A stretch of 64,000 bases of DNA from Christensenellaceae bacterium (GTDB taxonomy: Bacteria; Bacillota; Clostridia; Christensenellales; Christensenellaceae): the NCBI GenBank assembly GCA_022846035.1, contig AP025580.1:1364001-1428000 (forward strand), in the 5' to 3' direction. Shown piece by piece: positions 1 through 64,000 of the stretch. The position numbers and the translations under genes were made by a program. Positions within the stretch are counted from its first letter, which is position 1. The number at the start of each line of letters is the position of its first letter. Below the pieces are notes generated by a model, which saw only the letters and a program-made list of their open reading frames with translations, was not told where the DNA came from and made no database searches.

Positions 1-508
1 CGCAGCCGATACTGTTGATATTGAGTTGGAGCTCTTTTAGCCCCACCGTTTCAAACAGGGTAAGCGCAAGGTTGATGACCTCCGCGTCGATACTCGCGTC
101 CGCCGCGCCAAAGACCTCCACGCCAAACTGATGGTGCTCGCGCAGACGGCCGGACTGTGGTTTTTCATAGCGGAATACGGGCGCACTCAGATAATACATT
201 TTCGTCGGCTGCGCGTTGCTCGGCAATCCGCCTTCAATAAACGCACGCACCACGCCCGCAGTACCTTCCGGCCTTAAAGTAATCGAGCGGTCTCCCTTGT
301 CCATAAACGTATACATCTCTTTTTGTACGATGTCCGTCGTGTCGCCGACCCCGCGCAAAAAAAGCTCTGTATGCTCGAAAATCGGCGTGCGTATCTCGCG
401 GTATCCCGCAAGCGCGGTTAATTTCCTGACGATATTTTCAATATAATGCCACTTGTAGCTGTCCTGCGGCAAAACGTCTTTTGTGCCTTTCGGCGCCTTT
501 ACTGCCAA
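1..508 (-). CDS. hisS: Histidyl-tRNA synthetase, 5' part (runs off the left edge)
   Basis: Charges tRNA-His with histidine in the cytoplasm. About 169 N-terminal residues are visible. They begin [13 protein letters not shown] after the start and contain the class II motif 2 region ([13 protein letters not shown] near residue 80, then [16 protein letters not shown]), which is characteristic of HisRS. The start is taken as TTG at 508: a GGAGG Shine-Dalgarno lies 8 nt upstream and no in-frame ATG is available. The gene stands alone behind a T-box leader and its own consensus promoter, so it is probably induced by histidine starvation. The C-terminal catalytic and anticodon-binding parts lie outside the window. 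Confidence 0.96.
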
Positions 509-535
509 TTTTATTTCCTCCAAACTGATTTGAAA

Positions 536-791
536 AACAAAAAACCTCGCCCAACAAAAGGGACGAAGTCATAAAAAAACCCGCGGTACCACCCACATTG
601 AAAGCCGATCCGGCTTTCCGCTCTCGCCTTTAACGCAGGCCTGCGCCCATAGCTAATTGCCAATGCTTTCACCACAAGAGCTCTCCGGTGTTCTTCCCTA
701 TATCTTAAACGCACAGCCGCTCTCAGCCACGACGGCCATTCTCTTATCCGCAAGGCATATAGGTACTCTCCGTGTCATCGCCTTTTCCAAT
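536..791 (-). ncRNA. T-box riboswitch leader of hisS
   Basis: The minus strand carries the diagnostic T-box sequence TGGGTGGTACCGCGG (581-595), followed by a terminator. Upstream lies a long structured stem I region with a GAGAGTA element near its 5' end. A CAC triplet at 688-690, inside GAACACCGG, is a plausible His specifier codon. In this family, uncharged tRNA pairs with the specifier and with the T-box bulge and prevents terminator formation. The T-box sequence is seen directly; the specifier position is inferred. A reading frame that crosses this RNA (511-753) is not a gene. Confidence 0.93.
539..568 (-). terminator. T-box attenuator terminator
   Basis: The minus strand reads CTTCGTCC, a loop, GGGCGAGG, then TTTTTTG. 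This 8-bp stem with G-U pairs and a U-run lies between the T-box sequence and the hisS ribosome-binding site. It should form when the tRNA is charged and end the hisS leader. Confidence 0.82.
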
Positions 792-797
792 AGGTAT

Positions 798-826
798 ATT
801 ATATCCGCAAAATGAAAACGTGTCAA
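798..826 (-). promoter_or_regulatory. Consensus sigma-A promoter for the T-box/hisS unit
   Basis: -35 TTGACA (821-826), exact 17-bp spacer, -10 TATAAT (798-803): a full match to consensus. It lies just after the hemZ stop codon, so hisS is an independent unit that starts near 791. Confidence 0.92.
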
Positions 827-850
827 CAAACCGACGTCTTGCCGCACTCT

Positions 851-2323
851 TTAAAACAGCTCTTTTTTCCGCTCCGCCATCTCGCATGTGCGCTCGATGT
901 AATTGGGAATATCCTTGACGTTGGCCGCGCGCTTTAAAAGATTTTCCTGCGGGTACAGCTTTTTTGATATTCCGCCGGCACCAAACGCCATTACACTTAC
1001 CGTTTCTTCCATAATGTCGATATTATAGACGGACTCTTTTCCCTGCTTTGAAAACCCGACATTTTCCATGTTGCCGCTCATGTATTTCTGGCGGTAGAGA
1101 TAATAGGGCAAATATCCCGCTTCGCTCAAAAAGTGCTGCGATTGCTCTACCATTTCCGTAACCATTCGGCTATCCAATAAATCCTGGTTTTCCAATGCAA
1201 AATCCGAAGCGTTTTTTAGCGCCAGCGTGTGTACCGTCACGTTTTCCGGTTCAAACCGTGTCACATCCGCCAGCGTACGCAGCGTATCTTCCGGCGTTTC
1301 TAAGGGTAGGCCAAGAATAATATCCGTATTGATGCTGTCAAAACCATATGTTTTTGCAAGCTCAAACGCGCGGAAAAACTCTTCGGCGCTGTGCCTACGT
1401 CCGATCCGCAACAGCGTATCGTCATTCGTTGTCTGCGCGTTGATACTGATACGGCCCGCTCCCGCATTTTTTATCATATCCAGCTTTTCCTTTGTGATCG
1501 TATCCGGACGGCCTGCCTCCACCGTAAATTCCCGTGGATTCGGAAAATGTTCCCTTACTGCACGCAGCAGCTTTGCAAACGCGGGATCGTCAAGAGCGGT
1601 CGGCGTTCCACCGCCAATATATACGGCGCGCACATGGTAGGTATCCAGCACAGGGCGCAGAAGCGAAAGCTCCCGCAGCAGGTGTTCCATATATTCGTCT
1701 TTCAGTTTTGCATTGAATTGAATGTCGCGTGATATGAACGAGCAGTATTTACAGCGCGATATACAAAACGGAATACCGATATAAATATCGAGATCCCGTT
1801 CACCAATATCCTCCATGTACGGTTTTTGCCGCCTTACAATCGTTCGGGCAAGGGAAATTTTAGGTTCAGAGACAAAATATGTTTCACGGAAGATTCGTTT
1901 TGCTTCTTCCATTCCATGTTTTTTTTCAAGCTCATGCATCAGCTTTGTCGGGCGTATGCCCGTCAGGGAGCCCCACGGCTTGTCTTCACCGTACCACGCC
2001 CTCAAGGCGGCATAGACGATCCCTTTTACATGATGCTTTTTCAGCTTTTTCGCCAGCAACGTAGGCCGCGTAATATCGACCGGCCGTCCATCCTCGCAAA
2101 AATCCGGTTTCATCACCGTCTTTTGCTTGATCTCGCCATCGATACAGTACTCCACCTTTCCGTTCCATCCGGTTTCATCGCACCAAAAAAAATGCCGCAG
2201 GCAATGTCCGGCACCGATCTCGTCCTTATTTACAAGAGCGATCTTTTTTTCATTTACGAAAAGACGTATCTCCTCGCAAATGTCATTATAAAATTCCGGC
2301 GTATCGGTATATAGTGAAAACAT
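851..2323 (-). CDS. hemZ: Radical SAM coproporphyrinogen dehydrogenase HemZ-type
   Basis: 490 residues, oxygen-independent coproporphyrinogen III oxidase family. The radical-SAM 4Fe-4S cysteines are C187, C191 and C194 (FCISRCKYC), followed by YIGGGTPTAL, the usual SAM-binding glycine motif. The N-terminal half (about 170 residues) with LTGIRPTKL is the extension typical of HemZ rather than HemN or HemW. It follows the MBL hydrolase by 3 nt at the end of recJ-apt-rel-dtd-MBL-hemZ. No other heme gene is nearby, so the true substrate in an anaerobe is uncertain. The last third matches the family end to end. Confidence 0.88.
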   Translation of the reverse strand: MFSLYTDTPEFYNDICEEIRLFVNEKKIALVNKDEIGAGHCLRHFFWCDETGWNGKVEYCIDGEIKQKTVMKPDFCEDGRPVDITRPTLLAKKLKKHHVKGIVYAALRAWYGEDKPWGSLTGIRPTKLMHELEKKHGMEEAKRIFRETYFVSEPKISLARTIVRRQKPYMEDIGERDLDIYIGIPFCISRCKYCSFISRDIQFNAKLKDEYMEHLLRELSLLRPVLDTYHVRAVYIGGGTPTALDDPAFAKLLRAVREHFPNPREFTVEAGRPDTITKEKLDMIKNAGAGRISINAQTTNDDTLLRIGRRHSAEEFFRAFELAKTYGFDSINTDIILGLPLETPEDTLRTLADVTRFEPENVTVHTLALKNASDFALENQDLLDSRMVTEMVEQSQHFLSEAGYLPYYLYRQKYMSGNMENVGFSKQGKESVYNIDIMEETVSVMAFGAGGISKKLYPQENLLKRAANVKDIPNYIERTCEMAERKKELF

Positions 2324-2326
2324 ATG

Positions 2327-2956
2327 TTACCTTTGCATAAACGGATTGGTCCGCTTTTCCCGTTCCAGGGTAGTGGCCTCGCCGTGCCCCGGGTACACGG
2401 TATAGTCTTTCTGCAAATTTTTCAGCAAAGCAAGGGAATGCGACATCTCATCCCAGTCGCTGCCCGGAAAATCTGTACGTCCGATCGAACCGGCAAAAAG
2501 CGTGTCGCCTGAAAACATCACATCATCCGCAATATAGCATATCCCGCCATGCGTATGCCCCGGCGTATGCATTACGCGAAACGAGAGCCCGCCCGCGTCC
2601 ACTACGTCGCCATCATCCAAAAGAATATCGGCCTCTCCAAGATTTACATCGCACCCCAAGAAAGCGCACAAATTCCTGGACGGATGGCTGAGCATGTCCG
2701 CGTCTTCCGTATGGATTGCTATTTTTGCTCCATACCGCTCTCTGAGCGCGCCCGCAGCCGCCATATGGTCGGCATGCCCGTGCGTGAGCAAAATATGGCT
2801 AACGTCGAGCCCCAGCTTATCAAGCTGTGTCATGATCGCCTGTTCTCCGTTGCCCGGATCGATCACCGCCGCACTGCTTTCGCCAGCGTTGTGCACAATA
2901 TAACAATTTTCAAAAAGCCCGCTTTCGCGGCCCGTAATTACCGTATCAATCAACAT
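2327..2956 (-). CDS. MBL-fold metallo-hydrolase (glyoxalase II-like)
   Basis: 209 residues, a complete single-domain metallo-beta-lactamase fold. The metal ligands are visible: H59, H61, D63, H64 (THGHADH), H134 (TPGHTHGG), D151 (SGDTLF) and H191 (YPGHGE). This pattern fits the YqgX/YcbL-type hydroxyacylglutathione-hydrolase-like proteins that cleave thioesters, but the short form often acts on unknown substrates. It sits 3 nt from dtd and 3 nt from hemZ, so it is co-transcribed and probably translationally coupled. The enzyme class is clear; the substrate is not. Confidence 0.88.
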   Translation of the reverse strand: MLIDTVITGRESGLFENCYIVHNAGESSAAVIDPGNGEQAIMTQLDKLGLDVSHILLTHGHADHMAAAGALRERYGAKIAIHTEDADMLSHPSRNLCAFLGCDVNLGEADILLDDGDVVDAGGLSFRVMHTPGHTHGGICYIADDVMFSGDTLFAGSIGRTDFPGSDWDEMSHSLALLKNLQKDYTVYPGHGEATTLEREKRTNPFMQR

Positions 2957-2959
2957 CTC

Positions 2960-3409
2960 TTAAAATTCCTTTTTACTGTCCAGCAGGATCGTCACCGGCC
3001 CGTCGTTTACAAGCGCCACATCCATCATTGCCTGAAACTGACCTGTCTGTATCTTCGGCCACCTTTGCCGGAACACTTCCACACATTCCAAAAACATATC
3101 CCGCGCAAGATCCGGCGGCGCGGCATGGATATAACTTGGTCTTCTTCCCTTGCGCGCATCTCCGTAGAGCGTAAACTGCGAAACCAGTAAAAGCTCTCCC
3201 TCAATATCCTCAAGAGACAGGTTCATCACATCCCTTTCGTCCTCAAAGATCCGCAGATGGATACACTTATCCGCAATATACTCCATATCGGCGCGAATAT
3301 CGTTGGCGCTGATCCCAACCAATACCAAAAGCCCCGTGCCAATGCTGCTTATGGTATTGCCATCCACGGTGACGGAAGCATTTTTTACCCTCTGTACAAC
3401 AGCTCTCAT
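2960..3409 (-). CDS. dtd: D-aminoacyl-tRNA deacylase
   Basis: 149 residues, the usual DTD length. It removes D-amino acids (and glycine from tRNA-Ala) mischarged on tRNA. The catalytic motif SQFTLYGD holds S77, Q78 and T80. The cross-subunit Gly-cisPro motif is seen as NDGPVT, G137-P138. It starts MRAVVQRVKNASV, as family members do. It is 4 nt downstream of rel, the common Firmicute neighbour pair. Confidence 0.96.
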   Translation of the reverse strand: MRAVVQRVKNASVTVDGNTISSIGTGLLVLVGISANDIRADMEYIADKCIHLRIFEDERDVMNLSLEDIEGELLLVSQFTLYGDARKGRRPSYIHAAPPDLARDMFLECVEVFRQRWPKIQTGQFQAMMDVALVNDGPVTILLDSKKEF

Positions 3410-3413
3410 ACAT

Positions 3414-5558
3414 TTAATAATTGACGCGGAACACGTCTTTCACTCCTTTTAGGTTTTTCAGCTTATTGATCAGATCATTCAGGTCGTCCACGGAAGTGAT
3501 GTTTGACCGCAGCGAGATATTGGCCATCCCGTTTTTAGCGGAATGCGCGTTGATCGCCGTTATATCCCTGTTCGCGTTATACATGGCCTGCGATATTTCT
3601 ACCATCAGTCCTGGACGGTCGCTTGCTATGATCTGTACTTCCACATTATAACTCGCGGTCTGGTCGGCCGCCCATGCCACATCGATCAGCCTGTCCTTGT
3701 CAACGCTCATTTCCTTAAGGTTCTTACAATCCCGCGTATGCACGCATACGCCGCGTCCGCGCGTAATATATCCGATAATATCGTCCCCCGGTACCGGATT
3801 ACAGCATTTTGCAAAGCGTACGGCAAGTCCCGTACTGCCCTTGACCGTAATATCGTCCTCCGAGCCTTTTCCCGTTCTCTTGACGATTTTCAGTTCATCG
3901 CTGCCCGTATCGATTTTATTGGCGATTTTATACTGCTCAATCAACTTTAACAGTATTTGGTTGACCGTTATAGAACCGTATCCGACCGCCGCAAACATAT
4001 CGTCCTGTGAATTCAGGGTAAACCGTTTATAAAGAACGCTCAGCCAGTCGTTATTGAGAAGCTCATGCAACTGGTATCCCTGCCGCTTCGCTTCCTTTTC
4101 CAACATCTCGCGGCCCTTGATGATATTTTCTTCCTTGAGCTGCTTTTTAAACCACTGCTTGATCTTACTGCGCGCCTGCGTCGTCTTGACAAATTTCAGC
4201 CAATCCCGACTGGGCGTAGCCGTATTGGATGTCAGTATCTCGATAATGTCGCCTGTGCGCATCTGGTAATCGAGCGGCACCAGCTTTCCGTTGGCCTTTG
4301 CCCCCACACACTTATTGCCGATCGCGCTATGAATGCTGTAGGCAAAATCAAGCGGCGTCGATCCGTTGACAAAATCCTTAACGTCTCCTTTGGGCGTAAA
4401 AACAAATACGTTGTCCGCAAAAATATCGACTTTCAGGGTCTCCATAAATTCCCGGGAGTCTTTCATGTCGTTTTGCCATTCCATCAGCTCCCGCAGCCAC
4501 GAAAGCTTGGCGTCAATATCGTTTCCGCCTTTACTTCCTTCCTTATACTTCCAGTGCGCGGCAATACCATATTCTGCCGTACGGTGCATATCATATGTCC
4601 TGATCTGCACCTCAAACGGCTTTCCGTCGTCCCCTAAAAGCGTCGTATGCAGCGACTGGTACATGTTTTGCTTAGGAACAGCAATATAATCCTTAAAACG
4701 CAGCGGTATGGGCTTCCACATGGTGTGTACCAGCCCAAGTACGCCATAACAGTCTTTGACGCTGGAAACGATAATGCGTATCGCGATCAGATCGTACACC
4801 TCTTCAAAGACCTTGTTTTTATTCTTCATTTTTTTGTATATGCTGTAAATATGCTTGGGGCGGCCCTCAATCTCTGCCTTGATTTTCATTTCCACAAGCT
4901 TGTCTTCCAGCTTGGCAATAACGGAATTAATCTGTTTTTCCCGCTCCAGCCGCGTCGAGGCAATCTTATTGGCGATCTCAAAATATTCGTCCGGATGCAA
5001 AAATTTCAGCGATAAGTCCTCAAGCTCCCATTTAATGGCGCTGATACCCAGGCGATGTGCAAGCGGCGCATAAATTTCCAGCGTCTCCGTCGCTTTTTCG
5101 ATCTGCTTGTTTTCCGACTGGTATTTGAGCGTGCGCATATTGTGCAGCCTGTCCGCCAGCTTGATAATAACGACGCGAATATCCGAGGCCATTGCCAGGA
5201 ACATCTTGCGCAGGCTTTCCCACTGCTGCTCCTCGCGTGTTTTGAAATCATAGTTTTTAAGCTTAGTCACGCCGTCCACAAGCTTGGCGATTTCGGGATT
5301 GAATTCCCTGCCAATATCCTCCGTCGTCAGCGCTGTGTCTTCCACCGCATCGTGTAGGATTGTGGCGATAATCGTCGTATTGTCAAGGCCAAGGTCGGCA
5401 ACAATATCCGCAACAGCAAGGGGATGTGTAAAAAAAGGCTCGCCAGAATGCCGGAACTGCCCTTCGTGCGCCTGTTCCGCTATCTTAAACGCTTTCTCCA
5501 CTTCCGCATCGTATTCTAATTTATGCCGTCTTAAAAAATCCTTATAATAGTCCGACAC
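3414..5558 (-). CDS. rel: Bifunctional (p)ppGpp synthetase/hydrolase
   Basis: 714 residues, a full-length RSH enzyme of the stringent response. In order: an HD hydrolase domain (H45, H69-D70, HDAVEDT; later LADRLHNMRT), a synthetase domain (IAIRIIV, then YQSLHTT and EVQIRT, about 240-390), a TGS domain (VFVFTPKGDV, about 400-460), a conserved-cysteine/zinc-finger segment (AKCCNPVPGDDI and CVHTRDC) and a C-terminal ACT domain. Both catalytic halves look intact. The start is GTG at 5558. It lies 23 nt after apt in a purine/alarmone arrangement that is common in Clostridia and Bacilli. Confidence 0.97.
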   Translation of the reverse strand: MSDYYKDFLRRHKLEYDAEVEKAFKIAEQAHEGQFRHSGEPFFTHPLAVADIVADLGLDNTTIIATILHDAVEDTALTTEDIGREFNPEIAKLVDGVTKLKNYDFKTREEQQWESLRKMFLAMASDIRVVIIKLADRLHNMRTLKYQSENKQIEKATETLEIYAPLAHRLGISAIKWELEDLSLKFLHPDEYFEIANKIASTRLEREKQINSVIAKLEDKLVEMKIKAEIEGRPKHIYSIYKKMKNKNKVFEEVYDLIAIRIIVSSVKDCYGVLGLVHTMWKPIPLRFKDYIAVPKQNMYQSLHTTLLGDDGKPFEVQIRTYDMHRTAEYGIAAHWKYKEGSKGGNDIDAKLSWLRELMEWQNDMKDSREFMETLKVDIFADNVFVFTPKGDVKDFVNGSTPLDFAYSIHSAIGNKCVGAKANGKLVPLDYQMRTGDIIEILTSNTATPSRDWLKFVKTTQARSKIKQWFKKQLKEENIIKGREMLEKEAKRQGYQLHELLNNDWLSVLYKRFTLNSQDDMFAAVGYGSITVNQILLKLIEQYKIANKIDTGSDELKIVKRTGKGSEDDITVKGSTGLAVRFAKCCNPVPGDDIIGYITRGRGVCVHTRDCKNLKEMSVDKDRLIDVAWAADQTASYNVEVQIIASDRPGLMVEISQAMYNANRDITAINAHSAKNGMANISLRSNITSVDDLNDLINKLKNLKGVKDVFRVNY

Positions 5559-5581
5559 CCAAAACTTCCCCTTTGTTTTCC

Positions 5582-6094
5582 TCAGTATTGTACCTGGGAA
5601 TATACATTGTAGCCCTTAAGCGCCTCGCGTCCGCCAAGGTCCGTAAGCTCTATAACAAAATTGAGCGAGGATACCTTCGCTCCCGCCATTTCCACCAAAT
5701 CGCATGCCGCTTTCGCCGTACCGCCGGTTGCCAGCAAATCGTCGAAAATCGCAACGCGCATACCCGGCTTAACTGCGTCCGTATGCATTTCAAATTTATC
5801 CGTGCCGTATTCCAACCTGAATTCCACATGGAAAGCGTCATACGGCAGCTTTCCCGCTTTCCTGACCGGCACAATGCCCTTTTTCAGTTTGTAGGCCACC
5901 GGCGACCCGAATAAGAAGCCTCTGGCGTCCAGAACCACAAGCATATCCACATTTTCGTCCTTTACATGATCCGCAAAGTCGTCCGTAACAAAGGCAAATG
6001 CGTCCGCGTCCTTGATCAGGGTCGTAATATCCCTGAAGACAACTCCCGGTTCCGGAAAGTCGTTGATATTTCTTATTTTTTCTTTCAGATCCAT
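5582..6094 (-). CDS. apt: Adenine phosphoribosyltransferase
   Basis: 170 residues, full length. It makes AMP from adenine and PRPP. The PRPP-binding loop is FDDLLATGGTA (about 117-127). The adenine-pocket region LDARGFLFG (about 55-63) and the VPVRKAGKLP loop are also conserved. It lies between recJ (14 nt upstream) and rel, a conserved Firmicute order linking purine salvage with (p)ppGpp. Confidence 0.96.
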   Translation of the reverse strand: MDLKEKIRNINDFPEPGVVFRDITTLIKDADAFAFVTDDFADHVKDENVDMLVVLDARGFLFGSPVAYKLKKGIVPVRKAGKLPYDAFHVEFRLEYGTDKFEMHTDAVKPGMRVAIFDDLLATGGTAKAACDLVEMAGAKVSSLNFVIELTDLGGREALKGYNVYSQVQY

Positions 6095-6108
6095 GGCCAG
6101 CTTCTCCT

Positions 6109-8118
6109 TTAAGCAAACTTTGTATAAATCGCGCTCTTAGAAAGATCACGCTTTTCGTTTTTTACCATAATGTGTATTCTATCACTTTTTTTCATTTCTA
6201 GCAATCCGATCTCGCCCAGCACCGACACGGCAAAAGCAACCTTGCCCGCGCTGATCCCGTCAACGTACTTTTTCAGGAAAGCTACGAACGCCCCCATATC
6301 CGCAAAGGTTATCTTCTGATCGCTGATTCCTTTCAAAATAACAAACAGCTCCAACAGCTTTTCCCGTGGACAAAAATATGTCTCCTTGTCATGCGCCGTG
6401 GAGGCGATACATTCCGCGATATACCTTTCCGCTTTCTCGTATTGCTGCCTTAAGGTTTCTTCAAACGAAAAAATCCCTACAATCATTTGCGGTTTATTGT
6501 CAAAGGTATTAATATTTAAAACGCCTACAATGTCGGCTTCCTTGGGAACGTCCGCCGCCTGCATACCGAAAACAACGCCGTTCACCGCTTTTTTGTATCC
6601 CTCCACATGGAATTTCGCATGTTTATCTTCGCCAATCGGACGGATGTCTTTCATGTGCGCGCGCCTGATCAAAGCCTCCACCTGTTCGTTTTTATGTCCG
6701 AACGGCCTGAGGCGGTCAAATTCCTGTATCAGACGGTTATTGATGTCGCCGACCCTGACTTCCATGTCATAATATTTGACAGGGCGGAAAGTTTCCTCCG
6801 TATAGTGCTCGTCCATATAAGAGTTCAGGCGCGACGCAAGCTGCTTTAAATGTTCTTCCCTGATCGTCAGTCCTGCCGCTCCGGCATGTCCGCCAAACTT
6901 CTCATAAAATTCTGATTGCGACTTGAGCGCATCGTAAATATTTACACCGTCGATACTGCGTGCCGAACCGGTGTATAACCCGTCTTCCTCCGTACCCCCT
7001 AAAAGCACGGTCGGCCTTACAAATGCTTCTGCAATTTTTGAAGCCGCCAGTCCTACGATGCCGATATCCCAGTCCTTTTTATACAGCAGTATAATTTTAT
7101 TTTCTTTGCTGCCGCCGACCATCCGCATCGCTTCTTCAACGACTTTCTCCTGCCTTTTTTGACGATCCGTATTCAGTTCGCACAACTGTTTTGCCAATTG
7201 TTCCAGCTTGCTTTCATTGCTATCGCTTAATAATTCGAATGCGGTCCGCGCCGTCGAAATTCTTCCGGCCGCATTGATACGCGGCGCCAAAACAAACGCC
7301 ACCGTCTGTGCGTCGATCTCGTTTTTTTTAGGGCATGCCTGCGCGGCCAGCGCGGCAATGCCCGGGTTCGGGTCCTTGTTGATTTTTTTAAGGCCCAGCG
7401 CGGCGATCACGCGGTTTTCCTTTACGAGCGGCACAATATCTGCAATCGTGGCAAACGCCGCCAGGTCGATATACGAGAAGGCTTCTTTCCCCAGTAAGGC
7501 CTGCGCAATTTTAAACGCTACGCCCGCCCCGCATAAATCTGAAAACGGATAACTTTCATACGGGCACTTCGGATTAATGATAAAATCAGCTTTGGGCAGC
7601 ACATCCGGACATTCGTGATGGTCTGTAACGATCGTCTTCATGCCCAGCTTATGCGCGTGCGCAATCTCCGCAACGTTGGTAATACCGCAATCCACAGTAA
7701 TGAGCAGCGACGTCCCTTTCAGCCTATCGATACTTTCAATCGAAAGCCCGTACCCGTGCTCCATGCGGTCGGGCAGGAAGCATTCGACTTCCGCCTGCAT
7801 TTTTTTAAGCGCCTGAAACAAGATCGCACAGGCGGAAGTACCGTCCGCATCATAATCGCCATATATACAGATTCTTCCTTTCACGGCAATCGTATGCTTG
7901 ATCATGCTGACCACGTCGCGCATATCGCGGAACAAAAAAGGATCGTTTAATTGGCTAATATCCGGATTCAAAAAAGTACGCGCTTCTTCAACGGTAGCGA
8001 TCCCACGGGCGCACAAAAGCTGTGCTGTCAGCCTGGAGACCGAAAGCTCCCTGCTCAATTGTCCGATCAGCGCCGGATCATTTTTGATTTGCGGTTTTTG
8101 TTTGAGCACGTACTTCAT
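6109..8118 (-). CDS. recJ: Single-stranded-DNA 5'-3' exonuclease RecJ
   Basis: 669 residues. DHH-family phosphoesterase motifs: GDYDADG (D88, D90, D92), VDCG (D143), TDHHE (D166, H167, H168), and the DHHA1 motif GGHAGAAGLTI (about residue 410). An OB-fold follows, and a C-terminal extension beyond the core. It acts in recombination repair and mismatch repair. Its ATG lies only 28 nt after the secF terminator stem and no promoter fits in between, so expression probably depends on read-through. Confidence 0.96.
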   Translation of the reverse strand: MKYVLKQKPQIKNDPALIGQLSRELSVSRLTAQLLCARGIATVEEARTFLNPDISQLNDPFLFRDMRDVVSMIKHTIAVKGRICIYGDYDADGTSACAILFQALKKMQAEVECFLPDRMEHGYGLSIESIDRLKGTSLLITVDCGITNVAEIAHAHKLGMKTIVTDHHECPDVLPKADFIINPKCPYESYPFSDLCGAGVAFKIAQALLGKEAFSYIDLAAFATIADIVPLVKENRVIAALGLKKINKDPNPGIAALAAQACPKKNEIDAQTVAFVLAPRINAAGRISTARTAFELLSDSNESKLEQLAKQLCELNTDRQKRQEKVVEEAMRMVGGSKENKIILLYKKDWDIGIVGLAASKIAEAFVRPTVLLGGTEEDGLYTGSARSIDGVNIYDALKSQSEFYEKFGGHAGAAGLTIREEHLKQLASRLNSYMDEHYTEETFRPVKYYDMEVRVGDINNRLIQEFDRLRPFGHKNEQVEALIRRAHMKDIRPIGEDKHAKFHVEGYKKAVNGVVFGMQAADVPKEADIVGVLNINTFDNKPQMIVGIFSFEETLRQQYEKAERYIAECIASTAHDKETYFCPREKLLELFVILKGISDQKITFADMGAFVAFLKKYVDGISAGKVAFAVSVLGEIGLLEMKKSDRIHIMVKNEKRDLSKSAIYTKFA

Positions 8119-8141
8119 CGTTTACAAATCCTTTTCTTTTC

Positions 8142-8171
8142 AAAAAAGACCCTCTCGTGTAAGAAGGTCTT
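8142..8171 (-). terminator. Intrinsic terminator after secF
   Basis: A 10-bp stem (AAGACCTTCT paired with AGAGGGTCTT, one G-U pair, 6-nt loop) followed by a U-run on the minus strand. It closes the secD-secF unit 8 nt after the secF stop and immediately precedes recJ. Confidence 0.88.
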
Positions 8172-8178
8172 TTCTTTC

Positions 8179-9129
8179 TCATGCTTTTACCGTCTTTTTG
8201 TTCGTCTTCTTCTGTGTCTTTTTCTTCGCCCCGCTCTTGCCTTGCTTCTGTTTCTTCTTATCAAACTTATCCGCCATCAGCGCCCACAGTGGAGCCGAAA
8301 TCAATACGGACGAATATACGCCCGCCAGCAGTCCGACAATAATCGGGAAAGCAAATTCCTTGATTGTTTCCACGCCGAAAATATAAAGCGCGAGAATCAT
8401 AATCAGCGTCGTCACAGAAGTATTGATTGTTCGCGTAAGGGTCTCTTTGATACTCTTATTGGCAATCTCGCTGCGCGTATGCTGCTTTAAGCCCATCGTC
8501 TTGAGGTTATCCCTGACTCTGTCAAACACAACGATCGTATTATTGATCGAATATCCGATAATCGTCAGGCACGCCGCAATAAACGCGCTGTTGATCTGTA
8601 TGCGCAGGATACACACGATCGCGATCATGATTACCACATCGTGCGCCAGCGTGATAACGGCGCTGATTCCGTTGAATAGCTCAAACCGAATCCAAATATA
8701 AATGAGCATCAGTCCGCAGGCTATCGCCACCGCCAAAAACGCGTTCCGTATCAGCTCGCTGCTGGTAACACCGCCCACACGGTCGACAGAAGCGATCGTT
8801 GCATCGGGATAGGTTTGTTGTATTTGCGCAATAATAGCCGAGTTCACATCCGCCTGTTGCGTTTCGTCCGCCATAAGCCGCATGCGGATCTGCGCCTGCG
8901 TATAATTATCGCCTGTCTGCACAATCGGCGAATCCCCCATGCCGTTATCGTCAAGCGCCTGTTTTACAACATTCGTATCAAACTCTCCGCCGAACTCGAT
9001 CGTTGTAATGTTACCGCCCGTAAAATCAACGCCGAGGTTAAGCCCGCCGTTAAGAGCACCAAAGAGAATGCCGACGATGATGATGACGATTGGGATAAGC
9101 ACAAACCATTTAAAGTTTTTTGTAAACAC
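8179..9129 (-). CDS. secF: Protein translocase subunit SecF
   Basis: 316 residues; integral membrane partner of SecD that uses proton motive force to pull secreted proteins through SecYEG. An N-terminal membrane segment (about 9-27) is followed by NLGVDFTGG and a short external domain. Five further membrane segments then occupy about 130-295, and the C-terminal tail is very basic (K-rich). The start is GTG at 9129, sharing its G with the secD stop (TAGTG), so the two are translationally coupled. Confidence 0.96.
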   Translation of the reverse strand: MFTKNFKWFVLIPIVIIIVGILFGALNGGLNLGVDFTGGNITTIEFGGEFDTNVVKQALDDNGMGDSPIVQTGDNYTQAQIRMRLMADETQQADVNSAIIAQIQQTYPDATIASVDRVGGVTSSELIRNAFLAVAIACGLMLIYIWIRFELFNGISAVITLAHDVVIMIAIVCILRIQINSAFIAACLTIIGYSINNTIVVFDRVRDNLKTMGLKQHTRSEIANKSIKETLTRTINTSVTTLIMILALYIFGVETIKEFAFPIIVGLLAGVYSSVLISAPLWALMADKFDKKKQKQGKSGAKKKTQKKTNKKTVKA

Positions 9130-10439
9130 TATGCCATCCCCCTTTCCCTTTTCGCCTTGGCTTCGGCCCTGATCTGCTTTGCCTTGGCCATAAATACATT
9201 CGGATTTTTAATATTCAGGTTCACAAACATCTTCAGTATGCCTCTTGTGATGAGAAGCGCAGAAATCATGGAGACAATGATACTGATGATGAGCGTATAA
9301 GCGAAGCTCTTGAGCGTTCCCGTTCCAAAGACCGCCAAAACGATCGCGCAGATAAGCGTCGTAATGTTGGAGTCAAGGATCGTAATAAACGCTTTCTTGA
9401 ATCCCGCGTCAACCGATGTTCGCAGTGTTTTCCCTGTTCGGAACTCTTCCTTGAAGCGTTCGAAAATAATGACATTGGCGTCGACCGCCATACCGATACC
9501 AAGAATGATACCGGCTATACCCGGCAAGGTTAGCTGTACCCCCGGCACGCTGCCCAGCAGCAGCATGACAAAGCACACGTAAACCACCAGCGCCATACAG
9601 GCTACAAGCCCTGGCAAACGGTAGATGATCAGCATGAAGATAAACAGGATCGCAAGACCGACCAGTCCCGCCATGATACTGTTCTGCAATGCACCCACGC
9701 CCAGCGTCGCGCTCATCGAGCGTACTTCTATCTCGTTCAAATCAAGCGGCAGGGCGCCACTTTCGATCTGTAACGCAAGGTTGTTTGCATCGTCGTATTC
9801 AAATCCTGTCGCCCCAGTAATAATACCTGAGCCTCCGGCAATCTGCTGCTCTACTGTCGGCGAGGAAATGGTTTCGCCATCGAGCGTAATGGAAATATTC
9901 TTTCCAACAAACTTTTTTGTCGCCTCAGAAAAAGCGGTTGCCCCATCTTCGTTCAATTCAAAAGAAACCGCATATTTCAAGCTGTTTTTAGGATCATTTG
10001 TTACGCCTGCGCTCTTGATCTGTTCTCCCTCGAGTATCGTATTTCCGTCCGGATCCACGAAAGCCAGCTTGGCTGGCGTTCCGATGAACTTTGATACTTC
10101 GTTCGGATCTTTTACCTCACTGCTTTCATTGATCGGAATTTCTACCCTGATCTTATCTGTTCCCTGCTTGGTAATCGTCGCTTCCGTATATCCCTTCGCA
10201 TCAAGACGCTGCCTTAGCACAAGCATCGCCCCATCCATTTTTTGATCGAAGTTCTCTACTGATGTATCATCCGCCTGATACACGACATACACGCCGCCCG
10301 TCAGGTCAAGGCCCTGCTGAATGCCGCTTAGGGGCTTCACATCATAAATTCCGGCAGAAAACCCATTGACAACAAAAAGGCACAGCAAAGCAATTAAAAC
10401 AAATGTAACGATAATGCCAACTACGCTTCGCTTCTTCAT
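9129..10439 (-). CDS. secD: Protein translocase subunit SecD
   Basis: 436 residues. An N-terminal membrane helix (about 6-25) is followed by the signature GLDLTGGVYVVYQ (about 43-55), a periplasmic-type P1 head and a C-terminal block of five membrane segments (about 255-415) containing GMAVDANVIIFERFKEE. This is a compact SecD, as is usual in Clostridia. The SD GGAGGA lies 7 nt before the ATG. It has its own promoter (10571-10599) and about 120 nt of leader. Confidence 0.96.
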   Translation of the reverse strand: MKKRSVVGIIVTFVLIALLCLFVVNGFSAGIYDVKPLSGIQQGLDLTGGVYVVYQADDTSVENFDQKMDGAMLVLRQRLDAKGYTEATITKQGTDKIRVEIPINESSEVKDPNEVSKFIGTPAKLAFVDPDGNTILEGEQIKSAGVTNDPKNSLKYAVSFELNEDGATAFSEATKKFVGKNISITLDGETISSPTVEQQIAGGSGIITGATGFEYDDANNLALQIESGALPLDLNEIEVRSMSATLGVGALQNSIMAGLVGLAILFIFMLIIYRLPGLVACMALVVYVCFVMLLLGSVPGVQLTLPGIAGIILGIGMAVDANVIIFERFKEEFRTGKTLRTSVDAGFKKAFITILDSNITTLICAIVLAVFGTGTLKSFAYTLIISIIVSMISALLITRGILKMFVNLNIKNPNVFMAKAKQIRAEAKAKRERGMA

Positions 10440-10570
10440 CCATCGTTCCTCCCACTTTTAGTATTACCATAAACGTTTGAAAACGCCGTTTCTTCGTCAA
10501 TGGTGAAAAACGGAACTGCCCGTGCCGGAACATTTGCACAAAGCAATTCCACATGAAAACTCACTAATAC

Positions 10571-10599
10571 ATTATATAGCCGCAGGGCGTAATAGTCAA
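10571..10599 (-). promoter_or_regulatory. Promoter of secDF
   Basis: -35 TTGACT (10594-10599), 17-bp spacer, -10 TATAAT (10571-10576). It lies between the polC stop and secD. The leader of roughly 120 nt that follows contains no convincing gene. Confidence 0.85.
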
Positions 10600-10615
10600 T
10601 TGAAAATCAATGGGA

Positions 10616-13600
10616 TTACAAATCGAAAAGGCTTAGCTGGTTTGTTTCCGTGAGGCCCGTAAGCGTACCCATTTTTTGCATTTCTTCTATTACGGATGCA
10701 GAGACCTTGGCCCGCTTGCGCAAATCCTCGATCGACAGGAACTCGGCTTTCTCACGTTCCTGCGCAATGTTCGCCGCTACGGAAAGACCCAGTTTGGGCA
10801 CGGATAAAAACGGCAGCCGCAGCCCGTCCTCTTCAATCAAAAACTTATCGACATCGGATTTTTTCAGGTCAACAGGCAGAAAATGGATACCGCGTAGATA
10901 CATTTCACACGCCACTTCCAGCATTGTCGCCATATTCTTTTCATTAGCCGTGGCGCCTTTCCCCTTGTTTTCAAGCATTTGCCAATTCTTTTTGATGTCG
11001 TCCAGCCCTCCCGTCACATAAGAAGCGTCAAACTCTCCCGAACGGACGGTAAAGTAGGAGGCATAAAACGCCTCCGGATGATGGACCTTACAGTAAGCGA
11101 TACGGTAAGCCATAATAACATATGCCGCCGCGTGCGCCTTGGGGAACATATATTTGATCTTTTTACAGGACTCGATAAACCACTGGGCGATATGCGCGTC
11201 GTCCAGCGCCTTTTGCATATCCTCAGAAAAGCCGTTTTTGGCGATCTTGCCCTTTCTCGTCGCTTCCATAATAAAGAAAGCGGTGCGTTTTTCCACGCCG
11301 TGGTCGACCAGATAGTTCATAATATCGTCACGGGTACAGATCGCTTCTTTTAAGGTGCACGTTCCCGCTTTGATCAGATCCTGCGCATTCCCCAGCCATA
11401 CGTCCGTGCCATGGGAAAGCCCACTGATACGGATAATTTCCGCCATACTGGTCGGCTTGGTATCCATCAGCATCTGACGTACAAATTTTGTACCGAACTC
11501 TGGTATCCCCAGTGTTCCCGTCTGTATTCCGAGCAAATCCGCCGGTTTTATTTTCAGGGGCTTCAGGCCCGAAAACAATTCCATCGTCTGTTTGTCGTCA
11601 AGCGGGATCGTCAGCGGATCGATACCCGTCATATCCTGCAGCAGCCTTATGATGGTCGGAACATCATGGCCCAGTATATCCAGCTTGATCAGAATATCGT
11701 GCATGGAGTTAAAATCAAAATGCGTGGTTACCCATTCAGCGTCCGCCTTGTCAGCCGGATGCTGCACAGGCGTAAAATCGTATATTTCTCGGTCCTGCGG
11801 TACAATAACGATACCGCCGGGGTGCTGGCCCGTCGTCTTTTTGACGCCGGAAACGCCTTGCACCAGCCGGTTGATTTCCGCTTCGTTGGCGTATGTTCCC
11901 GTTTGTTCCAGAAATTTCTTCACGTAACCATATGCGATTTTGTCCTGGACCGCGCTGATCGTTCCCGCACGAAAAACATGCCCCTCGCCGAACAGCACCT
12001 CTGTATATTTATGCGCGACCGGCTGGTATTCCCCTGAAAAGTTAAGGTCAATATCAGGCACCTTATCTGCGTCGATCCCCAAAAACACCTCGAACGGTAT
12101 ATCATAGCCGTCTTTCAGATACTTCGTTCCGCATATCGGACAGTTTTTATCCGGAAGATCGACCCCTACCGCATAGCTTTCCTTATCCACATCAAAATCC
12201 GAATGCTTACAATGGGGGCAAACATAGTGCGGCGGAAGCGGATTGACCTCCGTAATCCCCGTCATCGTAGCCGCCAGGCTTGATCCGACCGACCCTCTGG
12301 AGCCAACCAGGTATCCGTCTTCATTTGATTTTTTAACCAACCTGTGCGCGCTGTAATACAGCACGGAAAAACCGTGGCCTACAATCGAGTCCAGCTCCCG
12401 CTTTAGTCTTGCTTCGATCAGTTCAGGCAGTGGATCTCCGTATTTTTCCTTTGCCGTCTTAAAGGCGAGTTCGGTAATCTTTTCCGCCGCGCCCTCAATG
12501 CTTGGCATCGCCGTCTCCGACTGGAAAAGCTCAATCTCTTCCGTCATATCGGCAATCTTGTTGGAGTTAGTCACCACCACCTCATATGCCGTCTCCTCTC
12601 CGAGGTAAGCAAATTCTTTTAGCATTTCATCAGTGGTGCGCAAATATAAAGGGGCCTGCTCTGTATCGTCATACCCTTGTACCTGGAAAATGATACGCCG
12701 GAAATATTCATCCTGCGGATCGAGAAAATGTACGTCGCACGTTGCTACCACCGGTTTACCGAGCTTTTTACCCAACTTTACGATCCTGCGGTTGCAATTC
12801 CTGATGTCCTCTTCGCTTGCAAGGATCCCCTGCTTTACCATAAAGGCGTTGTTGCCCGTCGGCTGTATTTCCAGATAATCGTAAAAAGACGCGATCTCTT
12901 CGAGTTTCTTTTGGCCTGCTCCCGCCAGAATCGCCTGATAAAGCTCTCCCGCCTCACAGGCGGAACCGATAATAATCCCCTCCCGATGTTCCTCGATCAG
13001 GCTTTTCGGCATACGCGGCTTCCTGTAAAAATGCTCCAGATGCGCATGCGAAATCAACTGATACAGGTTGCGCAGGCCTCGTTTGTTTTTACAAAGAATA
13101 ATCGTGTGGTATGCCCGCGCGTTTTTACCGCCAGCATGCTCCGAAAACAGCCGGTTTACGCCCTGCATGTCCCGTGCGCCGTTTTTCTCAAATTCTTCAA
13201 AGCAGTGAAGCATGATTTCCGCCGTGCAAACCGCATCATTAATCGCGCGGTGATGGTCCAGCGGAATACGCAAATGCGCCGCCACCGTATTAAGCTTATG
13301 GTTTTTAAGCTTAGAAAAAGCGAGCCTGCACAGCGCAAGCGAGTCCACGACCTTATTATGGTATTCTATCCCAAACTGTTTGGATTTATGGAAAATAAAC
13401 TTAGTATCAAAATCCGAGTTATGTGCTACTAAAACAGCCTCTTCCCCGCAAAATTCTTTAAAGGCGCGCAAGGCTTCTTCCGGTGTCGGCGCGTCCTTTA
13501 CCATATCGTCCGTAATTCCTGTCAGGGAAACGATTTTTGGCGGTATGGGCTTTAGCGGCTTCACGAAAGTTTGAAAACGATCCGCCAATTCGCCGTTTTT

Positions 13601-14926
13601 CACGCGCACCGCCCCGATTTCCGTAATATCACAATTAATATGCGAAAGTCCCGTCGTTTCAATATCGAATACGACATATTCGTCTGAAAACGCCTTTGCG
13701 GAATTTGAATCATATATTTTCTTGGTATCGTCGATCATATACGCTTCCACGCCGTAAATCACGCGAATGCCGTTTTGTTTCGCCGCATTGGCCGCATCAG
13801 GAAAGGCTTGCACGACCCCATGATCGGTAATCGCAATCGCTTTGTGTCCCCATTTGGCCGCCCGTTTGATAATATCCCGCACATCCGAAACGCCGTCCTG
13901 TGCTGACATTTGCGTATGCGTATGGAGTTCTACACGTTTTTCTTCCGCCGTATCCTCCCGTTCTTTATGGTTGGAAGGTTCAATCTTTTGCACCTTGATT
14001 GTTTTTTCATGCTCGTACGGGTCGTCACTGCACATACCCGTAACAACGATCCACTGGCCCGTCTTTGGCGCAACCAGCTTTGTCTTATATTTGCTGCTTT
14101 CAAGGAAAAAGCACGTAATGCTTGCGCTGTAATCGCATACGACAAATTTGTGCTTGATCAGCTCCCCATCCTTTAATTCCTTATCTTCCGTAAAGACGAC
14201 TTCCCCTTCGATGGTGCATTTTTCATCCGCCCGCAGGTTGCATACCTGTGTCGTAAATGCCGGAGCCGCCGTTTCGCGCTCCGCGCGCGGCGCGGCATTT
14301 TCTTCTCTCCTCCCCGCCGTTCTTGGTTCCGTATCCGCAAGCTCTATATGCGCCAGTCTTTTTACGGGTTCTTCCGGCTTTTTCTCTTCCGTTAATATTT
14401 TTCGTACGTCGTCGCCCGGTTCATATTCGCCCGCCGCGTCCTGCGCAATTCCCGACTTAACGATCACTTTGATCCCATAGGTATCCTGCAAGTATTTTTC
14501 GATCGTGTCCTTAATCCCCATCGACAAAAAAATACCCTCGCCCATATCGCTGTCGAAAAGGATATGCAGGAGGTTGTCCTTAAGCTTAACCGATGCGGTT
14601 TTCACAAAAGGCAGGACCGTTGGCTGCAGCAGGACGCTAAGGTCTTTGATATATTTCTCAACCGTATCGTCCGCCCTGCAAAATTCGTCTTTAAAATCCG
14701 ACTGGTCAAGCAGGACGCCCACCCCTGCGCCGCATGATGCGAGAAGCTCCCTTTTCAGCTTTAAAAACTGTGCGGGCGGCAGATGCGACGACGTTTTAAA
14801 AAAAGCCTCCAACTCCCCTGCTTGCTCTGAGTACTCTACCCTGTCAAAACGCACGGCTTCATGAAAACGCGTATCACTGTTTATTTTATCAAGAATTTTT
14901 GCAAGGTCCTTGATTTGAGCGTTCAA
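10616..14926 (-). CDS. polC: DNA polymerase III alpha subunit, PolC type
   Basis: 1436 residues, the Gram-positive replicative polymerase with built-in proofreading. In order: an N-terminal domain and an OB-fold (about 230-325), a split PHP domain (VELHTHTQMS, about 330), a DEDD 3'-5' exonuclease (FDIETTG, about 422) and the rest of PHP. These are followed by a zinc-binding segment (CPHCKH ... CPICG) and the polymerase core with the acidic motif PDIDLNFSGEYQ, then C-terminal DNA-binding and tau-binding parts. The start is TTG at 14926, overlapping the ispG stop by 4 nt (TTGA). It is the last gene of the uppS operon. Confidence 0.98.
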   Translation of the reverse strand: MNAQIKDLAKILDKINSDTRFHEAVRFDRVEYSEQAGELEAFFKTSSHLPPAQFLKLKRELLASCGAGVGVLLDQSDFKDEFCRADDTVEKYIKDLSVLLQPTVLPFVKTASVKLKDNLLHILFDSDMGEGIFLSMGIKDTIEKYLQDTYGIKVIVKSGIAQDAAGEYEPGDDVRKILTEEKKPEEPVKRLAHIELADTEPRTAGRREENAAPRAERETAAPAFTTQVCNLRADEKCTIEGEVVFTEDKELKDGELIKHKFVVCDYSASITCFFLESSKYKTKLVAPKTGQWIVVTGMCSDDPYEHEKTIKVQKIEPSNHKEREDTAEEKRVELHTHTQMSAQDGVSDVRDIIKRAAKWGHKAIAITDHGVVQAFPDAANAAKQNGIRVIYGVEAYMIDDTKKIYDSNSAKAFSDEYVVFDIETTGLSHINCDITEIGAVRVKNGELADRFQTFVKPLKPIPPKIVSLTGITDDMVKDAPTPEEALRAFKEFCGEEAVLVAHNSDFDTKFIFHKSKQFGIEYHNKVVDSLALCRLAFSKLKNHKLNTVAAHLRIPLDHHRAINDAVCTAEIMLHCFEEFEKNGARDMQGVNRLFSEHAGGKNARAYHTIILCKNKRGLRNLYQLISHAHLEHFYRKPRMPKSLIEEHREGIIIGSACEAGELYQAILAGAGQKKLEEIASFYDYLEIQPTGNNAFMVKQGILASEEDIRNCNRRIVKLGKKLGKPVVATCDVHFLDPQDEYFRRIIFQVQGYDDTEQAPLYLRTTDEMLKEFAYLGEETAYEVVVTNSNKIADMTEEIELFQSETAMPSIEGAAEKITELAFKTAKEKYGDPLPELIEARLKRELDSIVGHGFSVLYYSAHRLVKKSNEDGYLVGSRGSVGSSLAATMTGITEVNPLPPHYVCPHCKHSDFDVDKESYAVGVDLPDKNCPICGTKYLKDGYDIPFEVFLGIDADKVPDIDLNFSGEYQPVAHKYTEVLFGEGHVFRAGTISAVQDKIAYGYVKKFLEQTGTYANEAEINRLVQGVSGVKKTTGQHPGGIVIVPQDREIYDFTPVQHPADKADAEWVTTHFDFNSMHDILIKLDILGHDVPTIIRLLQDMTGIDPLTIPLDDKQTMELFSGLKPLKIKPADLLGIQTGTLGIPEFGTKFVRQMLMDTKPTSMAEIIRISGLSHGTDVWLGNAQDLIKAGTCTLKEAICTRDDIMNYLVDHGVEKRTAFFIMEATRKGKIAKNGFSEDMQKALDDAHIAQWFIESCKKIKYMFPKAHAAAYVIMAYRIAYCKVHHPEAFYASYFTVRSGEFDASYVTGGLDDIKKNWQMLENKGKGATANEKNMATMLEVACEMYLRGIHFLPVDLKKSDVDKFLIEEDGLRLPFLSVPKLGLSVAANIAQEREKAEFLSIEDLRKRAKVSASVIEEMQKMGTLTGLTETNQLSLFDL

Positions 14927-15984
14927 TGCTGCTTCCTTTCCTCTGCCAGTTCCAGTATCATTCGCCGAAGCTCCGGCAGGATATTAAACTCGTCGATTTT
15001 CCGTATAATCTCGCCGTGCGCAAACAGCAATCCCTCTCCTTTGCCGCCGGCGATTCCGAGATCCGCTTCCCGCGCTTCGCCTGGGCCGTTTACCTCGCAT
15101 CCCATAACCGCTACCTTGATGGGAGCAGTGATGTCCTGCGTAAATTTCTCAATGCTCGAGACGATCTTTTCAATATCGATGGTACATCTCGCGCATGTAG
15201 GGCACGAAATAATCTCCACGCCCGTTTTAATGAGTCCGCAGCTTTTTAAGATGTCGCGCGCGGCGTATACTTCCTGTACCGGATCGCCCGTGATGGAAAC
15301 GCGTATCGTATCCCCTATGCCGTCCAGCAAAAGAGCGCCCAGTCCCACGGATGATTTTACAATCGCGCTGTTATACGTTCCCGCTTCCGTTACGCCCAAA
15401 TGCAGGGGGTACGGAATCAGCTTGGCGATTCCCCTGTAGGATTTCACACATACAGGCACGCTTGAAGACTTTATCGAAACGACAATATTATCAAATTTTG
15501 CTTTTTCCAATATTCGTATATTGGCAAGCGCGCTCTCGATCAGCGCTTCCGGCGTCGGACCGCCGAACCGGTCCAGTATATCCCTGGAAAGAGAGCCGGC
15601 ATTCGCTCCCACACGTATCGGCGTGCCATGCGCCTTAGCGGCATCCACCACGCGCATCACTTTTTCTTCGCTTCCGATATTTCCAGGATTGATACGGATC
15701 TTGCTTACACCGTTTTCGATTGCAGCTACCGCGATATTGGCGTCAAAATGTACGTCAGCGACAAAAGGAATATGTATTTGCTTCATGATCCGCGGAATAC
15801 ATCCGGCGCATTCTTCATCATAGATTGCACTGCGCACAATATCACATCCGGCCTGTTCCAGCCTGAGGATCTGCCCCACCGTTTCCCGCACATTCTTCGT
15901 GTCGCTTGTGGTCATGGATTGTATCGCTACCTTATTTTCCCCACCAATCCTGACGCCGCCAACATTGATTTCCCTTGTCTTCAT
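14923..15984 (-). CDS. ispG: 4-hydroxy-3-methylbut-2-enyl diphosphate synthase (IspG/GcpE)
   Basis: 353 residues from the preferred start. It catalyses the penultimate step of the MEP isoprenoid pathway and needs a 4Fe-4S cluster. The cluster cysteines are in SCPTCARC and GCEVNGPGEA near the C-terminus, and QSMTTSDT is near the N-terminus. A longer frame from GTG at 16002 exists. ATG at 15984 was chosen because an AGGGAAG SD lies 8 nt before it and the protein then starts MKTREINVGG like the family. It sits between rseP and polC, and dxr of the same pathway is two genes upstream. Confidence 0.95.
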   Translation of the reverse strand: MKTREINVGGVRIGGENKVAIQSMTTSDTKNVRETVGQILRLEQAGCDIVRSAIYDEECAGCIPRIMKQIHIPFVADVHFDANIAVAAIENGVSKIRINPGNIGSEEKVMRVVDAAKAHGTPIRVGANAGSLSRDILDRFGGPTPEALIESALANIRILEKAKFDNIVVSIKSSSVPVCVKSYRGIAKLIPYPLHLGVTEAGTYNSAIVKSSVGLGALLLDGIGDTIRVSITGDPVQEVYAARDILKSCGLIKTGVEIISCPTCARCTIDIEKIVSSIEKFTQDITAPIKVAVMGCEVNGPGEAREADLGIAGGKGEGLLFAHGEIIRKIDEFNILPELRRMILELAEERKQH

Positions 15985-16006
15985 ACTTTCATCTTCCCTC
16001 ACGTCT

Positions 16007-17053
16007 CTATCCCATCAATCTGGACACGTCTTGGAACACCAGAAAGATCGCCAGTCCAAAAACCAACACCATCCCAATCAGGTTTAATATCCCCTCAACC
16101 TTAACCGGAGCCGGTTTTTTACGTATCCATTCCACTATGTACAACACAATTTTACCGCCGTCAAGCGCCGGTATCGGCAATAAATTAATAATTGCCAGAT
16201 TGACGCTCAAGAGCGCAGACAACGTCAATACGCTTACAAGGCCGTACGGAATAACCTGCCCTACGATCTGTACAACGCCTACGATGCCCGCCATGTTTGA
16301 AAGCCCCTGCCCCGTAAAGAACAGTTGTCCCAGCGCGCTGAACATTTGTCCCATCATCAGGAACAGCCACTGGAAACTCATGCCAATCGCTTCAAAAAAA
16401 TTATATTTCACAGGCTCGGCCTGCACATTCATCCCAATCAGCCGGCCCCCGCTTTCCGATTGTTCCAAAAAGGGTACGCTCAGCGTTATTTCATTGCCGT
16501 CGCGTACAAGCACCACGGTCCTTGCCTGCCCGCTGTCCGCGTTAATAGCTTCGTTCCAGCTCACATTATCATGTATCTCGATACCGTTCATGCTCTTTAC
16601 GATGTCTCCGGGCAGAATCCCGCTTGCTTCGGCCGGAGATCCCTGTTCCGTACTCTGTACCTGAACCGTAAACTGTGGATTCGGGTTAATCTGAAAGTCG
16701 CCCGCAGTCATCAGGACAGCCGTGGACAGCACGATCGCCAATATGATATTCATTGCCGGACCAGCGATGATCGTCAGCATCCTGCTTTTGATCGATGCCG
16801 CCCGAAAATCGCCCGGCGCCGGATCTTTTTCCTCATCGTCGGCAAACTTGTTAAACCCGCCGATAAAAAACGGCCGGATGGAAAATTCCGTTCCGTTACG
16901 ATACCATTTGATCAGCTTCGGTCCAAAGCCAATCGCGAACTCCGATACTTTAATCCCATTTTTCTTCGCCACGATGTAGTGCCCGAACTCGTGCGCTACT
17001 ACGAGCGCCGTAAGCACCAGAAGCGTAACGATAATACTAACTACTATCTGCAA
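16007..17053 (-). CDS. rseP: RIP metalloprotease RseP (site-2 protease)
   Basis: 348 residues; intramembrane zinc protease that cleaves anti-sigma factors and signal-peptide remnants. The zinc motif HEFGH (H21, E22, H25) lies in the first membrane helix. A PDZ domain spans about 115-195. The third ligand motif NLLPIPALDGG is near residue 300, and there are four membrane segments in all. The start is TTG at 17053, with GGAGG 7 nt upstream. It lies 24 nt after dxr, in the classic uppS-cdsA-dxr-rseP order. Confidence 0.96.
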   Translation of the reverse strand: MQIVVSIIVTLLVLTALVVAHEFGHYIVAKKNGIKVSEFAIGFGPKLIKWYRNGTEFSIRPFFIGGFNKFADDEEKDPAPGDFRAASIKSRMLTIIAGPAMNIILAIVLSTAVLMTAGDFQINPNPQFTVQVQSTEQGSPAEASGILPGDIVKSMNGIEIHDNVSWNEAINADSGQARTVVLVRDGNEITLSVPFLEQSESGGRLIGMNVQAEPVKYNFFEAIGMSFQWLFLMMGQMFSALGQLFFTGQGLSNMAGIVGVVQIVGQVIPYGLVSVLTLSALLSVNLAIINLLPIPALDGGKIVLYIVEWIRKKPAPVKVEGILNLIGMVLVFGLAIFLVFQDVSRLMG

Positions 17054-17077
17054 TAAAATTCCTCCAAAACCGCTTTT

Positions 17078-18220
17078 CTACAGTATGTCCATCACATACT
17101 CCCTGATCGCGGTGTCCATGGACAATATTTCCTCGATGCTCTGCGGGTTTTTCCCGCAAAATTTATGCATACTGTCCTCTATGATTTCCGGTATCCTGCC
17201 AAAGCATATCCGGTCTTTAAGGTACAGATCAACCGCCGCTTCGTTTGCAGTATTGAATACCGCCGTTGTTTGTGTCTCCATTGCGTCATACGCCAGCTTA
17301 AGACAGGGGAAACGCCGCATGTCCGGCTCGATAAAATCCAGCCTGCTAATCTCGTAAAAATCGAGCGGTGCAAAGCAGCGGCTCTCCATCATTCGCGGAT
17401 ACAAAAGCGCTTTTTGAATAGGCATTTTCATATCCACAGGGCCCATCTGCGCCAGCAGTGAGTAATCGGCAAACTCCACCATCGAATGTACCATGCTCTG
17501 CGGGTGCACCAGAACCTTAATATCCTGCGGATCGATACGATACATATAGTGCGCTTCAATCGCTTCTAATCCCTTGTTGGCAAGGGACGCAGAATCGATC
17601 GTGATCTTCTGTCCCATATCCCATCGCGGATGTTTGAGCGCGCTTTCCTTAGGCGCGCTGTATATCCGTTCTTTTTCCCACTCGAGGAACGGGCCGCCGG
17701 ACGCCGTAACCCATATCCTGCGGATTCCATCCACATGGTATTTTTGCCCCAGGCACTGAAAAATAGCCGAATGTTCGCTGTCCACGGGCAAAACAAGCGT
17801 TCCCGTTTCATCGATCATCTTTTTGGTTACTTCTCCGCCGCAAACAAGAGATTCCTTATTTGCCAGCGCCACCGTAATACGGTTTTTCAGACATTCTTCG
17901 AACGCCGGAAGCCCTGCGATCCCAAGCACGGAAAGAGCCACCAGATCCGGCTCTCCCAGCGTACAGGCAAGCTTAAGCGCATCTTTTCCGCTGACGACCT
18001 TTGCGTCATATGTAAGCGACGACTTTAACTTGTCCACATCGCCTTTACCCGTAAGCACCACATATTCGGGTTTTGCCGCATTCGCCAGTTCAGCCAGCTC
18101 TTCTGCATGCGTGTGCGCGGAGATACATACGACTTTTATTTCTTCGGGATACGCGAGCGCCACTTCCAGCGTCTGTCTTCCTACCGATCCCGTTACTCCC
18201 AATATTGCAATTTTTTTCAA
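17078..18220 (-). CDS. dxr: 1-deoxy-D-xylulose 5-phosphate reductoisomerase
   Basis: 380 residues; second step of the MEP pathway, NADPH- and metal-dependent. The NADPH-binding motif GVTGSVGRQT is at 8-17. ANKESLVCGG, the substrate region ASGGPF, and HPRWDMGQKITIDSASL with the catalytic acidic residues nearby are present. The start is TTG at 18220 after a GGAG SD 7 nt upstream. With uppS, ispG and cdsA it forms an isoprenoid-to-envelope operon. Confidence 0.97.
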   Translation of the reverse strand: MKKIAILGVTGSVGRQTLEVALAYPEEIKVVCISAHTHAEELAELANAAKPEYVVLTGKGDVDKLKSSLTYDAKVVSGKDALKLACTLGEPDLVALSVLGIAGLPAFEECLKNRITVALANKESLVCGGEVTKKMIDETGTLVLPVDSEHSAIFQCLGQKYHVDGIRRIWVTASGGPFLEWEKERIYSAPKESALKHPRWDMGQKITIDSASLANKGLEAIEAHYMYRIDPQDIKVLVHPQSMVHSMVEFADYSLLAQMGPVDMKMPIQKALLYPRMMESRCFAPLDFYEISRLDFIEPDMRRFPCLKLAYDAMETQTTAVFNTANEAAVDLYLKDRICFGRIPEIIEDSMHKFCGKNPQSIEEILSMDTAIREYVMDIL

Positions 18221-18233
18221 ATAGTTTCTCCTG

Positions 18234-19157
18234 TCAGATGATTGTCATCGTCATCAAAAGATAGACCACCGGAATACAGAACAACACGCTGTCTATCCTG
18301 TCCAGTACGCCGCCATGCCCCGGCAACAATTTCCCGAAATCCTTGATCCCGAGCGACCGCTTTAAAAATGACGCCGACAAATCTCCCAATTGCGAGATCG
18401 CCGCCAATATTCCGCCGGCAACCGCATAATTTACAAGCGGCCCCATTTCAATATAACGCCCGCTTAAATAAACCATATTGTCAAACACAAGCCAGATCAG
18501 CAGCGCTGCTACTACGCCGCCGATAATGCCCGCCACGCATCCCGCCACCGTCTTTTTGGGACTGATCTGCGGGCATAACTTGCGCTTGCCAAACGCCATG
18601 CCAAAGAAATAGGCAAACGTATCGGAAAACATCGCGGGAAGAAATACCATCAGCAGCATAATCAACTGGCCGACGTACGGCCCGTCGTAGCTATTTGCAA
18701 CACTGAACCAGTCATGCACATAGCTTGGATAGCCCACTGTCAATATCAAAGCATAGAACAACACCATGATCAGCTGCGGATAGACAAGGGTCAACACAGT
18801 GTTACTCACGCTTTGCGCCGTGTGGCGCTTCGAAAACATAGCCGTAACAAAGGTTGCCATCGTCAATATGACAAAAAGCGTCAGCACTGCCCCGGGCGTA
18901 AAATAAGACTGTGTAAATTGACCGTACGCCTGCCGGCTTCCAAAAGCAAGCAGAAACAATACCGCCAATATCCCCGCGAACAAAAAACTAACTGTCCTGA
19001 CAACCGGCTTGCCGTTGCCATCCATCGCGCGCACGATCTCAAACTGCGCCAGTAAGGCAAGCGCGACCGCGAATATCGCGAGTACCCAGCCCTGTACAAA
19101 TAGCGCGAGGGCAACAATGATAACAATCGGTATCGCGACCAATATCCTCTTTAACAT
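18234..19157 (-). CDS. cdsA: Phosphatidate cytidylyltransferase
   Basis: 307 residues, a polytopic membrane enzyme with about eight hydrophobic segments. It makes CDP-diacylglycerol from CTP and phosphatidate for phospholipid synthesis. The C-terminal signature is present in two parts: ISPKKT (about 200) and the metal/CDP motif LPGHGGVLDRIDS (about 277-289). It sits 3 nt after uppS and 13 nt before dxr. Confidence 0.95.
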   Translation of the reverse strand: MLKRILVAIPIVIIVALALFVQGWVLAIFAVALALLAQFEIVRAMDGNGKPVVRTVSFLFAGILAVLFLLAFGSRQAYGQFTQSYFTPGAVLTLFVILTMATFVTAMFSKRHTAQSVSNTVLTLVYPQLIMVLFYALILTVGYPSYVHDWFSVANSYDGPYVGQLIMLLMVFLPAMFSDTFAYFFGMAFGKRKLCPQISPKKTVAGCVAGIIGGVVAALLIWLVFDNMVYLSGRYIEMGPLVNYAVAGGILAAISQLGDLSASFLKRSLGIKDFGKLLPGHGGVLDRIDSVLFCIPVVYLLMTMTII

Positions 19158-19160
19158 ACC

Positions 19161-19916
19161 CTACCCCTTAAGTCCGCCGTATCTTCTCTGTCGTCCCTGA
19201 TATTCTATCAGCGCTTTCTCATACTCCGCTTCATCGAAATCAGGCCAATATACGGGCGTAAAATAAAATTCCGCATATGCGAGCTGGTACAGAAGATAGT
19301 TGGATAATCTTTCTTCGCCGCTCGTACGAATCATATAATCCGGATCGGGCTGACCTGCTGTTTCCAGATGATCGGATATTGTCTGCGTATCAATTTCCTC
19401 CACCCTAAGCCTGCCGTCCTTTACCTTTTGCGCGATTTTCCCGACCGCTTCCGCGATCTCCGCACGCGAACCGTAATTAAGCGCAATATTGAGAGTCATT
19501 CCCGTGTTGTTTTTCGTCTTTTCCTTGGCGTTTTCCAGCACCGCGATGACTTCCTGCGGCAGTTTCGTAATATCCCCTATGGTATTGAATATTACATTTT
19601 TTTCGTGCATCTCGTCAAGTTCTTTCTGTAAATATTCTATTAACAATCCCATGAGCGCCCCAACCTCTTCTTGGGGGCGTTTCCAGTTCTCAGTGGAAAA
19701 TGCATAAAGCGTCAAATACTTAATGCCAATATCGCTGCTCATGCGGATGATCGTTTTTACTTTTCCCATTCCGGCGCGATGTCCCGCTACGCGCGGCATC
19801 ATACGTTTTTTTGCCCACCTGCCGTTGCCGTCCATGATAATCGCAACATGGGTTGGCAGATTGTTCATATCAAGATGCGTAAGCTCCGCTTTTCTTTTTT
19901 TTGCAAAAAAGCCCAA
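19161..19916 (-). CDS. uppS: Undecaprenyl diphosphate synthase
   Basis: 251 residues; cis-prenyltransferase that makes the C55 lipid carrier for wall synthesis. The diphosphate-binding motif AIIMDGNGRWAKKR is near residue 25-38, and RTSGEERLSNYLLYQ near 205 is the substrate/metal site. The start is TTG at 19916 with a GGGAG SD 10 nt upstream; an ATG at M17 has no close SD. The frr-side terminator ends only about 25 nt upstream, leaving no room for a promoter. Confidence 0.96.
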   Translation of the reverse strand: MGFFAKKRKAELTHLDMNNLPTHVAIIMDGNGRWAKKRMMPRVAGHRAGMGKVKTIIRMSSDIGIKYLTLYAFSTENWKRPQEEVGALMGLLIEYLQKELDEMHEKNVIFNTIGDITKLPQEVIAVLENAKEKTKNNTGMTLNIALNYGSRAEIAEAVGKIAQKVKDGRLRVEEIDTQTISDHLETAGQPDPDYMIRTSGEERLSNYLLYQLAYAEFYFTPVYWPDFDEAEYEKALIEYQGRQRRYGGLKG

Positions 19917-19938
19917 TACTGATTCACTCCCTGCGTTT

Positions 19939-19976
19939 TAAAAAATGAAATCCCAAAGCATCACAAGCCTTGGGAT
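19939..19976 (-). terminator. Terminator after the frr/70-aa gene unit
   Basis: A 10-bp stem (ATCCCAAGGC paired with GCTTTGGGAT, 7-nt loop) followed by TTCATTTTTT. It overlaps the last codons of the 70-residue gene. Confidence 0.82.
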
Positions 19977-20173
19977 CTCTCATCAATTTCTGTTTTAAAT
20001 TCACCTACTACCAGCTCATATGTATTTTCCAGCTTCCGGACGCGCAGCACGCGCACAGAATCCGCGTTTTCGTATGGTTTATATGACCGGTAATAGACCA
20101 CCTGAAAAGGAATCCCTTCCCCATCCAGCATTTTAGAAACTTGATCAAGAGGTAGCCCCAAAAGCCGCATCAT
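19961..20173 (-). CDS. Unrecognised 70-residue protein coupled to frr
   Basis: A small soluble protein of mixed charge. I do not recognise the family. The first 25 residues (RLLGLPLDQVSKMLDGEG followed by hydrophobic beta-like VVYY) loosely recall one half of a PASTA repeat, but this is only a resemblance. Its ATG overlaps the frr stop in an ATGA, so it should be translated by coupling. A terminator overlaps its 3' end, so it is the last gene of that transcript. Exact coupling and a normal composition argue for a real gene. Confidence 0.7.
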   Translation of the reverse strand: MMRLLGLPLDQVSKMLDGEGIPFQVVYYRSYKPYENADSVRVLRVRKLENTYELVVGEFKTEIDERSQGL

Positions 20174-20733
20174 ATCTCAAGAATTTCCTTTTCCTTTGCC
20201 TGCAATATTTCCTCTACCTTTTTGATCTTTTTATCCGTCAGATCCTGGATTTCTTTTTCCAGTATGTTGTAATCGTCCTCTGTCAGCGTACTTGATTTCT
20301 TTTCTTTCTTGAATATTTCATTCGCGTCCCTGCGGATCGCGCGGATCGCTATCTTGGAATCTTCCGCTTTTTTCTTGGCAAGCTTCACCAGCTCCTGACG
20401 CTTTTCTCCCGTGACTTCAGGGAACGCCAAACGAATCACCTTGCCGTCGTTTGCAGGATTGATCCCCAGATCCGAAGCCTGGATCGCTTTTTCCACTTCA
20501 TGCAATATGCTTGCATCCCACAGAGAAATGACGAGCAGCCTCGGTTCAGGTGCGGAAATATTACCGACCTGGCTGATCGGCGTAGGCGTCCCGTAATAAT
20601 CTACCATAATACCGTCAAGGAGCTGTGCGTTTGCCCTCCCCGCACGGATGCTAACCAGTTCTTTTTTAAGAACGTTCAGCGTTTTCTCCATTTTTTCGTC
20701 CGCTACGTTTAGTGCGTTATGTTCCAGTTGCAT
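20170..20733 (-). CDS. frr: Ribosome recycling factor
   Basis: 187 residues from the preferred start. It splits the post-termination ribosome with EF-G. It contains the family core ALKKEL-like LNVLKKELVSIRAGRAN and YYGTPTPISQVGNIS, then the long coiled-coil helices. The frame is open to ATG at 20757, which would add 8 residues. ATG at 20733 gives the usual length and has an AAAGGA SD, although its spacing of 12 nt is long. It is followed by a coupled small gene. pyrH is the upstream neighbour, as in most bacteria. Confidence 0.95.
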   Translation of the reverse strand: MQLEHNALNVADEKMEKTLNVLKKELVSIRAGRANAQLLDGIMVDYYGTPTPISQVGNISAPEPRLLVISLWDASILHEVEKAIQASDLGINPANDGKVIRLAFPEVTGEKRQELVKLAKKKAEDSKIAIRAIRRDANEIFKKEKKSSTLTEDDYNILEKEIQDLTDKKIKKVEEILQAKEKEILEI

Positions 20734-20798
20734 ATCAAAATCCATTCCTTTCATCATTTTTCAGATTGCATAAAAATGGTCTTCATTTTCTACATTAT

Positions 20799-20827
20799 AT
20801 TGTATCTCAAAACACCATAAAACACAA
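20799..20827 (-). promoter_or_regulatory. Possible promoter of frr
   Basis: -35 TTGTGT (20822-20827), 17-bp spacer, -10 TACAAT (20799-20804), in the 110-nt gap between pyrH and frr. A TATAAT overlaps further downstream but lacks a -35. Moderate support only. Confidence 0.45.
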
Positions 20828-20868
20828 TGCTAACTTAGCCCGATTCTTATATGAAACGCTCTGTCGTA

Positions 20869-21576
20869 TTATTTGATCGTCGTACCGATTTCTTCTCCGT
20901 TTACCACACGCTGGATACTGTCCTTTTCATTGACGCCAAATACGATGATCGGAATATGGTTGTCCATGCACAGCGTAATCGCCGTATTGTCCATGACAGA
21001 CAGCCCCTTATTGATGACGTCCATATAAGAAATGTATTCAAATTTTTGCGCGTCCGGATTCGTCTTTGGATCGCTGTCATATACCGCATCCACATTCTTT
21101 GCCAGCATAATAAGGTCAACTTCCATTTCAGCCGCACGCAGCGCCGCCGCCGTATCCGTCGAAAAATACGGATTGCCTGTACCGCAGGCAAAAATCACTA
21201 CCCTGCCCTTTTCCAGGTGCTTCATTGCCTTTCTGCGGATATACGGCTCGGCAATCTGGCGCATTTCGATGGCCGTCTGCACGCGCGTCTGCAGTCCTTT
21301 TTCCTCCAGGGCGTCCTGCAGGGCAAGCGCGTTTATCACCGTAGCGAGCATGCCCATATAGTCGGCGGTCGTCCGGTCCATATGCGCGCCTACCCGCGCG
21401 CCGCGCCAGATATTGCCGCCGCCTACAATAATGCCGACTTCTACTCCCTGCTGCGCTATGGCGATGATCTGGTCCGCAACGTTTCCGACGATCTCAAAAT
21501 CAAGCGGATGGTTCTTCTCCGAGCACAATGCCTCTCCGCTTATTTTCATGATTACTCTTTTATATTTTGGTTCCAT
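20869..21576 (-). CDS. pyrH: UMP kinase
   Basis: 235 residues; phosphorylates UMP to UDP for pyrimidine synthesis. Amino-acid-kinase fold: KISGEAL at the N-terminus, GGGNIWRGA (about 55), [12 protein letters not shown] (about 70) and [13 protein letters not shown] (about 135-147). The ATG at 21576 follows a GGGGAG SD. It sits directly after the tsf terminator in the conserved order rpsB-tsf-pyrH-frr. Confidence 0.97.
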
Positions 21577-21601
21577 GATTTTCTCCCCGTCATATTTTGT
21601 T

Positions 21602-21631
21602 AAAAAAAAGAGAACACGAAAGTGTTCTCTT
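21602..21631 (-). terminator. Terminator after tsf
   Basis: A perfect 10-bp stem, AAGAGAACAC/GTGTTCTCTT, with a TTTC tetraloop and a run of eight U on the minus strand. It ends the rpsB-tsf transcript 25 nt before pyrH. Confidence 0.93.
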
Positions 21632-21641
21632 CTTTAAAGTC

Positions 21642-22289
21642 TTAAAGACCAGCTTGCTCCATAACTTCTTTCTGGAAATCATCCTGCCGCTTTTCAAGTC
21701 CCTCGCCCATTTCATATCTTGTGAAACGACGAATGGAAATCTTTTCACCGATCTTTCCAACCTGCTCATTGAGCAAATCCTGTATCGTTTTATCCGGATC
21801 CTTTACAAACGGCTGGTCCAGAAGGCAAATTTCCTTTTTATATTTCTTGATCCTGCCCTCTACCATTTTCTCAACTACATTGGCGGGTTTCCCCTCATTG
21901 ATGGCCTGTGCTGTCAGGATTTCCTTTTCTTTTTCCAGAACCGCCGGATCCACTTCCTCTTCGGAAACATAAAGCGGGTTGGACGCTGCGATATGCATCG
22001 CAATATCCTTTACCAGCGCCTGAAAATCATCCGTTTTGGCAACAAAGTCCGTCTCGCAGTTCACTTCCACGAGCACGCCGATCTTACCGCCCATATGGAT
22101 GTAGGAACCGACGACACCCTCGGCGGCGATTCTGCCAGCTTTTTTAACAGCAGCAGCAAGGCCTTTTTCCCTTAAAATCTCGCTTGCCTTTTCAATGTCG
22201 CCGTTCGCTTCGCTAAGCGCATTTTTGCAATCCATCATCCCTGCGCCAGATCTCTCGCGCAGTGTCTTTACATCACTTGCTGAAACCAT
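21642..22289 (-). CDS. tsf: Elongation factor Ts
   Basis: 215 residues; guanine-nucleotide exchange factor for EF-Tu. The N-terminal UBA-like region [16 protein letters not shown] contacts EF-Tu, and [12 protein letters not shown] (about 78-89) is the core motif. ATG at 22289 is preferred over a longer frame to 22304 because GGAGG lies 8 nt upstream and the protein then starts [12 protein letters not shown]. It lies 27 nt after rpsB. Confidence 0.97.
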
Positions 22290-22316
22290 GGATATTACCT
22301 CCAAATTATAAAACTA

Positions 22317-23234
22317 TTATTTTTCTTCCAAAACTTCTGCCGCAGCCGCCTGAATATCATCAGCGATTTCTTCCACAGGCATATCCTGCGTCTCTTCTTC
22401 GACCTTGCCCTCTTCTTCCTCAACCTCTACTTCCTGCTGGGGAAGAATTTCTTTGGCAATATCATCGGCAATCTCCTCTGCCGCAGCCGCTTCGATCTCT
22501 TCATCCGTCGCGACCGCCGCTTCTTCCTCGGCAGCTTCGTCTTCCATCTGCTCGCCCTGCTTGCCTTCCAGCACAGCGTCGGCCATCTTGGAAGCGATCA
22601 GCTTGACCGCACGGATCGCATCATCATTGCCCGGGATCGGATAATCCACTTCGTCAGGATCGCAGTTCGTGTCAACGATCGCCACAACCGGAATACCCAG
22701 ATTTCTTGCTTCCGCAATCGCGATCCTCTCTTTTCTCGGATCTACGATAAAGAGCGCGCCCGGCAGGTCTTTCATTTCACGGATACCGCCAAGGTTTTTC
22801 AACAGTTTCTCTTTTTCATGCATGAGCTGGATAACTTCTTTCTTGGGCAGAAGCTCCATATCTCCGTTCGTTTCCATTTCTTCGATCTTATTGAGCCTTG
22901 CCACACGGCTTCTCATGGTCTTGAAGTTCGTGAGCATACCGCCCAGCCATCTGTTGGCCACATAAAACTGGCCGCAACGTTTTGCTTCAGACTCTATCGA
23001 ATCCTGCGCCTGTTTTTTTGTACCGACAAAAAGCACCGACTTGTTATCCATAGCGATGTCGCGGACAAAATAATATGCTTTTTCTACTTCTTTGACTGTT
23101 TTCTGAAGGTCGATGATGTAGATACCGTTTCTTTCCGTGAAGATAAAACGCTTCATCTTCGGGTTCCAACGGCGTGTTTGGTGTCCGAAATGAACACCCG
23201 CTTCCAAAAGTTGTTTCATTGAAATAACTGACAT
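22317..23234 (-). CDS. rpsB: 30S ribosomal protein S2 with a long acidic C-terminal tail
   Basis: 305 residues. Residues 1-227 are a standard S2 ([60 protein letters not shown]). Residues 228-305 form an extra tail rich in Glu and Ala, with the short motif EEIADDI occurring twice. Many S2 proteins end near residue 230-250, so the tail is unusually long and strongly negative. The SD GAGGAGG precedes the ATG. It has its own promoter and a structured leader that may be a ribosomal-protein autoregulatory site. Confidence 0.96.
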
Positions 23235-23330
23235 GATAAATAAACCTCCTCGTTTATGCCTCCCCGGGCTTTAGCTTCAGCGTCACCGTTTCCGGCACGA
23301 GTGCTGAAATCCGCTCCAGGTGCGTTATCG
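23235..23330 (-). promoter_or_regulatory. Structured 5' leader of rpsB
   Basis: About 95 nt between the start site and rpsB can fold into one stacked arm: CCTGG (23316-23320) with CCGGG (23264-23268), TTCAGC (23303-23308) with GCTGAA (23276-23281), and an inner GCCG-GAAA-CGGT hairpin. It resembles ribosomal-protein leaders that let S2 repress its own operon. Pairing was read by eye and the regulatory role is inferred. Confidence 0.5.
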
Positions 23331-23336
23331 CTTGAT

Positions 23337-23366
23337 ATTATATCATAAAGAAAGTATGGAATGCAA
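23337..23366 (-). promoter_or_regulatory. Promoter of rpsB-tsf
   Basis: -35 TTGCAT (23361-23366), 18-bp spacer, -10 TATAAT (23337-23342), just past the end of the DUF1292 gene. Confidence 0.78.
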
Positions 23367-23371
23367 GAATA

Positions 23372-23662
23372 TTATTCCTTGCCGTCCTCGTCTTCTTCAT
23401 CATCTTCATAATAAAGCTGCTGAAAAATATTCCAAAGCTCGTCCAATTCCTCTTCCGTTTCGATGGGAACGTATAGATCTCCGTCGTCGCCTTCTTCAAT
23501 CCGCATAATCAAAACTTCGCCGACATCGAATTCTTCCATTTTTTCGACGGGCGTGAAAGCGACGTAAAAATTATCGTCCACTTCAAAAGTCAGCAGGTGC
23601 TCAAACTGCAATACGTTGCCGTCCTCATCCTGCATTTCGATCAAATTCAATTCTTCACTCAT
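23372..23662 (-). CDS. DUF1292 (YrzB-like) acidic protein
   Basis: 96 residues. The pattern IEMQDEDGNVLQFEHLLTF, then a tyrosine/acidic stretch and LDELWNIFQQLY, marks the DUF1292 family, which is found next to ruvX and ireB in Firmicutes. The tail EDDEEDEDGKE is strongly acidic. It is probably cytosolic and its function is unknown. It lies 23 nt after ruvX, in the conserved ireB-ruvX-DUF1292 order. Confidence 0.88.
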   Translation of the reverse strand: MSEELNLIEMQDEDGNVLQFEHLLTFEVDDNFYVAFTPVEKMEEFDVGEVLIMRIEEGDDGDLYVPIETEEELDELWNIFQQLYYEDDEEDEDGKE

Positions 23663-23685
23663 AACTTTATTCCTTTCGGCTCATT

Positions 23686-24105
23686 TCATATTGATATGCT
23701 GTCCATATATCCTTGCAGGATATACACCGCAGCAATTTTATCCACTACCTGTTTGCGTTTTTTGCGGCTCATATCAGCCTCGATAAGCGTTCTGTGCGCG
23801 CTCTTGGTCGTCAGTCGCTCGTCCCAGTAAATCAGTTCTTTCCCGCTCGCTGTTTTCAGCTTCTCTGCAAAATCCTGTACTTTTTCCGCCTGCTCGCCCA
23901 GCGTCCCGTTCATATTTTTAGGCAGCCCGCATACGATCCGGTCGACATCGTTTTTTTCTATCAGGCCCGTCAGATAATCGATGTCCTTTTCGACGTCTTG
24001 CGTCCGCGTATACGTTTCCAGCCCCTGCGCCGTGATCATCAGCAGGTCCGACAGAGCGACGCCGATCCGCTTGTCGCCGACGTCCAATCCAATAATTCTT
24101 CCCAA
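23686..24105 (-). CDS. ruvX: YqgF/RuvX RNase H-fold nuclease
   Basis: 139 residues. The RNase H-like signature GLDVGDKRIGVALSD is at the start, and YWDERLTTKSAH (about 98) carries the second acidic site. The family is called a putative pre-16S rRNA nuclease or Holliday-junction resolvase. The start is TTG at 24105 with an AGGAG SD upstream. The ireB terminator ends 17 nt before it, so there is no space for a promoter. Confidence 0.94.
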   Translation of the reverse strand: MGRIIGLDVGDKRIGVALSDLLMITAQGLETYTRTQDVEKDIDYLTGLIEKNDVDRIVCGLPKNMNGTLGEQAEKVQDFAEKLKTASGKELIYWDERLTTKSAHRTLIEADMSRKKRKQVVDKIAAVYILQGYMDSISI

Positions 24106-24122
24106 ATGATTCTCTCCTATTC

Positions 24123-24156
24123 AAAAAATCACGCCCAGACACCATACGGACGTGAT
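24123..24156 (-). terminator. Terminator after ireB
   Basis: A 9-bp stem (ATCACGTCC with GGGCGTGAT, one G-U pair, 11-nt loop) followed by TTTTTTG on the minus strand, directly in front of ruvX. Confidence 0.8.
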
Positions 24157-24164
24157 CTTTATGC

Positions 24165-24419
24165 TTATATTTGCTTGATATAAAAGCTGACCAGTTCTTC
24201 CAGAAGCTCATCCCGATCTACGCTCGCGATCAGCGAACGCGCGTTTTTATATCCCGTGATATACGTCGGATCTCCGGATACGATATAGCCGATCAACTGG
24301 TTAACCGGATCATACCCTTTCTCGCGCATCGCTTCGCTGACAATACGAATAATCCCGCGAACCGGATTTTCAAGCTCTTTATCAAAATTAAACTGCATGG
24401 TTTTATCTAAATCAGACAT
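24165..24419 (-). CDS. ireB: IreB family regulatory phosphoprotein
   Basis: 84 residues, full length. The family (DUF965, YrzL) is a substrate of the PASTA kinase IreK/PrkC and tunes envelope stress tolerance. DKTMQFNF near the N-terminus holds the conserved phosphorylatable threonine region. GYDPVNQLIGYIVSGDPTYI is the family core. It has its own promoter and terminator, so it is a single-gene unit here. alaS, the frequent upstream neighbour, is replaced by a cysteine desulfurase gene. Confidence 0.95.
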   Translation of the reverse strand: MSDLDKTMQFNFDKELENPVRGIIRIVSEAMREKGYDPVNQLIGYIVSGDPTYITGYKNARSLIASVDRDELLEELVSFYIKQI

Positions 24420-24469
24420 TTCCCCGCCTCCAACGATTTTCTGCTGAAATAAAGACTAGTTCTTTTTTC

Positions 24470-24498
24470 ATTATAGCTTACTTCTTCAGATCTGTAAA
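24470..24498 (-). promoter_or_regulatory. Promoter of ireB
   Basis: -35 TTTACA (24493-24498), 17-bp spacer, -10 TATAAT (24470-24475), between the desulfurase gene and ireB. Confidence 0.8.
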
Positions 24499-24512
24499 TC
24501 AATATTATTGCC

Positions 24513-25682
24513 TTATGTGGCCATTTTTGCCGTTGCGTCCATCTCGTCCGCACGTTGGTGAAGCTCCTTTAACTGCCCTATCACATAGTCTATCTGTTCC
24601 TTTGTCGTCGTTTCTCCCATTGTAAAGCGAAGCGCGCATTTCGTTTCATCCAACGGCTTCCCCATCGCGCGCAGCACATGCGACGGTTCAAGCGACCCGC
24701 TCGTGCACGCGGATCCGCTCGAGCACTCCACCCCCGCGAGGTCAAGGCTCACAAGCGCCGCCTCGGACTGTATCCCGCCCAGGGAAAGATTGACGTTGTT
24801 CGCCAGCCGCCTGCTTGGATGGCCATGCAGGATCGCGCGCGGCAATTCCCTTTTTATTCGGTCCATCATATAATCGCGCAACGCGCAAAGCCGTTCTGTT
24901 TCCGTCTGCATATTGCCCGCGGCCAGCTCGAGCGCCTTTGCCATACCGACAATCTCCGGCACATTTTCGGTTCCCGCCCGCTTTTTGCGTTCCTGCGCTC
25001 CGCCGTACAACAGCGGATCGATCGCAACGCCGTCGCGCACATATAAAACGCCCACGCCCTTTGGCCCATAGAATTTATGAGCCGACAGCGAGAGTAAATC
25101 AACGCCTGCAGCCTGCACGTCAATTGGCAGACTGCCCGCAGCCTGCACGGCATCCGTATGAAAAAGGACGCCCGCTTTCTTGGTGACCTCGCCAATTTCC
25201 TGAATCGGATTAATTGTGCCTACCTCATTATTCGCATAAATCACGGAAACAAGTACGGTGTCTGCGCGCAAGGCTTCTTTCACCTGCGCCGCGCTGACCG
25301 CCCCATATTCGTCCACCGGCAGAACGCTAACTTCATAACCACACTTTTCCAGGTAACCGCACGTATTCAGTACCGCATGATGTTCAGCCGCAGTGGTAAT
25401 CATGTGCTTTCCCTTGTGGACGTTCGCTTCCATCGCGCCTACAAGCGCCCAATTATCGCTCTCTGTTCCGCATGACGTAAAATATATTTCGTTTTTGGAC
25501 GCCGCGTGCAGGTTCCTTGCAATACTCGAGCGCGCCCGCATTACTTCGTCGCCCGCTTCCCTACCTCTGCTGTAAAGACTGGACGGATTACCAAAACGCG
25601 CTTTGAAACAGGGCGTCATCGCCTCCAGCACTTCGTCTTTCACATATGTGGTAGCAGCATAATCTAAATATATTCTGTCCAT
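24513..25682 (-). CDS. Cysteine desulfurase, NifS/IscS family
   Basis: 389 residues; PLP enzyme that releases sulfur from cysteine for Fe-S clusters or tRNA thiolation. The PLP lysine is K203 (SAHKFYGPKG), H101 lies in EHHA, and the catalytic cysteine C326 lies in the loop SSGSACTSGSLEPSHVL, typical of the IscS/NifS group. No iscU or thiI/mnmA is adjacent, so the acceptor is not visible. It lies 24 nt after pgeF and ends the nrdR-pgeF unit. Confidence 0.93.
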   Translation of the reverse strand: MDRIYLDYAATTYVKDEVLEAMTPCFKARFGNPSSLYSRGREAGDEVMRARSSIARNLHAASKNEIYFTSCGTESDNWALVGAMEANVHKGKHMITTAAEHHAVLNTCGYLEKCGYEVSVLPVDEYGAVSAAQVKEALRADTVLVSVIYANNEVGTINPIQEIGEVTKKAGVLFHTDAVQAAGSLPIDVQAAGVDLLSLSAHKFYGPKGVGVLYVRDGVAIDPLLYGGAQERKKRAGTENVPEIVGMAKALELAAGNMQTETERLCALRDYMMDRIKRELPRAILHGHPSRRLANNVNLSLGGIQSEAALVSLDLAGVECSSGSACTSGSLEPSHVLRAMGKPLDETKCALRFTMGETTTKEQIDYVIGQLKELHQRADEMDATAKMAT

Positions 25683-25706
25683 TTCATATTCTCTTAATCT
25701 TAAAAA

Positions 25707-26537
25707 TCAGCCGAACGCAATAAAAGACCCCATCGCTCCCGTCTTTCCGCGATCCCGCCGGTGCGAAAAGAAAAGGTCTTCACGGCAATAGGTACACAGG
25801 TCGGCGCAGGTAATGTTCTCCGCAGACATACCGCCTATTTCCATCTGCATTAGCAATGCATGCTGTAAATCCACATACATCTTCCCATCCCCGCGTTTTA
25901 TTACCTGATCGCCGAATTTCTCACGGAACGGGCGGGCAACGTCATCCTGTACCTCAAAACAGCATTTCATAATATGCGGGCCGATTCCGGCCAGTATATT
26001 TTCCGGCCTGCTGCCGCATTTCTCCACGAACATCCTGAGGATATTCAGTGTGATACCATAATACACCCCGCGCCATCCCGCATGACTCACGCACGCCGCC
26101 TTTTTGACCGGATCCAAAAAGAAAAGCGGCACGCAATCCGCATGCAACGTAACCGCCGTAATCCCGCTCTCCCGTATCACGAGCGCGTCGCACGGCGGTA
26201 AATCCGTAGCCCGCGTAATCCCTTTACCCGCTTCGTCCTTTCCTGCCATATACACGCCGTCTCCGTGCGCATAATTGACAAGCGTCAGGCTCTCATACGG
26301 CACATCCAAAGCGCGGCACACGCGCCTGTAATTTTCTTCTTTGTTCTCAGGATTGTTTTCGCGCGTCCTGCTTAAATTAAGCGACGCGTATGCGCCCTCG
26401 CTCACGCCGCCGATCCGCGTTGTAAAACAGTGCTTTTCCACGCCTGCCCCAAGGAAAGACGGAATCACAAAGTATTTTACTCCATTTTTTTCCTTTTTCT
26501 CAAATCCGTGCTGCACGCGCTTCAAAAAGTCTGTCAT
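25707..26537 (-). CDS. pgeF: Laccase-domain purine nucleoside phosphorylase (YlmD/YfiH)
   Basis: 276 residues. The copper/zinc-oxidoreductase-like fold signature is present as TLHADCVPLFFLD and SHAGWRGVYYGI, giving the His-Cys-His zinc site. The family has adenosine/inosine phosphorylase activity and a peptidoglycan-editing role in E. coli. As ylmD it commonly sits next to the division cluster in Firmicutes, which fits its place two genes after the ftsZ-linked sigma gene. It is immediately adjacent to nrdR. Confidence 0.92.
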   Translation of the reverse strand: MTDFLKRVQHGFEKKEKNGVKYFVIPSFLGAGVEKHCFTTRIGGVSEGAYASLNLSRTRENNPENKEENYRRVCRALDVPYESLTLVNYAHGDGVYMAGKDEAGKGITRATDLPPCDALVIRESGITAVTLHADCVPLFFLDPVKKAACVSHAGWRGVYYGITLNILRMFVEKCGSRPENILAGIGPHIMKCCFEVQDDVARPFREKFGDQVIKRGDGKMYVDLQHALLMQMEIGGMSAENITCADLCTYCREDLFFSHRRDRGKTGAMGSFIAFG

Positions 26538-26993
26538 CTATTTCTCCGTCAAAAGTTTATTGAGCTCTTCCTTGAAAGTATTAATATCCTTAAACTGCCT
26601 GTATACCGATGCAAAGCGCACATACGCTACTTCATCCAGCTTTCGAAGACCGTCCATAACAATCTCTCCAACCTCGTGCGAGGTAATCTCCTGCTTTGGT
26701 GAATTGTAGACAATACGTTCAATCTCATTGATCAGCATTTCGATCTCGTCATATGAGACCTCGCGTTTTTCGCAGGCTTTCACCACGCCCTTTTTGATTT
26801 TTTCAATATCAAACGCTTCGCGCTTTCCATCTTTTTTCACGACAAATACTGGCAGGCTTTCCACCTTTTCATATGTGGTAAACCGCTTGCCGCAGCGCAG
26901 GCATTCACGGCGTCGGCGAATGGATGTTCCATCGTCTACCGGACGCGAATCCACAACCTTACTCTCGGCAAAATCACAATAAATACACTTCAA
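26538..26993 (-). CDS. nrdR: Transcriptional repressor NrdR
   Basis: 151 residues from TTG at 26993. It represses ribonucleotide reductase genes in response to ATP/dATP. The zinc ribbon C3, C6, C31, C34 (MKCIYC ... CLRC) is followed by an ATP-cone domain. The longest frame begins 5 codons earlier. The TTG was chosen because GGAGG lies 8 nt before it and the protein then starts MKCIYC, like the family. It follows an extended -10 promoter. Confidence 0.94.
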   Translation of the reverse strand: MKCIYCDFAESKVVDSRPVDDGTSIRRRRECLRCGKRFTTYEKVESLPVFVVKKDGKREAFDIEKIKKGVVKACEKREVSYDEIEMLINEIERIVYNSPKQEITSHEVGEIVMDGLRKLDEVAYVRFASVYRQFKDINTFKEELNKLLTEK

Positions 26994-27042
26994 CCTTTTT
27001 CCCTCCATACATCTTGAGAAGAATGTGATTACAATTCTTTAT

Positions 27043-27051
27043 ATTATACCA
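27043..27051 (-). promoter_or_regulatory. Extended -10 promoter of nrdR
   Basis: TGGTATAAT on the minus strand with no clear -35, between the sigma-gene terminator and nrdR. Confidence 0.6.
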
Positions 27052-27060
27052 TATTTAGTA

Positions 27061-27087
27061 ATAAAAAGCACCTTTTTCAGGTGCTTT
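27061..27087 (-). terminator. Terminator after the sigma factor gene
   Basis: A 9-bp perfect stem (AAAGCACCT/AGGTGCTTT, 5-nt loop) then TTATTA. It overlaps the sigma gene's stop codon. Confidence 0.78.
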
Positions 27088-27700
27088 GGTGTGTATTGAT
27101 TTTGCTGCGCATGGATGCAAGGATCTTCTTTTCTACTTTTGATATGTAAGATTGGGATACTCCCAGTAAATGTGCAACTTCCTTTTGCGTTTTCTCCGGA
27201 TACCCTTTGAGGCCAAACCGGTAATTGACAATCTCCTGCTGCTGTGGCGGCAAGTACAAAAGCATAGCCTCCAATATTTTACGGTTTTCTTCTCTTTCCA
27301 CGACATTCCAGACAGTATCAGCGTCCGTGCCCAGTATTCCATCCAACTTAAGATCGTTGTTTTCTTCCTCCATCGTCGTCATCCGTTGATCCAATGACAC
27401 TTCTCGGGACGCGTATGCATTGCTGCGAAGATACATCAACATCTCATTTTTGATGCAGGTAGACGCATATGTACTGAACTTCACATTTTTACTTTCGTCA
27501 AAACTTTCGACAGCTTTGATAAGACCAATGCTACCCACAGAGACTAAATCCTCCTGCCTTGTACGATGATTGGCATATTTGCGGGCAAGCATCGTCACAA
27601 GATCGAGGTTATCTTCAATCATTTCATCTTTTACATTAGTTCCGGATTTTTCTTTTTCCGGCTCTTCCGTTTTTCGGGAAATGACAGAAACTTCTTTCAT
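27077..27700 (-). CDS. Sporulation-type sigma factor (SigE/SigK group) without pro-sequence
   Basis: 207 residues. Region 2 reads EDLVSVGSIGLIKAVESF and YASTCIKNEMLMYLRSN. Regions 3-4 end with EKTQKEVAHLLGVSQSYIS, the helix-turn-helix. The closest pattern is SigE/SigK. It lies directly after ftsZ, the place of spoIIGA-sigE-sigG in spore formers, but spoIIGA is absent. The N-terminus before DNLDLVTMLARKY has only about 29 residues, all hydrophilic, so the usual membrane pro-sequence and most of region 1.2 are missing. The SD is weak (GGAG 13 nt upstream). It is a sigma factor with good certainty; a sporulation role is uncertain. Confidence 0.85.
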   Translation of the reverse strand: MKEVSVISRKTEEPEKEKSGTNVKDEMIEDNLDLVTMLARKYANHRTRQEDLVSVGSIGLIKAVESFDESKNVKFSTYASTCIKNEMLMYLRSNAYASREVSLDQRMTTMEEENNDLKLDGILGTDADTVWNVVEREENRKILEAMLLYLPPQQQEIVNYRFGLKGYPEKTQKEVAHLLGVSQSYISKVEKKILASMRSKINTHQST

Positions 27701-27736
27701 GCTTTAACAAATGCTCCATTTCATTTATCTGATATA

Positions 27737-27781
27737 ATCATATCATGCGATATTTGCATTATTTTGTCGTTTTATGTCGTA
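27737..27781 (-). promoter_or_regulatory. Possible activated promoter with Spo0A-like boxes upstream of the sigma gene
   Basis: Extended -10 TGATATGAT (27737-27745) has no -35 hexamer. Two direct repeats TGTCGT on the plus strand, 10 bp apart (27765-27770 and 27775-27780), lie at about the -35 position and just upstream. Each matches the Spo0A box TGTCGAA at 6 of 7 bases, and the layout recalls the Spo0A-activated spoIIG promoter. The link to Spo0A is inferred. Confidence 0.45.
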
Positions 27782-27834
27782 TGTTTTAATGAATAAGCAT
27801 TTATTTTAATGAAATCAATTGATTTTTGCACAAC

Positions 27835-27867
27835 AAAAAAACTTCCCATACTCATGGGAAGTTTTTT
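27835..27867 (-). terminator. Strong terminator after ftsZ
   Basis: A 14-bp perfect stem with a 4-nt loop (core ACTTCCCAT/ATGGGAAGT) flanked by A- and T-runs, so it could work in both directions. It separates ftsZ from the sigma gene. Confidence 0.93.
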
Positions 27868-27878
27868 CATTCATAGCT

Positions 27879-29117
27879 TTAATAATCACTGCGGTTCCTT
27901 CTGGGTTTCTTTTTCAGGAAAGACGGGATCTCCAAATCCTCGTCGCCAAACATATCCAGTCCGCTGCTGTCGGCATTGCTGCCAGACCCCATTGACTGCG
28001 GCTCGGGAACATCAAACGAAGGCTTTCTTCTGCTTGCCGGCGAAGAAAACGGCTCTACATCGAGCGGTTCATCATCTGTAAAACTGATCGTTTCTTTCAG
28101 CTTCGGCTTGCCGGATGCGTCGATCCTGTTATCCGCAGAAACATTTCCCGCTTCCTGCGGCTGCGCGTCAAAACCCGTAGCGATAACGGTAATGCGCACT
28201 TCATCGTCCAGCGACGGATCGATGCACACGCCGAAAAATACATCTGCCTCAGGATCCGCACTTTCCTGAATAATCTTGGCAGCTTCCTGAATTTCGTACA
28301 TTCCCAGCGACGGGTCGCCCGTCACATTAAAGATGATCCCGCGCGCTCCCTCAATCGTCGTATCGAGAAGCGGGCTGTTAATTGCCTGTTTCGCGGCTTC
28401 CACGGTTTTGTTCTCGCCGTAGCCGATTCCGATACCCATATGGGCAACGCCGCGAAGCGTCATTACTTTCTTCACATCGGCGAAGTCCAGATTAATAAGC
28501 GCCGGTTTGCCGATCAGGTCAATAATGCCCTGAATTCCCTGACGCAGCACATCGTCCGCCACGCGGAACGCGTCCACAAGCGGCGTATCCTTGCCCACCG
28601 TATTGAGCAGCTTATCGTTCGGTATCGTGACAATCGTATCCACTACCGATTTCAGCGTTTCAAAACCAGCCTCTGCCGCTTTTGCCCTCGGATGCCCCTC
28701 AAACCAAAACGGCTTGGTCACAAATCCGATGGTAAGCGCGTTGGTCTCTTTCGCGATCTCCGCGACTACAGGCGCGGCGCCCGTGCCCGTGCCGCCGCCA
28801 AGGCCGCAGGAAACGAAAACAAGGTCAGAGCCCTTTACAGCCTGCTCCAGTTCTTCACGGCTTTCCTCCGCCGCCTTTCTGCCCGTCTCCGGATCCGCGC
28901 CCGATCCGAGGCCTTTGGTCAGCTTTTCGCCGATCTGGATTTTCTGATCCGCCTTGGACAAGAAAAGCGCCTGTTTATCCGTATTGACGGCAATCAGCTC
29001 TGCACCTTTCACGCCAAATTCTATCATGCGGTTCACAGCGTTATTGCCGGCACCGCCTACACCAAAAACGCGTATTTTTGCGAAATTCTCACTGTTATTG
29101 TCAAATTCGAGTGACAT
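27879..29117 (-). CDS. ftsZ: Cell division protein FtsZ
   Basis: 412 residues; tubulin-like GTPase of the division ring. [10 protein letters not shown] is near residue 21 and the GTP signature [11 protein letters not shown] starts at 107. A variable linker (about 320-390) follows, and the conserved C-terminal peptide [13 protein letters not shown] binds FtsA and other partners. It lies 27 nt after ftsA and ends the dcw transcript at a strong terminator. Confidence 0.98.
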
Positions 29118-29144
29118 CTATCTTCCTCCTTGAGTGTGAATAAA

Positions 29145-30326
29145 TTATTCAAACAGTATATCCTGGCCCTTACTGAACAGTCCTTTTTTTCTTGTCGGGG
29201 GCTTGCTTTGGATATATCCATCGTACGCATATTGCATAAGCGCATACGCCGAATGCATATCCGGCGGCATGAGCTTTGTATTAGGCACCTTGATCAGGTT
29301 GACCGATCTTCCGGCTACTGCCCGGAAAAAGCTATCGAAGCCTTTCATGAATGCCAGTCCGCCGCCTGTCAGGTAAATTTCAATTTTTCTGCCGATATTG
29401 CTTTCCAGCCTAGACATCACTTTGCCGATGTGCAAAATCAGATGTTCTACCCTGGAATCAATAATTTCCTTTAACAGATCATACGGATATTTTTTTAATT
29501 TCCCGTCCGAATTCTTAGCGAACAACTGCGAAATACTGTTGTTATCCGAGAGCCCGAACGTATATCTTCTCTTTAACTGCTCCGCCGTATCCCCTTCCAC
29601 TTTCATCGCGTAGGCAATATCGCTGGCAATATGCCCGCCGCCCATCGGGATTGTCGTAAAAAACAAGAGCGAATCCCCATAAACAAGCGATACATTGGTA
29701 CTATAATAACCGATATCGACCAAAACCGCAAGGGAATCGCGTTTGTCTTCAGGCAGCAGGTACAACGCCTCGGCAAGCGGTTCCGGTATAAAATAATCCA
29801 CACGTACGCCCAAATGATTTAACAGGTCCATTGCGTCGTTCAGAAAAAATTTATTTGCAAGCGTAAAGGATACGCACCCGCGCAGCCGTTTGGAGGGAAC
29901 GTCATAAGGTTCCAGATAGACGTTATTATCGTCAAGCAAGAACCACGCCGGCCACTCGTGAACCAGCGTCAAGTCCGACATAATATCGAAATTTCTTGCC
30001 TTTTCAATCAATAAATCAATATCGCGTTCCGCAACGCGCCCCTTAACCGGCACCTGCGCTTTTCTGTTAATCACTTTAATAAAGGCGCCCGGAATTCCAA
30101 CGTCCGCATTCCTGATACGAAATCCTGCCTGCCTTTCGCAGGATTCCAGCGCCTGCTCGACAGCGCCGATCACTTCCTTGGAATCTACCCAGTTCGTCTT
30201 TTTGATACCGGCATAAGGAATTTGGGAATAACCAAGAACTTCCAGCCCCATACGCTGCTTTTTCTCAGCAACCACACATGCTATTTTAGAAGTTCCAAAC
30301 TCAATTACCGTTTTGAAATCTCTCAT
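29145..30326 (-). CDS. ftsA: FtsA-like actin-family division protein
   Basis: 393 residues, upstream of ftsZ, where FtsA belongs. Actin-like fold: phosphate 1 motif EFGTSKIACVV (9-19), an SHS2-like insert (about 85-165), GGHIASDIA (about 230-238) and the adenosine motif LTGGGLAFMKGF (about 320). The phosphate 2 loop reads DIGYYSTN (204-211), where FtsA usually has DIGGGTTD. The C-terminus (RKKGLFSKGQDILFE) is a weak candidate for the membrane-binding helix. It tethers FtsZ to the membrane in the family. Position supports FtsA; the divergent loop also resembles PilM-type relatives. Confidence 0.85.
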   Translation of the reverse strand: MRDFKTVIEFGTSKIACVVAEKKQRMGLEVLGYSQIPYAGIKKTNWVDSKEVIGAVEQALESCERQAGFRIRNADVGIPGAFIKVINRKAQVPVKGRVAERDIDLLIEKARNFDIMSDLTLVHEWPAWFLLDDNNVYLEPYDVPSKRLRGCVSFTLANKFFLNDAMDLLNHLGVRVDYFIPEPLAEALYLLPEDKRDSLAVLVDIGYYSTNVSLVYGDSLLFFTTIPMGGGHIASDIAYAMKVEGDTAEQLKRRYTFGLSDNNSISQLFAKNSDGKLKKYPYDLLKEIIDSRVEHLILHIGKVMSRLESNIGRKIEIYLTGGGLAFMKGFDSFFRAVAGRSVNLIKVPNTKLMPPDMHSAYALMQYAYDGYIQSKPPTRKKGLFSKGQDILFE

Positions 30327-30383
30327 TCAAAAACCAACCTTCAGGCATTCTTTTCCTGCAGCTTATAAATCGCCATTTTTTTT

Positions 30384-30392
30384 ATCATATCA
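30384..30392 (-). promoter_or_regulatory. Extended -10 promoter of ftsA-ftsZ
   Basis: TGATATGAT on the minus strand, preceded by an A/T-rich stretch without a good -35, in the 172-nt gap between ftsQ and ftsA. The rest of the gap is very A+T-rich; it holds the inverted repeat TTGCAA-TT-TTGCAA (30443-30456) and no gene. Confidence 0.5.
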
Positions 30393-30498
30393 CAATTCAA
30401 AAAAAAACAAAACACTTTTATATAATATATGTCATAATTTCGTTGCAATTTTGCAATCAAAGAACAAATATCAACAACAGTATTTTGCTTCTTTCCTT

Positions 30499-31326
30499 TT
30501 ATTCCTGTATTTCCGGCGACGCTGTCGTATCCGGTTCGCTTGTCGGTTCAGTCGGTGCGCCCGTACCTGCGGTTTGCGCCGCCGTACCGTCCGTCATCCG
30601 GTAAGTGCCGTTCGTGCCGCTCGTCACGTCATAAACGCCGCTTGTATTCCCATCGGATGCCAGTTTTGGCAGCATTTTTTTGATCCATTTCATTTTATCG
30701 CTTATCTTATCCGATTGTCCGAACTTGATCGTCATCCCGTCATAGGACTGCATTTTAATATTGTTAATGTCCGAAAGGTCGATCGTCGAAATCGTTGCAA
30801 ACAGCTCCTTCGTTTCCATTTCTTTCAGAAGATCCGATAATACCGATATTTTAAAGGTGTCCTCTGTATCGATCATTTTTCCCAAATTGACCGAGTTGAT
30901 CGTGATTCCGCTCACCACAGGATACTGTTGTTCTGGCTGCTCATCCAGAATCTCCAGCACGTTTGCCTCGCCGTCGACCAGCAAATACTTATCCGCATAA
31001 AGAATCAGCGCCTTTGGCGTACGCTCCGTTACGTTGATCACCAGAGTTTTGGGATACGCCTTAACAATGCCGTCCACCTGCAGATATGGCTCCGCCTCGA
31101 TATTCTCCTTAATTTGCTCCGTGTCTACCAGAAACATATGCGTCTTGGGCGGAACGTCCGCTAGCTTCACGACATAACTTACGTCATATTGGGCGGTTCC
31201 TTTCACTTCGACATCCTCAACCTGAAAATAAACATAAATAAAGTAACCTGCCCCCGCAAGTATCAATATTGTCAAAACAACTGCCAAAATAGTTTTTCCC
31301 ACGCTGTGTTTGTGTTGTTTCTTCAT
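30499..31326 (-). CDS. ftsQ: Cell division protein FtsQ/DivIB
   Basis: 275 residues; bitopic membrane protein of the FtsQLB divisome subcomplex. A short basic cytoplasmic N-terminus and one membrane helix (about 12-32) are followed by the POTRA domain (VEDVEVKGTAQYDVSYVV onward) and the FtsQ beta domain (about 105-215). The Ser/Thr/Pro-rich tail ends the protein. It lies 9 nt after ftsW; murG, which often sits between them, is not there. Confidence 0.93.
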   Translation of the reverse strand: MKKQHKHSVGKTILAVVLTILILAGAGYFIYVYFQVEDVEVKGTAQYDVSYVVKLADVPPKTHMFLVDTEQIKENIEAEPYLQVDGIVKAYPKTLVINVTERTPKALILYADKYLLVDGEANVLEILDEQPEQQYPVVSGITINSVNLGKMIDTEDTFKISVLSDLLKEMETKELFATISTIDLSDINNIKMQSYDGMTIKFGQSDKISDKMKWIKKMLPKLASDGNTSGVYDVTSGTNGTYRMTDGTAAQTAGTGAPTEPTSEPDTTASPEIQE

Positions 31327-31335
31327 CCTTTACTC

Positions 31336-32487
31336 TTACTCCTCTGCCCTTTTGGCCATCATAATACGCCGCGATTGTTTTGATATATTAAGCATGATTC
31401 CTATCATACTCATAAAGATCACAAGCGATGAACTTCCATAACTGATAAACGGCAGCGAGACCCCCGTAGGCGGCAGCGAAGCCGTTACAACCCCTACATT
31501 AATGATTACCTGCAGCGCAATTACCGTTGTGACCCCCGTCGCGAGCATCGTTCCAAAAAGGTCCGGCGCTTGCGCGGCAGTCTTGATTCCCCGATAAACC
31601 AGGAAAACAAACAGTGCCAGCAATATAATCGCACCGATCAGGCCCAATTCTTCGGCTATAATCGCAAAAATGAAATCTGATTCCCCATACGGAAGCCAGG
31701 AAAGCTTTTGCGTGCCATTGCCGATCCCCTGCCCGAACAATCCGCCCGCACCGATCCCATAAAGCGATTGCACGACCTGGTATCCGCCTCCTGAAGCATT
31801 CTGCCACGGGTCGAGGAAAGTCGTGATTCGGTCCACGCGATAATCTTTCATCATCATGAGCGCAAAACCGCCGGCAACGCCTACGCCGCCCAGCGCCAGC
31901 AAATGCCACGCTTTCGCTCCCCCTACAAATATCATAATAAACGTCAGCGCGCAAAGCACGATGATCGCCGAAAAATTCGGCTGCAAATAAAGCAGGATAC
32001 AAATGGGTATCAGGGCCAAAAGCGGCGGTATCACGCCGTAACGAAAAGTATTCATTCTGTTGCGGTTCACATAAATCGCCGAAGAAATAAAAACAATGAG
32101 CGCCACCTTTGCGATTTCCGCGGGCTGCAGGCTGGGAAGCGGCCCGATTTCTATCCACCGCGAAGAACCGTTGATGTTCTTGCCAATCCCCGGAATAAAA
32201 ACCGCCACAAGGCACAGCCCAGCAACCACCAGCAATAGGTACTTGAACTTTATGAGCTTCTTATAATCAAAGAGCATAAAGAAAATCATAAAAACCAGCC
32301 CAATCGCCGCGCCGATCAATTGCTTTTTGAACAAAGCAAGCCCGTCATAGCCGTATAGCGATGACGACTGCGCCATATAATAGCTTGCGCTGAAAACCAT
32401 CAGCAAACCGTATGCGATTAAGATCAGTGTCACGATCAATAATGAATAATCAATCGACCCCTTCTGCAGGAGATTCGTTTTCCGCAT
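31336..32487 (-). CDS. ftsW: SEDS peptidoglycan glycosyltransferase FtsW
   Basis: 383 residues with about ten membrane helices. SEDS landmarks: NGSSRWIEIGPLPSLQPAEIAK (broken here as NGSSRW and LQPAEIAK), LYLQPNFSA, GQGIGNGTQKLSWLPYGESDFIFA (key part LPYGESDFIFA), and a late PFISYGSSSLV. Polymerises lipid II at the septum with a class B PBP partner. It is adjacent to murD (1 nt) and ftsQ. FtsW and SpoVE cannot be told apart by sequence alone. Confidence 0.94.
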   Translation of the reverse strand: MRKTNLLQKGSIDYSLLIVTLILIAYGLLMVFSASYYMAQSSSLYGYDGLALFKKQLIGAAIGLVFMIFFMLFDYKKLIKFKYLLLVVAGLCLVAVFIPGIGKNINGSSRWIEIGPLPSLQPAEIAKVALIVFISSAIYVNRNRMNTFRYGVIPPLLALIPICILLYLQPNFSAIIVLCALTFIMIFVGGAKAWHLLALGGVGVAGGFALMMMKDYRVDRITTFLDPWQNASGGGYQVVQSLYGIGAGGLFGQGIGNGTQKLSWLPYGESDFIFAIIAEELGLIGAIILLALFVFLVYRGIKTAAQAPDLFGTMLATGVTTVIALQVIINVGVVTASLPPTGVSLPFISYGSSSLVIFMSMIGIMLNISKQSRRIMMAKRAEE

Positions 32488-32488
32488 T

Positions 32489-33844
32489 CTATAAACCTTT
32501 CACGATTTCCTTGAACACACGTCCCCGCTGCTCAAAGTTCTCAAACATATCCCAACTCGCGCAGGCCGGTGAAAGCAAGACGTTATCGCCCGGCTCGGCA
32601 ATGCTGTAAGCCTTTAGCACCGCATCCTCAAACCCATTCGCCTTGATATAATTCTCATAACCGCAGGCGCGCGCCGCGTCGATAATCTTCTGCGCCGTAT
32701 CTCCCAGCACCAAAACGGCTTTAATCATAGGAGTAAATTCCATAAATAAAGGCACAAAATCATTCTTTTTATCATAACCGCCTAAAATCAGCACCGTAGG
32801 CTCCGTCATCGCGTGGATGGCGTTGATCGTCGCATCCGGATTCGTTCCTTTCGAATCGTTGATAAAGGATACGCCGTTTACCTTGCGCACAAACTCGATG
32901 CGATGCTCTACTCCTGGGAAAGTACGCAGCGTGTCCGCTACCACCTCTGTCGAAATACCGTAAAGACACGCGAGCGCGGTGGCTGCCAGCGCGTTTTCAA
33001 GATTATGCTTGCCGGGGATATGCAATTCTTTGGCCGGCATAATTACTCTTTCCACGCCGTCTACCGCAAAGCAAATGCTCCCGTCCCGCAGGTAAGCGCC
33101 GTTTTGCAGTATCTCCTCTGTGCTAAACCAGAAAACACGCGCCTTGATCGCATCCGCTAATTCCCGCACAATCTTATTGTCATAATTGAGCACGCAAAAA
33201 TCCTCAGCCCTTTGATTTTTGAAAATCTTCGCCTTGGCCGCAATATAATTTTCCATGGTACCGTAACGGTCCAGGTGGTCTTCCGTAATATTGAGAATCG
33301 CGCTCTCTTTCGGCTGGTACGTATCAATCGTATCCAGTTGCAGCGCCGCCGTCTCGGCGACAACAACATCGCCCGGATGCGTCTTAAGTGCTTCCTGTGT
33401 GATCGGCACGCCTATATTCCCCAGCACATGCGTATGGATGCCCGCGTTTTTAAATATCTCGCCGGTGAGCGCAGTCGTCGTCGTTTTCCCGTTGGTACCC
33501 GTTATCGCAATGAAATCCGCTTTTGAGACGGAAAAACCCAGCTCGATCTCCGCAATCACAGGTTTATGAAGCTCATAGGCCCGTTTAATGAACGGAAGAC
33601 CGAGCGGCACGCCCGGACTCAGAACGAGCATATCCATTTCTGCCACTTTATCGGTCGGGTCGATCCCCAGCATATCGTGATACTGGTAACCGTCCAGCTC
33701 TTTTAATAATTCGGCAGGGATGTCCTCGCGCCGCTTTACGTCATAAATCGTTACATCCGCGCCCAAAGCGCACAAAAGCGCCGCAGAAGAAACGCCGCTT
33801 TTTGCCATCCCTATCACCAGGACTTTTTTATCTTTGTATTCCAT
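32489..33844 (-). CDS. murD: UDP-N-acetylmuramoyl-L-alanine:D-glutamate ligase
   Basis: 451 residues from ATG at 33844, chosen because GGAGGAGG lies 5 nt upstream; the longest frame begins 7 codons earlier. It adds D-Glu to UDP-MurNAc-L-Ala. The N-terminal UDP-binding GMAKSGVSSA, the ATP loop ITGTNGKTTTTAL, and the C-terminal ligase domain with NDSKGTNPDAT are all intact. It lies between mraY and ftsW. Confidence 0.97.
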   Translation of the reverse strand: MEYKDKKVLVIGMAKSGVSSAALLCALGADVTIYDVKRREDIPAELLKELDGYQYHDMLGIDPTDKVAEMDMLVLSPGVPLGLPFIKRAYELHKPVIAEIELGFSVSKADFIAITGTNGKTTTTALTGEIFKNAGIHTHVLGNIGVPITQEALKTHPGDVVVAETAALQLDTIDTYQPKESAILNITEDHLDRYGTMENYIAAKAKIFKNQRAEDFCVLNYDNKIVRELADAIKARVFWFSTEEILQNGAYLRDGSICFAVDGVERVIMPAKELHIPGKHNLENALAATALACLYGISTEVVADTLRTFPGVEHRIEFVRKVNGVSFINDSKGTNPDATINAIHAMTEPTVLILGGYDKKNDFVPLFMEFTPMIKAVLVLGDTAQKIIDAARACGYENYIKANGFEDAVLKAYSIAEPGDNVLLSPACASWDMFENFEQRGRVFKEIVKGL

Positions 33845-33861
33845 TCCAGCCTCCTCCAAAG

Positions 33862-34866
33862 TCACGCAAAGAATAACAATAGACTTCCCACGCTAAAGAG
33901 CATCGTTGCAATCATGTATCCTGCGACAACTTTCGTTTCGTGGGCGCCCGCCAACTCAAAATGATGGTGCAAGGGAGCCATACGGAACACACGCTTGCCG
34001 CGCAGTTTAAACGATCCTACCTGAATGATGACGGAAATTGCCGACAATACAAACATAAAGCCCATGATAGGCAGGAACAACTGCATTTCCGTCGCAATGC
34101 CCATTGCGGTTAATGCGGCTCCCAAAAGGAAAGAGCCGGTATCTCCCATAAACACTTTGGCCGGATAGGCATTGAAGCACAAAAAAGCGATACACGTGCC
34201 CATCACCGCCGCCGCGAACATAGTCATATTGGACATATCCGCTTGTATTTCCGGACTGATCATCGCCGCTCCCAGTACGCTGAAAATAAAAATCAGCAGG
34301 AAAGTTGCAGAATTGATCAGGGTAATCCCCGTGGCAAGACCGTCAAGCCCATCCGTCAAATTCACGCTGTTCACCATGGCAATCAGCACAAACATCGTGA
34401 AAGGTATAAACCCTGCTCCAAGCTGCCATTCCGTTCCGGCGATCGGTAAATAGATCGTTTTGATGTCCAGCCAAAAATATGCCATGCATGAAATCACGGC
34501 AGCCGCGACAAGCTGAAACACAATCTTCTGCCACGCGCGCAATCCCAATGAACGTTTTTTAAAAAGCTTTAAGCCGTCATCCAAAAAACCGATCACCGCA
34601 AAGGCCAGTACCGTCACGATCGCAAAGACGGTATAGCGCATATCTCCCGACGAAAAAACAAAGCTTCCACAGACAATGCCGATCATCATAATCACGCCGC
34701 CCATTGTCGGCGTGCCTTCCTTTACCAGATGTGTCTGCGGCCCGTCATCCCTTACGTGCTGCCCTGCTTTTGCTTTTCTCAAAAGCGGTATTATTATTTT
34801 AGCCGCAACGAATGTTATTGCAAACGAAATCAGTATTGTGAATAACATGTTTATCATGAAGTCCAT
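33862..34866 (-). CDS. mraY: Phospho-MurNAc-pentapeptide-transferase
   Basis: 334 residues with about ten membrane helices; makes lipid I on the inner face of the membrane. Conserved loops: GTPTMGG (about 52), DDGLKLFKKR with the catalytic aspartates, NLTDGLDGLATG (about 170) and MGDTGSFLLGA, then APLHHHFE. The start overlaps the murE 3' end by 13 nt, so translation is coupled. murF normally precedes mraY and is absent. Confidence 0.97.
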   Translation of the reverse strand: MDFMINMLFTILISFAITFVAAKIIIPLLRKAKAGQHVRDDGPQTHLVKEGTPTMGGVIMMIGIVCGSFVFSSGDMRYTVFAIVTVLAFAVIGFLDDGLKLFKKRSLGLRAWQKIVFQLVAAAVISCMAYFWLDIKTIYLPIAGTEWQLGAGFIPFTMFVLIAMVNSVNLTDGLDGLATGITLINSATFLLIFIFSVLGAAMISPEIQADMSNMTMFAAAVMGTCIAFLCFNAYPAKVFMGDTGSFLLGAALTAMGIATEMQLFLPIMGFMFVLSAISVIIQVGSFKLRGKRVFRMAPLHHHFELAGAHETKVVAGYMIATMLFSVGSLLLFFA

Positions 34867-36347
34867 AAAGCCTTATTCCTTTTCGTCTTCCTTTTTTCTT
34901 TAAATCCCAGTTCATCCAGGATTTCCGACACAACGACCCTTTCATCAAAATCATGTTTCGCGCCTTTGATTTCCTGATAATCTTCATGCCCTTTTCCCGC
35001 CAGCAAGATGATGTCTTTGGGCTGTGCATGCCTGATCGCCCATTTGATCGCTTCTCTGCGGTCCTCAATACGCGTATATTCGCCGCCCGATTCTTTCATC
35101 CCTTCTTCGATCTGATCGATGATAGCCGCAGGCTCTTCAAAACGGGGATTATCGGATGTCAGTACGGTAAAATCAGAGTAATCCCCCGCTATCCTGCCCA
35201 TGATCGGACGTTTGCCAGCATCCCTGTTGCCGCCACATCCTACAATCGTAACGATGCGCCCCGGCGCAAAGCTTTTGATCGTAGACAAAGCATTTTTTAA
35301 GCTATCCGGCGTATGGGCATAATCAAGGATAATACCGAAATCCTGCCCGCGCGTATTTAAAGGCTGGAAACGTCCTGCAACCGGTTGCATCTCCTTTAAA
35401 CCCTGCTCGATGTAATGGGGATTAATCCCCAGCGCATATGCCGCGACGATTGCGCCCAGCGCATTGTATACGGTAAACTGTCCGGGAATGGCGATTTCTA
35501 TCTTGAGGGTATTGGACCCCATATCCACCGAAAAGCTTGTTCCCTCGTGAGAAATCTCGATTTCCTTGGCCATGTATTGCACAGGCTGCATCACGCTGTA
35601 TTTGATGACCTCGCTTTTCGCCGCCGCCATCATGTTTGCGGCGCTGTCGTCGTCTATGTTGATAACCGATTTCTGCGACTGTTCGAAAAGCAGGCTTTTA
35701 GCATGTATGTAGTTATCCCATGTTTTATGGAAATCCAGATGATCCTGCGTCAAATTCGTAAAAATGCCCACGTCAAAGGCGATCCCAAAAACACGCTTTA
35801 ATTCGAGGGAATGCGAAGACACTTCCATTACGACAATTTCGCAATGGTTGTCCGCCATTTTCTTTAACAGCCTTTGCAGATCAATGGATTCCGGCGTGGT
35901 GCGTTCCGTATGCAATTCCCGCTCGCCGATCATATTGACGATTGTGCCGATAAGCCCTACCTTATATCCCGCATGCTCCGCAATCGACTTCAGCATATAC
36001 GTCGTTGTCGTTTTTCCGTTTGTTCCTGTAACGCCCACCATCGTCATACGCCTTGCGGGATGTCCGAAAAAATTGCATGCCGCAAGCGCCATTGCCTCAC
36101 GGTCGTTTTTTACAATGACCTGTGGGATTTTCAGTTCCGGCTGGTACTCCATCACCACTACCGCAGCCGCGCCTTTGCGTACGGCGTCCGGCGCGTATTT
36201 ATGTCCATCCTCCGCGAAGCCGGCGATACAGAAAAAAAGGTCGCCGCGCTTCACGGTACGGGAGTCATATTTCAGGTCTTTTATATCAATATCTTCGTTG
36301 CTTCTTATGTCACATCTGATACCGCGAAATATTTCAGACAGTCTCAT
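34854..36347 (-). CDS. murE: UDP-MurNAc-tripeptide ligase, meso-diaminopimelate type
   Basis: 497 residues. The ATP loop VTGTNGKTTTTYMLK is near residue 110. ERTTPES marks UDP-MurNAc-dipeptide binding. TSDNPRFEEP (about 400) is the DNPR motif that selects meso-DAP over lysine, so the wall is probably DAP-type. The SD GGAGGT lies 8 nt before the ATG at 36347. A local extended -10 promoter lies just upstream. Confidence 0.96.
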   Translation of the reverse strand: MRLSEIFRGIRCDIRSNEDIDIKDLKYDSRTVKRGDLFFCIAGFAEDGHKYAPDAVRKGAAAVVVMEYQPELKIPQVIVKNDREAMALAACNFFGHPARRMTMVGVTGTNGKTTTTYMLKSIAEHAGYKVGLIGTIVNMIGERELHTERTTPESIDLQRLLKKMADNHCEIVVMEVSSHSLELKRVFGIAFDVGIFTNLTQDHLDFHKTWDNYIHAKSLLFEQSQKSVINIDDDSAANMMAAAKSEVIKYSVMQPVQYMAKEIEISHEGTSFSVDMGSNTLKIEIAIPGQFTVYNALGAIVAAYALGINPHYIEQGLKEMQPVAGRFQPLNTRGQDFGIILDYAHTPDSLKNALSTIKSFAPGRIVTIVGCGGNRDAGKRPIMGRIAGDYSDFTVLTSDNPRFEEPAAIIDQIEEGMKESGGEYTRIEDRREAIKWAIRHAQPKDIILLAGKGHEDYQEIKGAKHDFDERVVVSEILDELGFKEKRKTKRNKALWTS

Positions 36348-36377
36348 TTTTCGTGACCTCCTCTATAAACAAAAAGT

Positions 36378-36386
36378 ATTATACCA
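36378..36386 (-). promoter_or_regulatory. Extended -10 promoter in front of murE
   Basis: TGGTATAAT on the minus strand, with no good -35, in the 56-nt gap between the PBP gene and murE. It may give internal transcription of murE-mraY-murD-ftsW-ftsQ. Confidence 0.5.
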
Positions 36387-36403
36387 CAAAATATTGTATC
36401 CCG

Positions 36404-38512
36404 CTACTGCGCCGTGTCTATTTGTAGTTTGAACTCAACCGTTACCGTCGCGCCCTTTTCCACCTGTAAACCCGCTATCGGCTTCTGGCTCTGCGCCCTG
36501 CCGTCTCCGAGCGCCACAAATTTTAATCCCGCGCCGATCGCTGCATCGCGCGCTTCGTTTATGTTCATTCCCGTAAAATCAGGAACGGTCACCATTTCGG
36601 CATTCGGAGTCGCTTCCGATTTCGTTTCCATGTTGAGCGTTACGGTCGAACCCGCGTATACTTCCTCGTCCGAAGCGGGTATCTGACTTAATACACTGCC
36701 GCTGCCGTCAAGTTTTACCGACAAACCTGCATTTGCCAATGTATCTTTTGCTGTCTGCATATCCATACCAACGACATTGGGAACCGCGACTTTCTGCGCG
36801 CTGCGCGCCGCCTCGTCGTCAGGCGCGATGTTGTTGTTTTTCAATATGTCTTCCAGTACCTTTTTTGCATATGGCGCGCACACCGTTTCGTCGTTATCTC
36901 CTGCCGAGATACCGTTTGCAGTGACCATCACCAGGTATCTGGGGCTGTCTGCCGGCGCAAAGGCAAAGAAAGAGGAGACTACTTTGTCCTGCACGGGCAC
37001 ATCACCATCGTACAGCATGGAAGATCCGCTGATACCGCCTACCGAATAACCCGCGATCTGCGCTTCGCCGCCGTCTCCGCTCTGGATATAGTCCAACATC
37101 ATCGTTTTAAGCTGCGAGGCAACGTCAGCGGTTACCGTCTGTCCTTTTACTTCCGCGTCATACTGCTCAACGATATTACCGTTGCCGTCCGCAAGTCCCA
37201 ACACCAGTCTGGGCGTATACAGCGTTCCGCCGTTCAACAGTGACGACAGTGCATCGGCCATCTGGATTTGCGATACTTTCATGTTTTCGCCCGCACCCAT
37301 CAGCGCAACGTCCGCCTGCCGCGCATATTTCTTTTCCATGACGTCGCCAAGCGTATCCGTCGCAAAATCGATCCCTGTTTTTTCACCGAATCCGAAAGCT
37401 TTCAGATACTGGTAGAAAGTATCCTTTCCCAGTGCATTTGCCTGCTGGGCCGCAGCGATACTACAATGGTTTTGTACCGCTTGCAGCATATTCTGTGTGC
37501 CATGCACCGCGCTGCACGATATTTTTTCCCCGTCAATGACATCCGAACCATTGCACGTATATTCTCCCGTGGCGCTTTCGTTTAGCGCTGCTGCCGTAGT
37601 GAAGATTCCAAAAATACTCCCGGGTTCATACGGCGTTGCAGTAATCGTATTGACTGATAGAGCCGCAAGCGCAGACGCATCGTCGCGCGGCGGATCGTTA
37701 AGGTCGAACTGCGGGATATTGGCCATCGCCAGTATTTCCCCCGTGGTAACGTCCATTACGAGTCCTTGTACGCTGTTTGGCGCGTGGTCCGTATATAAGG
37801 CGTTGCAATAGTCCTCAAGAATGCTTTGCGCCATCTCATCGATCGTCAATACCACGCTCTGGCCATCCTGTGGATCGATAATCATTTCCTGTCCGTTCGG
37901 TACGCCGCTGCCATCTTTTGCCGTTTCCGTTACCTGGCGGCCCTGGCGCCCTTCCAGAATGCTGTTATAACGCTTTTCAATGCCGGTCTGTCCTACGCCG
38001 TCCTGTGTCGTATAGCCGATTACCTGTGATGCAAAATCCTTATTCAGATAAAACCTCTTTACATCGTCAATCAGGCTCACGCCTTTCAGCTTCAGATTCT
38101 CAATCTCTTCAGACTGTTCTGTTGTGATCTGCCGTTTCAGCCATATTTCCTTTTTCTCAGTGTTGGTCGCCTTTGCGTATACGTCCTCGCGCGGCATATC
38201 GAGTATCCGCGACAGTTCCTCCGCCACCTGATCCGCATTGCCTGCTTTCGCGATTGCCTCCGGCTGGATTGCCACCGTATAGGCTGCGGCGCTCTGTGCC
38301 AGCACATACATGTTGCGGTCATAAATCGACCCGCGTTTTGCATCCACCTCAACATCGCGCGTCCATTGTTTCTGTGCTTTTTCCTGCAACCATTCGCCCT
38401 TCAATAAAGACCAATATCCCACTCGGCACATGAGCAGGATAATAAGTACAGACAATATAATTAGTATGACCAGTAACCTTTTTCTGGTTATGAGTACTCG
38501 TGACGTTGACAA
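36404..38512 (-). CDS. Class B penicillin-binding-protein homologue with degenerate active site and PASTA domains
   Basis: 702 residues in the ftsI/spoVD slot of the dcw cluster. One N-terminal membrane helix (about 12-32), a pedestal domain (RGSIYDRN about 57), a transpeptidase-like domain (about 250-560), and two PASTA repeats (about 575-640 and 645-700). All three catalytic motifs are changed: the expected SxxK is S299-I-F-G302, SxN is H349-C-S351, and KTG is I494-S-G496. The frame is intact with no stop or shift, so it looks like a maintained non-catalytic protein. The start is TTG at 38512 with AGGAG 6 nt upstream. Probably structural or regulatory, perhaps through PASTA binding; transpeptidase activity is not expected. 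Confidence 0.88.
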   Translation of the reverse strand: MSTSRVLITRKRLLVILIILSVLIILLMCRVGYWSLLKGEWLQEKAQKQWTRDVEVDAKRGSIYDRNMYVLAQSAAAYTVAIQPEAIAKAGNADQVAEELSRILDMPREDVYAKATNTEKKEIWLKRQITTEQSEEIENLKLKGVSLIDDVKRFYLNKDFASQVIGYTTQDGVGQTGIEKRYNSILEGRQGRQVTETAKDGSGVPNGQEMIIDPQDGQSVVLTIDEMAQSILEDYCNALYTDHAPNSVQGLVMDVTTGEILAMANIPQFDLNDPPRDDASALAALSVNTITATPYEPGSIFGIFTTAAALNESATGEYTCNGSDVIDGEKISCSAVHGTQNMLQAVQNHCSIAAAQQANALGKDTFYQYLKAFGFGEKTGIDFATDTLGDVMEKKYARQADVALMGAGENMKVSQIQMADALSSLLNGGTLYTPRLVLGLADGNGNIVEQYDAEVKGQTVTADVASQLKTMMLDYIQSGDGGEAQIAGYSVGGISGSSMLYDGDVPVQDKVVSSFFAFAPADSPRYLVMVTANGISAGDNDETVCAPYAKKVLEDILKNNNIAPDDEAARSAQKVAVPNVVGMDMQTAKDTLANAGLSVKLDGSGSVLSQIPASDEEVYAGSTVTLNMETKSEATPNAEMVTVPDFTGMNINEARDAAIGAGLKFVALGDGRAQSQKPIAGLQVEKGATVTVEFKLQIDTAQ

Positions 38513-38525
38513 TGTTTACTCCTGT

Positions 38526-39554
38526 TTAATTCTGGAACCATCCCTTGATCATATCCAGAATTGTATTGATAAAGCCGCCAAATCCGCTTGCAGTATCATT
38601 TGACTGCGTATCCACCGCGCCTGTTTGCGTCAGGTCGGCGCTCCCCTCTGCCGTGACCGAATCCTGCGGCGCAGAAGCATCCACACTATCCTGTACGTCC
38701 GGCTCCACAAACACGATCTGATCATCCTTGGGCTCGGACATCCCCATGGCCGCCGCCTGCTGGCGGATACTGCTCAGGTCTTCTTTCAGCGAAACTTCCA
38801 TTTTCGCTTTATCAAGGTCCTGCGTAAGCGATTGAATACGCGATTCTATCTGTGCATTTTGGTAGTTTAAGTTGCTGATCTGCGAATAACGGATCAGGAT
38901 TCCCGCCAAAACCGCGAAAACCACAGCGATAAGGATAATCGTTGAAACAACGCCTTTCCTTTTGGGGGCTTCATATTCTACCGCGATCGGCTTTACGCCG
39001 TTATATGCGCTTGTGTCTGCCGTTTCCACCATGTCAAAGCCGTGGATAGGCTTTCTTCTCGGCTGTACAGGGCGGGATACCGGACGTTCGTACGCTGTTC
39101 TTTCATAGCGTCCATACGCCGGAGCATAGGCTGTCCTCTGCTGTGCGTAGCCATATCCGCTTCTTGGATTCTGGCGCGGACGCGGGCTGCGCTCACGTAC
39201 GGTTTCGCGGTACCCGTAATTTCCTGCAGGCACGCTGACTTCATATGCCGGCGTCAGCTTTCTGCCGCCGACGACGTTTTTGACGCCTGTCTGGCGAACC
39301 TGTTCACGCGTATCATAAACCTCGCGCCGCTGCTGCACCGGACGGGCCGCCTGCTTACGCTGCTGTTGTTTCGCGCGTTCATACTCCATACGTTCTTCGT
39401 ATGCTTTTTTTCTCTGCAGAGCGATTTTCTGCATATTATAAGCCTGCATGTCGGTAATCCGCCCCATGCGTTGCTGTGCATTTCTGTTCGTCGAACTGTT
39501 GCGCGGTATTTGTATTCTTTCGTAATTGTGCGCTTTTTGCGGTATCGCGTTCAT
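38526..39554 (-). CDS. FtsL-like bitopic division protein with long cytoplasmic domain
   Basis: 342 residues between rsmH and the PBP gene, the usual place of ftsL. Residues 1-200 are hydrophilic, rich in Arg, Gln, Tyr and Pro, and look disordered. A single membrane helix spans 202-222, a short coiled coil 226-268, and an acidic Ser/Asp/Thr-rich linker 275-322. The last 18 residues (GGFINTILDMIKGWFQN) form a likely amphipathic helix. Ordinary FtsL is about 100-130 residues with a short cytoplasmic end, so this is an extended form. The topology and position support the FtsL role; sequence alone does not prove it. Confidence 0.72.
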   Translation of the reverse strand: MNAIPQKAHNYERIQIPRNSSTNRNAQQRMGRITDMQAYNMQKIALQRKKAYEERMEYERAKQQQRKQAARPVQQRREVYDTREQVRQTGVKNVVGGRKLTPAYEVSVPAGNYGYRETVRERSPRPRQNPRSGYGYAQQRTAYAPAYGRYERTAYERPVSRPVQPRRKPIHGFDMVETADTSAYNGVKPIAVEYEAPKRKGVVSTIILIAVVFAVLAGILIRYSQISNLNYQNAQIESRIQSLTQDLDKAKMEVSLKEDLSSIRQQAAAMGMSEPKDDQIVFVEPDVQDSVDASAPQDSVTAEGSADLTQTGAVDTQSNDTASGFGGFINTILDMIKGWFQN

Positions 39555-39569
39555 GATACAGTTCCTCTC

Positions 39570-40511
39570 CTATCGCTTTTCAACCACACGCAGTTTCGCA
39601 CTGCGCGCTCTTGGATTTTCGTTTAATTCCTTTTCTGCAGGCACGACCGGTTTTCGTGTGACCAGCTTTATCTGACTTTTCTTCCCGCATACGCAAATCG
39701 GGAAATCCTTGGGGCATTCGCACGGGTCAAACAGCCTTTTGAAAGTTTGCTTTACGATTCTGTCTTCCAGCGAATGGAAAGTAATCACCGCCAGCCTGCC
39801 GCCGCTTCTGAGCGCCTGCACATAAGCTTCAAGCGCGTCGCCCAGCCCTTTCAGTTCGCCGTTGACTTCTATCCGGATCGCCTGGAAGCTCCGTTTCGCG
39901 GGATGCGGACCCTCGCGCCTCGCACCTGCCGGTATCGCTTCCTTAATGATCTGCGCAAGTTCGCCCGTCGTCTCTATCGCCTTATCGGTCCGCGCCTTTG
40001 CAATGAACTTCGCGATACGGGCCGCCCATTTTTCTTCACCATACTCGCGCAGGATATGCGTCAGTTCATTTTCAGTATATTCGTTGACGACCTCTTTTGC
40101 GCTCAGTTCATTCTCCTGGTTCATCCGCATATCGAGCGGAGCATCTTTCTGGTAAGAGAATCCGCGTTCTCTCTCGTCAAGCTGGAAAGATGAAACGCCT
40201 AAATCCAGCACCGCGCCATCTATCTCTTTAATCCCGTTCTCTTCAAGAATATTTTTGATATTCTTGAAGTCGTCATGTACAAATAGAATATTTTTTTCAA
40301 GCGCATGCAACCGCTTCTTACAGCGCCGGACCGCCGCCGTGTCCTTGTCAATACCGACCAGCCGTCCGTCCGGCATGATCCTTTCAAGGATACCCTGCGA
40401 ATGTCCGCCGCCGCCCATCGTCCCGTCCACTATCGTCTGTCCGTTTTCAAGACAAAGGGCATCGATCGTTTCCATATACAACACTGGAATGTGGCTGCCC
40501 TGCGTGATCAT
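39570..40511 (-). CDS. rsmH: 16S rRNA (cytosine-1402-N4)-methyltransferase
   Basis: 313 residues. The SAM-binding loop [15 protein letters not shown] (about 29-43), [19 protein letters not shown] (key part LGVSSFQLD) and RPHPAKR-like [14 protein letters not shown] are typical of RsmH/MraW. It methylates the ribosomal P-site. The ATG overlaps the mraZ stop by 4 nt (ATGA). Confidence 0.97.
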
Positions 40512-40939
40512 ATTCCCAGCTCCGCCAGCTTCGCCAGTGTTTCCTCGTAATCCTTGTATGCGCTGTCGTTATATTCTGCCCAGCCCTCTTTGGACCAGAT
40601 TTCGGCCCTGGTCATCACGCCGATAATCACTGTCTCCTTGACCGCGCCAATATGGTCTCTTAGGCGTTGCGGTAAAAGGATTCTTCCCTGTTTGTCCCCT
40701 TCACATTCACACGCGCTTGCAAATAACATACGCGTAAAACTCTGAGCGGCAACATCCGAAACCGGTAGGTCTTTCAGCTTGCCAGCAAAATTTTCCCACT
40801 CTGTTTTGGAGAATACAAACAAACATTTTCCCACGCCTTTCGTAACGATAAAGCTTTCGCCCAGATCGTCGCGAAACTTCGCAGGCATGAAAACTCTGCC
40901 TTTTGCATCTAAATTGTGCGAATATTCTCCGATCAGCAT
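40508..40939 (-). CDS. mraZ: Transcriptional regulator MraZ
   Basis: 143 residues, the standard length, from ATG at 40939. The longest frame adds 12 residues that read through its own operator and SD. AbrB-like doubled domain, starting [19 protein letters not shown], with a second DKQGRILLP repeat. It represses its own dcw operon in other bacteria by binding direct repeats in front of mraZ, and such repeats are seen here. First gene of the cluster. Confidence 0.96.
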
Positions 40940-40960
40940 TTTCGCGGCAAACTCCTTTCC

Positions 40961-40990
40961 ACCACATTTAACCACATTTCACCACTTGTA
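40961..40990 (-). promoter_or_regulatory. MraZ operator: three 10-bp direct repeats
   Basis: The plus strand reads ACCACATTTA, ACCACATTTC and ACCACTTGTA in tandem; on the coding strand this is GTGGT at exact 10-bp steps. Known MraZ boxes are short G-rich repeats (TGGGN) with the same helical spacing. The array lies between the -10 and the SD, ideal for repression. Confidence 0.82.
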
Positions 40991-40995
40991 ATCAA

Positions 40996-41024
40996 ATTTT
41001 AACACTATCCCCCCCATTATGCAA
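40996..41024 (-). promoter_or_regulatory. Promoter of the dcw cluster
   Basis: -35 TTGCAT (41019-41024), 17-bp spacer containing a run of seven G, -10 TAAAAT (40996-41001), directly upstream of the MraZ repeats. Confidence 0.72.
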
Positions 41025-41044
41025 GCATTTTTGATTAAAACAAC

Positions 41045-41076
41045 AAAAAAACGCAAAAAATATTTTTGCGTTTTTT
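41045..41076 (-). terminator. Bidirectional terminator between the phosphoesterase gene and mraZ
   Basis: The plus strand holds ACGCAAAAA, a 3-nt loop, TTTTTGCGT, flanked by A-run and T-run. A/T-rich stem of 9-14 bp; ends the lon-engB-phosphoesterase transcript. Confidence 0.75.
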
Positions 41077-41108
41077 CTGCGTCGTTATCGGTTTTTTCGG
41101 GTGTTGGT

Positions 41109-41804
41109 TCAGATGATTTTCTTCAACTTGAAATCAAGGTAATCGGCAGATACCAAATTATAATTTACATCGTTAATTTTAAAGTCCGTCAAATGAAGAT
41201 TTTTCAAAATATCGCCGTGAAGATGTCCGAACACGACTTCCCGCACATCATATTCCTGTATGATCTGATGAAATTCCGTATTCCGGATATTTTCATAAAC
41301 CGGCGGATAATGCATCATGACAATTTTAATTTTATCCCCTTGCTTTTCGGCGCTGTCCAGCGACATTTTTAAACGTATTTTTTCGCGTTCGTAAATTTTC
41401 CGGTCGCTTTCTCCAAAACTGTTATCCTGCGGGAACATCCATCCCCGCGTGCCGCAAAAGACATAATCCCCCACTGCAAGGCTGTTGTTTTGCAAAATAA
41501 AGGTATTGCCATGCAGCAGGGAGTTTACCTGCGTCATAGAGCCCCACCAGTAATCGTGATTCCCTTTTATGAGGATTTTTGTTCCCGGCAGTGCACACAC
41601 CGCTTCAAGGTCGGGCCGCGCGTCTTCAAGCTTCATCGCCCAACTGATGTCCCCCGGAACGAGCACCACGTCTTCTTCCGTTACGCGCGCGCTCCAGTCC
41701 ACGCTGATTTTCTCAAAATGGTTTTTCCAATGTTCGCCGAATATGTCCATCGCTTTCGGCTGAGCGTTCGATAAATGCAGATCCCCAATCGCATATACGT
41801 TCAT
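41109..41804 (-). CDS. Calcineurin-like metallophosphoesterase
   Basis: 231 residues, single domain. The metal motifs are complete: GDLHLS (D8, H10), PGDISWAM (about 52), KGNHDYWW (about 81), MMHYPP (about 164) and FGHLHG (about 195). The subgroup that starts YAIGDLHLS and has NHDYWWGS is common in Clostridia; its substrate is unknown. Its start overlaps the engB stop by 4 nt, so it is coupled to engB and lon. Confidence 0.9.
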   Translation of the reverse strand: MNVYAIGDLHLSNAQPKAMDIFGEHWKNHFEKISVDWSARVTEEDVVLVPGDISWAMKLEDARPDLEAVCALPGTKILIKGNHDYWWGSMTQVNSLLHGNTFILQNNSLAVGDYVFCGTRGWMFPQDNSFGESDRKIYEREKIRLKMSLDSAEKQGDKIKIVMMHYPPVYENIRNTEFHQIIQEYDVREVVFGHLHGDILKNLHLTDFKINDVNYNLVSADYLDFKLKKII

Positions 41805-42412
41805 GCAGGCTCTCCCCCCGCAATCATCTTTTCCATATATGCCGCAATCTCTTCTTTCCCCTTTTTGTCCGTCGAGCTTACAGGAACAATTGAAATATCC
41901 ATATCAATATCCAAAATCCCGTCGATATACCTTGCCATCTGCATCACATAATGAAAGCGTTTGGATTTCGCGATCTTGTCAGCTTTTGTAGCGGCAATCA
42001 TGAACGGTATCCGGTAATGCGCCGCCCACTCGATCATCATAATATCGTCCTGTGTCGGTTTGTGCCGGATGTCGATGAGGATTATCAACGCCTTGAGGCT
42101 TTTGGCCACAGCAAAGTAGTCCTCCATCATTTCCGCCCACGACTCCTGCTCCGCCTTGGAAACGCGGGCGAAACCATAACCTGGAAGATCCACAAGATAA
42201 AAGGCATCGTTCATCAAAAAATAATTGATAAGCCTTGTCTTGCCGGGCTGTTTGCTGACATATGCCAGCTTTGAATTATTGGCGATATAATTGATAAGCG
42301 AAGATTTTCCAACATTAGATTTCCCCGCGAAAGCGATCTCAGGCCGATCGCCCCCTGGATAATCCACGCTCTTTTTCATACTTTTATAGAAAACCGCTTT
42401 TTTGATTTCCAC
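41801..42412 (-). CDS. engB: Ribosome-assembly GTPase EngB/YsxC
   Basis: 203 residues; GTPase needed for 50S subunit assembly. G1 is AGKSNVGKSSL (29-39), G3 is DLPGYGFA (about 74), G4 is ATKADK (about 140), and a late SS motif is G5. The start is GTG at 42412, sharing its G with the lon stop (TAGTG). The lon-engB pair is conserved in Firmicutes. Confidence 0.96.
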   Translation of the reverse strand: MEIKKAVFYKSMKKSVDYPGGDRPEIAFAGKSNVGKSSLINYIANNSKLAYVSKQPGKTRLINYFLMNDAFYLVDLPGYGFARVSKAEQESWAEMMEDYFAVAKSLKALIILIDIRHKPTQDDIMMIEWAAHYRIPFMIAATKADKIAKSKRFHYVMQMARYIDGILDIDMDISIVPVSSTDKKGKEEIAAYMEKMIAGGEPA

Positions 42413-44739
42413 TACTTCTTCTCCGCCACAATTGCATTTTTAAGCACGTCGTCTATCTTTGTTGCAAAAACAAAGGTAAGCTGGTCACGTACGGACTGCG
42501 GCAGCTCTTCCAAGTCACCCTGATTATCTTTTGGCAGAATGATTGTATGAATCCCTGCCCGCAATGCCGCCAGTGCTTTTTCCTTGATCCCGCCGATCTT
42601 AAGCACCCTGCCCGTAAGGGTGATCTCTCCCGTCATCGCAATATCATGACGCACAGGGCGCTTTGTAAGCGCCGACACAAGCGCCGTCACCATTGTTACG
42701 CCTGCCGACGGGCCGTCTTTGGGGATCGCTCCCTCTGGGACATGGATATGCAGGTCCGTCTTTTCATTAATATCGAGCGGCAATTTAAGCTTACTCATCA
42801 TCGCGCGCACAACGGAAATACCCGTTTTGGCCGATTCTTTCATGACGTCCCCGAGCTGCCCTGTAAGCTCTACCTTGCCCGTTCCCGGAATCACAGACGC
42901 TTCCACCGGCATCGTCTGCCCGCCAACCGCCGTCCACGCAAGGCCCGTCACAACGCCGACCGTATCCTGCTTCAGCATATCGTTTTCACTGCGGCGCGGA
43001 TGTCCCAGGAACTCCCGCAGGTTTTTTTGCGATACGGAGATTTTCTCCGCGCCCGTCTCCACGATTTTCACAGCAGCCTTACGCATAATTGCAGCCAGCT
43101 CGCGCTCTAAGCTGCGCACGCCGCTTTCCGCAGTATATAAGTGGATAATATCCATAATCGCCGCATCGGAGACCTTTACCTGAGACGGCTTTAATCCATG
43201 CGCTTTCGCCTGCTTGGGCATCAGGTGTTTTTTGGCAATATTCAGCTTTTCCACGTCGGTATAGCTGTCGATCTGTATGATCTCCATTCTGTCGTAAAGC
43301 GGACGCGGTATCGTGCTAATATCGTTAGCCGTCGTGATAAACATAACTTTGGAAAGATCGAAATCAATATCCAGATAATGGTCGCGGAACGTATTGTTGA
43401 TTTCCGGATCCAGTACTTCCAGCATCGCCGAAGCCGGATCACCCCTGAAATCGCTGGACATTTTGTCTATCTCATCCAGCAGGAACAGTGGGTTTAAACT
43501 GTCCGCCTGTTTGATCGACGAAATAATCCGCCCGGGGATCGCGCCGATATATGTTCTCCGATGTCCGCGGATTTCTGCTTCATCCCGCACGCCGCCCAGT
43601 GACATCCTGACAAAATGCTTATCCAACGCACGCGCGATCGAACGCGCGATCGAGGTTTTTCCCACGCCAGGCGGTCCCGCGAGGCACAGAATCGGCCCGC
43701 GCATATCATTTTTCAACTTGCGTACCGCCAGAAATTCAATGATCCGGTCCTTGACCTTTTCCAGTCCGTAATGGTCCGCGTCCAAAATCTTACGCGCATT
43801 TTGCAAGTCTAAATTATCTACCGTATATTTTCCCCACGGCAGACTGACGATCCAGTCGATATAGCTTCGTATCACACTGATCTCCGGTGATCCGGGAGCC
43901 ATCTTCACCATACGCGACAGTTCTTTTTCCGCTTTTGCGCGTGCCTCGTCGCTTAACGGCAGCTCCTTTATCTTTCTCCGAAGCTCATCCACCTCGTCTT
44001 CATCATTTTCTGTTTCCCCCAGTTCTTTCTGGATAACTTTCATTTGTTCACGCAGGAAATATTCCCTCTGCGATTTATCGATCTGCTGTTTGACAGACGA
44101 CGCGATTTCTTTGTCGATCTCCAAAATATCTATCTCTTTTTGCAGGATGTCCGCCACAAGCTGCAAACGTTTCAGTTCGTCTATGCAATCCAGTACGCTC
44201 TGTTTGTCGTCAAGCTTAATCGCCACGTTGGACGCGATCATATCAGCAAACTTACCCGGTTCCTCTATCTCGCTGATCGTAAAGAGTGTTTCGCCCGGCA
44301 CCCGTGCGCCAAGCGATGCAAAACGCTCAAACAGGTCCGTGATGCGGCGCATGTATGCTTCTTTCAGGACATTTTGCGCCCTGTCTATATGCTCCTCGTC
44401 TGGAATCGGCTGTACCTCTGCTTTGATATATGGTTCCTTTTCCACGTAAGAAAGGATACGCGCACGGCGTTCTCCCTCGACCAATACGCGCAACGTATCG
44501 CCCGGGAGCTTCAAAACCTGCTTTACCTTTGCTATCGTACCAATTTCATGCACATCCGCAAGCTCCGGCGATTCAATTTTCAAATCCTTTTGTGTGACCA
44601 AAAAAATATCCCGCCCCTGCACAACGCATTCCTCGACAGCGGCGACGGACGTTTCCCTCCCCACGTCAAAATGCAATACCATATAAGGGAAAATCACAAG
44701 CCCCCGCAAAGCCACCATGGGCATAATTACTTTTTCCAA
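42412..44739 (-). CDS. lon: ATP-dependent protease Lon
   Basis: 775 residues, bacterial LonA. N-terminal substrate-binding domain (1-200) and coiled coil, an AAA+ module with Walker A GPPGVGKTS (about 350) and Walker B LLDEIDKM, and a Ser-Lys protease domain with DGPSAGVTM (catalytic Ser, about 675) and IGGIKEKALAA (catalytic Lys, about 718). The start is TTG at 44739 with GGAG 10 nt upstream. It has its own strong promoter. Confidence 0.98.
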   Translation of the reverse strand: MEKVIMPMVALRGLVIFPYMVLHFDVGRETSVAAVEECVVQGRDIFLVTQKDLKIESPELADVHEIGTIAKVKQVLKLPGDTLRVLVEGERRARILSYVEKEPYIKAEVQPIPDEEHIDRAQNVLKEAYMRRITDLFERFASLGARVPGETLFTISEIEEPGKFADMIASNVAIKLDDKQSVLDCIDELKRLQLVADILQKEIDILEIDKEIASSVKQQIDKSQREYFLREQMKVIQKELGETENDEDEVDELRRKIKELPLSDEARAKAEKELSRMVKMAPGSPEISVIRSYIDWIVSLPWGKYTVDNLDLQNARKILDADHYGLEKVKDRIIEFLAVRKLKNDMRGPILCLAGPPGVGKTSIARSIARALDKHFVRMSLGGVRDEAEIRGHRRTYIGAIPGRIISSIKQADSLNPLFLLDEIDKMSSDFRGDPASAMLEVLDPEINNTFRDHYLDIDFDLSKVMFITTANDISTIPRPLYDRMEIIQIDSYTDVEKLNIAKKHLMPKQAKAHGLKPSQVKVSDAAIMDIIHLYTAESGVRSLERELAAIMRKAAVKIVETGAEKISVSQKNLREFLGHPRRSENDMLKQDTVGVVTGLAWTAVGGQTMPVEASVIPGTGKVELTGQLGDVMKESAKTGISVVRAMMSKLKLPLDINEKTDLHIHVPEGAIPKDGPSAGVTMVTALVSALTKRPVRHDIAMTGEITLTGRVLKIGGIKEKALAALRAGIHTIILPKDNQGDLEELPQSVRDQLTFVFATKIDDVLKNAIVAEKK

Positions 44740-44775
44740 CTTCTATCTGCTCCTTTATTCTGCATTATCTTTTAA

Positions 44776-44804
44776 ATTATACCTTATATCCTTTCTCATT
44801 TCAA
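44776..44804 (-). promoter_or_regulatory. Promoter of lon
   Basis: -35 TTGAAA (44799-44804), 17-bp spacer, -10 TATAAT (44776-44781). No CIRCE or CtsR box was seen beside it. Confidence 0.85.
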
Positions 44805-44882
44805 ACGCATTACTTTTGTTTTCGTGTGACATTAAATAATGATACCCCCTGCTTTCAATACAATAACAATAATACTGAACGG

Positions 44883-44914
44883 AAAAAAGACGCGCTATAT
44901 TCATAGCGCGTCTT
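44883..44914 (-). terminator. Terminator after ppdK
   Basis: A 12-bp perfect stem, core GACGCGCTAT/ATAGCGCGTC, 4-nt loop, then TTTTTT on the minus strand. Confidence 0.94.
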
Positions 44915-44933
44915 CTGGTTAAGTTACCTGTAC

Positions 44934-47561
44934 TTATTTGGATTTTACAACCGCGTGTGCAGCAGCCAGTCTCGCGATCGGTACGCGGAACGGCGAGCAG
45001 GATACGTAGTTGAGGCCAAGGCTGTCGCAGAATTCAACAGTGGACGGGTCGCCGCCGTGCTCACCGCAGATCCCAAGCTTGATGTCGGGTCTTGTCTTTC
45101 TGCCCAGTTCAACGGCCATCTTCACGAGCTTGCCTACGCCGTCCTGATCCAGTTTCGCAAATGGATCGGATTCATAGATCTTCTTCGTGTAGTAGTCGTC
45201 GAGGAACTTGCCAGCGTCGTCACGGCTGAAGCCAAACGTCATCTGTGTCAAGTCGTTCGTACCAAACGAGAAGAATTCAGCTTCCTCGGCAATCTCGTCA
45301 GCCGTTACAGCAGCTCTCGGCACTTCGATCATCGTACCGACTTTATAATCGATCTTCTTGCCTTTTTCTGCCATGACCTTTTCAGCCGTTTCAACGACAA
45401 AGTCCTTGACATACTTCAGTTCTTTCTTATCGCCAACGAGCGGGATCATAATTTCCGGAACAATATCGTAACCTGTTTCCTCAATCGTTTCGATCGCAGC
45501 TTCTATAACCGCTCTCGTCTGCATAACAGCGATTTCCGGGAATGTAACCGCCAGACGGCAGCCACGGTGTCCGAGCATCGGGTTGAACTCGTGCAAGCTG
45601 TCAATGATGGCCTGCAGGTCGTCTACGCTCATATTCATCTCTTTTGCCAGAGCAGCGATGTCGTCAGCAGCCGTGGGCAGGAACTCGTGCAGCGGCGGAT
45701 CCAGGAAGCGGATCGTAACCGGATTGCCCTTCATCGCTTTATAGATACCTTTGAAGTCTTCTTTCTGCATCGGCAAAAGCTTACTGAGAGCTTTTTCCCT
45801 CTGCTCAACCGTCTTGGAGACGATCATTTCACGCATAGCAGCGATCCTGTCTTCCGCGAAGAACATGTGCTCCGTACGGCACAGGCCGATACCTTCCGCA
45901 CCAAATTCGATCGCCTGCTCCGCATCGTGCGGCGTGTCGGCATTCGTTCTTACTTTCAGTCTCCTGATCGAGTCGGCCCAACCCATTACCGTAGCAAAAT
46001 CGCCTGTAACCTGGGCTTCCTGTGTTTCGATCGCTTCACCGTATACGTTACCTGTGGAACCGTCCAATGAGATATAATCTCCTTCTTTGTAAACCGTGCC
46101 ATCCGCAGTCGTCATTGTCTTAGCAGATTCCACGATTTTCAGTTCGCCGCATCCGGCTACGCAGCATGTACCCATACCACGCGCAACCACGGCAGCGTGG
46201 GACGTCATACCACCACGGGCTGTCAGGATACCCTCGGAAGCATACATACCTTCAATATCTTCCGGAGAGGTTTCCTGTCTTGCGAGGACTACTTTTTCGC
46301 CTTTCGCAGCAGCAGCCGTAGCATCGTCAGCCGTGAAATATAATTTACCGCAAGCCGCGCCCGGGGATGCCGGAAGGCCTTTTGCGATCGGTTTTGCTTT
46401 CTTAAGGGCGTCCGCGTTGAACATCGGATGCAGCAGGGAATCGAGCTGCTTCGGCTCAACCTTGAGGATCGCTTCTTCTTTCGTGAGTTTGCCTTCGTTT
46501 ACGAGGTCAACGGCAATTTTAAGAGCTGCCGGAGCGGTTCTCTTACCGTTTCTTGTCTGCAGCATGTACAGCTTGCCGCCTTCGATCGTAAACTCCATGT
46601 CCTGCATGTCTCTGTAGTGATCTTCCAAAGACTGCGCAATCTTTACAAACTGGTTGTATACTTCAGGCATCTGGTCCTGCAGGTGCGAGATCGGCTGCGG
46701 TGTTCTGATACCGGCAACAACGTCTTCGCCCTGTGCGTTCATCAGATATTCGCCATACAGCTTCTTTTCGCCTGTGGACGGGTTTCTCGTAAATGCAACG
46801 CCCGTGCCGCAATCGTCGCCCATGTTACCAAATACCATCGCCTGTACGTTAACCGCCGTACCCCAGCTGGCCGGAATATCGTTCATGCGGCGGTAGACGA
46901 TCGCTCTCGGGTTATCCCACGAACGGAACACTGCCGTAACGGACTCAAGCAATTGCTCTTTTGCATCCTGCGGGAACTCTTTGCCCATTTCCTGCTTATA
47001 AATTTCTTTGTATTTCTTCACAAGTTCTTTCAGGTCGTCAGCGTCGAGCTCCGTATCGAGTTTCACGCCTTTTGCATCTTTCATAGCCTGCAGCTCGTCT
47101 TCGAATTTCTCTTTGTCGATGCACATAACAACATCGGAGAACATCTGGATAAATCTTCTGTAGCTGTCATAAGCAAAACGCGGGTTGCCGGACTTCTTCG
47201 CCACACCTTCAACTGCGACATCGTTAAGGCCGAGGTTCAGAATCGTGTCCATCATGCCCGGCATGGAAGCGCGAGCGCCGCTGCGAACGGATACGAGGAA
47301 CGGGTTTTCCGGATCACCAAACTTCTTTCCCGTGACTTCTTCCGTCTTCGCCATTGCATCGTAAATCTGGTTTACCACTTCGTCGGCAATCACTTTGCCG
47401 TCTTCATAGTACTTCGTGCAAGCTTCCGTAGAAACAATAAAACCTTGAGGAACCGGCAGGCCTAAATTGGTCATTTCCGCCAAGTTTGCGCCTTTGCCGC
47501 CCAAAAGGTTTCTCATGGAAGCGTCACCTTCTTTAAAAAGGTATACATACTTGTTAGACAT
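44934..47561 (-). CDS. ppdK: Pyruvate, phosphate dikinase
   Basis: 875 residues, full length. Interconverts PEP, AMP and PPi with pyruvate, ATP and Pi; in Clostridia it often serves PPi-linked glycolysis or gluconeogenesis. N-terminal ATP-grasp (GGKGANLAEMTNLGLPVP, SVRSGAR), a swivelling phosphohistidine domain with GGMTSHAAVVARGMG (about residue 453-467), and a C-terminal PEP/pyruvate barrel (GTNDLTQM, CGEHGGDP). It has its own promoter and terminator, an 87-nt leader and a GGAGGAG SD. The codon choice appears that of a highly expressed gene. Confidence 0.98.
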   Translation of the reverse strand: MSNKYVYLFKEGDASMRNLLGGKGANLAEMTNLGLPVPQGFIVSTEACTKYYEDGKVIADEVVNQIYDAMAKTEEVTGKKFGDPENPFLVSVRSGARASMPGMMDTILNLGLNDVAVEGVAKKSGNPRFAYDSYRRFIQMFSDVVMCIDKEKFEDELQAMKDAKGVKLDTELDADDLKELVKKYKEIYKQEMGKEFPQDAKEQLLESVTAVFRSWDNPRAIVYRRMNDIPASWGTAVNVQAMVFGNMGDDCGTGVAFTRNPSTGEKKLYGEYLMNAQGEDVVAGIRTPQPISHLQDQMPEVYNQFVKIAQSLEDHYRDMQDMEFTIEGGKLYMLQTRNGKRTAPAALKIAVDLVNEGKLTKEEAILKVEPKQLDSLLHPMFNADALKKAKPIAKGLPASPGAACGKLYFTADDATAAAAKGEKVVLARQETSPEDIEGMYASEGILTARGGMTSHAAVVARGMGTCCVAGCGELKIVESAKTMTTADGTVYKEGDYISLDGSTGNVYGEAIETQEAQVTGDFATVMGWADSIRRLKVRTNADTPHDAEQAIEFGAEGIGLCRTEHMFFAEDRIAAMREMIVSKTVEQREKALSKLLPMQKEDFKGIYKAMKGNPVTIRFLDPPLHEFLPTAADDIAALAKEMNMSVDDLQAIIDSLHEFNPMLGHRGCRLAVTFPEIAVMQTRAVIEAAIETIEETGYDIVPEIMIPLVGDKKELKYVKDFVVETAEKVMAEKGKKIDYKVGTMIEVPRAAVTADEIAEEAEFFSFGTNDLTQMTFGFSRDDAGKFLDDYYTKKIYESDPFAKLDQDGVGKLVKMAVELGRKTRPDIKLGICGEHGGDPSTVEFCDSLGLNYVSCSPFRVPIARLAAAHAVVKSK

Positions 47562-47641
47562 TCTTAAAACTCCTCCTGAACAATAATATTATTTGAAATT
47601 TTTTCACAAAACAATGTAGCTATTAACAGAATCCAACGTTT

Positions 47642-47670
47642 ATTATACATGAAGAATCGGGATAAAACAA
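47642..47670 (-). promoter_or_regulatory. Promoter of ppdK
   Basis: -35 TTGTTT (47665-47670), 17-bp spacer ending in TG, -10 TATAAT (47642-47647), right after the recO stop. The remaining 80-nt leader is A/T-rich. Confidence 0.75.
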
Positions 47671-47675
47671 CAACT

Positions 47676-48416
47676 TTACAAAGAATTTTCAGGCAAACAT
47701 TTCATCGTTTTCAGGCGAATTTCCATCATGGAATCAAGATATTTCGATAAAAGATTGATCGCCCCCTTGGCATCCCTTTCTAAGGTCCTGATTTCGGATA
47801 CCTGCTTTGGCTTTAATACGCTCAGTTCCCGTATGCTTGTAAGCACGCTGCGCGGCACTTTGACCGTCCTTAAATGCGGCGCGCAGGACGCACAGATCTC
47901 TCCGCCTTCGGAAAAAGAAAACCAGGCCGGATTGCCTGCGGCCTTATCCCCGCAGGTCGCGCATTCCCCAATCGTCGGAAAAATGCCCATCAGCTCCGTA
48001 ATGCGCGCAAAAAAATACGCAAGGGCCGCCGAAGCCGAAAGCTGCTCTGTTTCCATTGCGTACAGCGCATAAATCAGCGTCAAAAACAAATCCTCGTATT
48101 CCGTCGTATGCATCAGCAGCTTATCTGATAATTCAAGCATCACGCACGCCGAAGCATATGCGTCATAATCATTTTGTACGCGAAAGAATTCCTGCCGCAA
48201 AAGCGCATTCGTCAGAAACAGCCTGTCTCCCTTTTTATAAAATTCATATTCCCCGCACGATAGCGGCTGCGCCGCAGAAGCAATTTCGCTCTTCATCCTG
48301 CGCGCTCCCCTCGCCTGCGCGTCGATCCTGCCGCCGCTGCGCGAAAAAAGCGTAAGAATTTTATCGTAATCCTTATAATCCGTCGTGCGCAGCACGATTG
48401 CATAATGCTTCTCCAT
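47676..48416 (-). CDS. recO: DNA repair protein RecO
   Basis: 246 residues. N-terminal OB-fold (AIVLRTTDYKDYDKILTLFS, core RTTDYKDYDKIL), helical middle and a zinc finger CATCG...CASC (about 158-181). It loads RecA with RecF and RecR. It is immediately adjacent to era and is the last gene of the phoH operon. Confidence 0.94.
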   Translation of the reverse strand: MEKHYAIVLRTTDYKDYDKILTLFSRSGGRIDAQARGARRMKSEIASAAQPLSCGEYEFYKKGDRLFLTNALLRQEFFRVQNDYDAYASACVMLELSDKLLMHTTEYEDLFLTLIYALYAMETEQLSASAALAYFFARITELMGIFPTIGECATCGDKAAGNPAWFSFSEGGEICASCAPHLRTVKVPRSVLTSIRELSVLKPKQVSEIRTLERDAKGAINLLSKYLDSMMEIRLKTMKCLPENSL

Positions 48417-49307
48417 TTATACGTCCTGATAACCGAGCGTACGCAGTACGGAAATTTTATTTCTCCAGTCTGGCTTTACCTTGACCCACACCTGCAAAAA
48501 TACCTTGGAATCAAACAGCATTTGCATATCCTCCCGCGCCGCAGAAGCAATTTTTTTGAGCATTCTGCCTCCCGCGCCGATAATGATCCCCTTATGAGAA
48601 TCCTTTTCGCAGTATATGACCGCATCGATATTGAGAATCTCTTTTTCTTCATCGTACTGCAGCTTTTCGATTTCCACGCCAATGCCGTGGGGTATTTCCT
48701 TGCCAATACTTTTTAATGCCTTTTCACGGATCAGCTCCGCAGCGATCACGCGTTCAGGCTGGTCGGATACCATATCCGCCGGATAGTACATCGGTCCGTC
48801 CACCAGATACGCTTTCAACGCTTCCATGAGTAGATCGAGCCCCAATCCCTGCGCTGCCGAAATGCGTATGATTTTTTTATCAAAATGCTTCAACGAATCT
48901 TCGACTTCCTCGATCCTTGTCCCGTCTACCGCGTCTATCTTATTGATGGCGATAATAAGCGGAATATCTTTTTGCCGCGTAAGCTTATCAAGGATTTCCA
49001 TGTCGCGTTCCCGCGCGCCTGCCTTTGCATCCACCACAAAAAGCACAGCATCCACGTCGCGGGCAGCCTGCTCCGCCGTTTTAACCATAAATTCCCCAAG
49101 CTTATTCTTAGGTGTATGCAACCCCGGCGTATCCATAAAAATCATCTGGAAGTCTTCGCGCGTTACCACGCCTGTGATACGGTTGCGCGTGGTCTGCGGT
49201 TTTTTGGATACAATTGCGATTTTAGTTCCTACCAGTGCGTTTAAAAGCGTTGATTTGCCAACGTTCGGACTGCCGAGCAATGCGATAAATCCTGATTTGA
49301 ATTCCAT
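48417..49307 (-). CDS. era: GTPase Era
   Basis: 296 residues. G1 GSPNVGKSTLLN (12-23), G3 DTPGLH (about 59), G4 NKID (about 122), and a C-terminal KH domain (IGAGGRMLKKI, about 247) that binds the 3' end of 16S rRNA. It matures the small ribosomal subunit. It lies 12 nt after the DgkA/PAP2 gene. Confidence 0.97.
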   Translation of the reverse strand: MEFKSGFIALLGSPNVGKSTLLNALVGTKIAIVSKKPQTTRNRITGVVTREDFQMIFMDTPGLHTPKNKLGEFMVKTAEQAARDVDAVLFVVDAKAGARERDMEILDKLTRQKDIPLIIAINKIDAVDGTRIEEVEDSLKHFDKKIIRISAAQGLGLDLLMEALKAYLVDGPMYYPADMVSDQPERVIAAELIREKALKSIGKEIPHGIGVEIEKLQYDEEKEILNIDAVIYCEKDSHKGIIIGAGGRMLKKIASAAREDMQMLFDSKVFLQVWVKVKPDWRNKISVLRTLGYQDV

Positions 49308-49319
49308 TTGATTCCTTTC

Positions 49320-50069
49320 CTAAAACACAAATAGTTCTGCAAGTTCAAACACAATAACCGTGATGCCGATCCCCATAAACGCCCCCACCAGCACTTCCGC
49401 AAAGGTATGTACCTTTGTTTCCATCCGGCTTTCGGCGACGATCAGCGCCAGCACCGCCGCAAACGTCGACGACACAGGATCGCCCGATACAAAGGCGATT
49501 GCCGTAAACAACGCGAAAGCAAAGGCTGTATGGCCGCTGGGCATGCCTCCCTGCACATAATTTCCGCCCTTTTTCATGGAACGGGACTTTAGAATTATCA
49601 CGGCAATGAATACCAATACCAGAGCAGCAAAGGTAATATAGCCAGAAATATTGTTGAGGTAGTTTACGGACAGGTACGAATAGGTATACAGCTTGCGGAA
49701 AAATACCAAATAGCCGATCACAAGCGCGCTCATCGCCGCGACAAATACCGCGCCTGCCGCGACATCTTTCGCCACCCTTGCCAGCTCGTTATATTCGCCG
49801 CGCGAAGCAATATCCACCGCCGCCTCAATCGCCGTGTTGAACAATTCCGCAAAAAATACGAAAGCAATGGAAATCGTAAGCGCCATCATTTCAAAACGCG
49901 TAACCTGTGTGAGCAGAGCCGCGACGATAACCACAACTGCCAGCGCGACATGGATTTTCATATTGCGTTCCATTTTAAAAGACTGCAAAAAACCATTGAT
50001 CGCATGGTTGAAGCTACTCATCAATGATTTCTTCGGTCTGTATTTTTTACCCGCTTCTTTCTCTTCCAT
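49320..50069 (-). CDS. DgkA-type undecaprenol/diacylglycerol kinase fused to PAP2 phosphatase
   Basis: 249 residues from ATG at 50069; the frame is open to 50096. The first half is a three-helix DgkA domain (FNHAINGF, MKIHVALAV, then ELFNTAIEAAVD, the kinase signature). The second half is a PAP2 acid phosphatase: GGMPSGHTAFAFAL and ESRMETKVHTFAEVLVG carry the catalytic histidines. Single DgkA proteins occupy this slot in Bacillus next to cdd and era. The fusion could phosphorylate and dephosphorylate the same polyprenol pool. It starts 4 nt after ybeY. Confidence 0.9.
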   Translation of the reverse strand: MEEKEAGKKYRPKKSLMSSFNHAINGFLQSFKMERNMKIHVALAVVVIVAALLTQVTRFEMMALTISIAFVFFAELFNTAIEAAVDIASRGEYNELARVAKDVAAGAVFVAAMSALVIGYLVFFRKLYTYSYLSVNYLNNISGYITFAALVLVFIAVIILKSRSMKKGGNYVQGGMPSGHTAFAFALFTAIAFVSGDPVSSTFAAVLALIVAESRMETKVHTFAEVLVGAFMGIGITVIVFELAELFVF

Positions 50070-50073
50070 CTGC

Positions 50074-50556
50074 CTACCTGCCAATGTGCGCCGCATCCAG
50101 TATTTCTTTTTGTTTGCCGGTCATGCTTTCTTCATCTTCAGGCGTCATATGGTCATATCCCAACAGATGAAGCGTACCGTGCAAGGCTAAAAATGCCGTT
50201 TCCCGTACAAGCGAATGTCCGTATTCTGCCGCCTGCGCCTGCGCGCGCTCCAGCGAGATCGCAATATCCCCTAAAAAGACATAGCCATCCAGCATCTCCA
50301 GTTCCAGTCTTTGTGCGCATTCCGAAAACAAGCCGTCCAGCTCATAGGCCGGAAAAGAAAGCACATCAGTCGACCTGTCAATGTTGCGGAATTCCCGATT
50401 GAGAGCGCATATCCCCTCATCGTCTGTAAACAGGATATTCAGGCAGCACGGCATAGGCGCCTCTGCCTGCGCGGCTAAAAGCGCCGTCTTTACAGCTTCG
50501 CTGATCTCGCCGGTCAGCATAACCTTTTTCTGTTCGTCAAAGAATGTTATCTTCAT
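50074..50556 (-). CDS. ybeY: Endoribonuclease YbeY
   Basis: 160 residues from ATG at 50556; the longest frame to 50691 overlaps the pgpH gene in another frame and is not used. Zinc motif HGTLHLLGYDH near residue 125; earlier RSTDVLSFPAYE. It processes 16S rRNA and acts in ribosome quality control. A GGAG SD lies 6 nt upstream, and the start overlaps the pgpH 3' end by 20 nt. Confidence 0.96.
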   Translation of the reverse strand: MKITFFDEQKKVMLTGEISEAVKTALLAAQAEAPMPCCLNILFTDDEGICALNREFRNIDRSTDVLSFPAYELDGLFSECAQRLELEMLDGYVFLGDIAISLERAQAQAAEYGHSLVRETAFLALHGTLHLLGYDHMTPEDEESMTGKQKEILDAAHIGR

Positions 50557-52807
50557 CTTCCGCTCCGTGTATCTTGATCTCCGGATACTTGATTCTCTGG
50601 TGGTAAACGCCGTCAAAAATATTGATAAACGCTTCCGCAATATCGCGCAAATCGCGCCTGTTGAGAGGCGCGCGGTCCAAAAGGCCTTCATCGTAGCGCG
50701 CCTTGATCAGCTTATGCACCATGTCTGAAATTTCTTCCCTGCTCGGATCATCGAGGCTGCGGACCGCAGCTTCTACAATATCCGCCAGCATCACAATCGC
50801 GCCTTCTTTGGTATCCGGCGGGTTGCCTGCATAACGGTAATCCTCAATATCGGTATTTTCATCCTGCTTCAGCGCCTCGTAATAAAAATATCCTACCGTG
50901 CCGTCCCCATGATGATTGCGCACAATATCAATGATTTCTCCCGGCATCTTATACTTTTTAAGCATCGCCACGCCGTCCGGCACATGTTTGCGGATAATAG
51001 CTGCGCTTTCCTTGGGTTCCAGCCTGTCGTGGGGATTGATATTGTTCCTCTGGTTTTCCTTAAAATACAAAGGATTGTTCACCTTACCCACATCATGAAA
51101 ATATGCCCCCACACGCGCAAGCAGAGCAAAGCCTCCCACCGCATTACATCCCGCTTCGGCGAGGTTTGCCACCAGAATGCTGTGATGGTACGTGCCCGGC
51201 GCTTCAATCATCAGCCGCTTTGTAAGCGGATGCGTCGGGTCCGAAAGCTCCAAAAGCTTGGTCGGCGTCGTAAGCTTGAACGCGTTCTCGAGCAACGGCA
51301 ATACGCCGATGCTTATAATACCGCACATGATCCCGCTGATCGCGATCATGGCCATGCTGTTCAGCATCTGCTGTATGCTGGGCGCCTGTTCCCCCATCAT
51401 CGGCACCTGCAGCATCCAGACAATGAGCACCACAACCGCTCCCGGGATCGCCGCCGCAAGTCCGCCCAAAACCAGCCTTGAGCGATAGCGCATGTCCTTA
51501 AGCGTATAAACGGCAAAGAAGCTCCCCATCATAGTGACGAGCAGCATCATAAGCGACGCCTCGCTGAACATATCCTGTCCGCCCGTAGTCACGCTTACAA
51601 GCAGCAACGATAAAAACACGCTGTATATCAGTGCGTTTTTGGGCGACAATAATACCGCACCCAAAATAACAAACAGAAAAACAGGGAAAATATGGATCGC
51701 CACTAATTGCGTCAGGGTTGCTACGCCATACGCAACAGCCGTCAGAATTGCCAGTATCGCAATCTTTTTGGTGTTCATCAAAAGCCGCCTGTTGAACACC
51801 GCCAAAAATACGGCATACAGCACATAAGTCAGGATAATATAGGAAACAATGCCAAGGTATGGCCTTATGGAAGTCGATTCCGAGCTCAAAAGCCCCAGCG
51901 ACTTAAGGACATTATATTCCGCATCGCCCACGATCTCGCCTTTAACAACGATATTCTGCCCGCTTTTATATATCTTGGGCGTAACCAGGGCGGCCGCCTT
52001 ATCCCTCGCTTCTTTGGTAGCGACCTCGTCAAAGACGACGTTGGCCGTTAGGTCGTTCGATATGACCGCAACCATCAGGCTGCGCATTGTTTCCGTGAGG
52101 TCCATCTTCTCCTCGATCGTCTGCACCGCGTCGTTTTTCATCGCCTCCAGCTCGTCGCTGGCAATGCCCTTGGAAAGCAGGTCCTCCACCTCTTTGGACA
52201 CAGCTTCCTGCAAATTGGAAAGCTGCTTGCCCGTAAGGCTGATGATATGGTATAGCTGGGTGTTATCAATATAATCGGGCAAAAGGTCTTTCAGCCCAGT
52301 AATCTGCTCCTGAGTCAGGATTGTCTCCCATTGTCCGTCGGCCGGATCAAAGGCCGTCGCAGCATACGGCGTAGGTACCGGCGCCGGCGTGACCGCAGGG
52401 TCAGTGATTCCCGCGTTTGCCTGTTCGATTTGGCCGATCTCTTCGAGGGACGCGTCTACCTTTTCCTGCTCTTTCTGTTTAAATATACCCTCAGCCTGCG
52501 CGCGCGCCTTTTCAAAGGCTGCAAAATCCTCGCTGATCTTTTTATTCGTCTGCTGGGTAATATCCGCGTCCTTTTTATAGGATGGCCCGACCTGCGCCTG
52601 CGCTTCCTCGACCTTTGCTTGCGTCGTGACTTCGTCAACCACATCCTTGGGCGCAGTAATCGTTTGCGGCGAAATTTCGCCTACCGTAATATCATAGGTT
52701 TGCGGCGTGATGGCAACCAGCGCGATCGCAATACAAACGCCGAGCGACCCTACCGCCATCAACAAATTCACAAATGCCTTTTTATTTCTTTCGCTTTTAA
52801 AAGCCAT
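50537..52807 (-). CDS. pgpH: 7TMR-HDED / HD-domain phosphodiesterase (PgpH type)
   Basis: 756 residues. An N-terminal membrane helix (about 15-33), a large extracellular HDED sensor region (about 34-300), seven membrane helices (about 310-500) and a cytoplasmic HD domain with YHHSILVANLAEAG, YFHDVGKVNNP and RNHHGDG. PgpH homologues in Listeria degrade c-di-AMP. Position upstream of ybeY and after phoH is conserved in Firmicutes. The substrate is inferred from the family. Confidence 0.93.
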   Translation of the reverse strand: MAFKSERNKKAFVNLLMAVGSLGVCIAIALVAITPQTYDITVGEISPQTITAPKDVVDEVTTQAKVEEAQAQVGPSYKKDADITQQTNKKISEDFAAFEKARAQAEGIFKQKEQEKVDASLEEIGQIEQANAGITDPAVTPAPVPTPYAATAFDPADGQWETILTQEQITGLKDLLPDYIDNTQLYHIISLTGKQLSNLQEAVSKEVEDLLSKGIASDELEAMKNDAVQTIEEKMDLTETMRSLMVAVISNDLTANVVFDEVATKEARDKAAALVTPKIYKSGQNIVVKGEIVGDAEYNVLKSLGLLSSESTSIRPYLGIVSYIILTYVLYAVFLAVFNRRLLMNTKKIAILAILTAVAYGVATLTQLVAIHIFPVFLFVILGAVLLSPKNALIYSVFLSLLLVSVTTGGQDMFSEASLMMLLVTMMGSFFAVYTLKDMRYRSRLVLGGLAAAIPGAVVVLIVWMLQVPMMGEQAPSIQQMLNSMAMIAISGIMCGIISIGVLPLLENAFKLTTPTKLLELSDPTHPLTKRLMIEAPGTYHHSILVANLAEAGCNAVGGFALLARVGAYFHDVGKVNNPLYFKENQRNNINPHDRLEPKESAAIIRKHVPDGVAMLKKYKMPGEIIDIVRNHHGDGTVGYFYYEALKQDENTDIEDYRYAGNPPDTKEGAIVMLADIVEAAVRSLDDPSREEISDMVHKLIKARYDEGLLDRAPLNRRDLRDIAEAFINIFDGVYHQRIKYPEIKIHGAEDEDNIL

Positions 52808-52826
52808 AAAATCCCCTTACCGCTTT

Positions 52827-53810
52827 TTATACGATTGTGCTTCCCCGTCTGTTCTCGTATTTTTCGAATGCCTTTACGATGCTTTTTACGAGCGGATGAC
52901 GGACCACGTCCTTGTTTGTCAGGCTTACGATACCGATATGATCGATATTCTTCAAAATGCCCGTTACTTTTTTAAGTCCTGACGAGCGTTCTTTGGGCAG
53001 GTCGATCTGCGTGACATCTCCCGTTACGACAACCTTGGAATTCTCGCCGAAACGCGTCAAAAACATTTTCATCTGCTCCATCGTACAGTTCTGCGCCTCG
53101 TCTAGAATGATAAAAGCGTCGTTTAACGTCCGCCCGCGCATATACGCAAGCGGCGCCACCTCGATCGCGCCCTTTTCCGAAAGCCGCGCGTATGCTTCCG
53201 CGCCCATGAAGTCATAAAGCGCGTCATAAAGGGGACGCAGATACGGATCCACCTTATTTTGCATATCCCCCGGAAGAAATCCTAGCTTTTCTCCCGCTTC
53301 CACTGCCGGCCGCGTGAGGATAATACGGGATACCTGTTTATTTTTGAGCGCGACCACCGCCATTGCCATCGCCAGGTAAGTTTTTCCCGTTCCCGCCGGT
53401 CCTACGCATACTACCACCGTATTTTCTTTGATCGCCCTAATATATTCCTTTTGGCCGTACGATTTACACTTGATCTGTTTGCCGCGTGCCGTAATCGCTA
53501 CCACATCCGACATCATCTCGCCGACCATTTCCTGATGCCCATCGCGCACCAGCTCCATCGCATAACTGATCGTACTTTCCCCAATATTCTCATTTTTGTT
53601 GTACATCTTTTTCAGCACTTCTATAATATCCGCCGCTTCCTGCGCCGCTTTGTGCGTTCCGGAAATACAGATCCCATGCTCCGTCGCACGGATCGCCGTT
53701 CCTGTCTGCGCTGAAATGATGTTGATATTCTCGTCAAAGCTGCCAAAAACCCCTGACATCTGATCCACACTGTCGAATGAAACGTCAATATTCGTTTGCT
53801 TTTCCGTCAA
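52827..53810 (-). CDS. phoH: PhoH-family ATPase
   Basis: 327 residues from TTG at 53810, chosen because GGAGG lies 9 nt upstream; the longest frame uses an ATG at 53840 with no SD. KH-like N-terminal part (SVDQMSGVFGSFDENI), then the ATPase with Walker A VGPAGTGKT and Walker B FIILDEAQNCT, and VVTGDVTQIDLP. Probably an RNA-linked helicase-like ATPase working with YbeY in rRNA quality control. First gene of its operon. Confidence 0.95.
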   Translation of the reverse strand: MTEKQTNIDVSFDSVDQMSGVFGSFDENINIISAQTGTAIRATEHGICISGTHKAAQEAADIIEVLKKMYNKNENIGESTISYAMELVRDGHQEMVGEMMSDVVAITARGKQIKCKSYGQKEYIRAIKENTVVVCVGPAGTGKTYLAMAMAVVALKNKQVSRIILTRPAVEAGEKLGFLPGDMQNKVDPYLRPLYDALYDFMGAEAYARLSEKGAIEVAPLAYMRGRTLNDAFIILDEAQNCTMEQMKMFLTRFGENSKVVVTGDVTQIDLPKERSSGLKKVTGILKNIDHIGIVSLTNKDVVRHPLVKSIVKAFEKYENRRGSTIV

Positions 53811-53863
53811 GCTATTCGTCCTCCATTTATGTTTATCCATAAAACCGCTAGGATAACATATAA

Positions 53864-53893
53864 ATCATATCATATTTTCCTGTAAAACACCAA
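53864..53893 (-). promoter_or_regulatory. Possible promoter of phoH
   Basis: -35 TTGGTG (53888-53893), 18-bp spacer, -10 TATGAT with an upstream TGA (53864-53869). It abuts the U-run of the rpsU terminator. Confidence 0.5.
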
Positions 53894-53923
53894 CAAAAAA
53901 CGGACCCCGTAAATGGAGCCCGT
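53894..53923 (-). terminator. Terminator after rpsU
   Basis: A 9-bp stem (ACGGGCTCC with GGGGTCCGT, two G-U pairs, 6-nt loop) followed by TTTTTT on the minus strand. Confidence 0.88.
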
Positions 53924-53936
53924 CTTGATTCACAGC

Positions 53937-54110
53937 TTAATGTTTTCTTTTTCTTGCGGCCTCAGCCTTTTTCTTTCTCTTTACGCTGGGTTTTTCATAA
54001 TGCTCACGTTTCCTGATCTCGGCCAGAACTCCGGCTCTTGCACATTTGCGCTTGAATCTCCGAAGAGCACTTTCCAGTGTTTCGTTTTCGCCTACGCGTA
54101 TCTCAGACAT
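53937..54110 (-). CDS. rpsU: 30S ribosomal protein S21
   Basis: 57 residues, translated by eye: starts [20 protein letters not shown] and ends with a very basic AARKRKH tail, as S21 does. The cysteine and REHYEKPS segment are typical. It binds near the 16S 3' end and helps initiation. It is monocistronic, with a perfect consensus promoter, a strong SD (GGAGGAGGGGAG) and a terminator. Confidence 0.97.
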
Positions 54111-54178
54111 TATCTCCCCTCCTCCCGTACTCTGTCCCTGTCCTAAAACAAGAACTGGGAGTTATTTCATACCACTGT

Positions 54179-54207
54179 ATTATAGTAAAATCCGCTTCTT
54201 CTGTCAA
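54179..54207 (-). promoter_or_regulatory. Consensus promoter of rpsU
   Basis: -35 TTGACA (54202-54207), 17-bp spacer, -10 TATAAT (54179-54184): full consensus. About 65 nt of leader follow. Confidence 0.92.
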
Positions 54208-54210
54208 CTG

Positions 54211-54768
54211 CTATTTCAAAGGCTTCAAAACCATTTTCAGGATCAGACCTGTAAATTTACCAAAAATCCGGCCGAGCATCACGCGCAGCGTCGCAATATC
54301 CATATCCGCTCCGTCCGACAGCATTTCAAATTTGTCGCCGAACATCTGATAACGCAAACTCGTTTCCACAAGCCCGTTTCGCAGGTAAAACGCCTTTCGC
54401 TTTTTTCGCTGCTCCTTGTTGGGGGCCTCCGATACCGCAAGCTCAATGTCCAAGAAAAGCTCCTTGCCGCGGATACGCTCTTTTAAAAGGGCAAGCGCGC
54501 TGCTTCCGTAGCCCTTTCCCCTGCGCGTGCCGTCGATTGCGAAATAATTCAGCAAAACGCGGCCTTCATATTCGGCGGTGATCATCAGTCCCACGAACGT
54601 TCCATTATCCACAAGAGAAAGAAATTCGACGCTCCCCTTGCGATACCTTTTCAGCAAAATATCAAAAGGAAATTGCTCGTTTTTAGGAAACGCCTCCTCA
54701 TAAAGCGCCCGATATGCCGCTATGTGCTCCTCCGGCGTCCTGATAAGCCGTACCCTGTCCTTATCCAT
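54211..54768 (-). CDS. GNAT-family N-acetyltransferase
   Basis: 185 residues. N-terminal GNAT fold with the acetyl-CoA loop DGTRRGKGYGSSAL (R/Q-x-x-G-x-G/A pattern, about 90-103) and LDIELAVSEAPN after it. Clostridial GNATs of this kind carry a short C-terminal helical tail. Substrate unknown. It lies 6 nt after the HIT gene, last in the prmA-rsmE-mtaB unit, and is followed at once by the rpsU promoter. Confidence 0.82.
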   Translation of the reverse strand: MDKDRVRLIRTPEEHIAAYRALYEEAFPKNEQFPFDILLKRYRKGSVEFLSLVDNGTFVGLMITAEYEGRVLLNYFAIDGTRRGKGYGSSALALLKERIRGKELFLDIELAVSEAPNKEQRKKRKAFYLRNGLVETSLRYQMFGDKFEMLSDGADMDIATLRVMLGRIFGKFTGLILKMVLKPLK

Positions 54769-54774
54769 TGTCAG

Positions 54775-55119
54775 TCAACCGGGCGGCCATTCCATACTTC
54801 TTCCGCCGAGCAGGTGCATATGTAAATGCGGAACGGTTTGTCCCCCGCTTTTTCCCGTATTGAACACCAGTCGGAAGCCGTCCTCCGCCAGTCCCTTTTC
54901 CCTGGCAATCTTCTGCGCAGCCTGCATCATACAGTCAACGTATTTAAAATCTTCCCCACTCACAGCGAGAATGCTCTCAAAATGTTTTTTGGGAATAATC
55001 AGGATGTGCTCGGGCGCCTGCGGGTCAATATCGCAAAACGCATAAACCATGTCGTCCTCATATACTTTGCCCGACGGGATTTCTCCCGCAATAATCTTAC
55101 AAAATAAACAATCTGCCAT
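54775..55119 (-). CDS. HIT-family purine nucleotide hydrolase
   Basis: 114 residues, HINT branch. The histidine triad HLHMH (H98, H100, H102) and N-terminal zinc-like pair C4, C7 (CLFCKI) are present, with HILIIPKKH in the middle. HinT enzymes hydrolyse AMP-linked phosphoramidates. It sits 21 nt after mtaB; a HIT gene near rpsU is common in Firmicutes. Confidence 0.93.
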   Translation of the reverse strand: MADCLFCKIIAGEIPSGKVYEDDMVYAFCDIDPQAPEHILIIPKKHFESILAVSGEDFKYVDCMMQAAQKIAREKGLAEDGFRLVFNTGKSGGQTVPHLHMHLLGGRSMEWPPG

Positions 55120-55140
55120 TGTTATGCCCTCCTGTCTTGT

Positions 55141-56412
55141 TTACTTTCCGTATAGTATACCATCTTTATAAGCATTGAGCAAAACCGGCTCTATTGTGTT
55201 GAGCATTCCTTGTGCGCGCACACGCAGGTAGCGGTCGGTATATCCTTCGCATAAACCTTCCTTTGTTTCCTGCTCAAACAGGACGTCCTGCGCCGTTCCC
55301 AGAAACTGCGCGGCATATTCCCGCTCCATTTCTTTCCCAGCCTCGATCAGCCTGTTTGCCCGCTCGCGGCGCACATGCATTGGTACTGCGCCGGCCATTG
55401 TTGCCGCCGGCGTACCTTCGCGCTGCGAATAAGGAAACACATGCATACGCGCGAACTCCAACCGCCGCGCAAAGCGTACCGTTGCTTCAAAATCTTCATC
55501 CGTTTCTCCGGGGAATCCGGTAATCACATCCGTCGTGATAGCCGGTCTCTCATATACTTCCCTGATATTTTGAATATAAGCCGCAAACTCCCGCGAGGTA
55601 TATTTCCTGTTCATCTTTTTCAGTATACTGTCGCAACCGCTTTGCAGCGAGACATGGAAATGCGGACATATTTTTTGAAGCCCGCGCAGCTTACTTAAAA
55701 AAGGCTTTTGCAAAATATGCGGCTCCAGCGAGCCCAGACGGATACGCCGTACTCCCTCTACCGCGTTCAGCTCACTGAGCATTTCAAGGAGCGATGCGCC
55801 CGTATCCTGTCCGTATGAAGAAATATGAATGCCGGTCAGCACGATCTCCAAAGCGCCGTTTCCGGCAAGGGCGTGCGCCTCTTTTAAAATGCTTTGTTTA
55901 CTGCGCGAGCGTACTCGCCCCCGCACATAAGGGATGATACAATAGCTGCAAAAATTGTTGCAGCCCTCCTGTATCTTGATATATCCGCGTGTAAGCTCTC
56001 CGCTTGTATGTACGCTCAGCTCCTCGAAAGGTTCTTGCGCCCCAAGCTCACGCGCGCCGCGTGCCTGTACCCCATTCAGGCAATCTTTTACGATGGCGAC
56101 GATATTCCCCCTGTCTTCTGTTCCCACTACCGCTCCTACGCCTTCCATTGCAAGGATTCCCTCGCTGTCGCGCTGGGAAAGGCATCCGCAGACACAGATG
56201 GCAGCTTCCGGATACCGGCTATGGATACGCCGGATCATATTTCGCGATTTTTTATCGGCCATGTTGGTGACCGTACACGTATTGATCAGGTATACGTCCG
56301 CCTGCCGGCCGAACTCCACCTGCCGGAAACCCGCCGCCCTCAGCAGTTCCATCATCGCGTTAGTATCGTATTGATTGACTTTGCATCCGAGCGTATATGC
56401 CGCGACTTTCAT
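55141..56412 (-). CDS. mtaB: tRNA (t6A37) methylthiotransferase MtaB
   Basis: 423 residues from ATG at 56412, which overlaps the rsmE stop (ATGA) and has GGAGG 7 nt upstream; the longer frame would run back into rsmE. N-terminal UPF0004 domain (TLGCKVNQYDTN, with three cluster cysteines), radical SAM motif GCNNFCSYCIIPYVRG, and a C-terminal TRAM domain. The GCKVNQYDT form marks MtaB (YqeV) rather than MiaB. It makes ms2t6A in tRNA. Confidence 0.94.
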   Translation of the reverse strand: MKVAAYTLGCKVNQYDTNAMMELLRAAGFRQVEFGRQADVYLINTCTVTNMADKKSRNMIRRIHSRYPEAAICVCGCLSQRDSEGILAMEGVGAVVGTEDRGNIVAIVKDCLNGVQARGARELGAQEPFEELSVHTSGELTRGYIKIQEGCNNFCSYCIIPYVRGRVRSRSKQSILKEAHALAGNGALEIVLTGIHISSYGQDTGASLLEMLSELNAVEGVRRIRLGSLEPHILQKPFLSKLRGLQKICPHFHVSLQSGCDSILKKMNRKYTSREFAAYIQNIREVYERPAITTDVITGFPGETDEDFEATVRFARRLEFARMHVFPYSQREGTPAATMAGAVPMHVRRERANRLIEAGKEMEREYAAQFLGTAQDVLFEQETKEGLCEGYTDRYLRVRAQGMLNTIEPVLLNAYKDGILYGK

Positions 56413-57149
56413 ACCCGCGCCTCCATCAGGTGATACTGTATCATTGCTGTCGCCGCAAGGCCCGCCGTTTCGCTGCGCAAAATCAAAGCTCCAAGACTGC
56501 ATACTTTCGCCCCCGCGTGAATCAGGCTTCCGACTTCCTGCTTCGTAAAGCCGCCTTCCGGCCCGATCACCACAAAAATGTCCCGCGTCTTTTTTTCTTG
56601 TTGCAGTACATCCTTGATCATAAGATTTTTTTCATTTTCATACGCCAATAAAATAAGAGCGTCCGTCTCTTCCAGTTTCGCCGCAAGCTCTTTAAACCGC
56701 ACAATTTCGCCGACTGCCGGTACGCGTGACCGCCCACACTGTTTGGCCGCTTCAAGGGCAATGCGCCGCTCCCGTTGCACCAATTTTGCTGCGGACTTTT
56801 CGTCCGGCCGTTTAACGCACCGTTCGCTTATGAAAGGTATAAAATCATATACGCCCATTTCGCTGCATTTTTGCACCACATAATCCAAATGGTCGCTTTT
56901 TATGACCGCCTGACAGATATGGATATGCGCCGGCGGTTCAGACTTTGACTCGATTTTCTCAATGATTTCTATATGGACGCCGTCTTCGGCGATTTTTGTT
57001 ATCCTGCCCGCATAATCGATACCGCTGCCGTCAAACAGGATCAGACTATCGCCTGTATCCATGCGCAGGACGCGCGCCATATGCTTTGCTTCCTGCCCGC
57101 ATACAACAACCTCACCATCTGTAATCCGCTCAATAAAAAACCTCCTCAT
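56409..57149 (-). CDS. rsmE: 16S rRNA (uracil-1498-N3)-methyltransferase
   Basis: 246 residues. PUA-like N-terminal domain and SPOUT methyltransferase with IGPEGGFTKQEV (about 190) and LGALILRSETAGLAA (about 218), the RsmE signature. ATG overlaps the prmA stop and the mtaB start overlaps its own stop, so the three are tightly coupled. Confidence 0.96.
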   Translation of the reverse strand: MRRFFIERITDGEVVVCGQEAKHMARVLRMDTGDSLILFDGSGIDYAGRITKIAEDGVHIEIIEKIESKSEPPAHIHICQAVIKSDHLDYVVQKCSEMGVYDFIPFISERCVKRPDEKSAAKLVQRERRIALEAAKQCGRSRVPAVGEIVRFKELAAKLEETDALILLAYENEKNLMIKDVLQQEKKTRDIFVVIGPEGGFTKQEVGSLIHAGAKVCSLGALILRSETAGLAATAMIQYHLMEARV

Positions 57150-58087
57150 CCCCTATACTTACAGGCGAGCGCACGCCATTCTCCATCCTGCAGTATCTGT
57201 ATCACCTTATATCCTTCCTGTTCAATGGATTTTCTTACGTCATCGAGACGTGAATCGATGATACCCGAGCAGATATACATACCGCCTACTTTCAGGTAAC
57301 GCTTGGCAATGCTGTTTAAGCTGATTACAACGTCCGCAATGATATTTGCGACGATAATATCCGCTTTTTCCTGCTCTGGAACTTCTGAAAGCAGGTCGGA
57401 TTTTTGCGCGCTGATTACGCTTTCGCACGCATTGAGCGCCGCGTTTTCATTCGTTACCTTTACCGCCACAGGATCGAGATCAAGCGAATAAACCTTTTTC
57501 GCTCCCAGTTTGGCAGCGGCGATCGAAAGAATCCCACTGCCGCAGCCTGCGTCGATCACCGTCATATCCGGCTCCATATACTCTTCCAGCAAATGTACGC
57601 ACATACGCGTTGTCTCATGATTCCCCGTTCCAAACGCCATGCCCGGATCAATTTCTATGACGATCTCATCCTTTTTGGCTTCATACGTTTCCCATGTTGG
57701 CTTGATCACAAAAAAATCAGATATTTTTACCGGCTTAAAATACGCTTTCCACGCGTTTTCCCAGTCCTGTTCGCGGACGATGTCTGTTTTCACCTCCAGC
57801 GTACCCAGCGGAACGCCGAGCTCCATCTCACGCACGTCCCCAAGACGGTGGCGGATCTCTTCCACAAAAGTACCCTCGTTCCCATCACATGGAAAAAACG
57901 CCGCTACACAAAACGGCACCTTACGCAGGACTTCGTCGGATAAATAATCCCACGGCAGTCCGCCTTTGGCACACGCCTCGTTGTCGCCCTCAATGGATAC
58001 GCCGTGCGCGCCGGCTTCCATCAGTACTGCGGAAATAATCTCTTCCGCTTCCTTTTGCGTAAAGACGCTGACCTTTAACCAATCCAT
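57146..58087 (-). CDS. prmA: Ribosomal protein L11 methyltransferase
   Basis: 313 residues from ATG at 58087, which has an AGGAGAG SD 6 nt upstream; the frame extends 6 codons further. DPGMAFGTGNHETTRMC and DAGCGSGILSIAAAKLGA are the SAM-binding motifs, and NIIADVV is the substrate-site region. It trimethylates ribosomal protein L11. The dnaJ-prmA-rsmE order is conserved in Firmicutes, but here a small membrane gene is inserted between dnaJ and prmA. Confidence 0.96.
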   Translation of the reverse strand: MDWLKVSVFTQKEAEEIISAVLMEAGAHGVSIEGDNEACAKGGLPWDYLSDEVLRKVPFCVAAFFPCDGNEGTFVEEIRHRLGDVREMELGVPLGTLEVKTDIVREQDWENAWKAYFKPVKISDFFVIKPTWETYEAKKDEIVIEIDPGMAFGTGNHETTRMCVHLLEEYMEPDMTVIDAGCGSGILSIAAAKLGAKKVYSLDLDPVAVKVTNENAALNACESVISAQKSDLLSEVPEQEKADIIVANIIADVVISLNSIAKRYLKVGGMYICSGIIDSRLDDVRKSIEQEGYKVIQILQDGEWRALACKYRG

Positions 58088-58119
58088 GCAAAGCTCTCCT
58101 AACAATATTTCTTCGTCAT

Positions 58120-58149
58120 ATTATACCCATAAACCGGCCTTGAATGCAA
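58120..58149 (-). promoter_or_regulatory. Promoter of prmA-rsmE-mtaB
   Basis: -35 TTGCAT (58144-58149), 18-bp spacer, -10 TATAAT (58120-58125). Confidence 0.75.
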
Positions 58150-58174
58150 ATATGTATCTCTTTTCACAGATCAC

Positions 58175-58203
58175 AAAAAAGCCCTGCCAAAATGGCAGAG
58201 CTT
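58175..58203 (-). terminator. Terminator after the small membrane protein gene
   Basis: An 11-bp stem with one mismatched or G-U pair (AAGCTCTGCCA/TGGCAGGGCTT, 3-nt loop) then TTTTG on the minus strand. Confidence 0.85.
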
Positions 58204-58231
58204 TTCGTTGCTGCAAGTTTTGTGCAAATGA

Positions 58232-58504
58232 TTACATCATTGCTCCCATCATTGTTCCAACCAGCGCTGCAGCCAATACAGCTGTTACGATAATCGAAAT
58301 GATTGCCAGAATTGTGATAATCATACCGATGATCTTACCAGCTTTCGCTTTTCCGTCGGTCGGATCCGCCTTAACCGCTTTTGCGCCAAGCACCCATGCA
58401 ATGATTGCAAGTACCAATCCTACAAAGCCTAAGAACGAAACTGCTGGAATAAAGGAAAGGCCCGTGCAAATTGCTGCTATGATTCCGAGAATTAATGCTG
58501 TCAT
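58232..58504 (-). CDS. Small DUF4190-like membrane protein
   Basis: 90 residues from ATG at 58504 (AGGAGGT SD 9 nt upstream; the longer frame to 58564 crosses the promoter). Two or three hydrophobic helices: about 2-20, 22-42 and 54-85, joined by a short hydrophilic loop KAVKADPTDGKAKAGK. The pattern of Gly-rich helices and an AKAGKIIG motif resembles DUF4190, whose function is unknown. A perfect promoter, a strong SD and a strong terminator suggest high expression. It is a single-gene unit lying between dnaJ and prmA. Confidence 0.82.
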   Translation of the reverse strand: MTALILGIIAAICTGLSFIPAVSFLGFVGLVLAIIAWVLGAKAVKADPTDGKAKAGKIIGMIITILAIISIIVTAVLAAALVGTMMGAMM

Positions 58505-58553
58505 AAATACAATACCTCCTGTTTCTTTATTAGTCACGTATGAGACCAAATAC

Positions 58554-58582
58554 ATTATATCCAAGTTTCATGAAACTGTCAA
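58554..58582 (-). promoter_or_regulatory. Consensus promoter with a spacer palindrome (small membrane gene)
   Basis: -35 TTGACA (58577-58582), 17-bp spacer, -10 TATAAT (58554-58559). The spacer contains a perfect 12-bp palindrome GTTTCATGAAAC (58565-58576) abutting the -35, a likely repressor or activator site. Confidence 0.88.
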
Positions 58583-58641
58583 TTAAAAAAACACAATATC
58601 TTGCGATTTTTGCACTTTTTCCGTATTTTTCTCCCGCTACT

Positions 58642-58679
58642 AAAAAAAAGAAAGAATCCGCAGTGGATTCTTTCTTTTT
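58642..58679 (-). terminator. Terminator after dnaJ
   Basis: A 14-bp perfect stem (core AAAGAATCC/GGATTCTTT, 5-nt loop) followed by a U-run. It overlaps the dnaJ stop codon and ends the hrcA operon. Confidence 0.94.
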
Positions 58680-59790
58680 AAAATGCATCCTTAGGTTTGC
58701 TGAACTCAACGTCGCGGTCCTTTGCCTTGACCTTGTCTTCAAAATCCCGCAATACTTTCTTCTGCTTTTCGCTCAGTTTTTTGGGAATCTGTACGTTTGC
58801 ACGCACATAGAGGTCGCCTGTCCTGTTGCCGTTTAAGTATTTGATGCCCTTTCCTTTCAGCCGGAATACCGTTCCCGGCTGGGTTCCCGCTTCGACTTTA
58901 TAGCGTACCTTGCCGTCCAGTACCGGAACCTCGATTTCGGCGCCGAGCGCAGCCTGCATCATGCTGACATTCATATCCAGATACAGGTCGTATCCCAGCC
59001 GTTCAAACAACTTATGAGGCTTTACGGAAATCACAATTTGCAGGTCTCCGGCTGGCCCGCCGCGTTTACCCGCGTTGCCCTCGCCGCGCATCGTAAGAAC
59101 CTGCCCGTTATCAATACCGGCCGGAACATTGATCATAATCGTACGCTGCTTTTGCCGCGTACCTTTGCCCTTGCAATCCTCGCACGGCGAATCCACGATC
59201 GTTCCCTCGCCGCCGCACGTCGGACATGTCTGAACGTTCACAAAATTACCAAACATCGTCTGCTGCTGTACCCTTTGCTGTCCCGTTCCGTTGCACGTCG
59301 GGCATGTGCGTCTGTCCGTTCCCGGCTTTGCGCCCGTGCCACTGCAGGTATCGCACTTTTCCAGACGGCTTATTGTAATTTCCTGTTTTACACCCTCGGC
59401 CGCCTGCTCAAAGCTGATACGCATATTGACACGGATGTCGCTGCCGCGCTGCGGTCCGTTCGGCTGCTGGCGCATACCTCCCCCGCCAAAAATATTCTCG
59501 AAAATATCGCCGAAGCCGCCAAACCCCTCAAAGCCGCCGAAACCACCCTGGCCAAATCCGCCCGCGCCGTTAAAATCCGCGTTGCCATAAGTATCGTATT
59601 GCTGGCGCTTCTGGTCGTCGCTTAAAACCTGATACGCTTCGTTGACTTCCTTGAACTTTTGCGCAGCCGCCTCATCACCTTTGTTCATATCCGGATGATA
59701 TTGCTTTGCCAGCTTCCTGTATGCACTTTTTATCTCGTCCGCACTCGCGCTCTTATCAACGCCGAGTGTTTCATAATAGTCCTTAGCCAA
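58678..59790 (-). CDS. dnaJ: Chaperone DnaJ
   Basis: 370 residues, type I Hsp40. J domain with HPD (32-34), G/F-rich linker (about 75-110), four CxxCxGxG zinc repeats ([32 protein letters not shown]) and two C-terminal beta domains. It stimulates the DnaK ATPase and delivers clients. The start is TTG at 59790 with GAGAGG 10 nt upstream. A hairpin lies in the gap after dnaK. Confidence 0.97.
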
Positions 59791-59832
59791 GTGTCATATA
59801 CCTCTCCCCAAAGATTCTGTAACCCCCGAAAA

Positions 59833-59853
59833 GCCAAAGCATGACGCTCTGGC
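59833..59853 (-). terminator. Weak hairpin between dnaK and dnaJ
   Basis: An 8-bp stem (GCCAGAGC/GCTTTGGC, one G-U pair, 5-nt loop) followed by TTTTC on the minus strand. Probably a partial terminator or mRNA-processing site that lowers dnaJ relative to dnaK. Confidence 0.55.
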
Positions 59854-59886
59854 TTTTTAGGGACGTTTCTTTACCTGTTGATCCGG

Positions 59887-61770
59887 TCAGTCTTTTTTCT
59901 CGTCGTCCTTTTTGTCGTCGTCGACTACTTCGTAGTCCGCGTCTACGACATTATCGTCTTTCTTCGCATCCGCGCCGCTGTTCGGGTTATAGTTGGGATC
60001 GAAACCCGCGCCGCCTGCCGCAGCGTTCGGATCTCCGCCCGCCTGCTGATAAATCTTGCCGAACGTTTCAAACGATACGTTCTGCAGTTTTTCCGTAGCG
60101 GATTTGATTTGATCGATATTCGTTGTCTTGAGGGCTTCTTTTGTCGCCGCTACTTCGTCCTCGATCTTTTTCTTGTCGTCTGCCGATACCTTGTCGCCCA
60201 AATCTTTGAGCGTCTTTTCCGTCTGGTATACGAGAGAATCCGCATTGTTACGCGCTTCAACCTCTGCCTTGCGGTCCTTGTCTTCCTGCGCGAACTGTTC
60301 CGCTTCCTTGACCGCCTTGTCAATATCTTCATCCGACAGGTTTGTAGATGCCGTGATCGTGATCTTCTGCTCCTTGCCCGTGCCCATATCTTTAGCGGAT
60401 ACGTTTACGATACCGTTTGCGTCGATGTCGAACGTAACTTCGATCTGCGGTACGCCTCTGGGAGCCGGCGCGATACCTGTAAGCTGGAACTTGCCGAGCG
60501 TCTTATTATAAGCCGCCATTTCACGCTCGCCCTGCAGTACGTGAATTTCCACGCTTGTCTGCCCGTCCGCAGCCGTGGAGAATACCTGACTCTTCTTTGC
60601 CGGAATGGTCGTATTCCTGTCGATCAGCTTGGTGAATACGCCGCCCATCGTCTCGATTCCGAGGGAAAGCGGTGTAACATCCAAAAGCAACACGTCTTTT
60701 ACTTCGCCGCCTAAAACACCTGCCTGGATCGCGGCGCCCATCGCTACGCACTCGTCCGGATTGATTCCCTTAAACGGCTCTTTACCTGTGATACGCTTGA
60801 CCATGTCCTGTACTGCCGGAATACGGGATGAACCGCCGACCAAAAGCACCTTATCGATTTCAGAACTCTGGATTCCCGCATCCTTAATCGCGCTGGACGT
60901 GGGGCCCTCCGTCGCTGCAACAAGATCTGCCGTCAGTTCGTCGAATTTCGAGCGCGTCAGGTTAAGGTCCAAATGCTTAGGACCTGATGCGTCCGCCGTG
61001 ATAAACGGCAGGTTGATGTTGGTCTGCATCACGCCGGAAAGCTCGATCTTCGCTTTTTCCGCCGCTTCCTTTAATCGCTGCAGTGCGATCTTGTCGTTTC
61101 CAAGGTCGATACCGTCGCTCTTCTTGAATTCGTCTACCATCCATTTTACGATCTTATCGTCAAAATCGTCGCCGCCAAGACGGTTATTACCGCTCGTTGC
61201 CAGCACTTCGATAACGCCGTCGCCAATCTCCAGCAGGGATACGTCGAACGTACCGCCGCCCAGGTCGTATACCAGAATTTTCTGGTTGTGATCCTTTTCA
61301 AGGCCGTATGCAAGCGCTGCAGCCGTCGGTTCGTTGACAATACGCAGTACCTCGAGACCCGCGATTTTACCGGAGTCTTTCGTAGCCTGCCGTTGTGCAT
61401 CCGAAAAATATGCCGGTACCGTAATAACGGCCTGCGTCACTGTTTCGCCCAGATACGCTTCCGCATCCGATTTCAGCTTTTGCAGGATCATCGCGGAAAT
61501 CTCCTGCGGGGAATAGGTTTTTCCTTCGATTGTGATCTTCCTGTCCGTGCCCATGTCGCGTTTGATGGACATTACCGTGTGGTCCGGATTGGTAACAGCC
61601 TGGCGCTTAGCCACCTGTCCTACGAGTCTTTCCCCTGTATTCGAAAATGCCACAACGGATGCCGTCGTCCTGCCGCCCTCCGCGTTAGGGATTACGACGG
61701 CTTCGCCGCCTTCCATAACCGCTACGCAGGAGTTTGTTGTTCCTAAATCGATTCCAATTACTTTGCCCAT
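59887..61770 (-). CDS. dnaK: Chaperone DnaK
   Basis: 627 residues, Hsp70. ATPase domain starts [17 protein letters not shown] and has [13 protein letters not shown] (about 170). The substrate domain follows (about 370-530), then a helical lid and a disordered Gly/Asn/Asp tail ending [10 protein letters not shown]. The Firmicute form lacks the 20-residue ATPase insert seen in Gram-negatives. Second-last gene of the hrcA operon, with a GGAGGA SD. Confidence 0.98.
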
Positions 61771-61818
61771 TTATTTCGTCCTCCTAAATATGTTTTCCAG
61801 TTTTACAATTTTTATCGT

Positions 61819-61837
61819 AAAGCGCGTATTGCGCTTT
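61819..61837 (-). other. Intergenic hairpin between grpE and dnaK
   Basis: A 7-bp perfect stem AAAGCGC/GCGCTTT with a 5-nt loop and no U-run, in the 77-nt gap. It may protect or process the mRNA; no gene is present. Confidence 0.5.
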
Positions 61838-61847
61838 GCTCTTCGCT

Positions 61848-62435
61848 TTATTTTGCAACCTTGACCATCGAGTGGCGGAGCACTTTGCCTTTTAAGCTGT
61901 ATCCCTTTTGCAGCACTTCCACAATGCTGTTCGGCTCGCACCCATCTTCTTCCACCTGCATCACCGCATTGTGGAACTCCGGATTAAACTGCCCCTTTGC
62001 TTCGATTTCTTCCACGCCCAGATTTTTAAGAGCTTCCCGCAGTTGCCGCATAATCATGCCCACGCCGTCGTAAAAGGCCTGGTCGGCGCATTCCGCGGTA
62101 AGGGCGCGTTCAAAGTTATCGAGAATCGGCAGCATCGCCATCGCGGCGTCCGCCACGCCGTTCTGGTAAGAATTGGCCGAAAGGTCCGCATTCCTCTTTT
62201 TGTAATTTTCAAAATCGGCCCGTTCGCGGATCAGAGCGTTCACATATTCTTCCTTTTCCGCTTCCAACGCCTTAAGCTGCTCGCCTAACTGCGCCGATTC
62301 CGTATTTTCGGTCTCGCACGCTTCACTGGTCTGCTGCTTTTCTTCCGGCTCTTTTTCCGTTTCTTCTTCTGTTATATCCGGATCTTTCTTCGTTTCTTCC
62401 TGCTTTTTTTCTTCTGCATGTTTCTTTTGTGCCAA
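61848..62435 (-). CDS. grpE: Nucleotide exchange factor GrpE
   Basis: 195 residues. A very charged, Glu/Lys-rich N-terminal third is followed by the long coiled coil and the beta-wing domain, with RADFENYKKR and VLQKGYSLKGKVLRHSMVKV (key part QKGYSLKGKVLR) near the C-terminus. It releases ADP from DnaK. The start is TTG at 62435 with an AGG SD; it lies 19 nt after hrcA. Confidence 0.95.
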   Translation of the reverse strand: MAQKKHAEEKKQEETKKDPDITEEETEKEPEEKQQTSEACETENTESAQLGEQLKALEAEKEEYVNALIRERADFENYKKRNADLSANSYQNGVADAAMAMLPILDNFERALTAECADQAFYDGVGMIMRQLREALKNLGVEEIEAKGQFNPEFHNAVMQVEEDGCEPNSIVEVLQKGYSLKGKVLRHSMVKVAK

Positions 62436-62454
62436 TTTTCTTTACCTGCCTTAT

Positions 62455-63492
62455 TTATTTCTTATCGTCTGTTTCAAGCAGACATGATAGAATATCGCTC
62501 AGACTCATACCTACGTAATTGAGGACGGAAAGCACGCGCGCATAATCCATACGCGTCGGCCCGATTACGCCGAACGAACCGATCTTTTCCCCGCCGATTT
62601 TGTATGTCGCAGTTACGATGCTCATATCCTTGAAATCATCGTAGGGATTTTCCCTGCCGATGCGGACCGAAAATTCCAGATCCGCCGCGTTTGACATCAC
62701 TTGGTAGAGCATGTCTTTCGTCTCCAAAAGCTGCAGGAAATGCTGCGCCTTACTAACGTCCTTATATTCCGGATAATTGAAAATATTCTGCGCGCCGCCG
62801 ATTGCAAGTTCTTTTTTTTCGCGGTTCATGTTAATCGCGTCCAGTACCTCGCCCATAATCAGCTTCTGCTCGTTGAGCGCATCCATACACGAACTCTTTA
62901 TAATCTCCTCCGCTTCCTTTAATGATGTGCTTTGCACCCTGTCTGTCAGCATATTGGAGAGTATCTCCAGTTGATGCGCATCCATAGCGGCGGGAATATG
63001 GATCATCTTATCCTGCACAAGGCCATTATCCGTAACAAACACGAGCAGCGCCTTTGTTTCCGTGATCTTCACGATCTGGATCCGCCGCAGCTTCGCCCCT
63101 TTTAAGGTAGGGGCCGTTACCATGGAGATATGCTTGGTCATATCCGAAAGGGCTTTCGCAGCCGATTCCAAAACCTCGCCGATCTCCCCGATCCGCGTAT
63201 CGAAATAATTGCGGATAAAGAGCGCTTCGTCCTTTGTCACACGGCCGATATGCATCATCCGGTCCACGTAGAGACGGTATGCCTTATCGCTGGGCGTCCT
63301 GCCCGCAGAAGTATGCGGCTGGTCTAAAAAACCCATCTCCTCAAGGTCCGCCATTTCGTTGCGGATCGTCGCGGGACTGTAATCCAGGTCCGGTTTTTTG
63401 GAAAGCGTACGCGAACCGACAGGAATGCCCGTATCGATATAATCATCGATAATGGCTTTTAAGATTTTCAATTTTCTGTCTGACAATTCCAC
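62455..63492 (-). CDS. hrcA: Heat-inducible repressor HrcA
   Basis: 345 residues. Winged-helix N-terminus (LKAIIDDYIDTGIPVGSRTL, core DYIDTGIPVGSRTL; then YSPATIRNEMADLEEMGFL in part), a GAF-like dimer domain and an inserted segment. It binds the CIRCE operator and represses the operon until heat stress. The start is GTG at 63492; the purine-rich SD (GAGAGG) lies 11 nt upstream. Classic order hemW-hrcA-grpE-dnaK-dnaJ. Confidence 0.97.
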   Translation of the reverse strand: MELSDRKLKILKAIIDDYIDTGIPVGSRTLSKKPDLDYSPATIRNEMADLEEMGFLDQPHTSAGRTPSDKAYRLYVDRMMHIGRVTKDEALFIRNYFDTRIGEIGEVLESAAKALSDMTKHISMVTAPTLKGAKLRRIQIVKITETKALLVFVTDNGLVQDKMIHIPAAMDAHQLEILSNMLTDRVQSTSLKEAEEIIKSSCMDALNEQKLIMGEVLDAINMNREKKELAIGGAQNIFNYPEYKDVSKAQHFLQLLETKDMLYQVMSNAADLEFSVRIGRENPYDDFKDMSIVTATYKIGGEKIGSFGVIGPTRMDYARVLSVLNYVGMSLSDILSCLLETDDKK

Positions 63493-63567
63493 GTCGAAAC
63501 TCGCCTCTCTGGTTTATTTTTGGGAGATCTCCTTTTTGGAGAACACGCCTTCCTTATTTGTATACAC

Positions 63568-63590
63568 AAAAAACCGGCCTCAAACCGATT
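63568..63590 (-). terminator. Possible attenuator hairpin in the hrcA leader
   Basis: A 6-bp stem AATCGG/CCGGTT with a 7-nt loop and TTTTTTG after it, between CIRCE and hrcA. Short, so termination would be partial. A purine-rich GGAGA/TCTCC element lies just downstream and could compete. Confidence 0.45.
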
Positions 63591-63592
63591 TG

Positions 63593-63619
63593 TTAGCACT
63601 CACTAGAGTCGAGTGCTAA
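63593..63619 (-). promoter_or_regulatory. CIRCE operator (HrcA binding site)
   Basis: TTAGCACTC, 9-nt spacer, GAGTGCTAA: a perfect match to the CIRCE inverted repeat, about 6-33 nt downstream of the expected start site. Confidence 0.98.
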
Positions 63620-63631
63620 TTCCTTGATATA

Positions 63632-63660
63632 AAGATACCACCGCGTGCGGTGGTTGTCAA
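63632..63660 (-). promoter_or_regulatory. Promoter of the hrcA operon with a spacer inverted repeat
   Basis: -35 TTGACA (63655-63660), 17-bp spacer, -10 TATCTT (63632-63637). The spacer is almost wholly an inverted repeat, CCACCGC-GT-GCGGTGG (63638-63653), which may be a second control site. Confidence 0.85.
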
Positions 63661-63712
63661 GTTCGATTGATAAAATTATAGCGGACGTTCATGAACTTAT
63701 TGTGAATGGATA

Positions 63713-64000
63713 TTAGAGATTCGCGATGAGTATGGAGACAAGCTGGTTTTGCAGGTCAAAGCCTTTTTTGGTAGGCAGCACACAGTCGTTTTGCACCACA
63801 CACAGTCCTTCGCCGCACGCTTTTTCGATCTCCGGCGCGTATTCCGTTAGGAAATCCGTACCAAAACGCCTTTTGTAATCATACAAAAGAAATCCTTTCT
63901 TCAGGCGCAGCTTGAGCATGATATATTCGATCTTTCGTTCCGTATCGCCGATAAAATCCGATTGCTCATAGCGCAACCTGCCCTTGCCCATATTTTCAAT
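63713..64000 (-). CDS. hemW: HemW-type radical SAM protein, 3' end (runs off the right edge)
   Basis: The last 95 residues are visible. The stretch ERKIEYIMLKLRLKKGF, then YAPEIEKACGEGLCVVQND and the KKGFDLQNQLVSIL end, matches the C-terminal HemW helical domain. HemW acts as a heme chaperone in bacteria; anaerobes use the same family. It lies directly before hrcA, the usual order. The radical SAM core is outside the window, so the call rests on the C-terminus and position. Confidence 0.82.
   Translation of the reverse strand: MENMGKGRLRYEQSDFIGDTERKIEYIMLKLRLKKGFLLYDYKRRFGTDFLTEYAPEIEKACGEGLCVVQNDCVLPTKKGFDLQNQLVSILIANL

What the first reader, a model, noticed from the sequence alone, without database searches (positions are those of the whole stretch)
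36404..38512. Class B PBP in the dcw cluster has lost all three active-site motifs
The reading frame is intact and keeps the membrane anchor, pedestal, transpeptidase-like fold and two PASTA domains, but SxxK reads S299-I-F-G302 (GGA for Lys), SxN reads H349-C-S351 and KTG reads I494-S-G496. Such a protein should not cross-link wall or bind beta-lactam covalently. Its upkeep at the SpoVD/FtsI position suggests a scaffolding or sensing role, for example activating FtsW (31336-32487) or reading wall fragments through PASTA.
Basis: partly seen in the sequence, partly recalled or inferred. Interest (0 to 1): 0.72.

Follow-up and report, generated by a model that had tools for sequence, protein, structure and literature searches.

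The report
Inactive wall enzyme that outlived sporulation
In the gut bacterium Christensenella, the cell-wall cross-linking enzyme of the cell-division gene cluster has lost its whole active site but is kept as a protein, probably because its chemistry was needed only for making spores while its body is still needed beside the wall-polymerising enzyme FtsW.

Summary
In detail: the 702-aa class B PBP (minus strand, 36404-38512) has SIFG, HCS and ISG where SxxK, SxN and KTG belong. It is no error or decaying pseudogene: all six held genomes of the genus lack all three motifs, their frames are open, and dN/dS is about 0.05. Of 103 orthologs read in the order, 17 are degenerate, through an estimated 7 independent losses; in those lineages the transpeptidase domain speeds up relative to the pedestal (ratio 1.1-2.9, against 0.75).

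SpoIVA is present in 0 of 17 degenerate and 77 of 86 intact genomes; a prediction noted beforehand (G374) held. The dcw FtsW is retained in 16 of 17 degenerate genomes, with its putative catalytic Asp; 14 other SpoIVA-negative genomes lack both genes. An intact PBP3/MecA-like PBP occurs in 16 of 17, but MecA_N is not enriched there.

Best reading: a former SpoVD kept as non-catalytic partner of the dcw SEDS polymerase, cross-links being made by another PBP. The evolutionary pattern is shown; FtsW activation and the cross-linker are inferred.

The parts
36404..38512 (-). SpoVD-like class B PBP without catalytic motifs (702 aa, TTG start)
   Evidence: best NCBIfam model SpoVD, 494.6 bits, under its 688 cut-off
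38420..38476 (-). membrane anchor, residues 13-31
   Evidence: hydropathy window
37907..38347 (-). pedestal / PBP dimerisation domain, residues 56-202
   Evidence: Pfam PF03717
36854..37762 (-). transpeptidase-fold domain, residues 251-553
   Evidence: Pfam PF00905; closest fold C. difficile SpoVD
37607..37618 (-). SIFG at the SxxK position (299-302)
37460..37468 (-). HCS at the SxN position (349-351)
37025..37033 (-). ISG at the KTG position (494-496)
36434..36790 (-). two PASTA domains, about residues 575-693
   Evidence: Pfam PF03793, two stretches; the outer end is approximate
31336..32487 (-). FtsW/SpoVE-type SEDS polymerase, presumed partner, putative catalytic Asp kept
   Evidence: Pfam, NCBIfam, Asp
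38526..39554 (-). FtsL-like protein, 342 aa, with a long N-terminal extension
   Evidence: weak NCBIfam FtsL matches under cut-off; no Pfam match
30499..31326 (-). FtsQ
   Evidence: Pfam
34854..36347 (-). MurE
   Evidence: Pfam and NCBIfam
33862..34866 (-). MraY
   Evidence: NCBIfam TIGR00445 over cut-off
32489..33865 (-). MurD
   Evidence: NCBIfam TIGR01087 over cut-off
39570..40511 (-). RsmH (MraW)
   Evidence: Pfam
40508..40975 (-). MraZ
   Evidence: Pfam
29145..30326 (-). FtsA
   Evidence: Pfam over cut-off; NCBIfam FtsA just under cut-off
27879..29117 (-). FtsZ
   Evidence: NCBIfam over cut-off
27077..27700 (-). SigE-like sigma factor lacking about the first 50 residues; likely relic or reuse of the sporulation block
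   Evidence: 206 bits against a 339 cut-off, profile positions 55-238; spoIIGA and sigG absent here, present in G018

Best explanation
The gene is a former SpoVD. In sporulating relatives its transpeptidase activity is presumably needed for the spore cortex, as shown experimentally in B. subtilis and C. difficile. When the Christensenella lineage lost sporulation, selection on the active site ended, but the protein was kept as the non-catalytic partner of the dcw SEDS polymerase (FtsW/SpoVE). Its anchor and pedestal are inferred to bind and switch on FtsW within the divisome, while a separate catalytic PBP, most likely the PBP3/MecA-like one, cross-links the strands that FtsW makes. Shown here: loss of the catalytic residues, purifying selection, repeated losses, tracking with a sporulation marker, joint retention or loss with FtsW, intact alternative PBPs. 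Inferred: binding to and activation of FtsW, and which PBP cross-links.
For: All three motifs lost in 6 of 6 genus genomes; 17 of 103 orthologs degenerate, 7 changes on the tree. dN/dS 0.058 overall, 0.027 pedestal, 0.060 transpeptidase domain. Transpeptidase/pedestal branch ratio 1.14-2.94 in the seven degenerate lineages against 0.75 on intact branches. SpoIVA in 0 of 17 degenerate and 77 of 86 intact genomes; G374 predicted degenerate and found so, 14 of 14 SpoIVA-positive controls intact. FtsW in 16 of 17 degenerate genomes, Asp kept in 16 of 16; 14 SpoIVA-negative f4 genomes lack both PBP and FtsW, seen at the locus in 6. Intact PBP3/MecA-like protein in 16 of 17. Precedents: PMC5656894, PMC12713402, PMC3906833, PMC8078798.
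Against: No experiment. MecA_N is not enriched in degenerate genomes (13/17 against 54/86, p = 0.41), nor PbpA (12/17 against 45/86, p = 0.19). The transpeptidase domain is still under constraint, which a pure pedestal role does not explain. 14 of 105 intact genomes lack SpoIVA, among them G021 (97% complete) and G064 (98%), so sporulation loss is not sufficient. G011 has a degenerate PBP without a detectable FtsW (69% complete). Two degenerate cases are partial (G027 keeps SxxK, G038 has one change). The f4 genomes show that the pair can be dispensed with. SpoIVA is one marker only.
Confidence: 0.62

Rival explanations
1. Same non-catalytic role, but the cross-links come from the PbpA-like PBP (463 aa, beside its own SEDS gene) or from the class A PBP, as in C. 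difficile vegetative division, not from the PBP3-like protein.
For: PbpA and class A PBP have intact motifs in this genome; PbpA is present in 12 of 17 degenerate genomes; C. difficile uses a class A PBP as core divisome synthase (PMC10693644, abstract).
Against: PbpA is itself degenerate in G061 (SLFY/SCS/TEG) and was not found in 5 of 17 degenerate genomes, while PBP3-like is intact in 16 of 16 checked. The class A PBP was not surveyed in the relatives.
Confidence: 0.3
2. The transpeptidase-like domain has taken on a new non-covalent job, such as binding stem peptides, a regulator or FtsL/FtsQ, and the protein is kept mainly for that.
For: The domain is still conserved (dN/dS 0.060); His349 is kept in 6 of 6 genus genomes.
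Against: The domain evolves relatively faster than in intact relatives; no common replacement residues across the independent losses.
Confidence: 0.2
3. A slowly dying leftover: kept only because sporulation was lost recently and the operon is needed, without function of its own.
For: The f4 genomes have lost the whole pair without SpoIVA; the catalytic domain is accelerated.
Against: Open frames in all 17 rows apart from the assembly gap in G009; low dN/dS over a genus down to 62% identity; all nine genes of the genus and its two sister genera are degenerate yet full-length where assembled.
Confidence: 0.1
4. Still catalytic by another residue (for example His349 or the remaining Ser299).
For: Ser299 and His349 are present in the window protein.
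Against: Ser299 is N or D in 4 of 6 genus genomes, the motif lysines are gone, and His349 is Q or G in the sister genera g2 and g5.
Confidence: 0.02

Closest known systems
SpoVD (C. difficile SpoVD, PDB 7rcz; B. subtilis SpoVD)
   Same: dcw position, anchor-pedestal-transpeptidase-PASTA plan; best NCBIfam model and best PDB match by sequence and fold
   Different: no SxxK, SxN or KTG; below the SpoVD equivalog cut-off; host lacks SpoIVA
B. subtilis PBP2B S309A with PBP3 (engineered; PMC5656894)
   Same: inactive dcw bPBP kept, intact MecA-like PBP in the same cell
   Different: natural, repeated, all motifs eroded; SpoVD-like rather than PBP2B; dependence on PBP3 not tested
C. difficile SpoVD S311A with SpoVE and PBP3 (engineered; PMC12713402)
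   Same: SpoVD body works partly in asymmetric division without catalysis and needs its SEDS partner
   Different: there cortex still requires catalysis and PBP3 acts without its own catalysis; here there is no SpoIVA
Loss of dcw SEDS and bPBP genes with sporulation in Firmicutes (PMC10693644)
   Same: same presumed trigger; the f4 genomes here fit that outcome
   Different: Christensenella keeps both genes and loses only the active site of the bPBP

Membership tests
Class B PBP (architecture) | membrane anchor, dimerisation/pedestal domain and transpeptidase domain, no transglycosylase domain | tested here: met
Class B PBP (active transpeptidase) | SxxK, SxN and KTG motifs | tested here: not met
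   SIFG, HCS, ISG
SpoVD | closest to SpoVD among class B PBPs, PASTA-bearing, in the dcw cluster | tested here: met
SpoVD | NCBIfam TIGR02214 equivalog cut-off | tested here: not met
   494.6 against 688 bits
SpoVD | serves sporulation (host makes spores) | tested here: not met
   no SpoIVA in the genome; genus described as non-spore-forming (abstracts); spo0A and spoIIE not searched
FtsI / PBP2B (division bPBP) | binds and stimulates FtsW through anchor and pedestal | not testable with these tools
   only indirect: joint retention and loss, rate pattern
Pseudoenzyme | enzyme fold conserved, catalytic residues lost, gene under purifying selection | tested here: met
   absence of activity itself not assayed

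The most novel reading that the evidence does not exclude
Sporulation-type SpoVD/SpoVE pairs have repeatedly been turned into an uncoupled wall machine in non-sporulating Clostridia: a SEDS polymerase driven by a dedicated pseudo-transpeptidase that makes glycan without cross-linking it and is blind to beta-lactams at that subunit, with cross-linking handed to a separate, probably PBP3/MecA-type, enzyme. This would be a third evolutionary fate of the dcw pair, besides staying active and being lost.
Probability: 0.4. Interest if true: 0.85.

Novelty: new variant of a known kind. Interest (0 to 1): 0.74.

Why it matters
FtsW-type polymerases and their transpeptidase partners are usually seen as one coupled machine. 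Here evolution seems to have separated the two functions several times within one order, giving natural separation-of-function proteins. That makes the question whether a class B PBP is needed for its body or for its chemistry directly testable, suggests what had kept the chemistry until then (the spore cortex), and implies that beta-lactams cannot acylate this subunit in Christensenella. A family-based annotation would still match it to the transpeptidase domain.

Tried and rejected
Sequencing error or pseudogene: rejected (six genus genomes without the motifs, open frames, dN/dS about 0.05). A second, intact copy of the dcw PBP elsewhere: rejected at E <= 1e-40; one match in each degenerate genome except G009, whose two matches are the two sides of a run of N. 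MecA_N presence as the predictor of degeneracy: not significant (p = 0.41). PbpA presence: not significant (p = 0.19). L,D-transpeptidase (YkuD): in 12 of 18 family genomes, 9 of 12 degenerate and 3 of 6 intact, no clear link. Literature listings showed by title and abstract start no report of a naturally inactive SpoVD or FtsI in Christensenella or its order; listings were capped, and most subscription papers and all preprints are not held.

Limits: domain columns were shifted by one residue (stop-to-stop frames carry an extra residue at the start); one search repeated the rate test with exact masks and gave the same picture; one search was not repeated. Brackets printed are shifted by one and were read accordingly. 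Synonymous sites are near saturation (pS 0.65), so dN/dS is rough. The gene tree does not recover family f1 as one clade, and fast degenerate genes may be misplaced, so seven losses is an estimate. Fisher p-values ignore relatedness. The orthologs read are mostly those listed highest by similarity to the query (103, later 123, of 357 genomes with a match), not a random draw. Genomes not printed were taken as negative because the tables print all genomes with a match. Completeness values for one search were copied by hand. G374 is not part of the rate test.

Full report
WHAT IS THERE. The gene at 36404-38512 lies on the minus strand, in the order mraZ - rsmH - FtsL-like - PBP - murE - mraY - murD - FtsW - FtsQ - FtsA - FtsZ. 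The 702-aa protein has a hydrophobic anchor at 13-31, PBP_dimer 56-202, Transpeptidase 251-553 (158.5 bits) and two PASTA stretches. Its motifs read SIFG, HCS and ISG and align with STFK, SCN and KTG of C. difficile SpoVD, which is the best PDB match by sequence (7rcz, E 2.1e-83) and by predicted fold (TM 0.58 by query, 0.78 by target; the model has mean pLDDT 66.3 from a four-sequence alignment, and is used for the fold only). The best NCBIfam model is SpoVD (494.6 bits, under the 688 cut-off). For the neighbouring SEDS protein it is SpoVE (385.2, under 448.8), then FtsW (369.3, over 337.5). This is a SpoVD-SpoVE type of dcw pair.

THE HOST. The genome is 2.77 Mb in one contig, 99.8% complete. 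It belongs to Christensenella: a named relative, C. intestinihominis, has the gene at 62% identity, and the same-genus genome G003 gives the same score and lies on a contig of the same length. Pfam finds five transpeptidase proteins. The four others have intact motifs by my reading: a 463-aa PbpA-like protein beside its own SEDS gene (STMK/SCN/KTG), a 719-aa PBP3-like protein with a MecA_N domain (SAFK/SDN/KTG), an 847-aa PBP2/MrdA-like protein near MreC and a SEDS gene (SIFK/SCN/KTG) and a 1001-aa class A PBP (SSMK/SLN/KTG).

IS IT FIXED? An ortholog was found in 18 of 18 family genomes and 357 of 396 genomes of the order (E <= 1e-40). Motifs were read in 103: 86 intact at all three, 17 degenerate. 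Degenerate are genus g1 (Christensenella) 6 of 6, g2 1 of 1, g5 2 of 2, g3 2 of 7, g4 1 of 2, family f18 3 of 7, one in f11 (G027, keeps SxxK) and one in f22 (G038, a single K-to-E change). Twelve of the 17 lose all three motifs; for one of these (G009) the third was read on the second side of an assembly gap. The tree needs 7 changes of the label, all forced by well-supported branches; 20 more genes leave it at 7. The tree splits family f1, so the count is an estimate.

SELECTION. Between the window gene and its 85%-identical relative, dN/dS is 0.058 overall, 0.027 in the pedestal, 0.060 in the transpeptidase domain and 0.106 in PASTA (synonymous sites near saturation). On a fixed tree the transpeptidase/pedestal branch-length ratio is 0.75 over 174 intact branches and 2.15, 2.94, 1.95, 1.14, 1.83, 2.73 and 2.15 in the seven degenerate lineages, motif columns removed (Mann-Whitney p = 5e-9 on the 141 intact and 21 degenerate branches with pedestal length over 0.05, first run). 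Constraint has shifted toward the pedestal, the part that contacts FtsW ECL4 for activation in E. coli (PMC8078798, passages). The transpeptidase domain is still not free to drift, which is only partly explained.

THE LINK TO SPORULATION. SpoIVA (PF09547) was found in 329 of 396 genomes. Among the 103, it is in 0 of 17 degenerate and 77 of 86 intact genomes (Fisher 2.7e-13; at 90% completeness or more, 0 of 12 and 66 of 70, p = 2e-11; relatedness ignored). Before fetching more I noted a prediction: G374, from a genus in which both genomes lack SpoIVA, should be degenerate, and SpoIVA-positive controls intact. Of these five, three are under 90% complete and three have SpoIVA-positive members in the same genus; G258 (92%) has neither excuse. 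Over all 123: SpoIVA in 0 of 18 degenerate and 91 of 105 intact. G021 (97%) and G064 (98%) are intact without SpoIVA, so the rule runs one way. In print, SpoVD catalysis is needed for cortex in B. subtilis (PMC3906833, abstract) and C. difficile (PMC12713402, abstract and passages), and Christensenella is described as non-spore-forming (PMC7937921 and PMC8289216, abstract starts in the listing). In the window the block behind ftsZ is eroded: G018, a SpoIVA-positive member of the order, has ftsZ - SpoIIGA (190.9 bits, under the 209.55 cut-off) - SigE - SigG - nrdR, while the window has ftsZ, 178 bases, a 207-aa SigE-like protein lacking about the first 50 residues, then nrdR. G002 of the genus also has the SigE-like gene. 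G018 was the only comparator: the stretch fetched from G010 held FtsW but no ftsZ.

WHY THE BODY IS KEPT. The dcw-type FtsW is present in 16 of 17 degenerate genomes (in G157 the match contains one TAG), not in G011, which is 69% complete and also lacks a detectable MraY. The residue matching the putative catalytic Asp of E. coli FtsW (D297; PMC8765783, passages; the correspondence is my reading of the conserved loop) is kept in 16 of 16. In contrast, 14 genomes of family f4 (genera g8, g68, g82) have no dcw PBP at E <= 1e-40, no FtsW above paralog level (at most 138 bits, against 131 and 137 for the window genome's own two paralogs), and no SpoIVA. At the dcw locus of six of them mraZ, murE, mraY, murD, FtsA and FtsZ are present, without rsmH, FtsL-like, PBP or FtsW between them; in three of the six a SEDS and an MrdA-like hit lie outside mraZ. 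So the pair tends to be kept or lost together. Loss of the dcw SEDS gene with sporulation is reported for Firmicutes, with mixed patterns in some Clostridia (PMC10693644, abstract and passages; Christensenell- does not occur in its main text). Keeping the pair while losing only the active site of the bPBP is a further outcome that I did not see described (listings, and passages of the papers named here).

WHO CROSS-LINKS? The PBP3/MecA-like protein was found in 16 of 17 degenerate genomes (by the MecA_N domain in 13; by protein search in G007, G011 and G157; not in G012, 72% complete), with intact motifs in 16 of 16. This resembles the engineered B. subtilis state in which PBP2B S309A is viable only with catalytic PBP3 (PMC5656894, abstract and passages). 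Against it, MecA_N is not enriched over intact genomes (13/17 against 54/86, p = 0.41). In C. difficile, PBP3 helps inactive SpoVD without its own catalysis (PMC12713402). The PbpA-like protein is intact in 11 of 12 checked, own included, and degenerate in G061; it is not enriched either (12/17 against 45/86). The class A PBP remains possible.

VERDICT. It is a natural pseudoenzyme derived from a SpoVD-type PBP, most likely retained as the non-catalytic partner of the dcw SEDS polymerase after sporulation was lost. The evolutionary account is well supported; the FtsW role and the identity of the cross-linker are inferences to be tested.

Noticed in passing
window 27077-27700 (-): A SigE-like sigma factor without the N-terminal pro-region sits behind ftsZ, without spoIIGA and sigG. 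A sporulation sigma factor may have been kept for another use.
   Followed up: partly
window 38526-39554 (-): The FtsL-like protein has roughly 200 residues, rich in Arg, Gln and Tyr, before its hydrophobic segment; no Pfam match.
   Followed up: no
L164 (G061:C42:170510-172070): The PbpA-like PBP of G061 also lacks its motifs (SLFY/SCS/TEG), so two of its class B PBPs are degenerate while its PBP3-like protein is intact.
   Followed up: partly
L148-L153: Six dcw loci of family f4 (genera g68, g82) have mraZ-murE-mraY-murD-ftsA-ftsZ without rsmH, FtsL-like, PBP and FtsW.
   Followed up: partly
L042 2680-6917: A Bacillota MAG with two adjacent PASTA-bearing class B PBPs at its dcw locus, one with SIFK/SCN/KTG, the other with STFK/SCN and KTA for KTG.
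   Followed up: no
L142 (G011:C2:1-14000): In G011 the dcw cluster stops after murE within the contig; no mraY, murD or ftsW ortholog within the next 6.8 kb.
   Followed up: no
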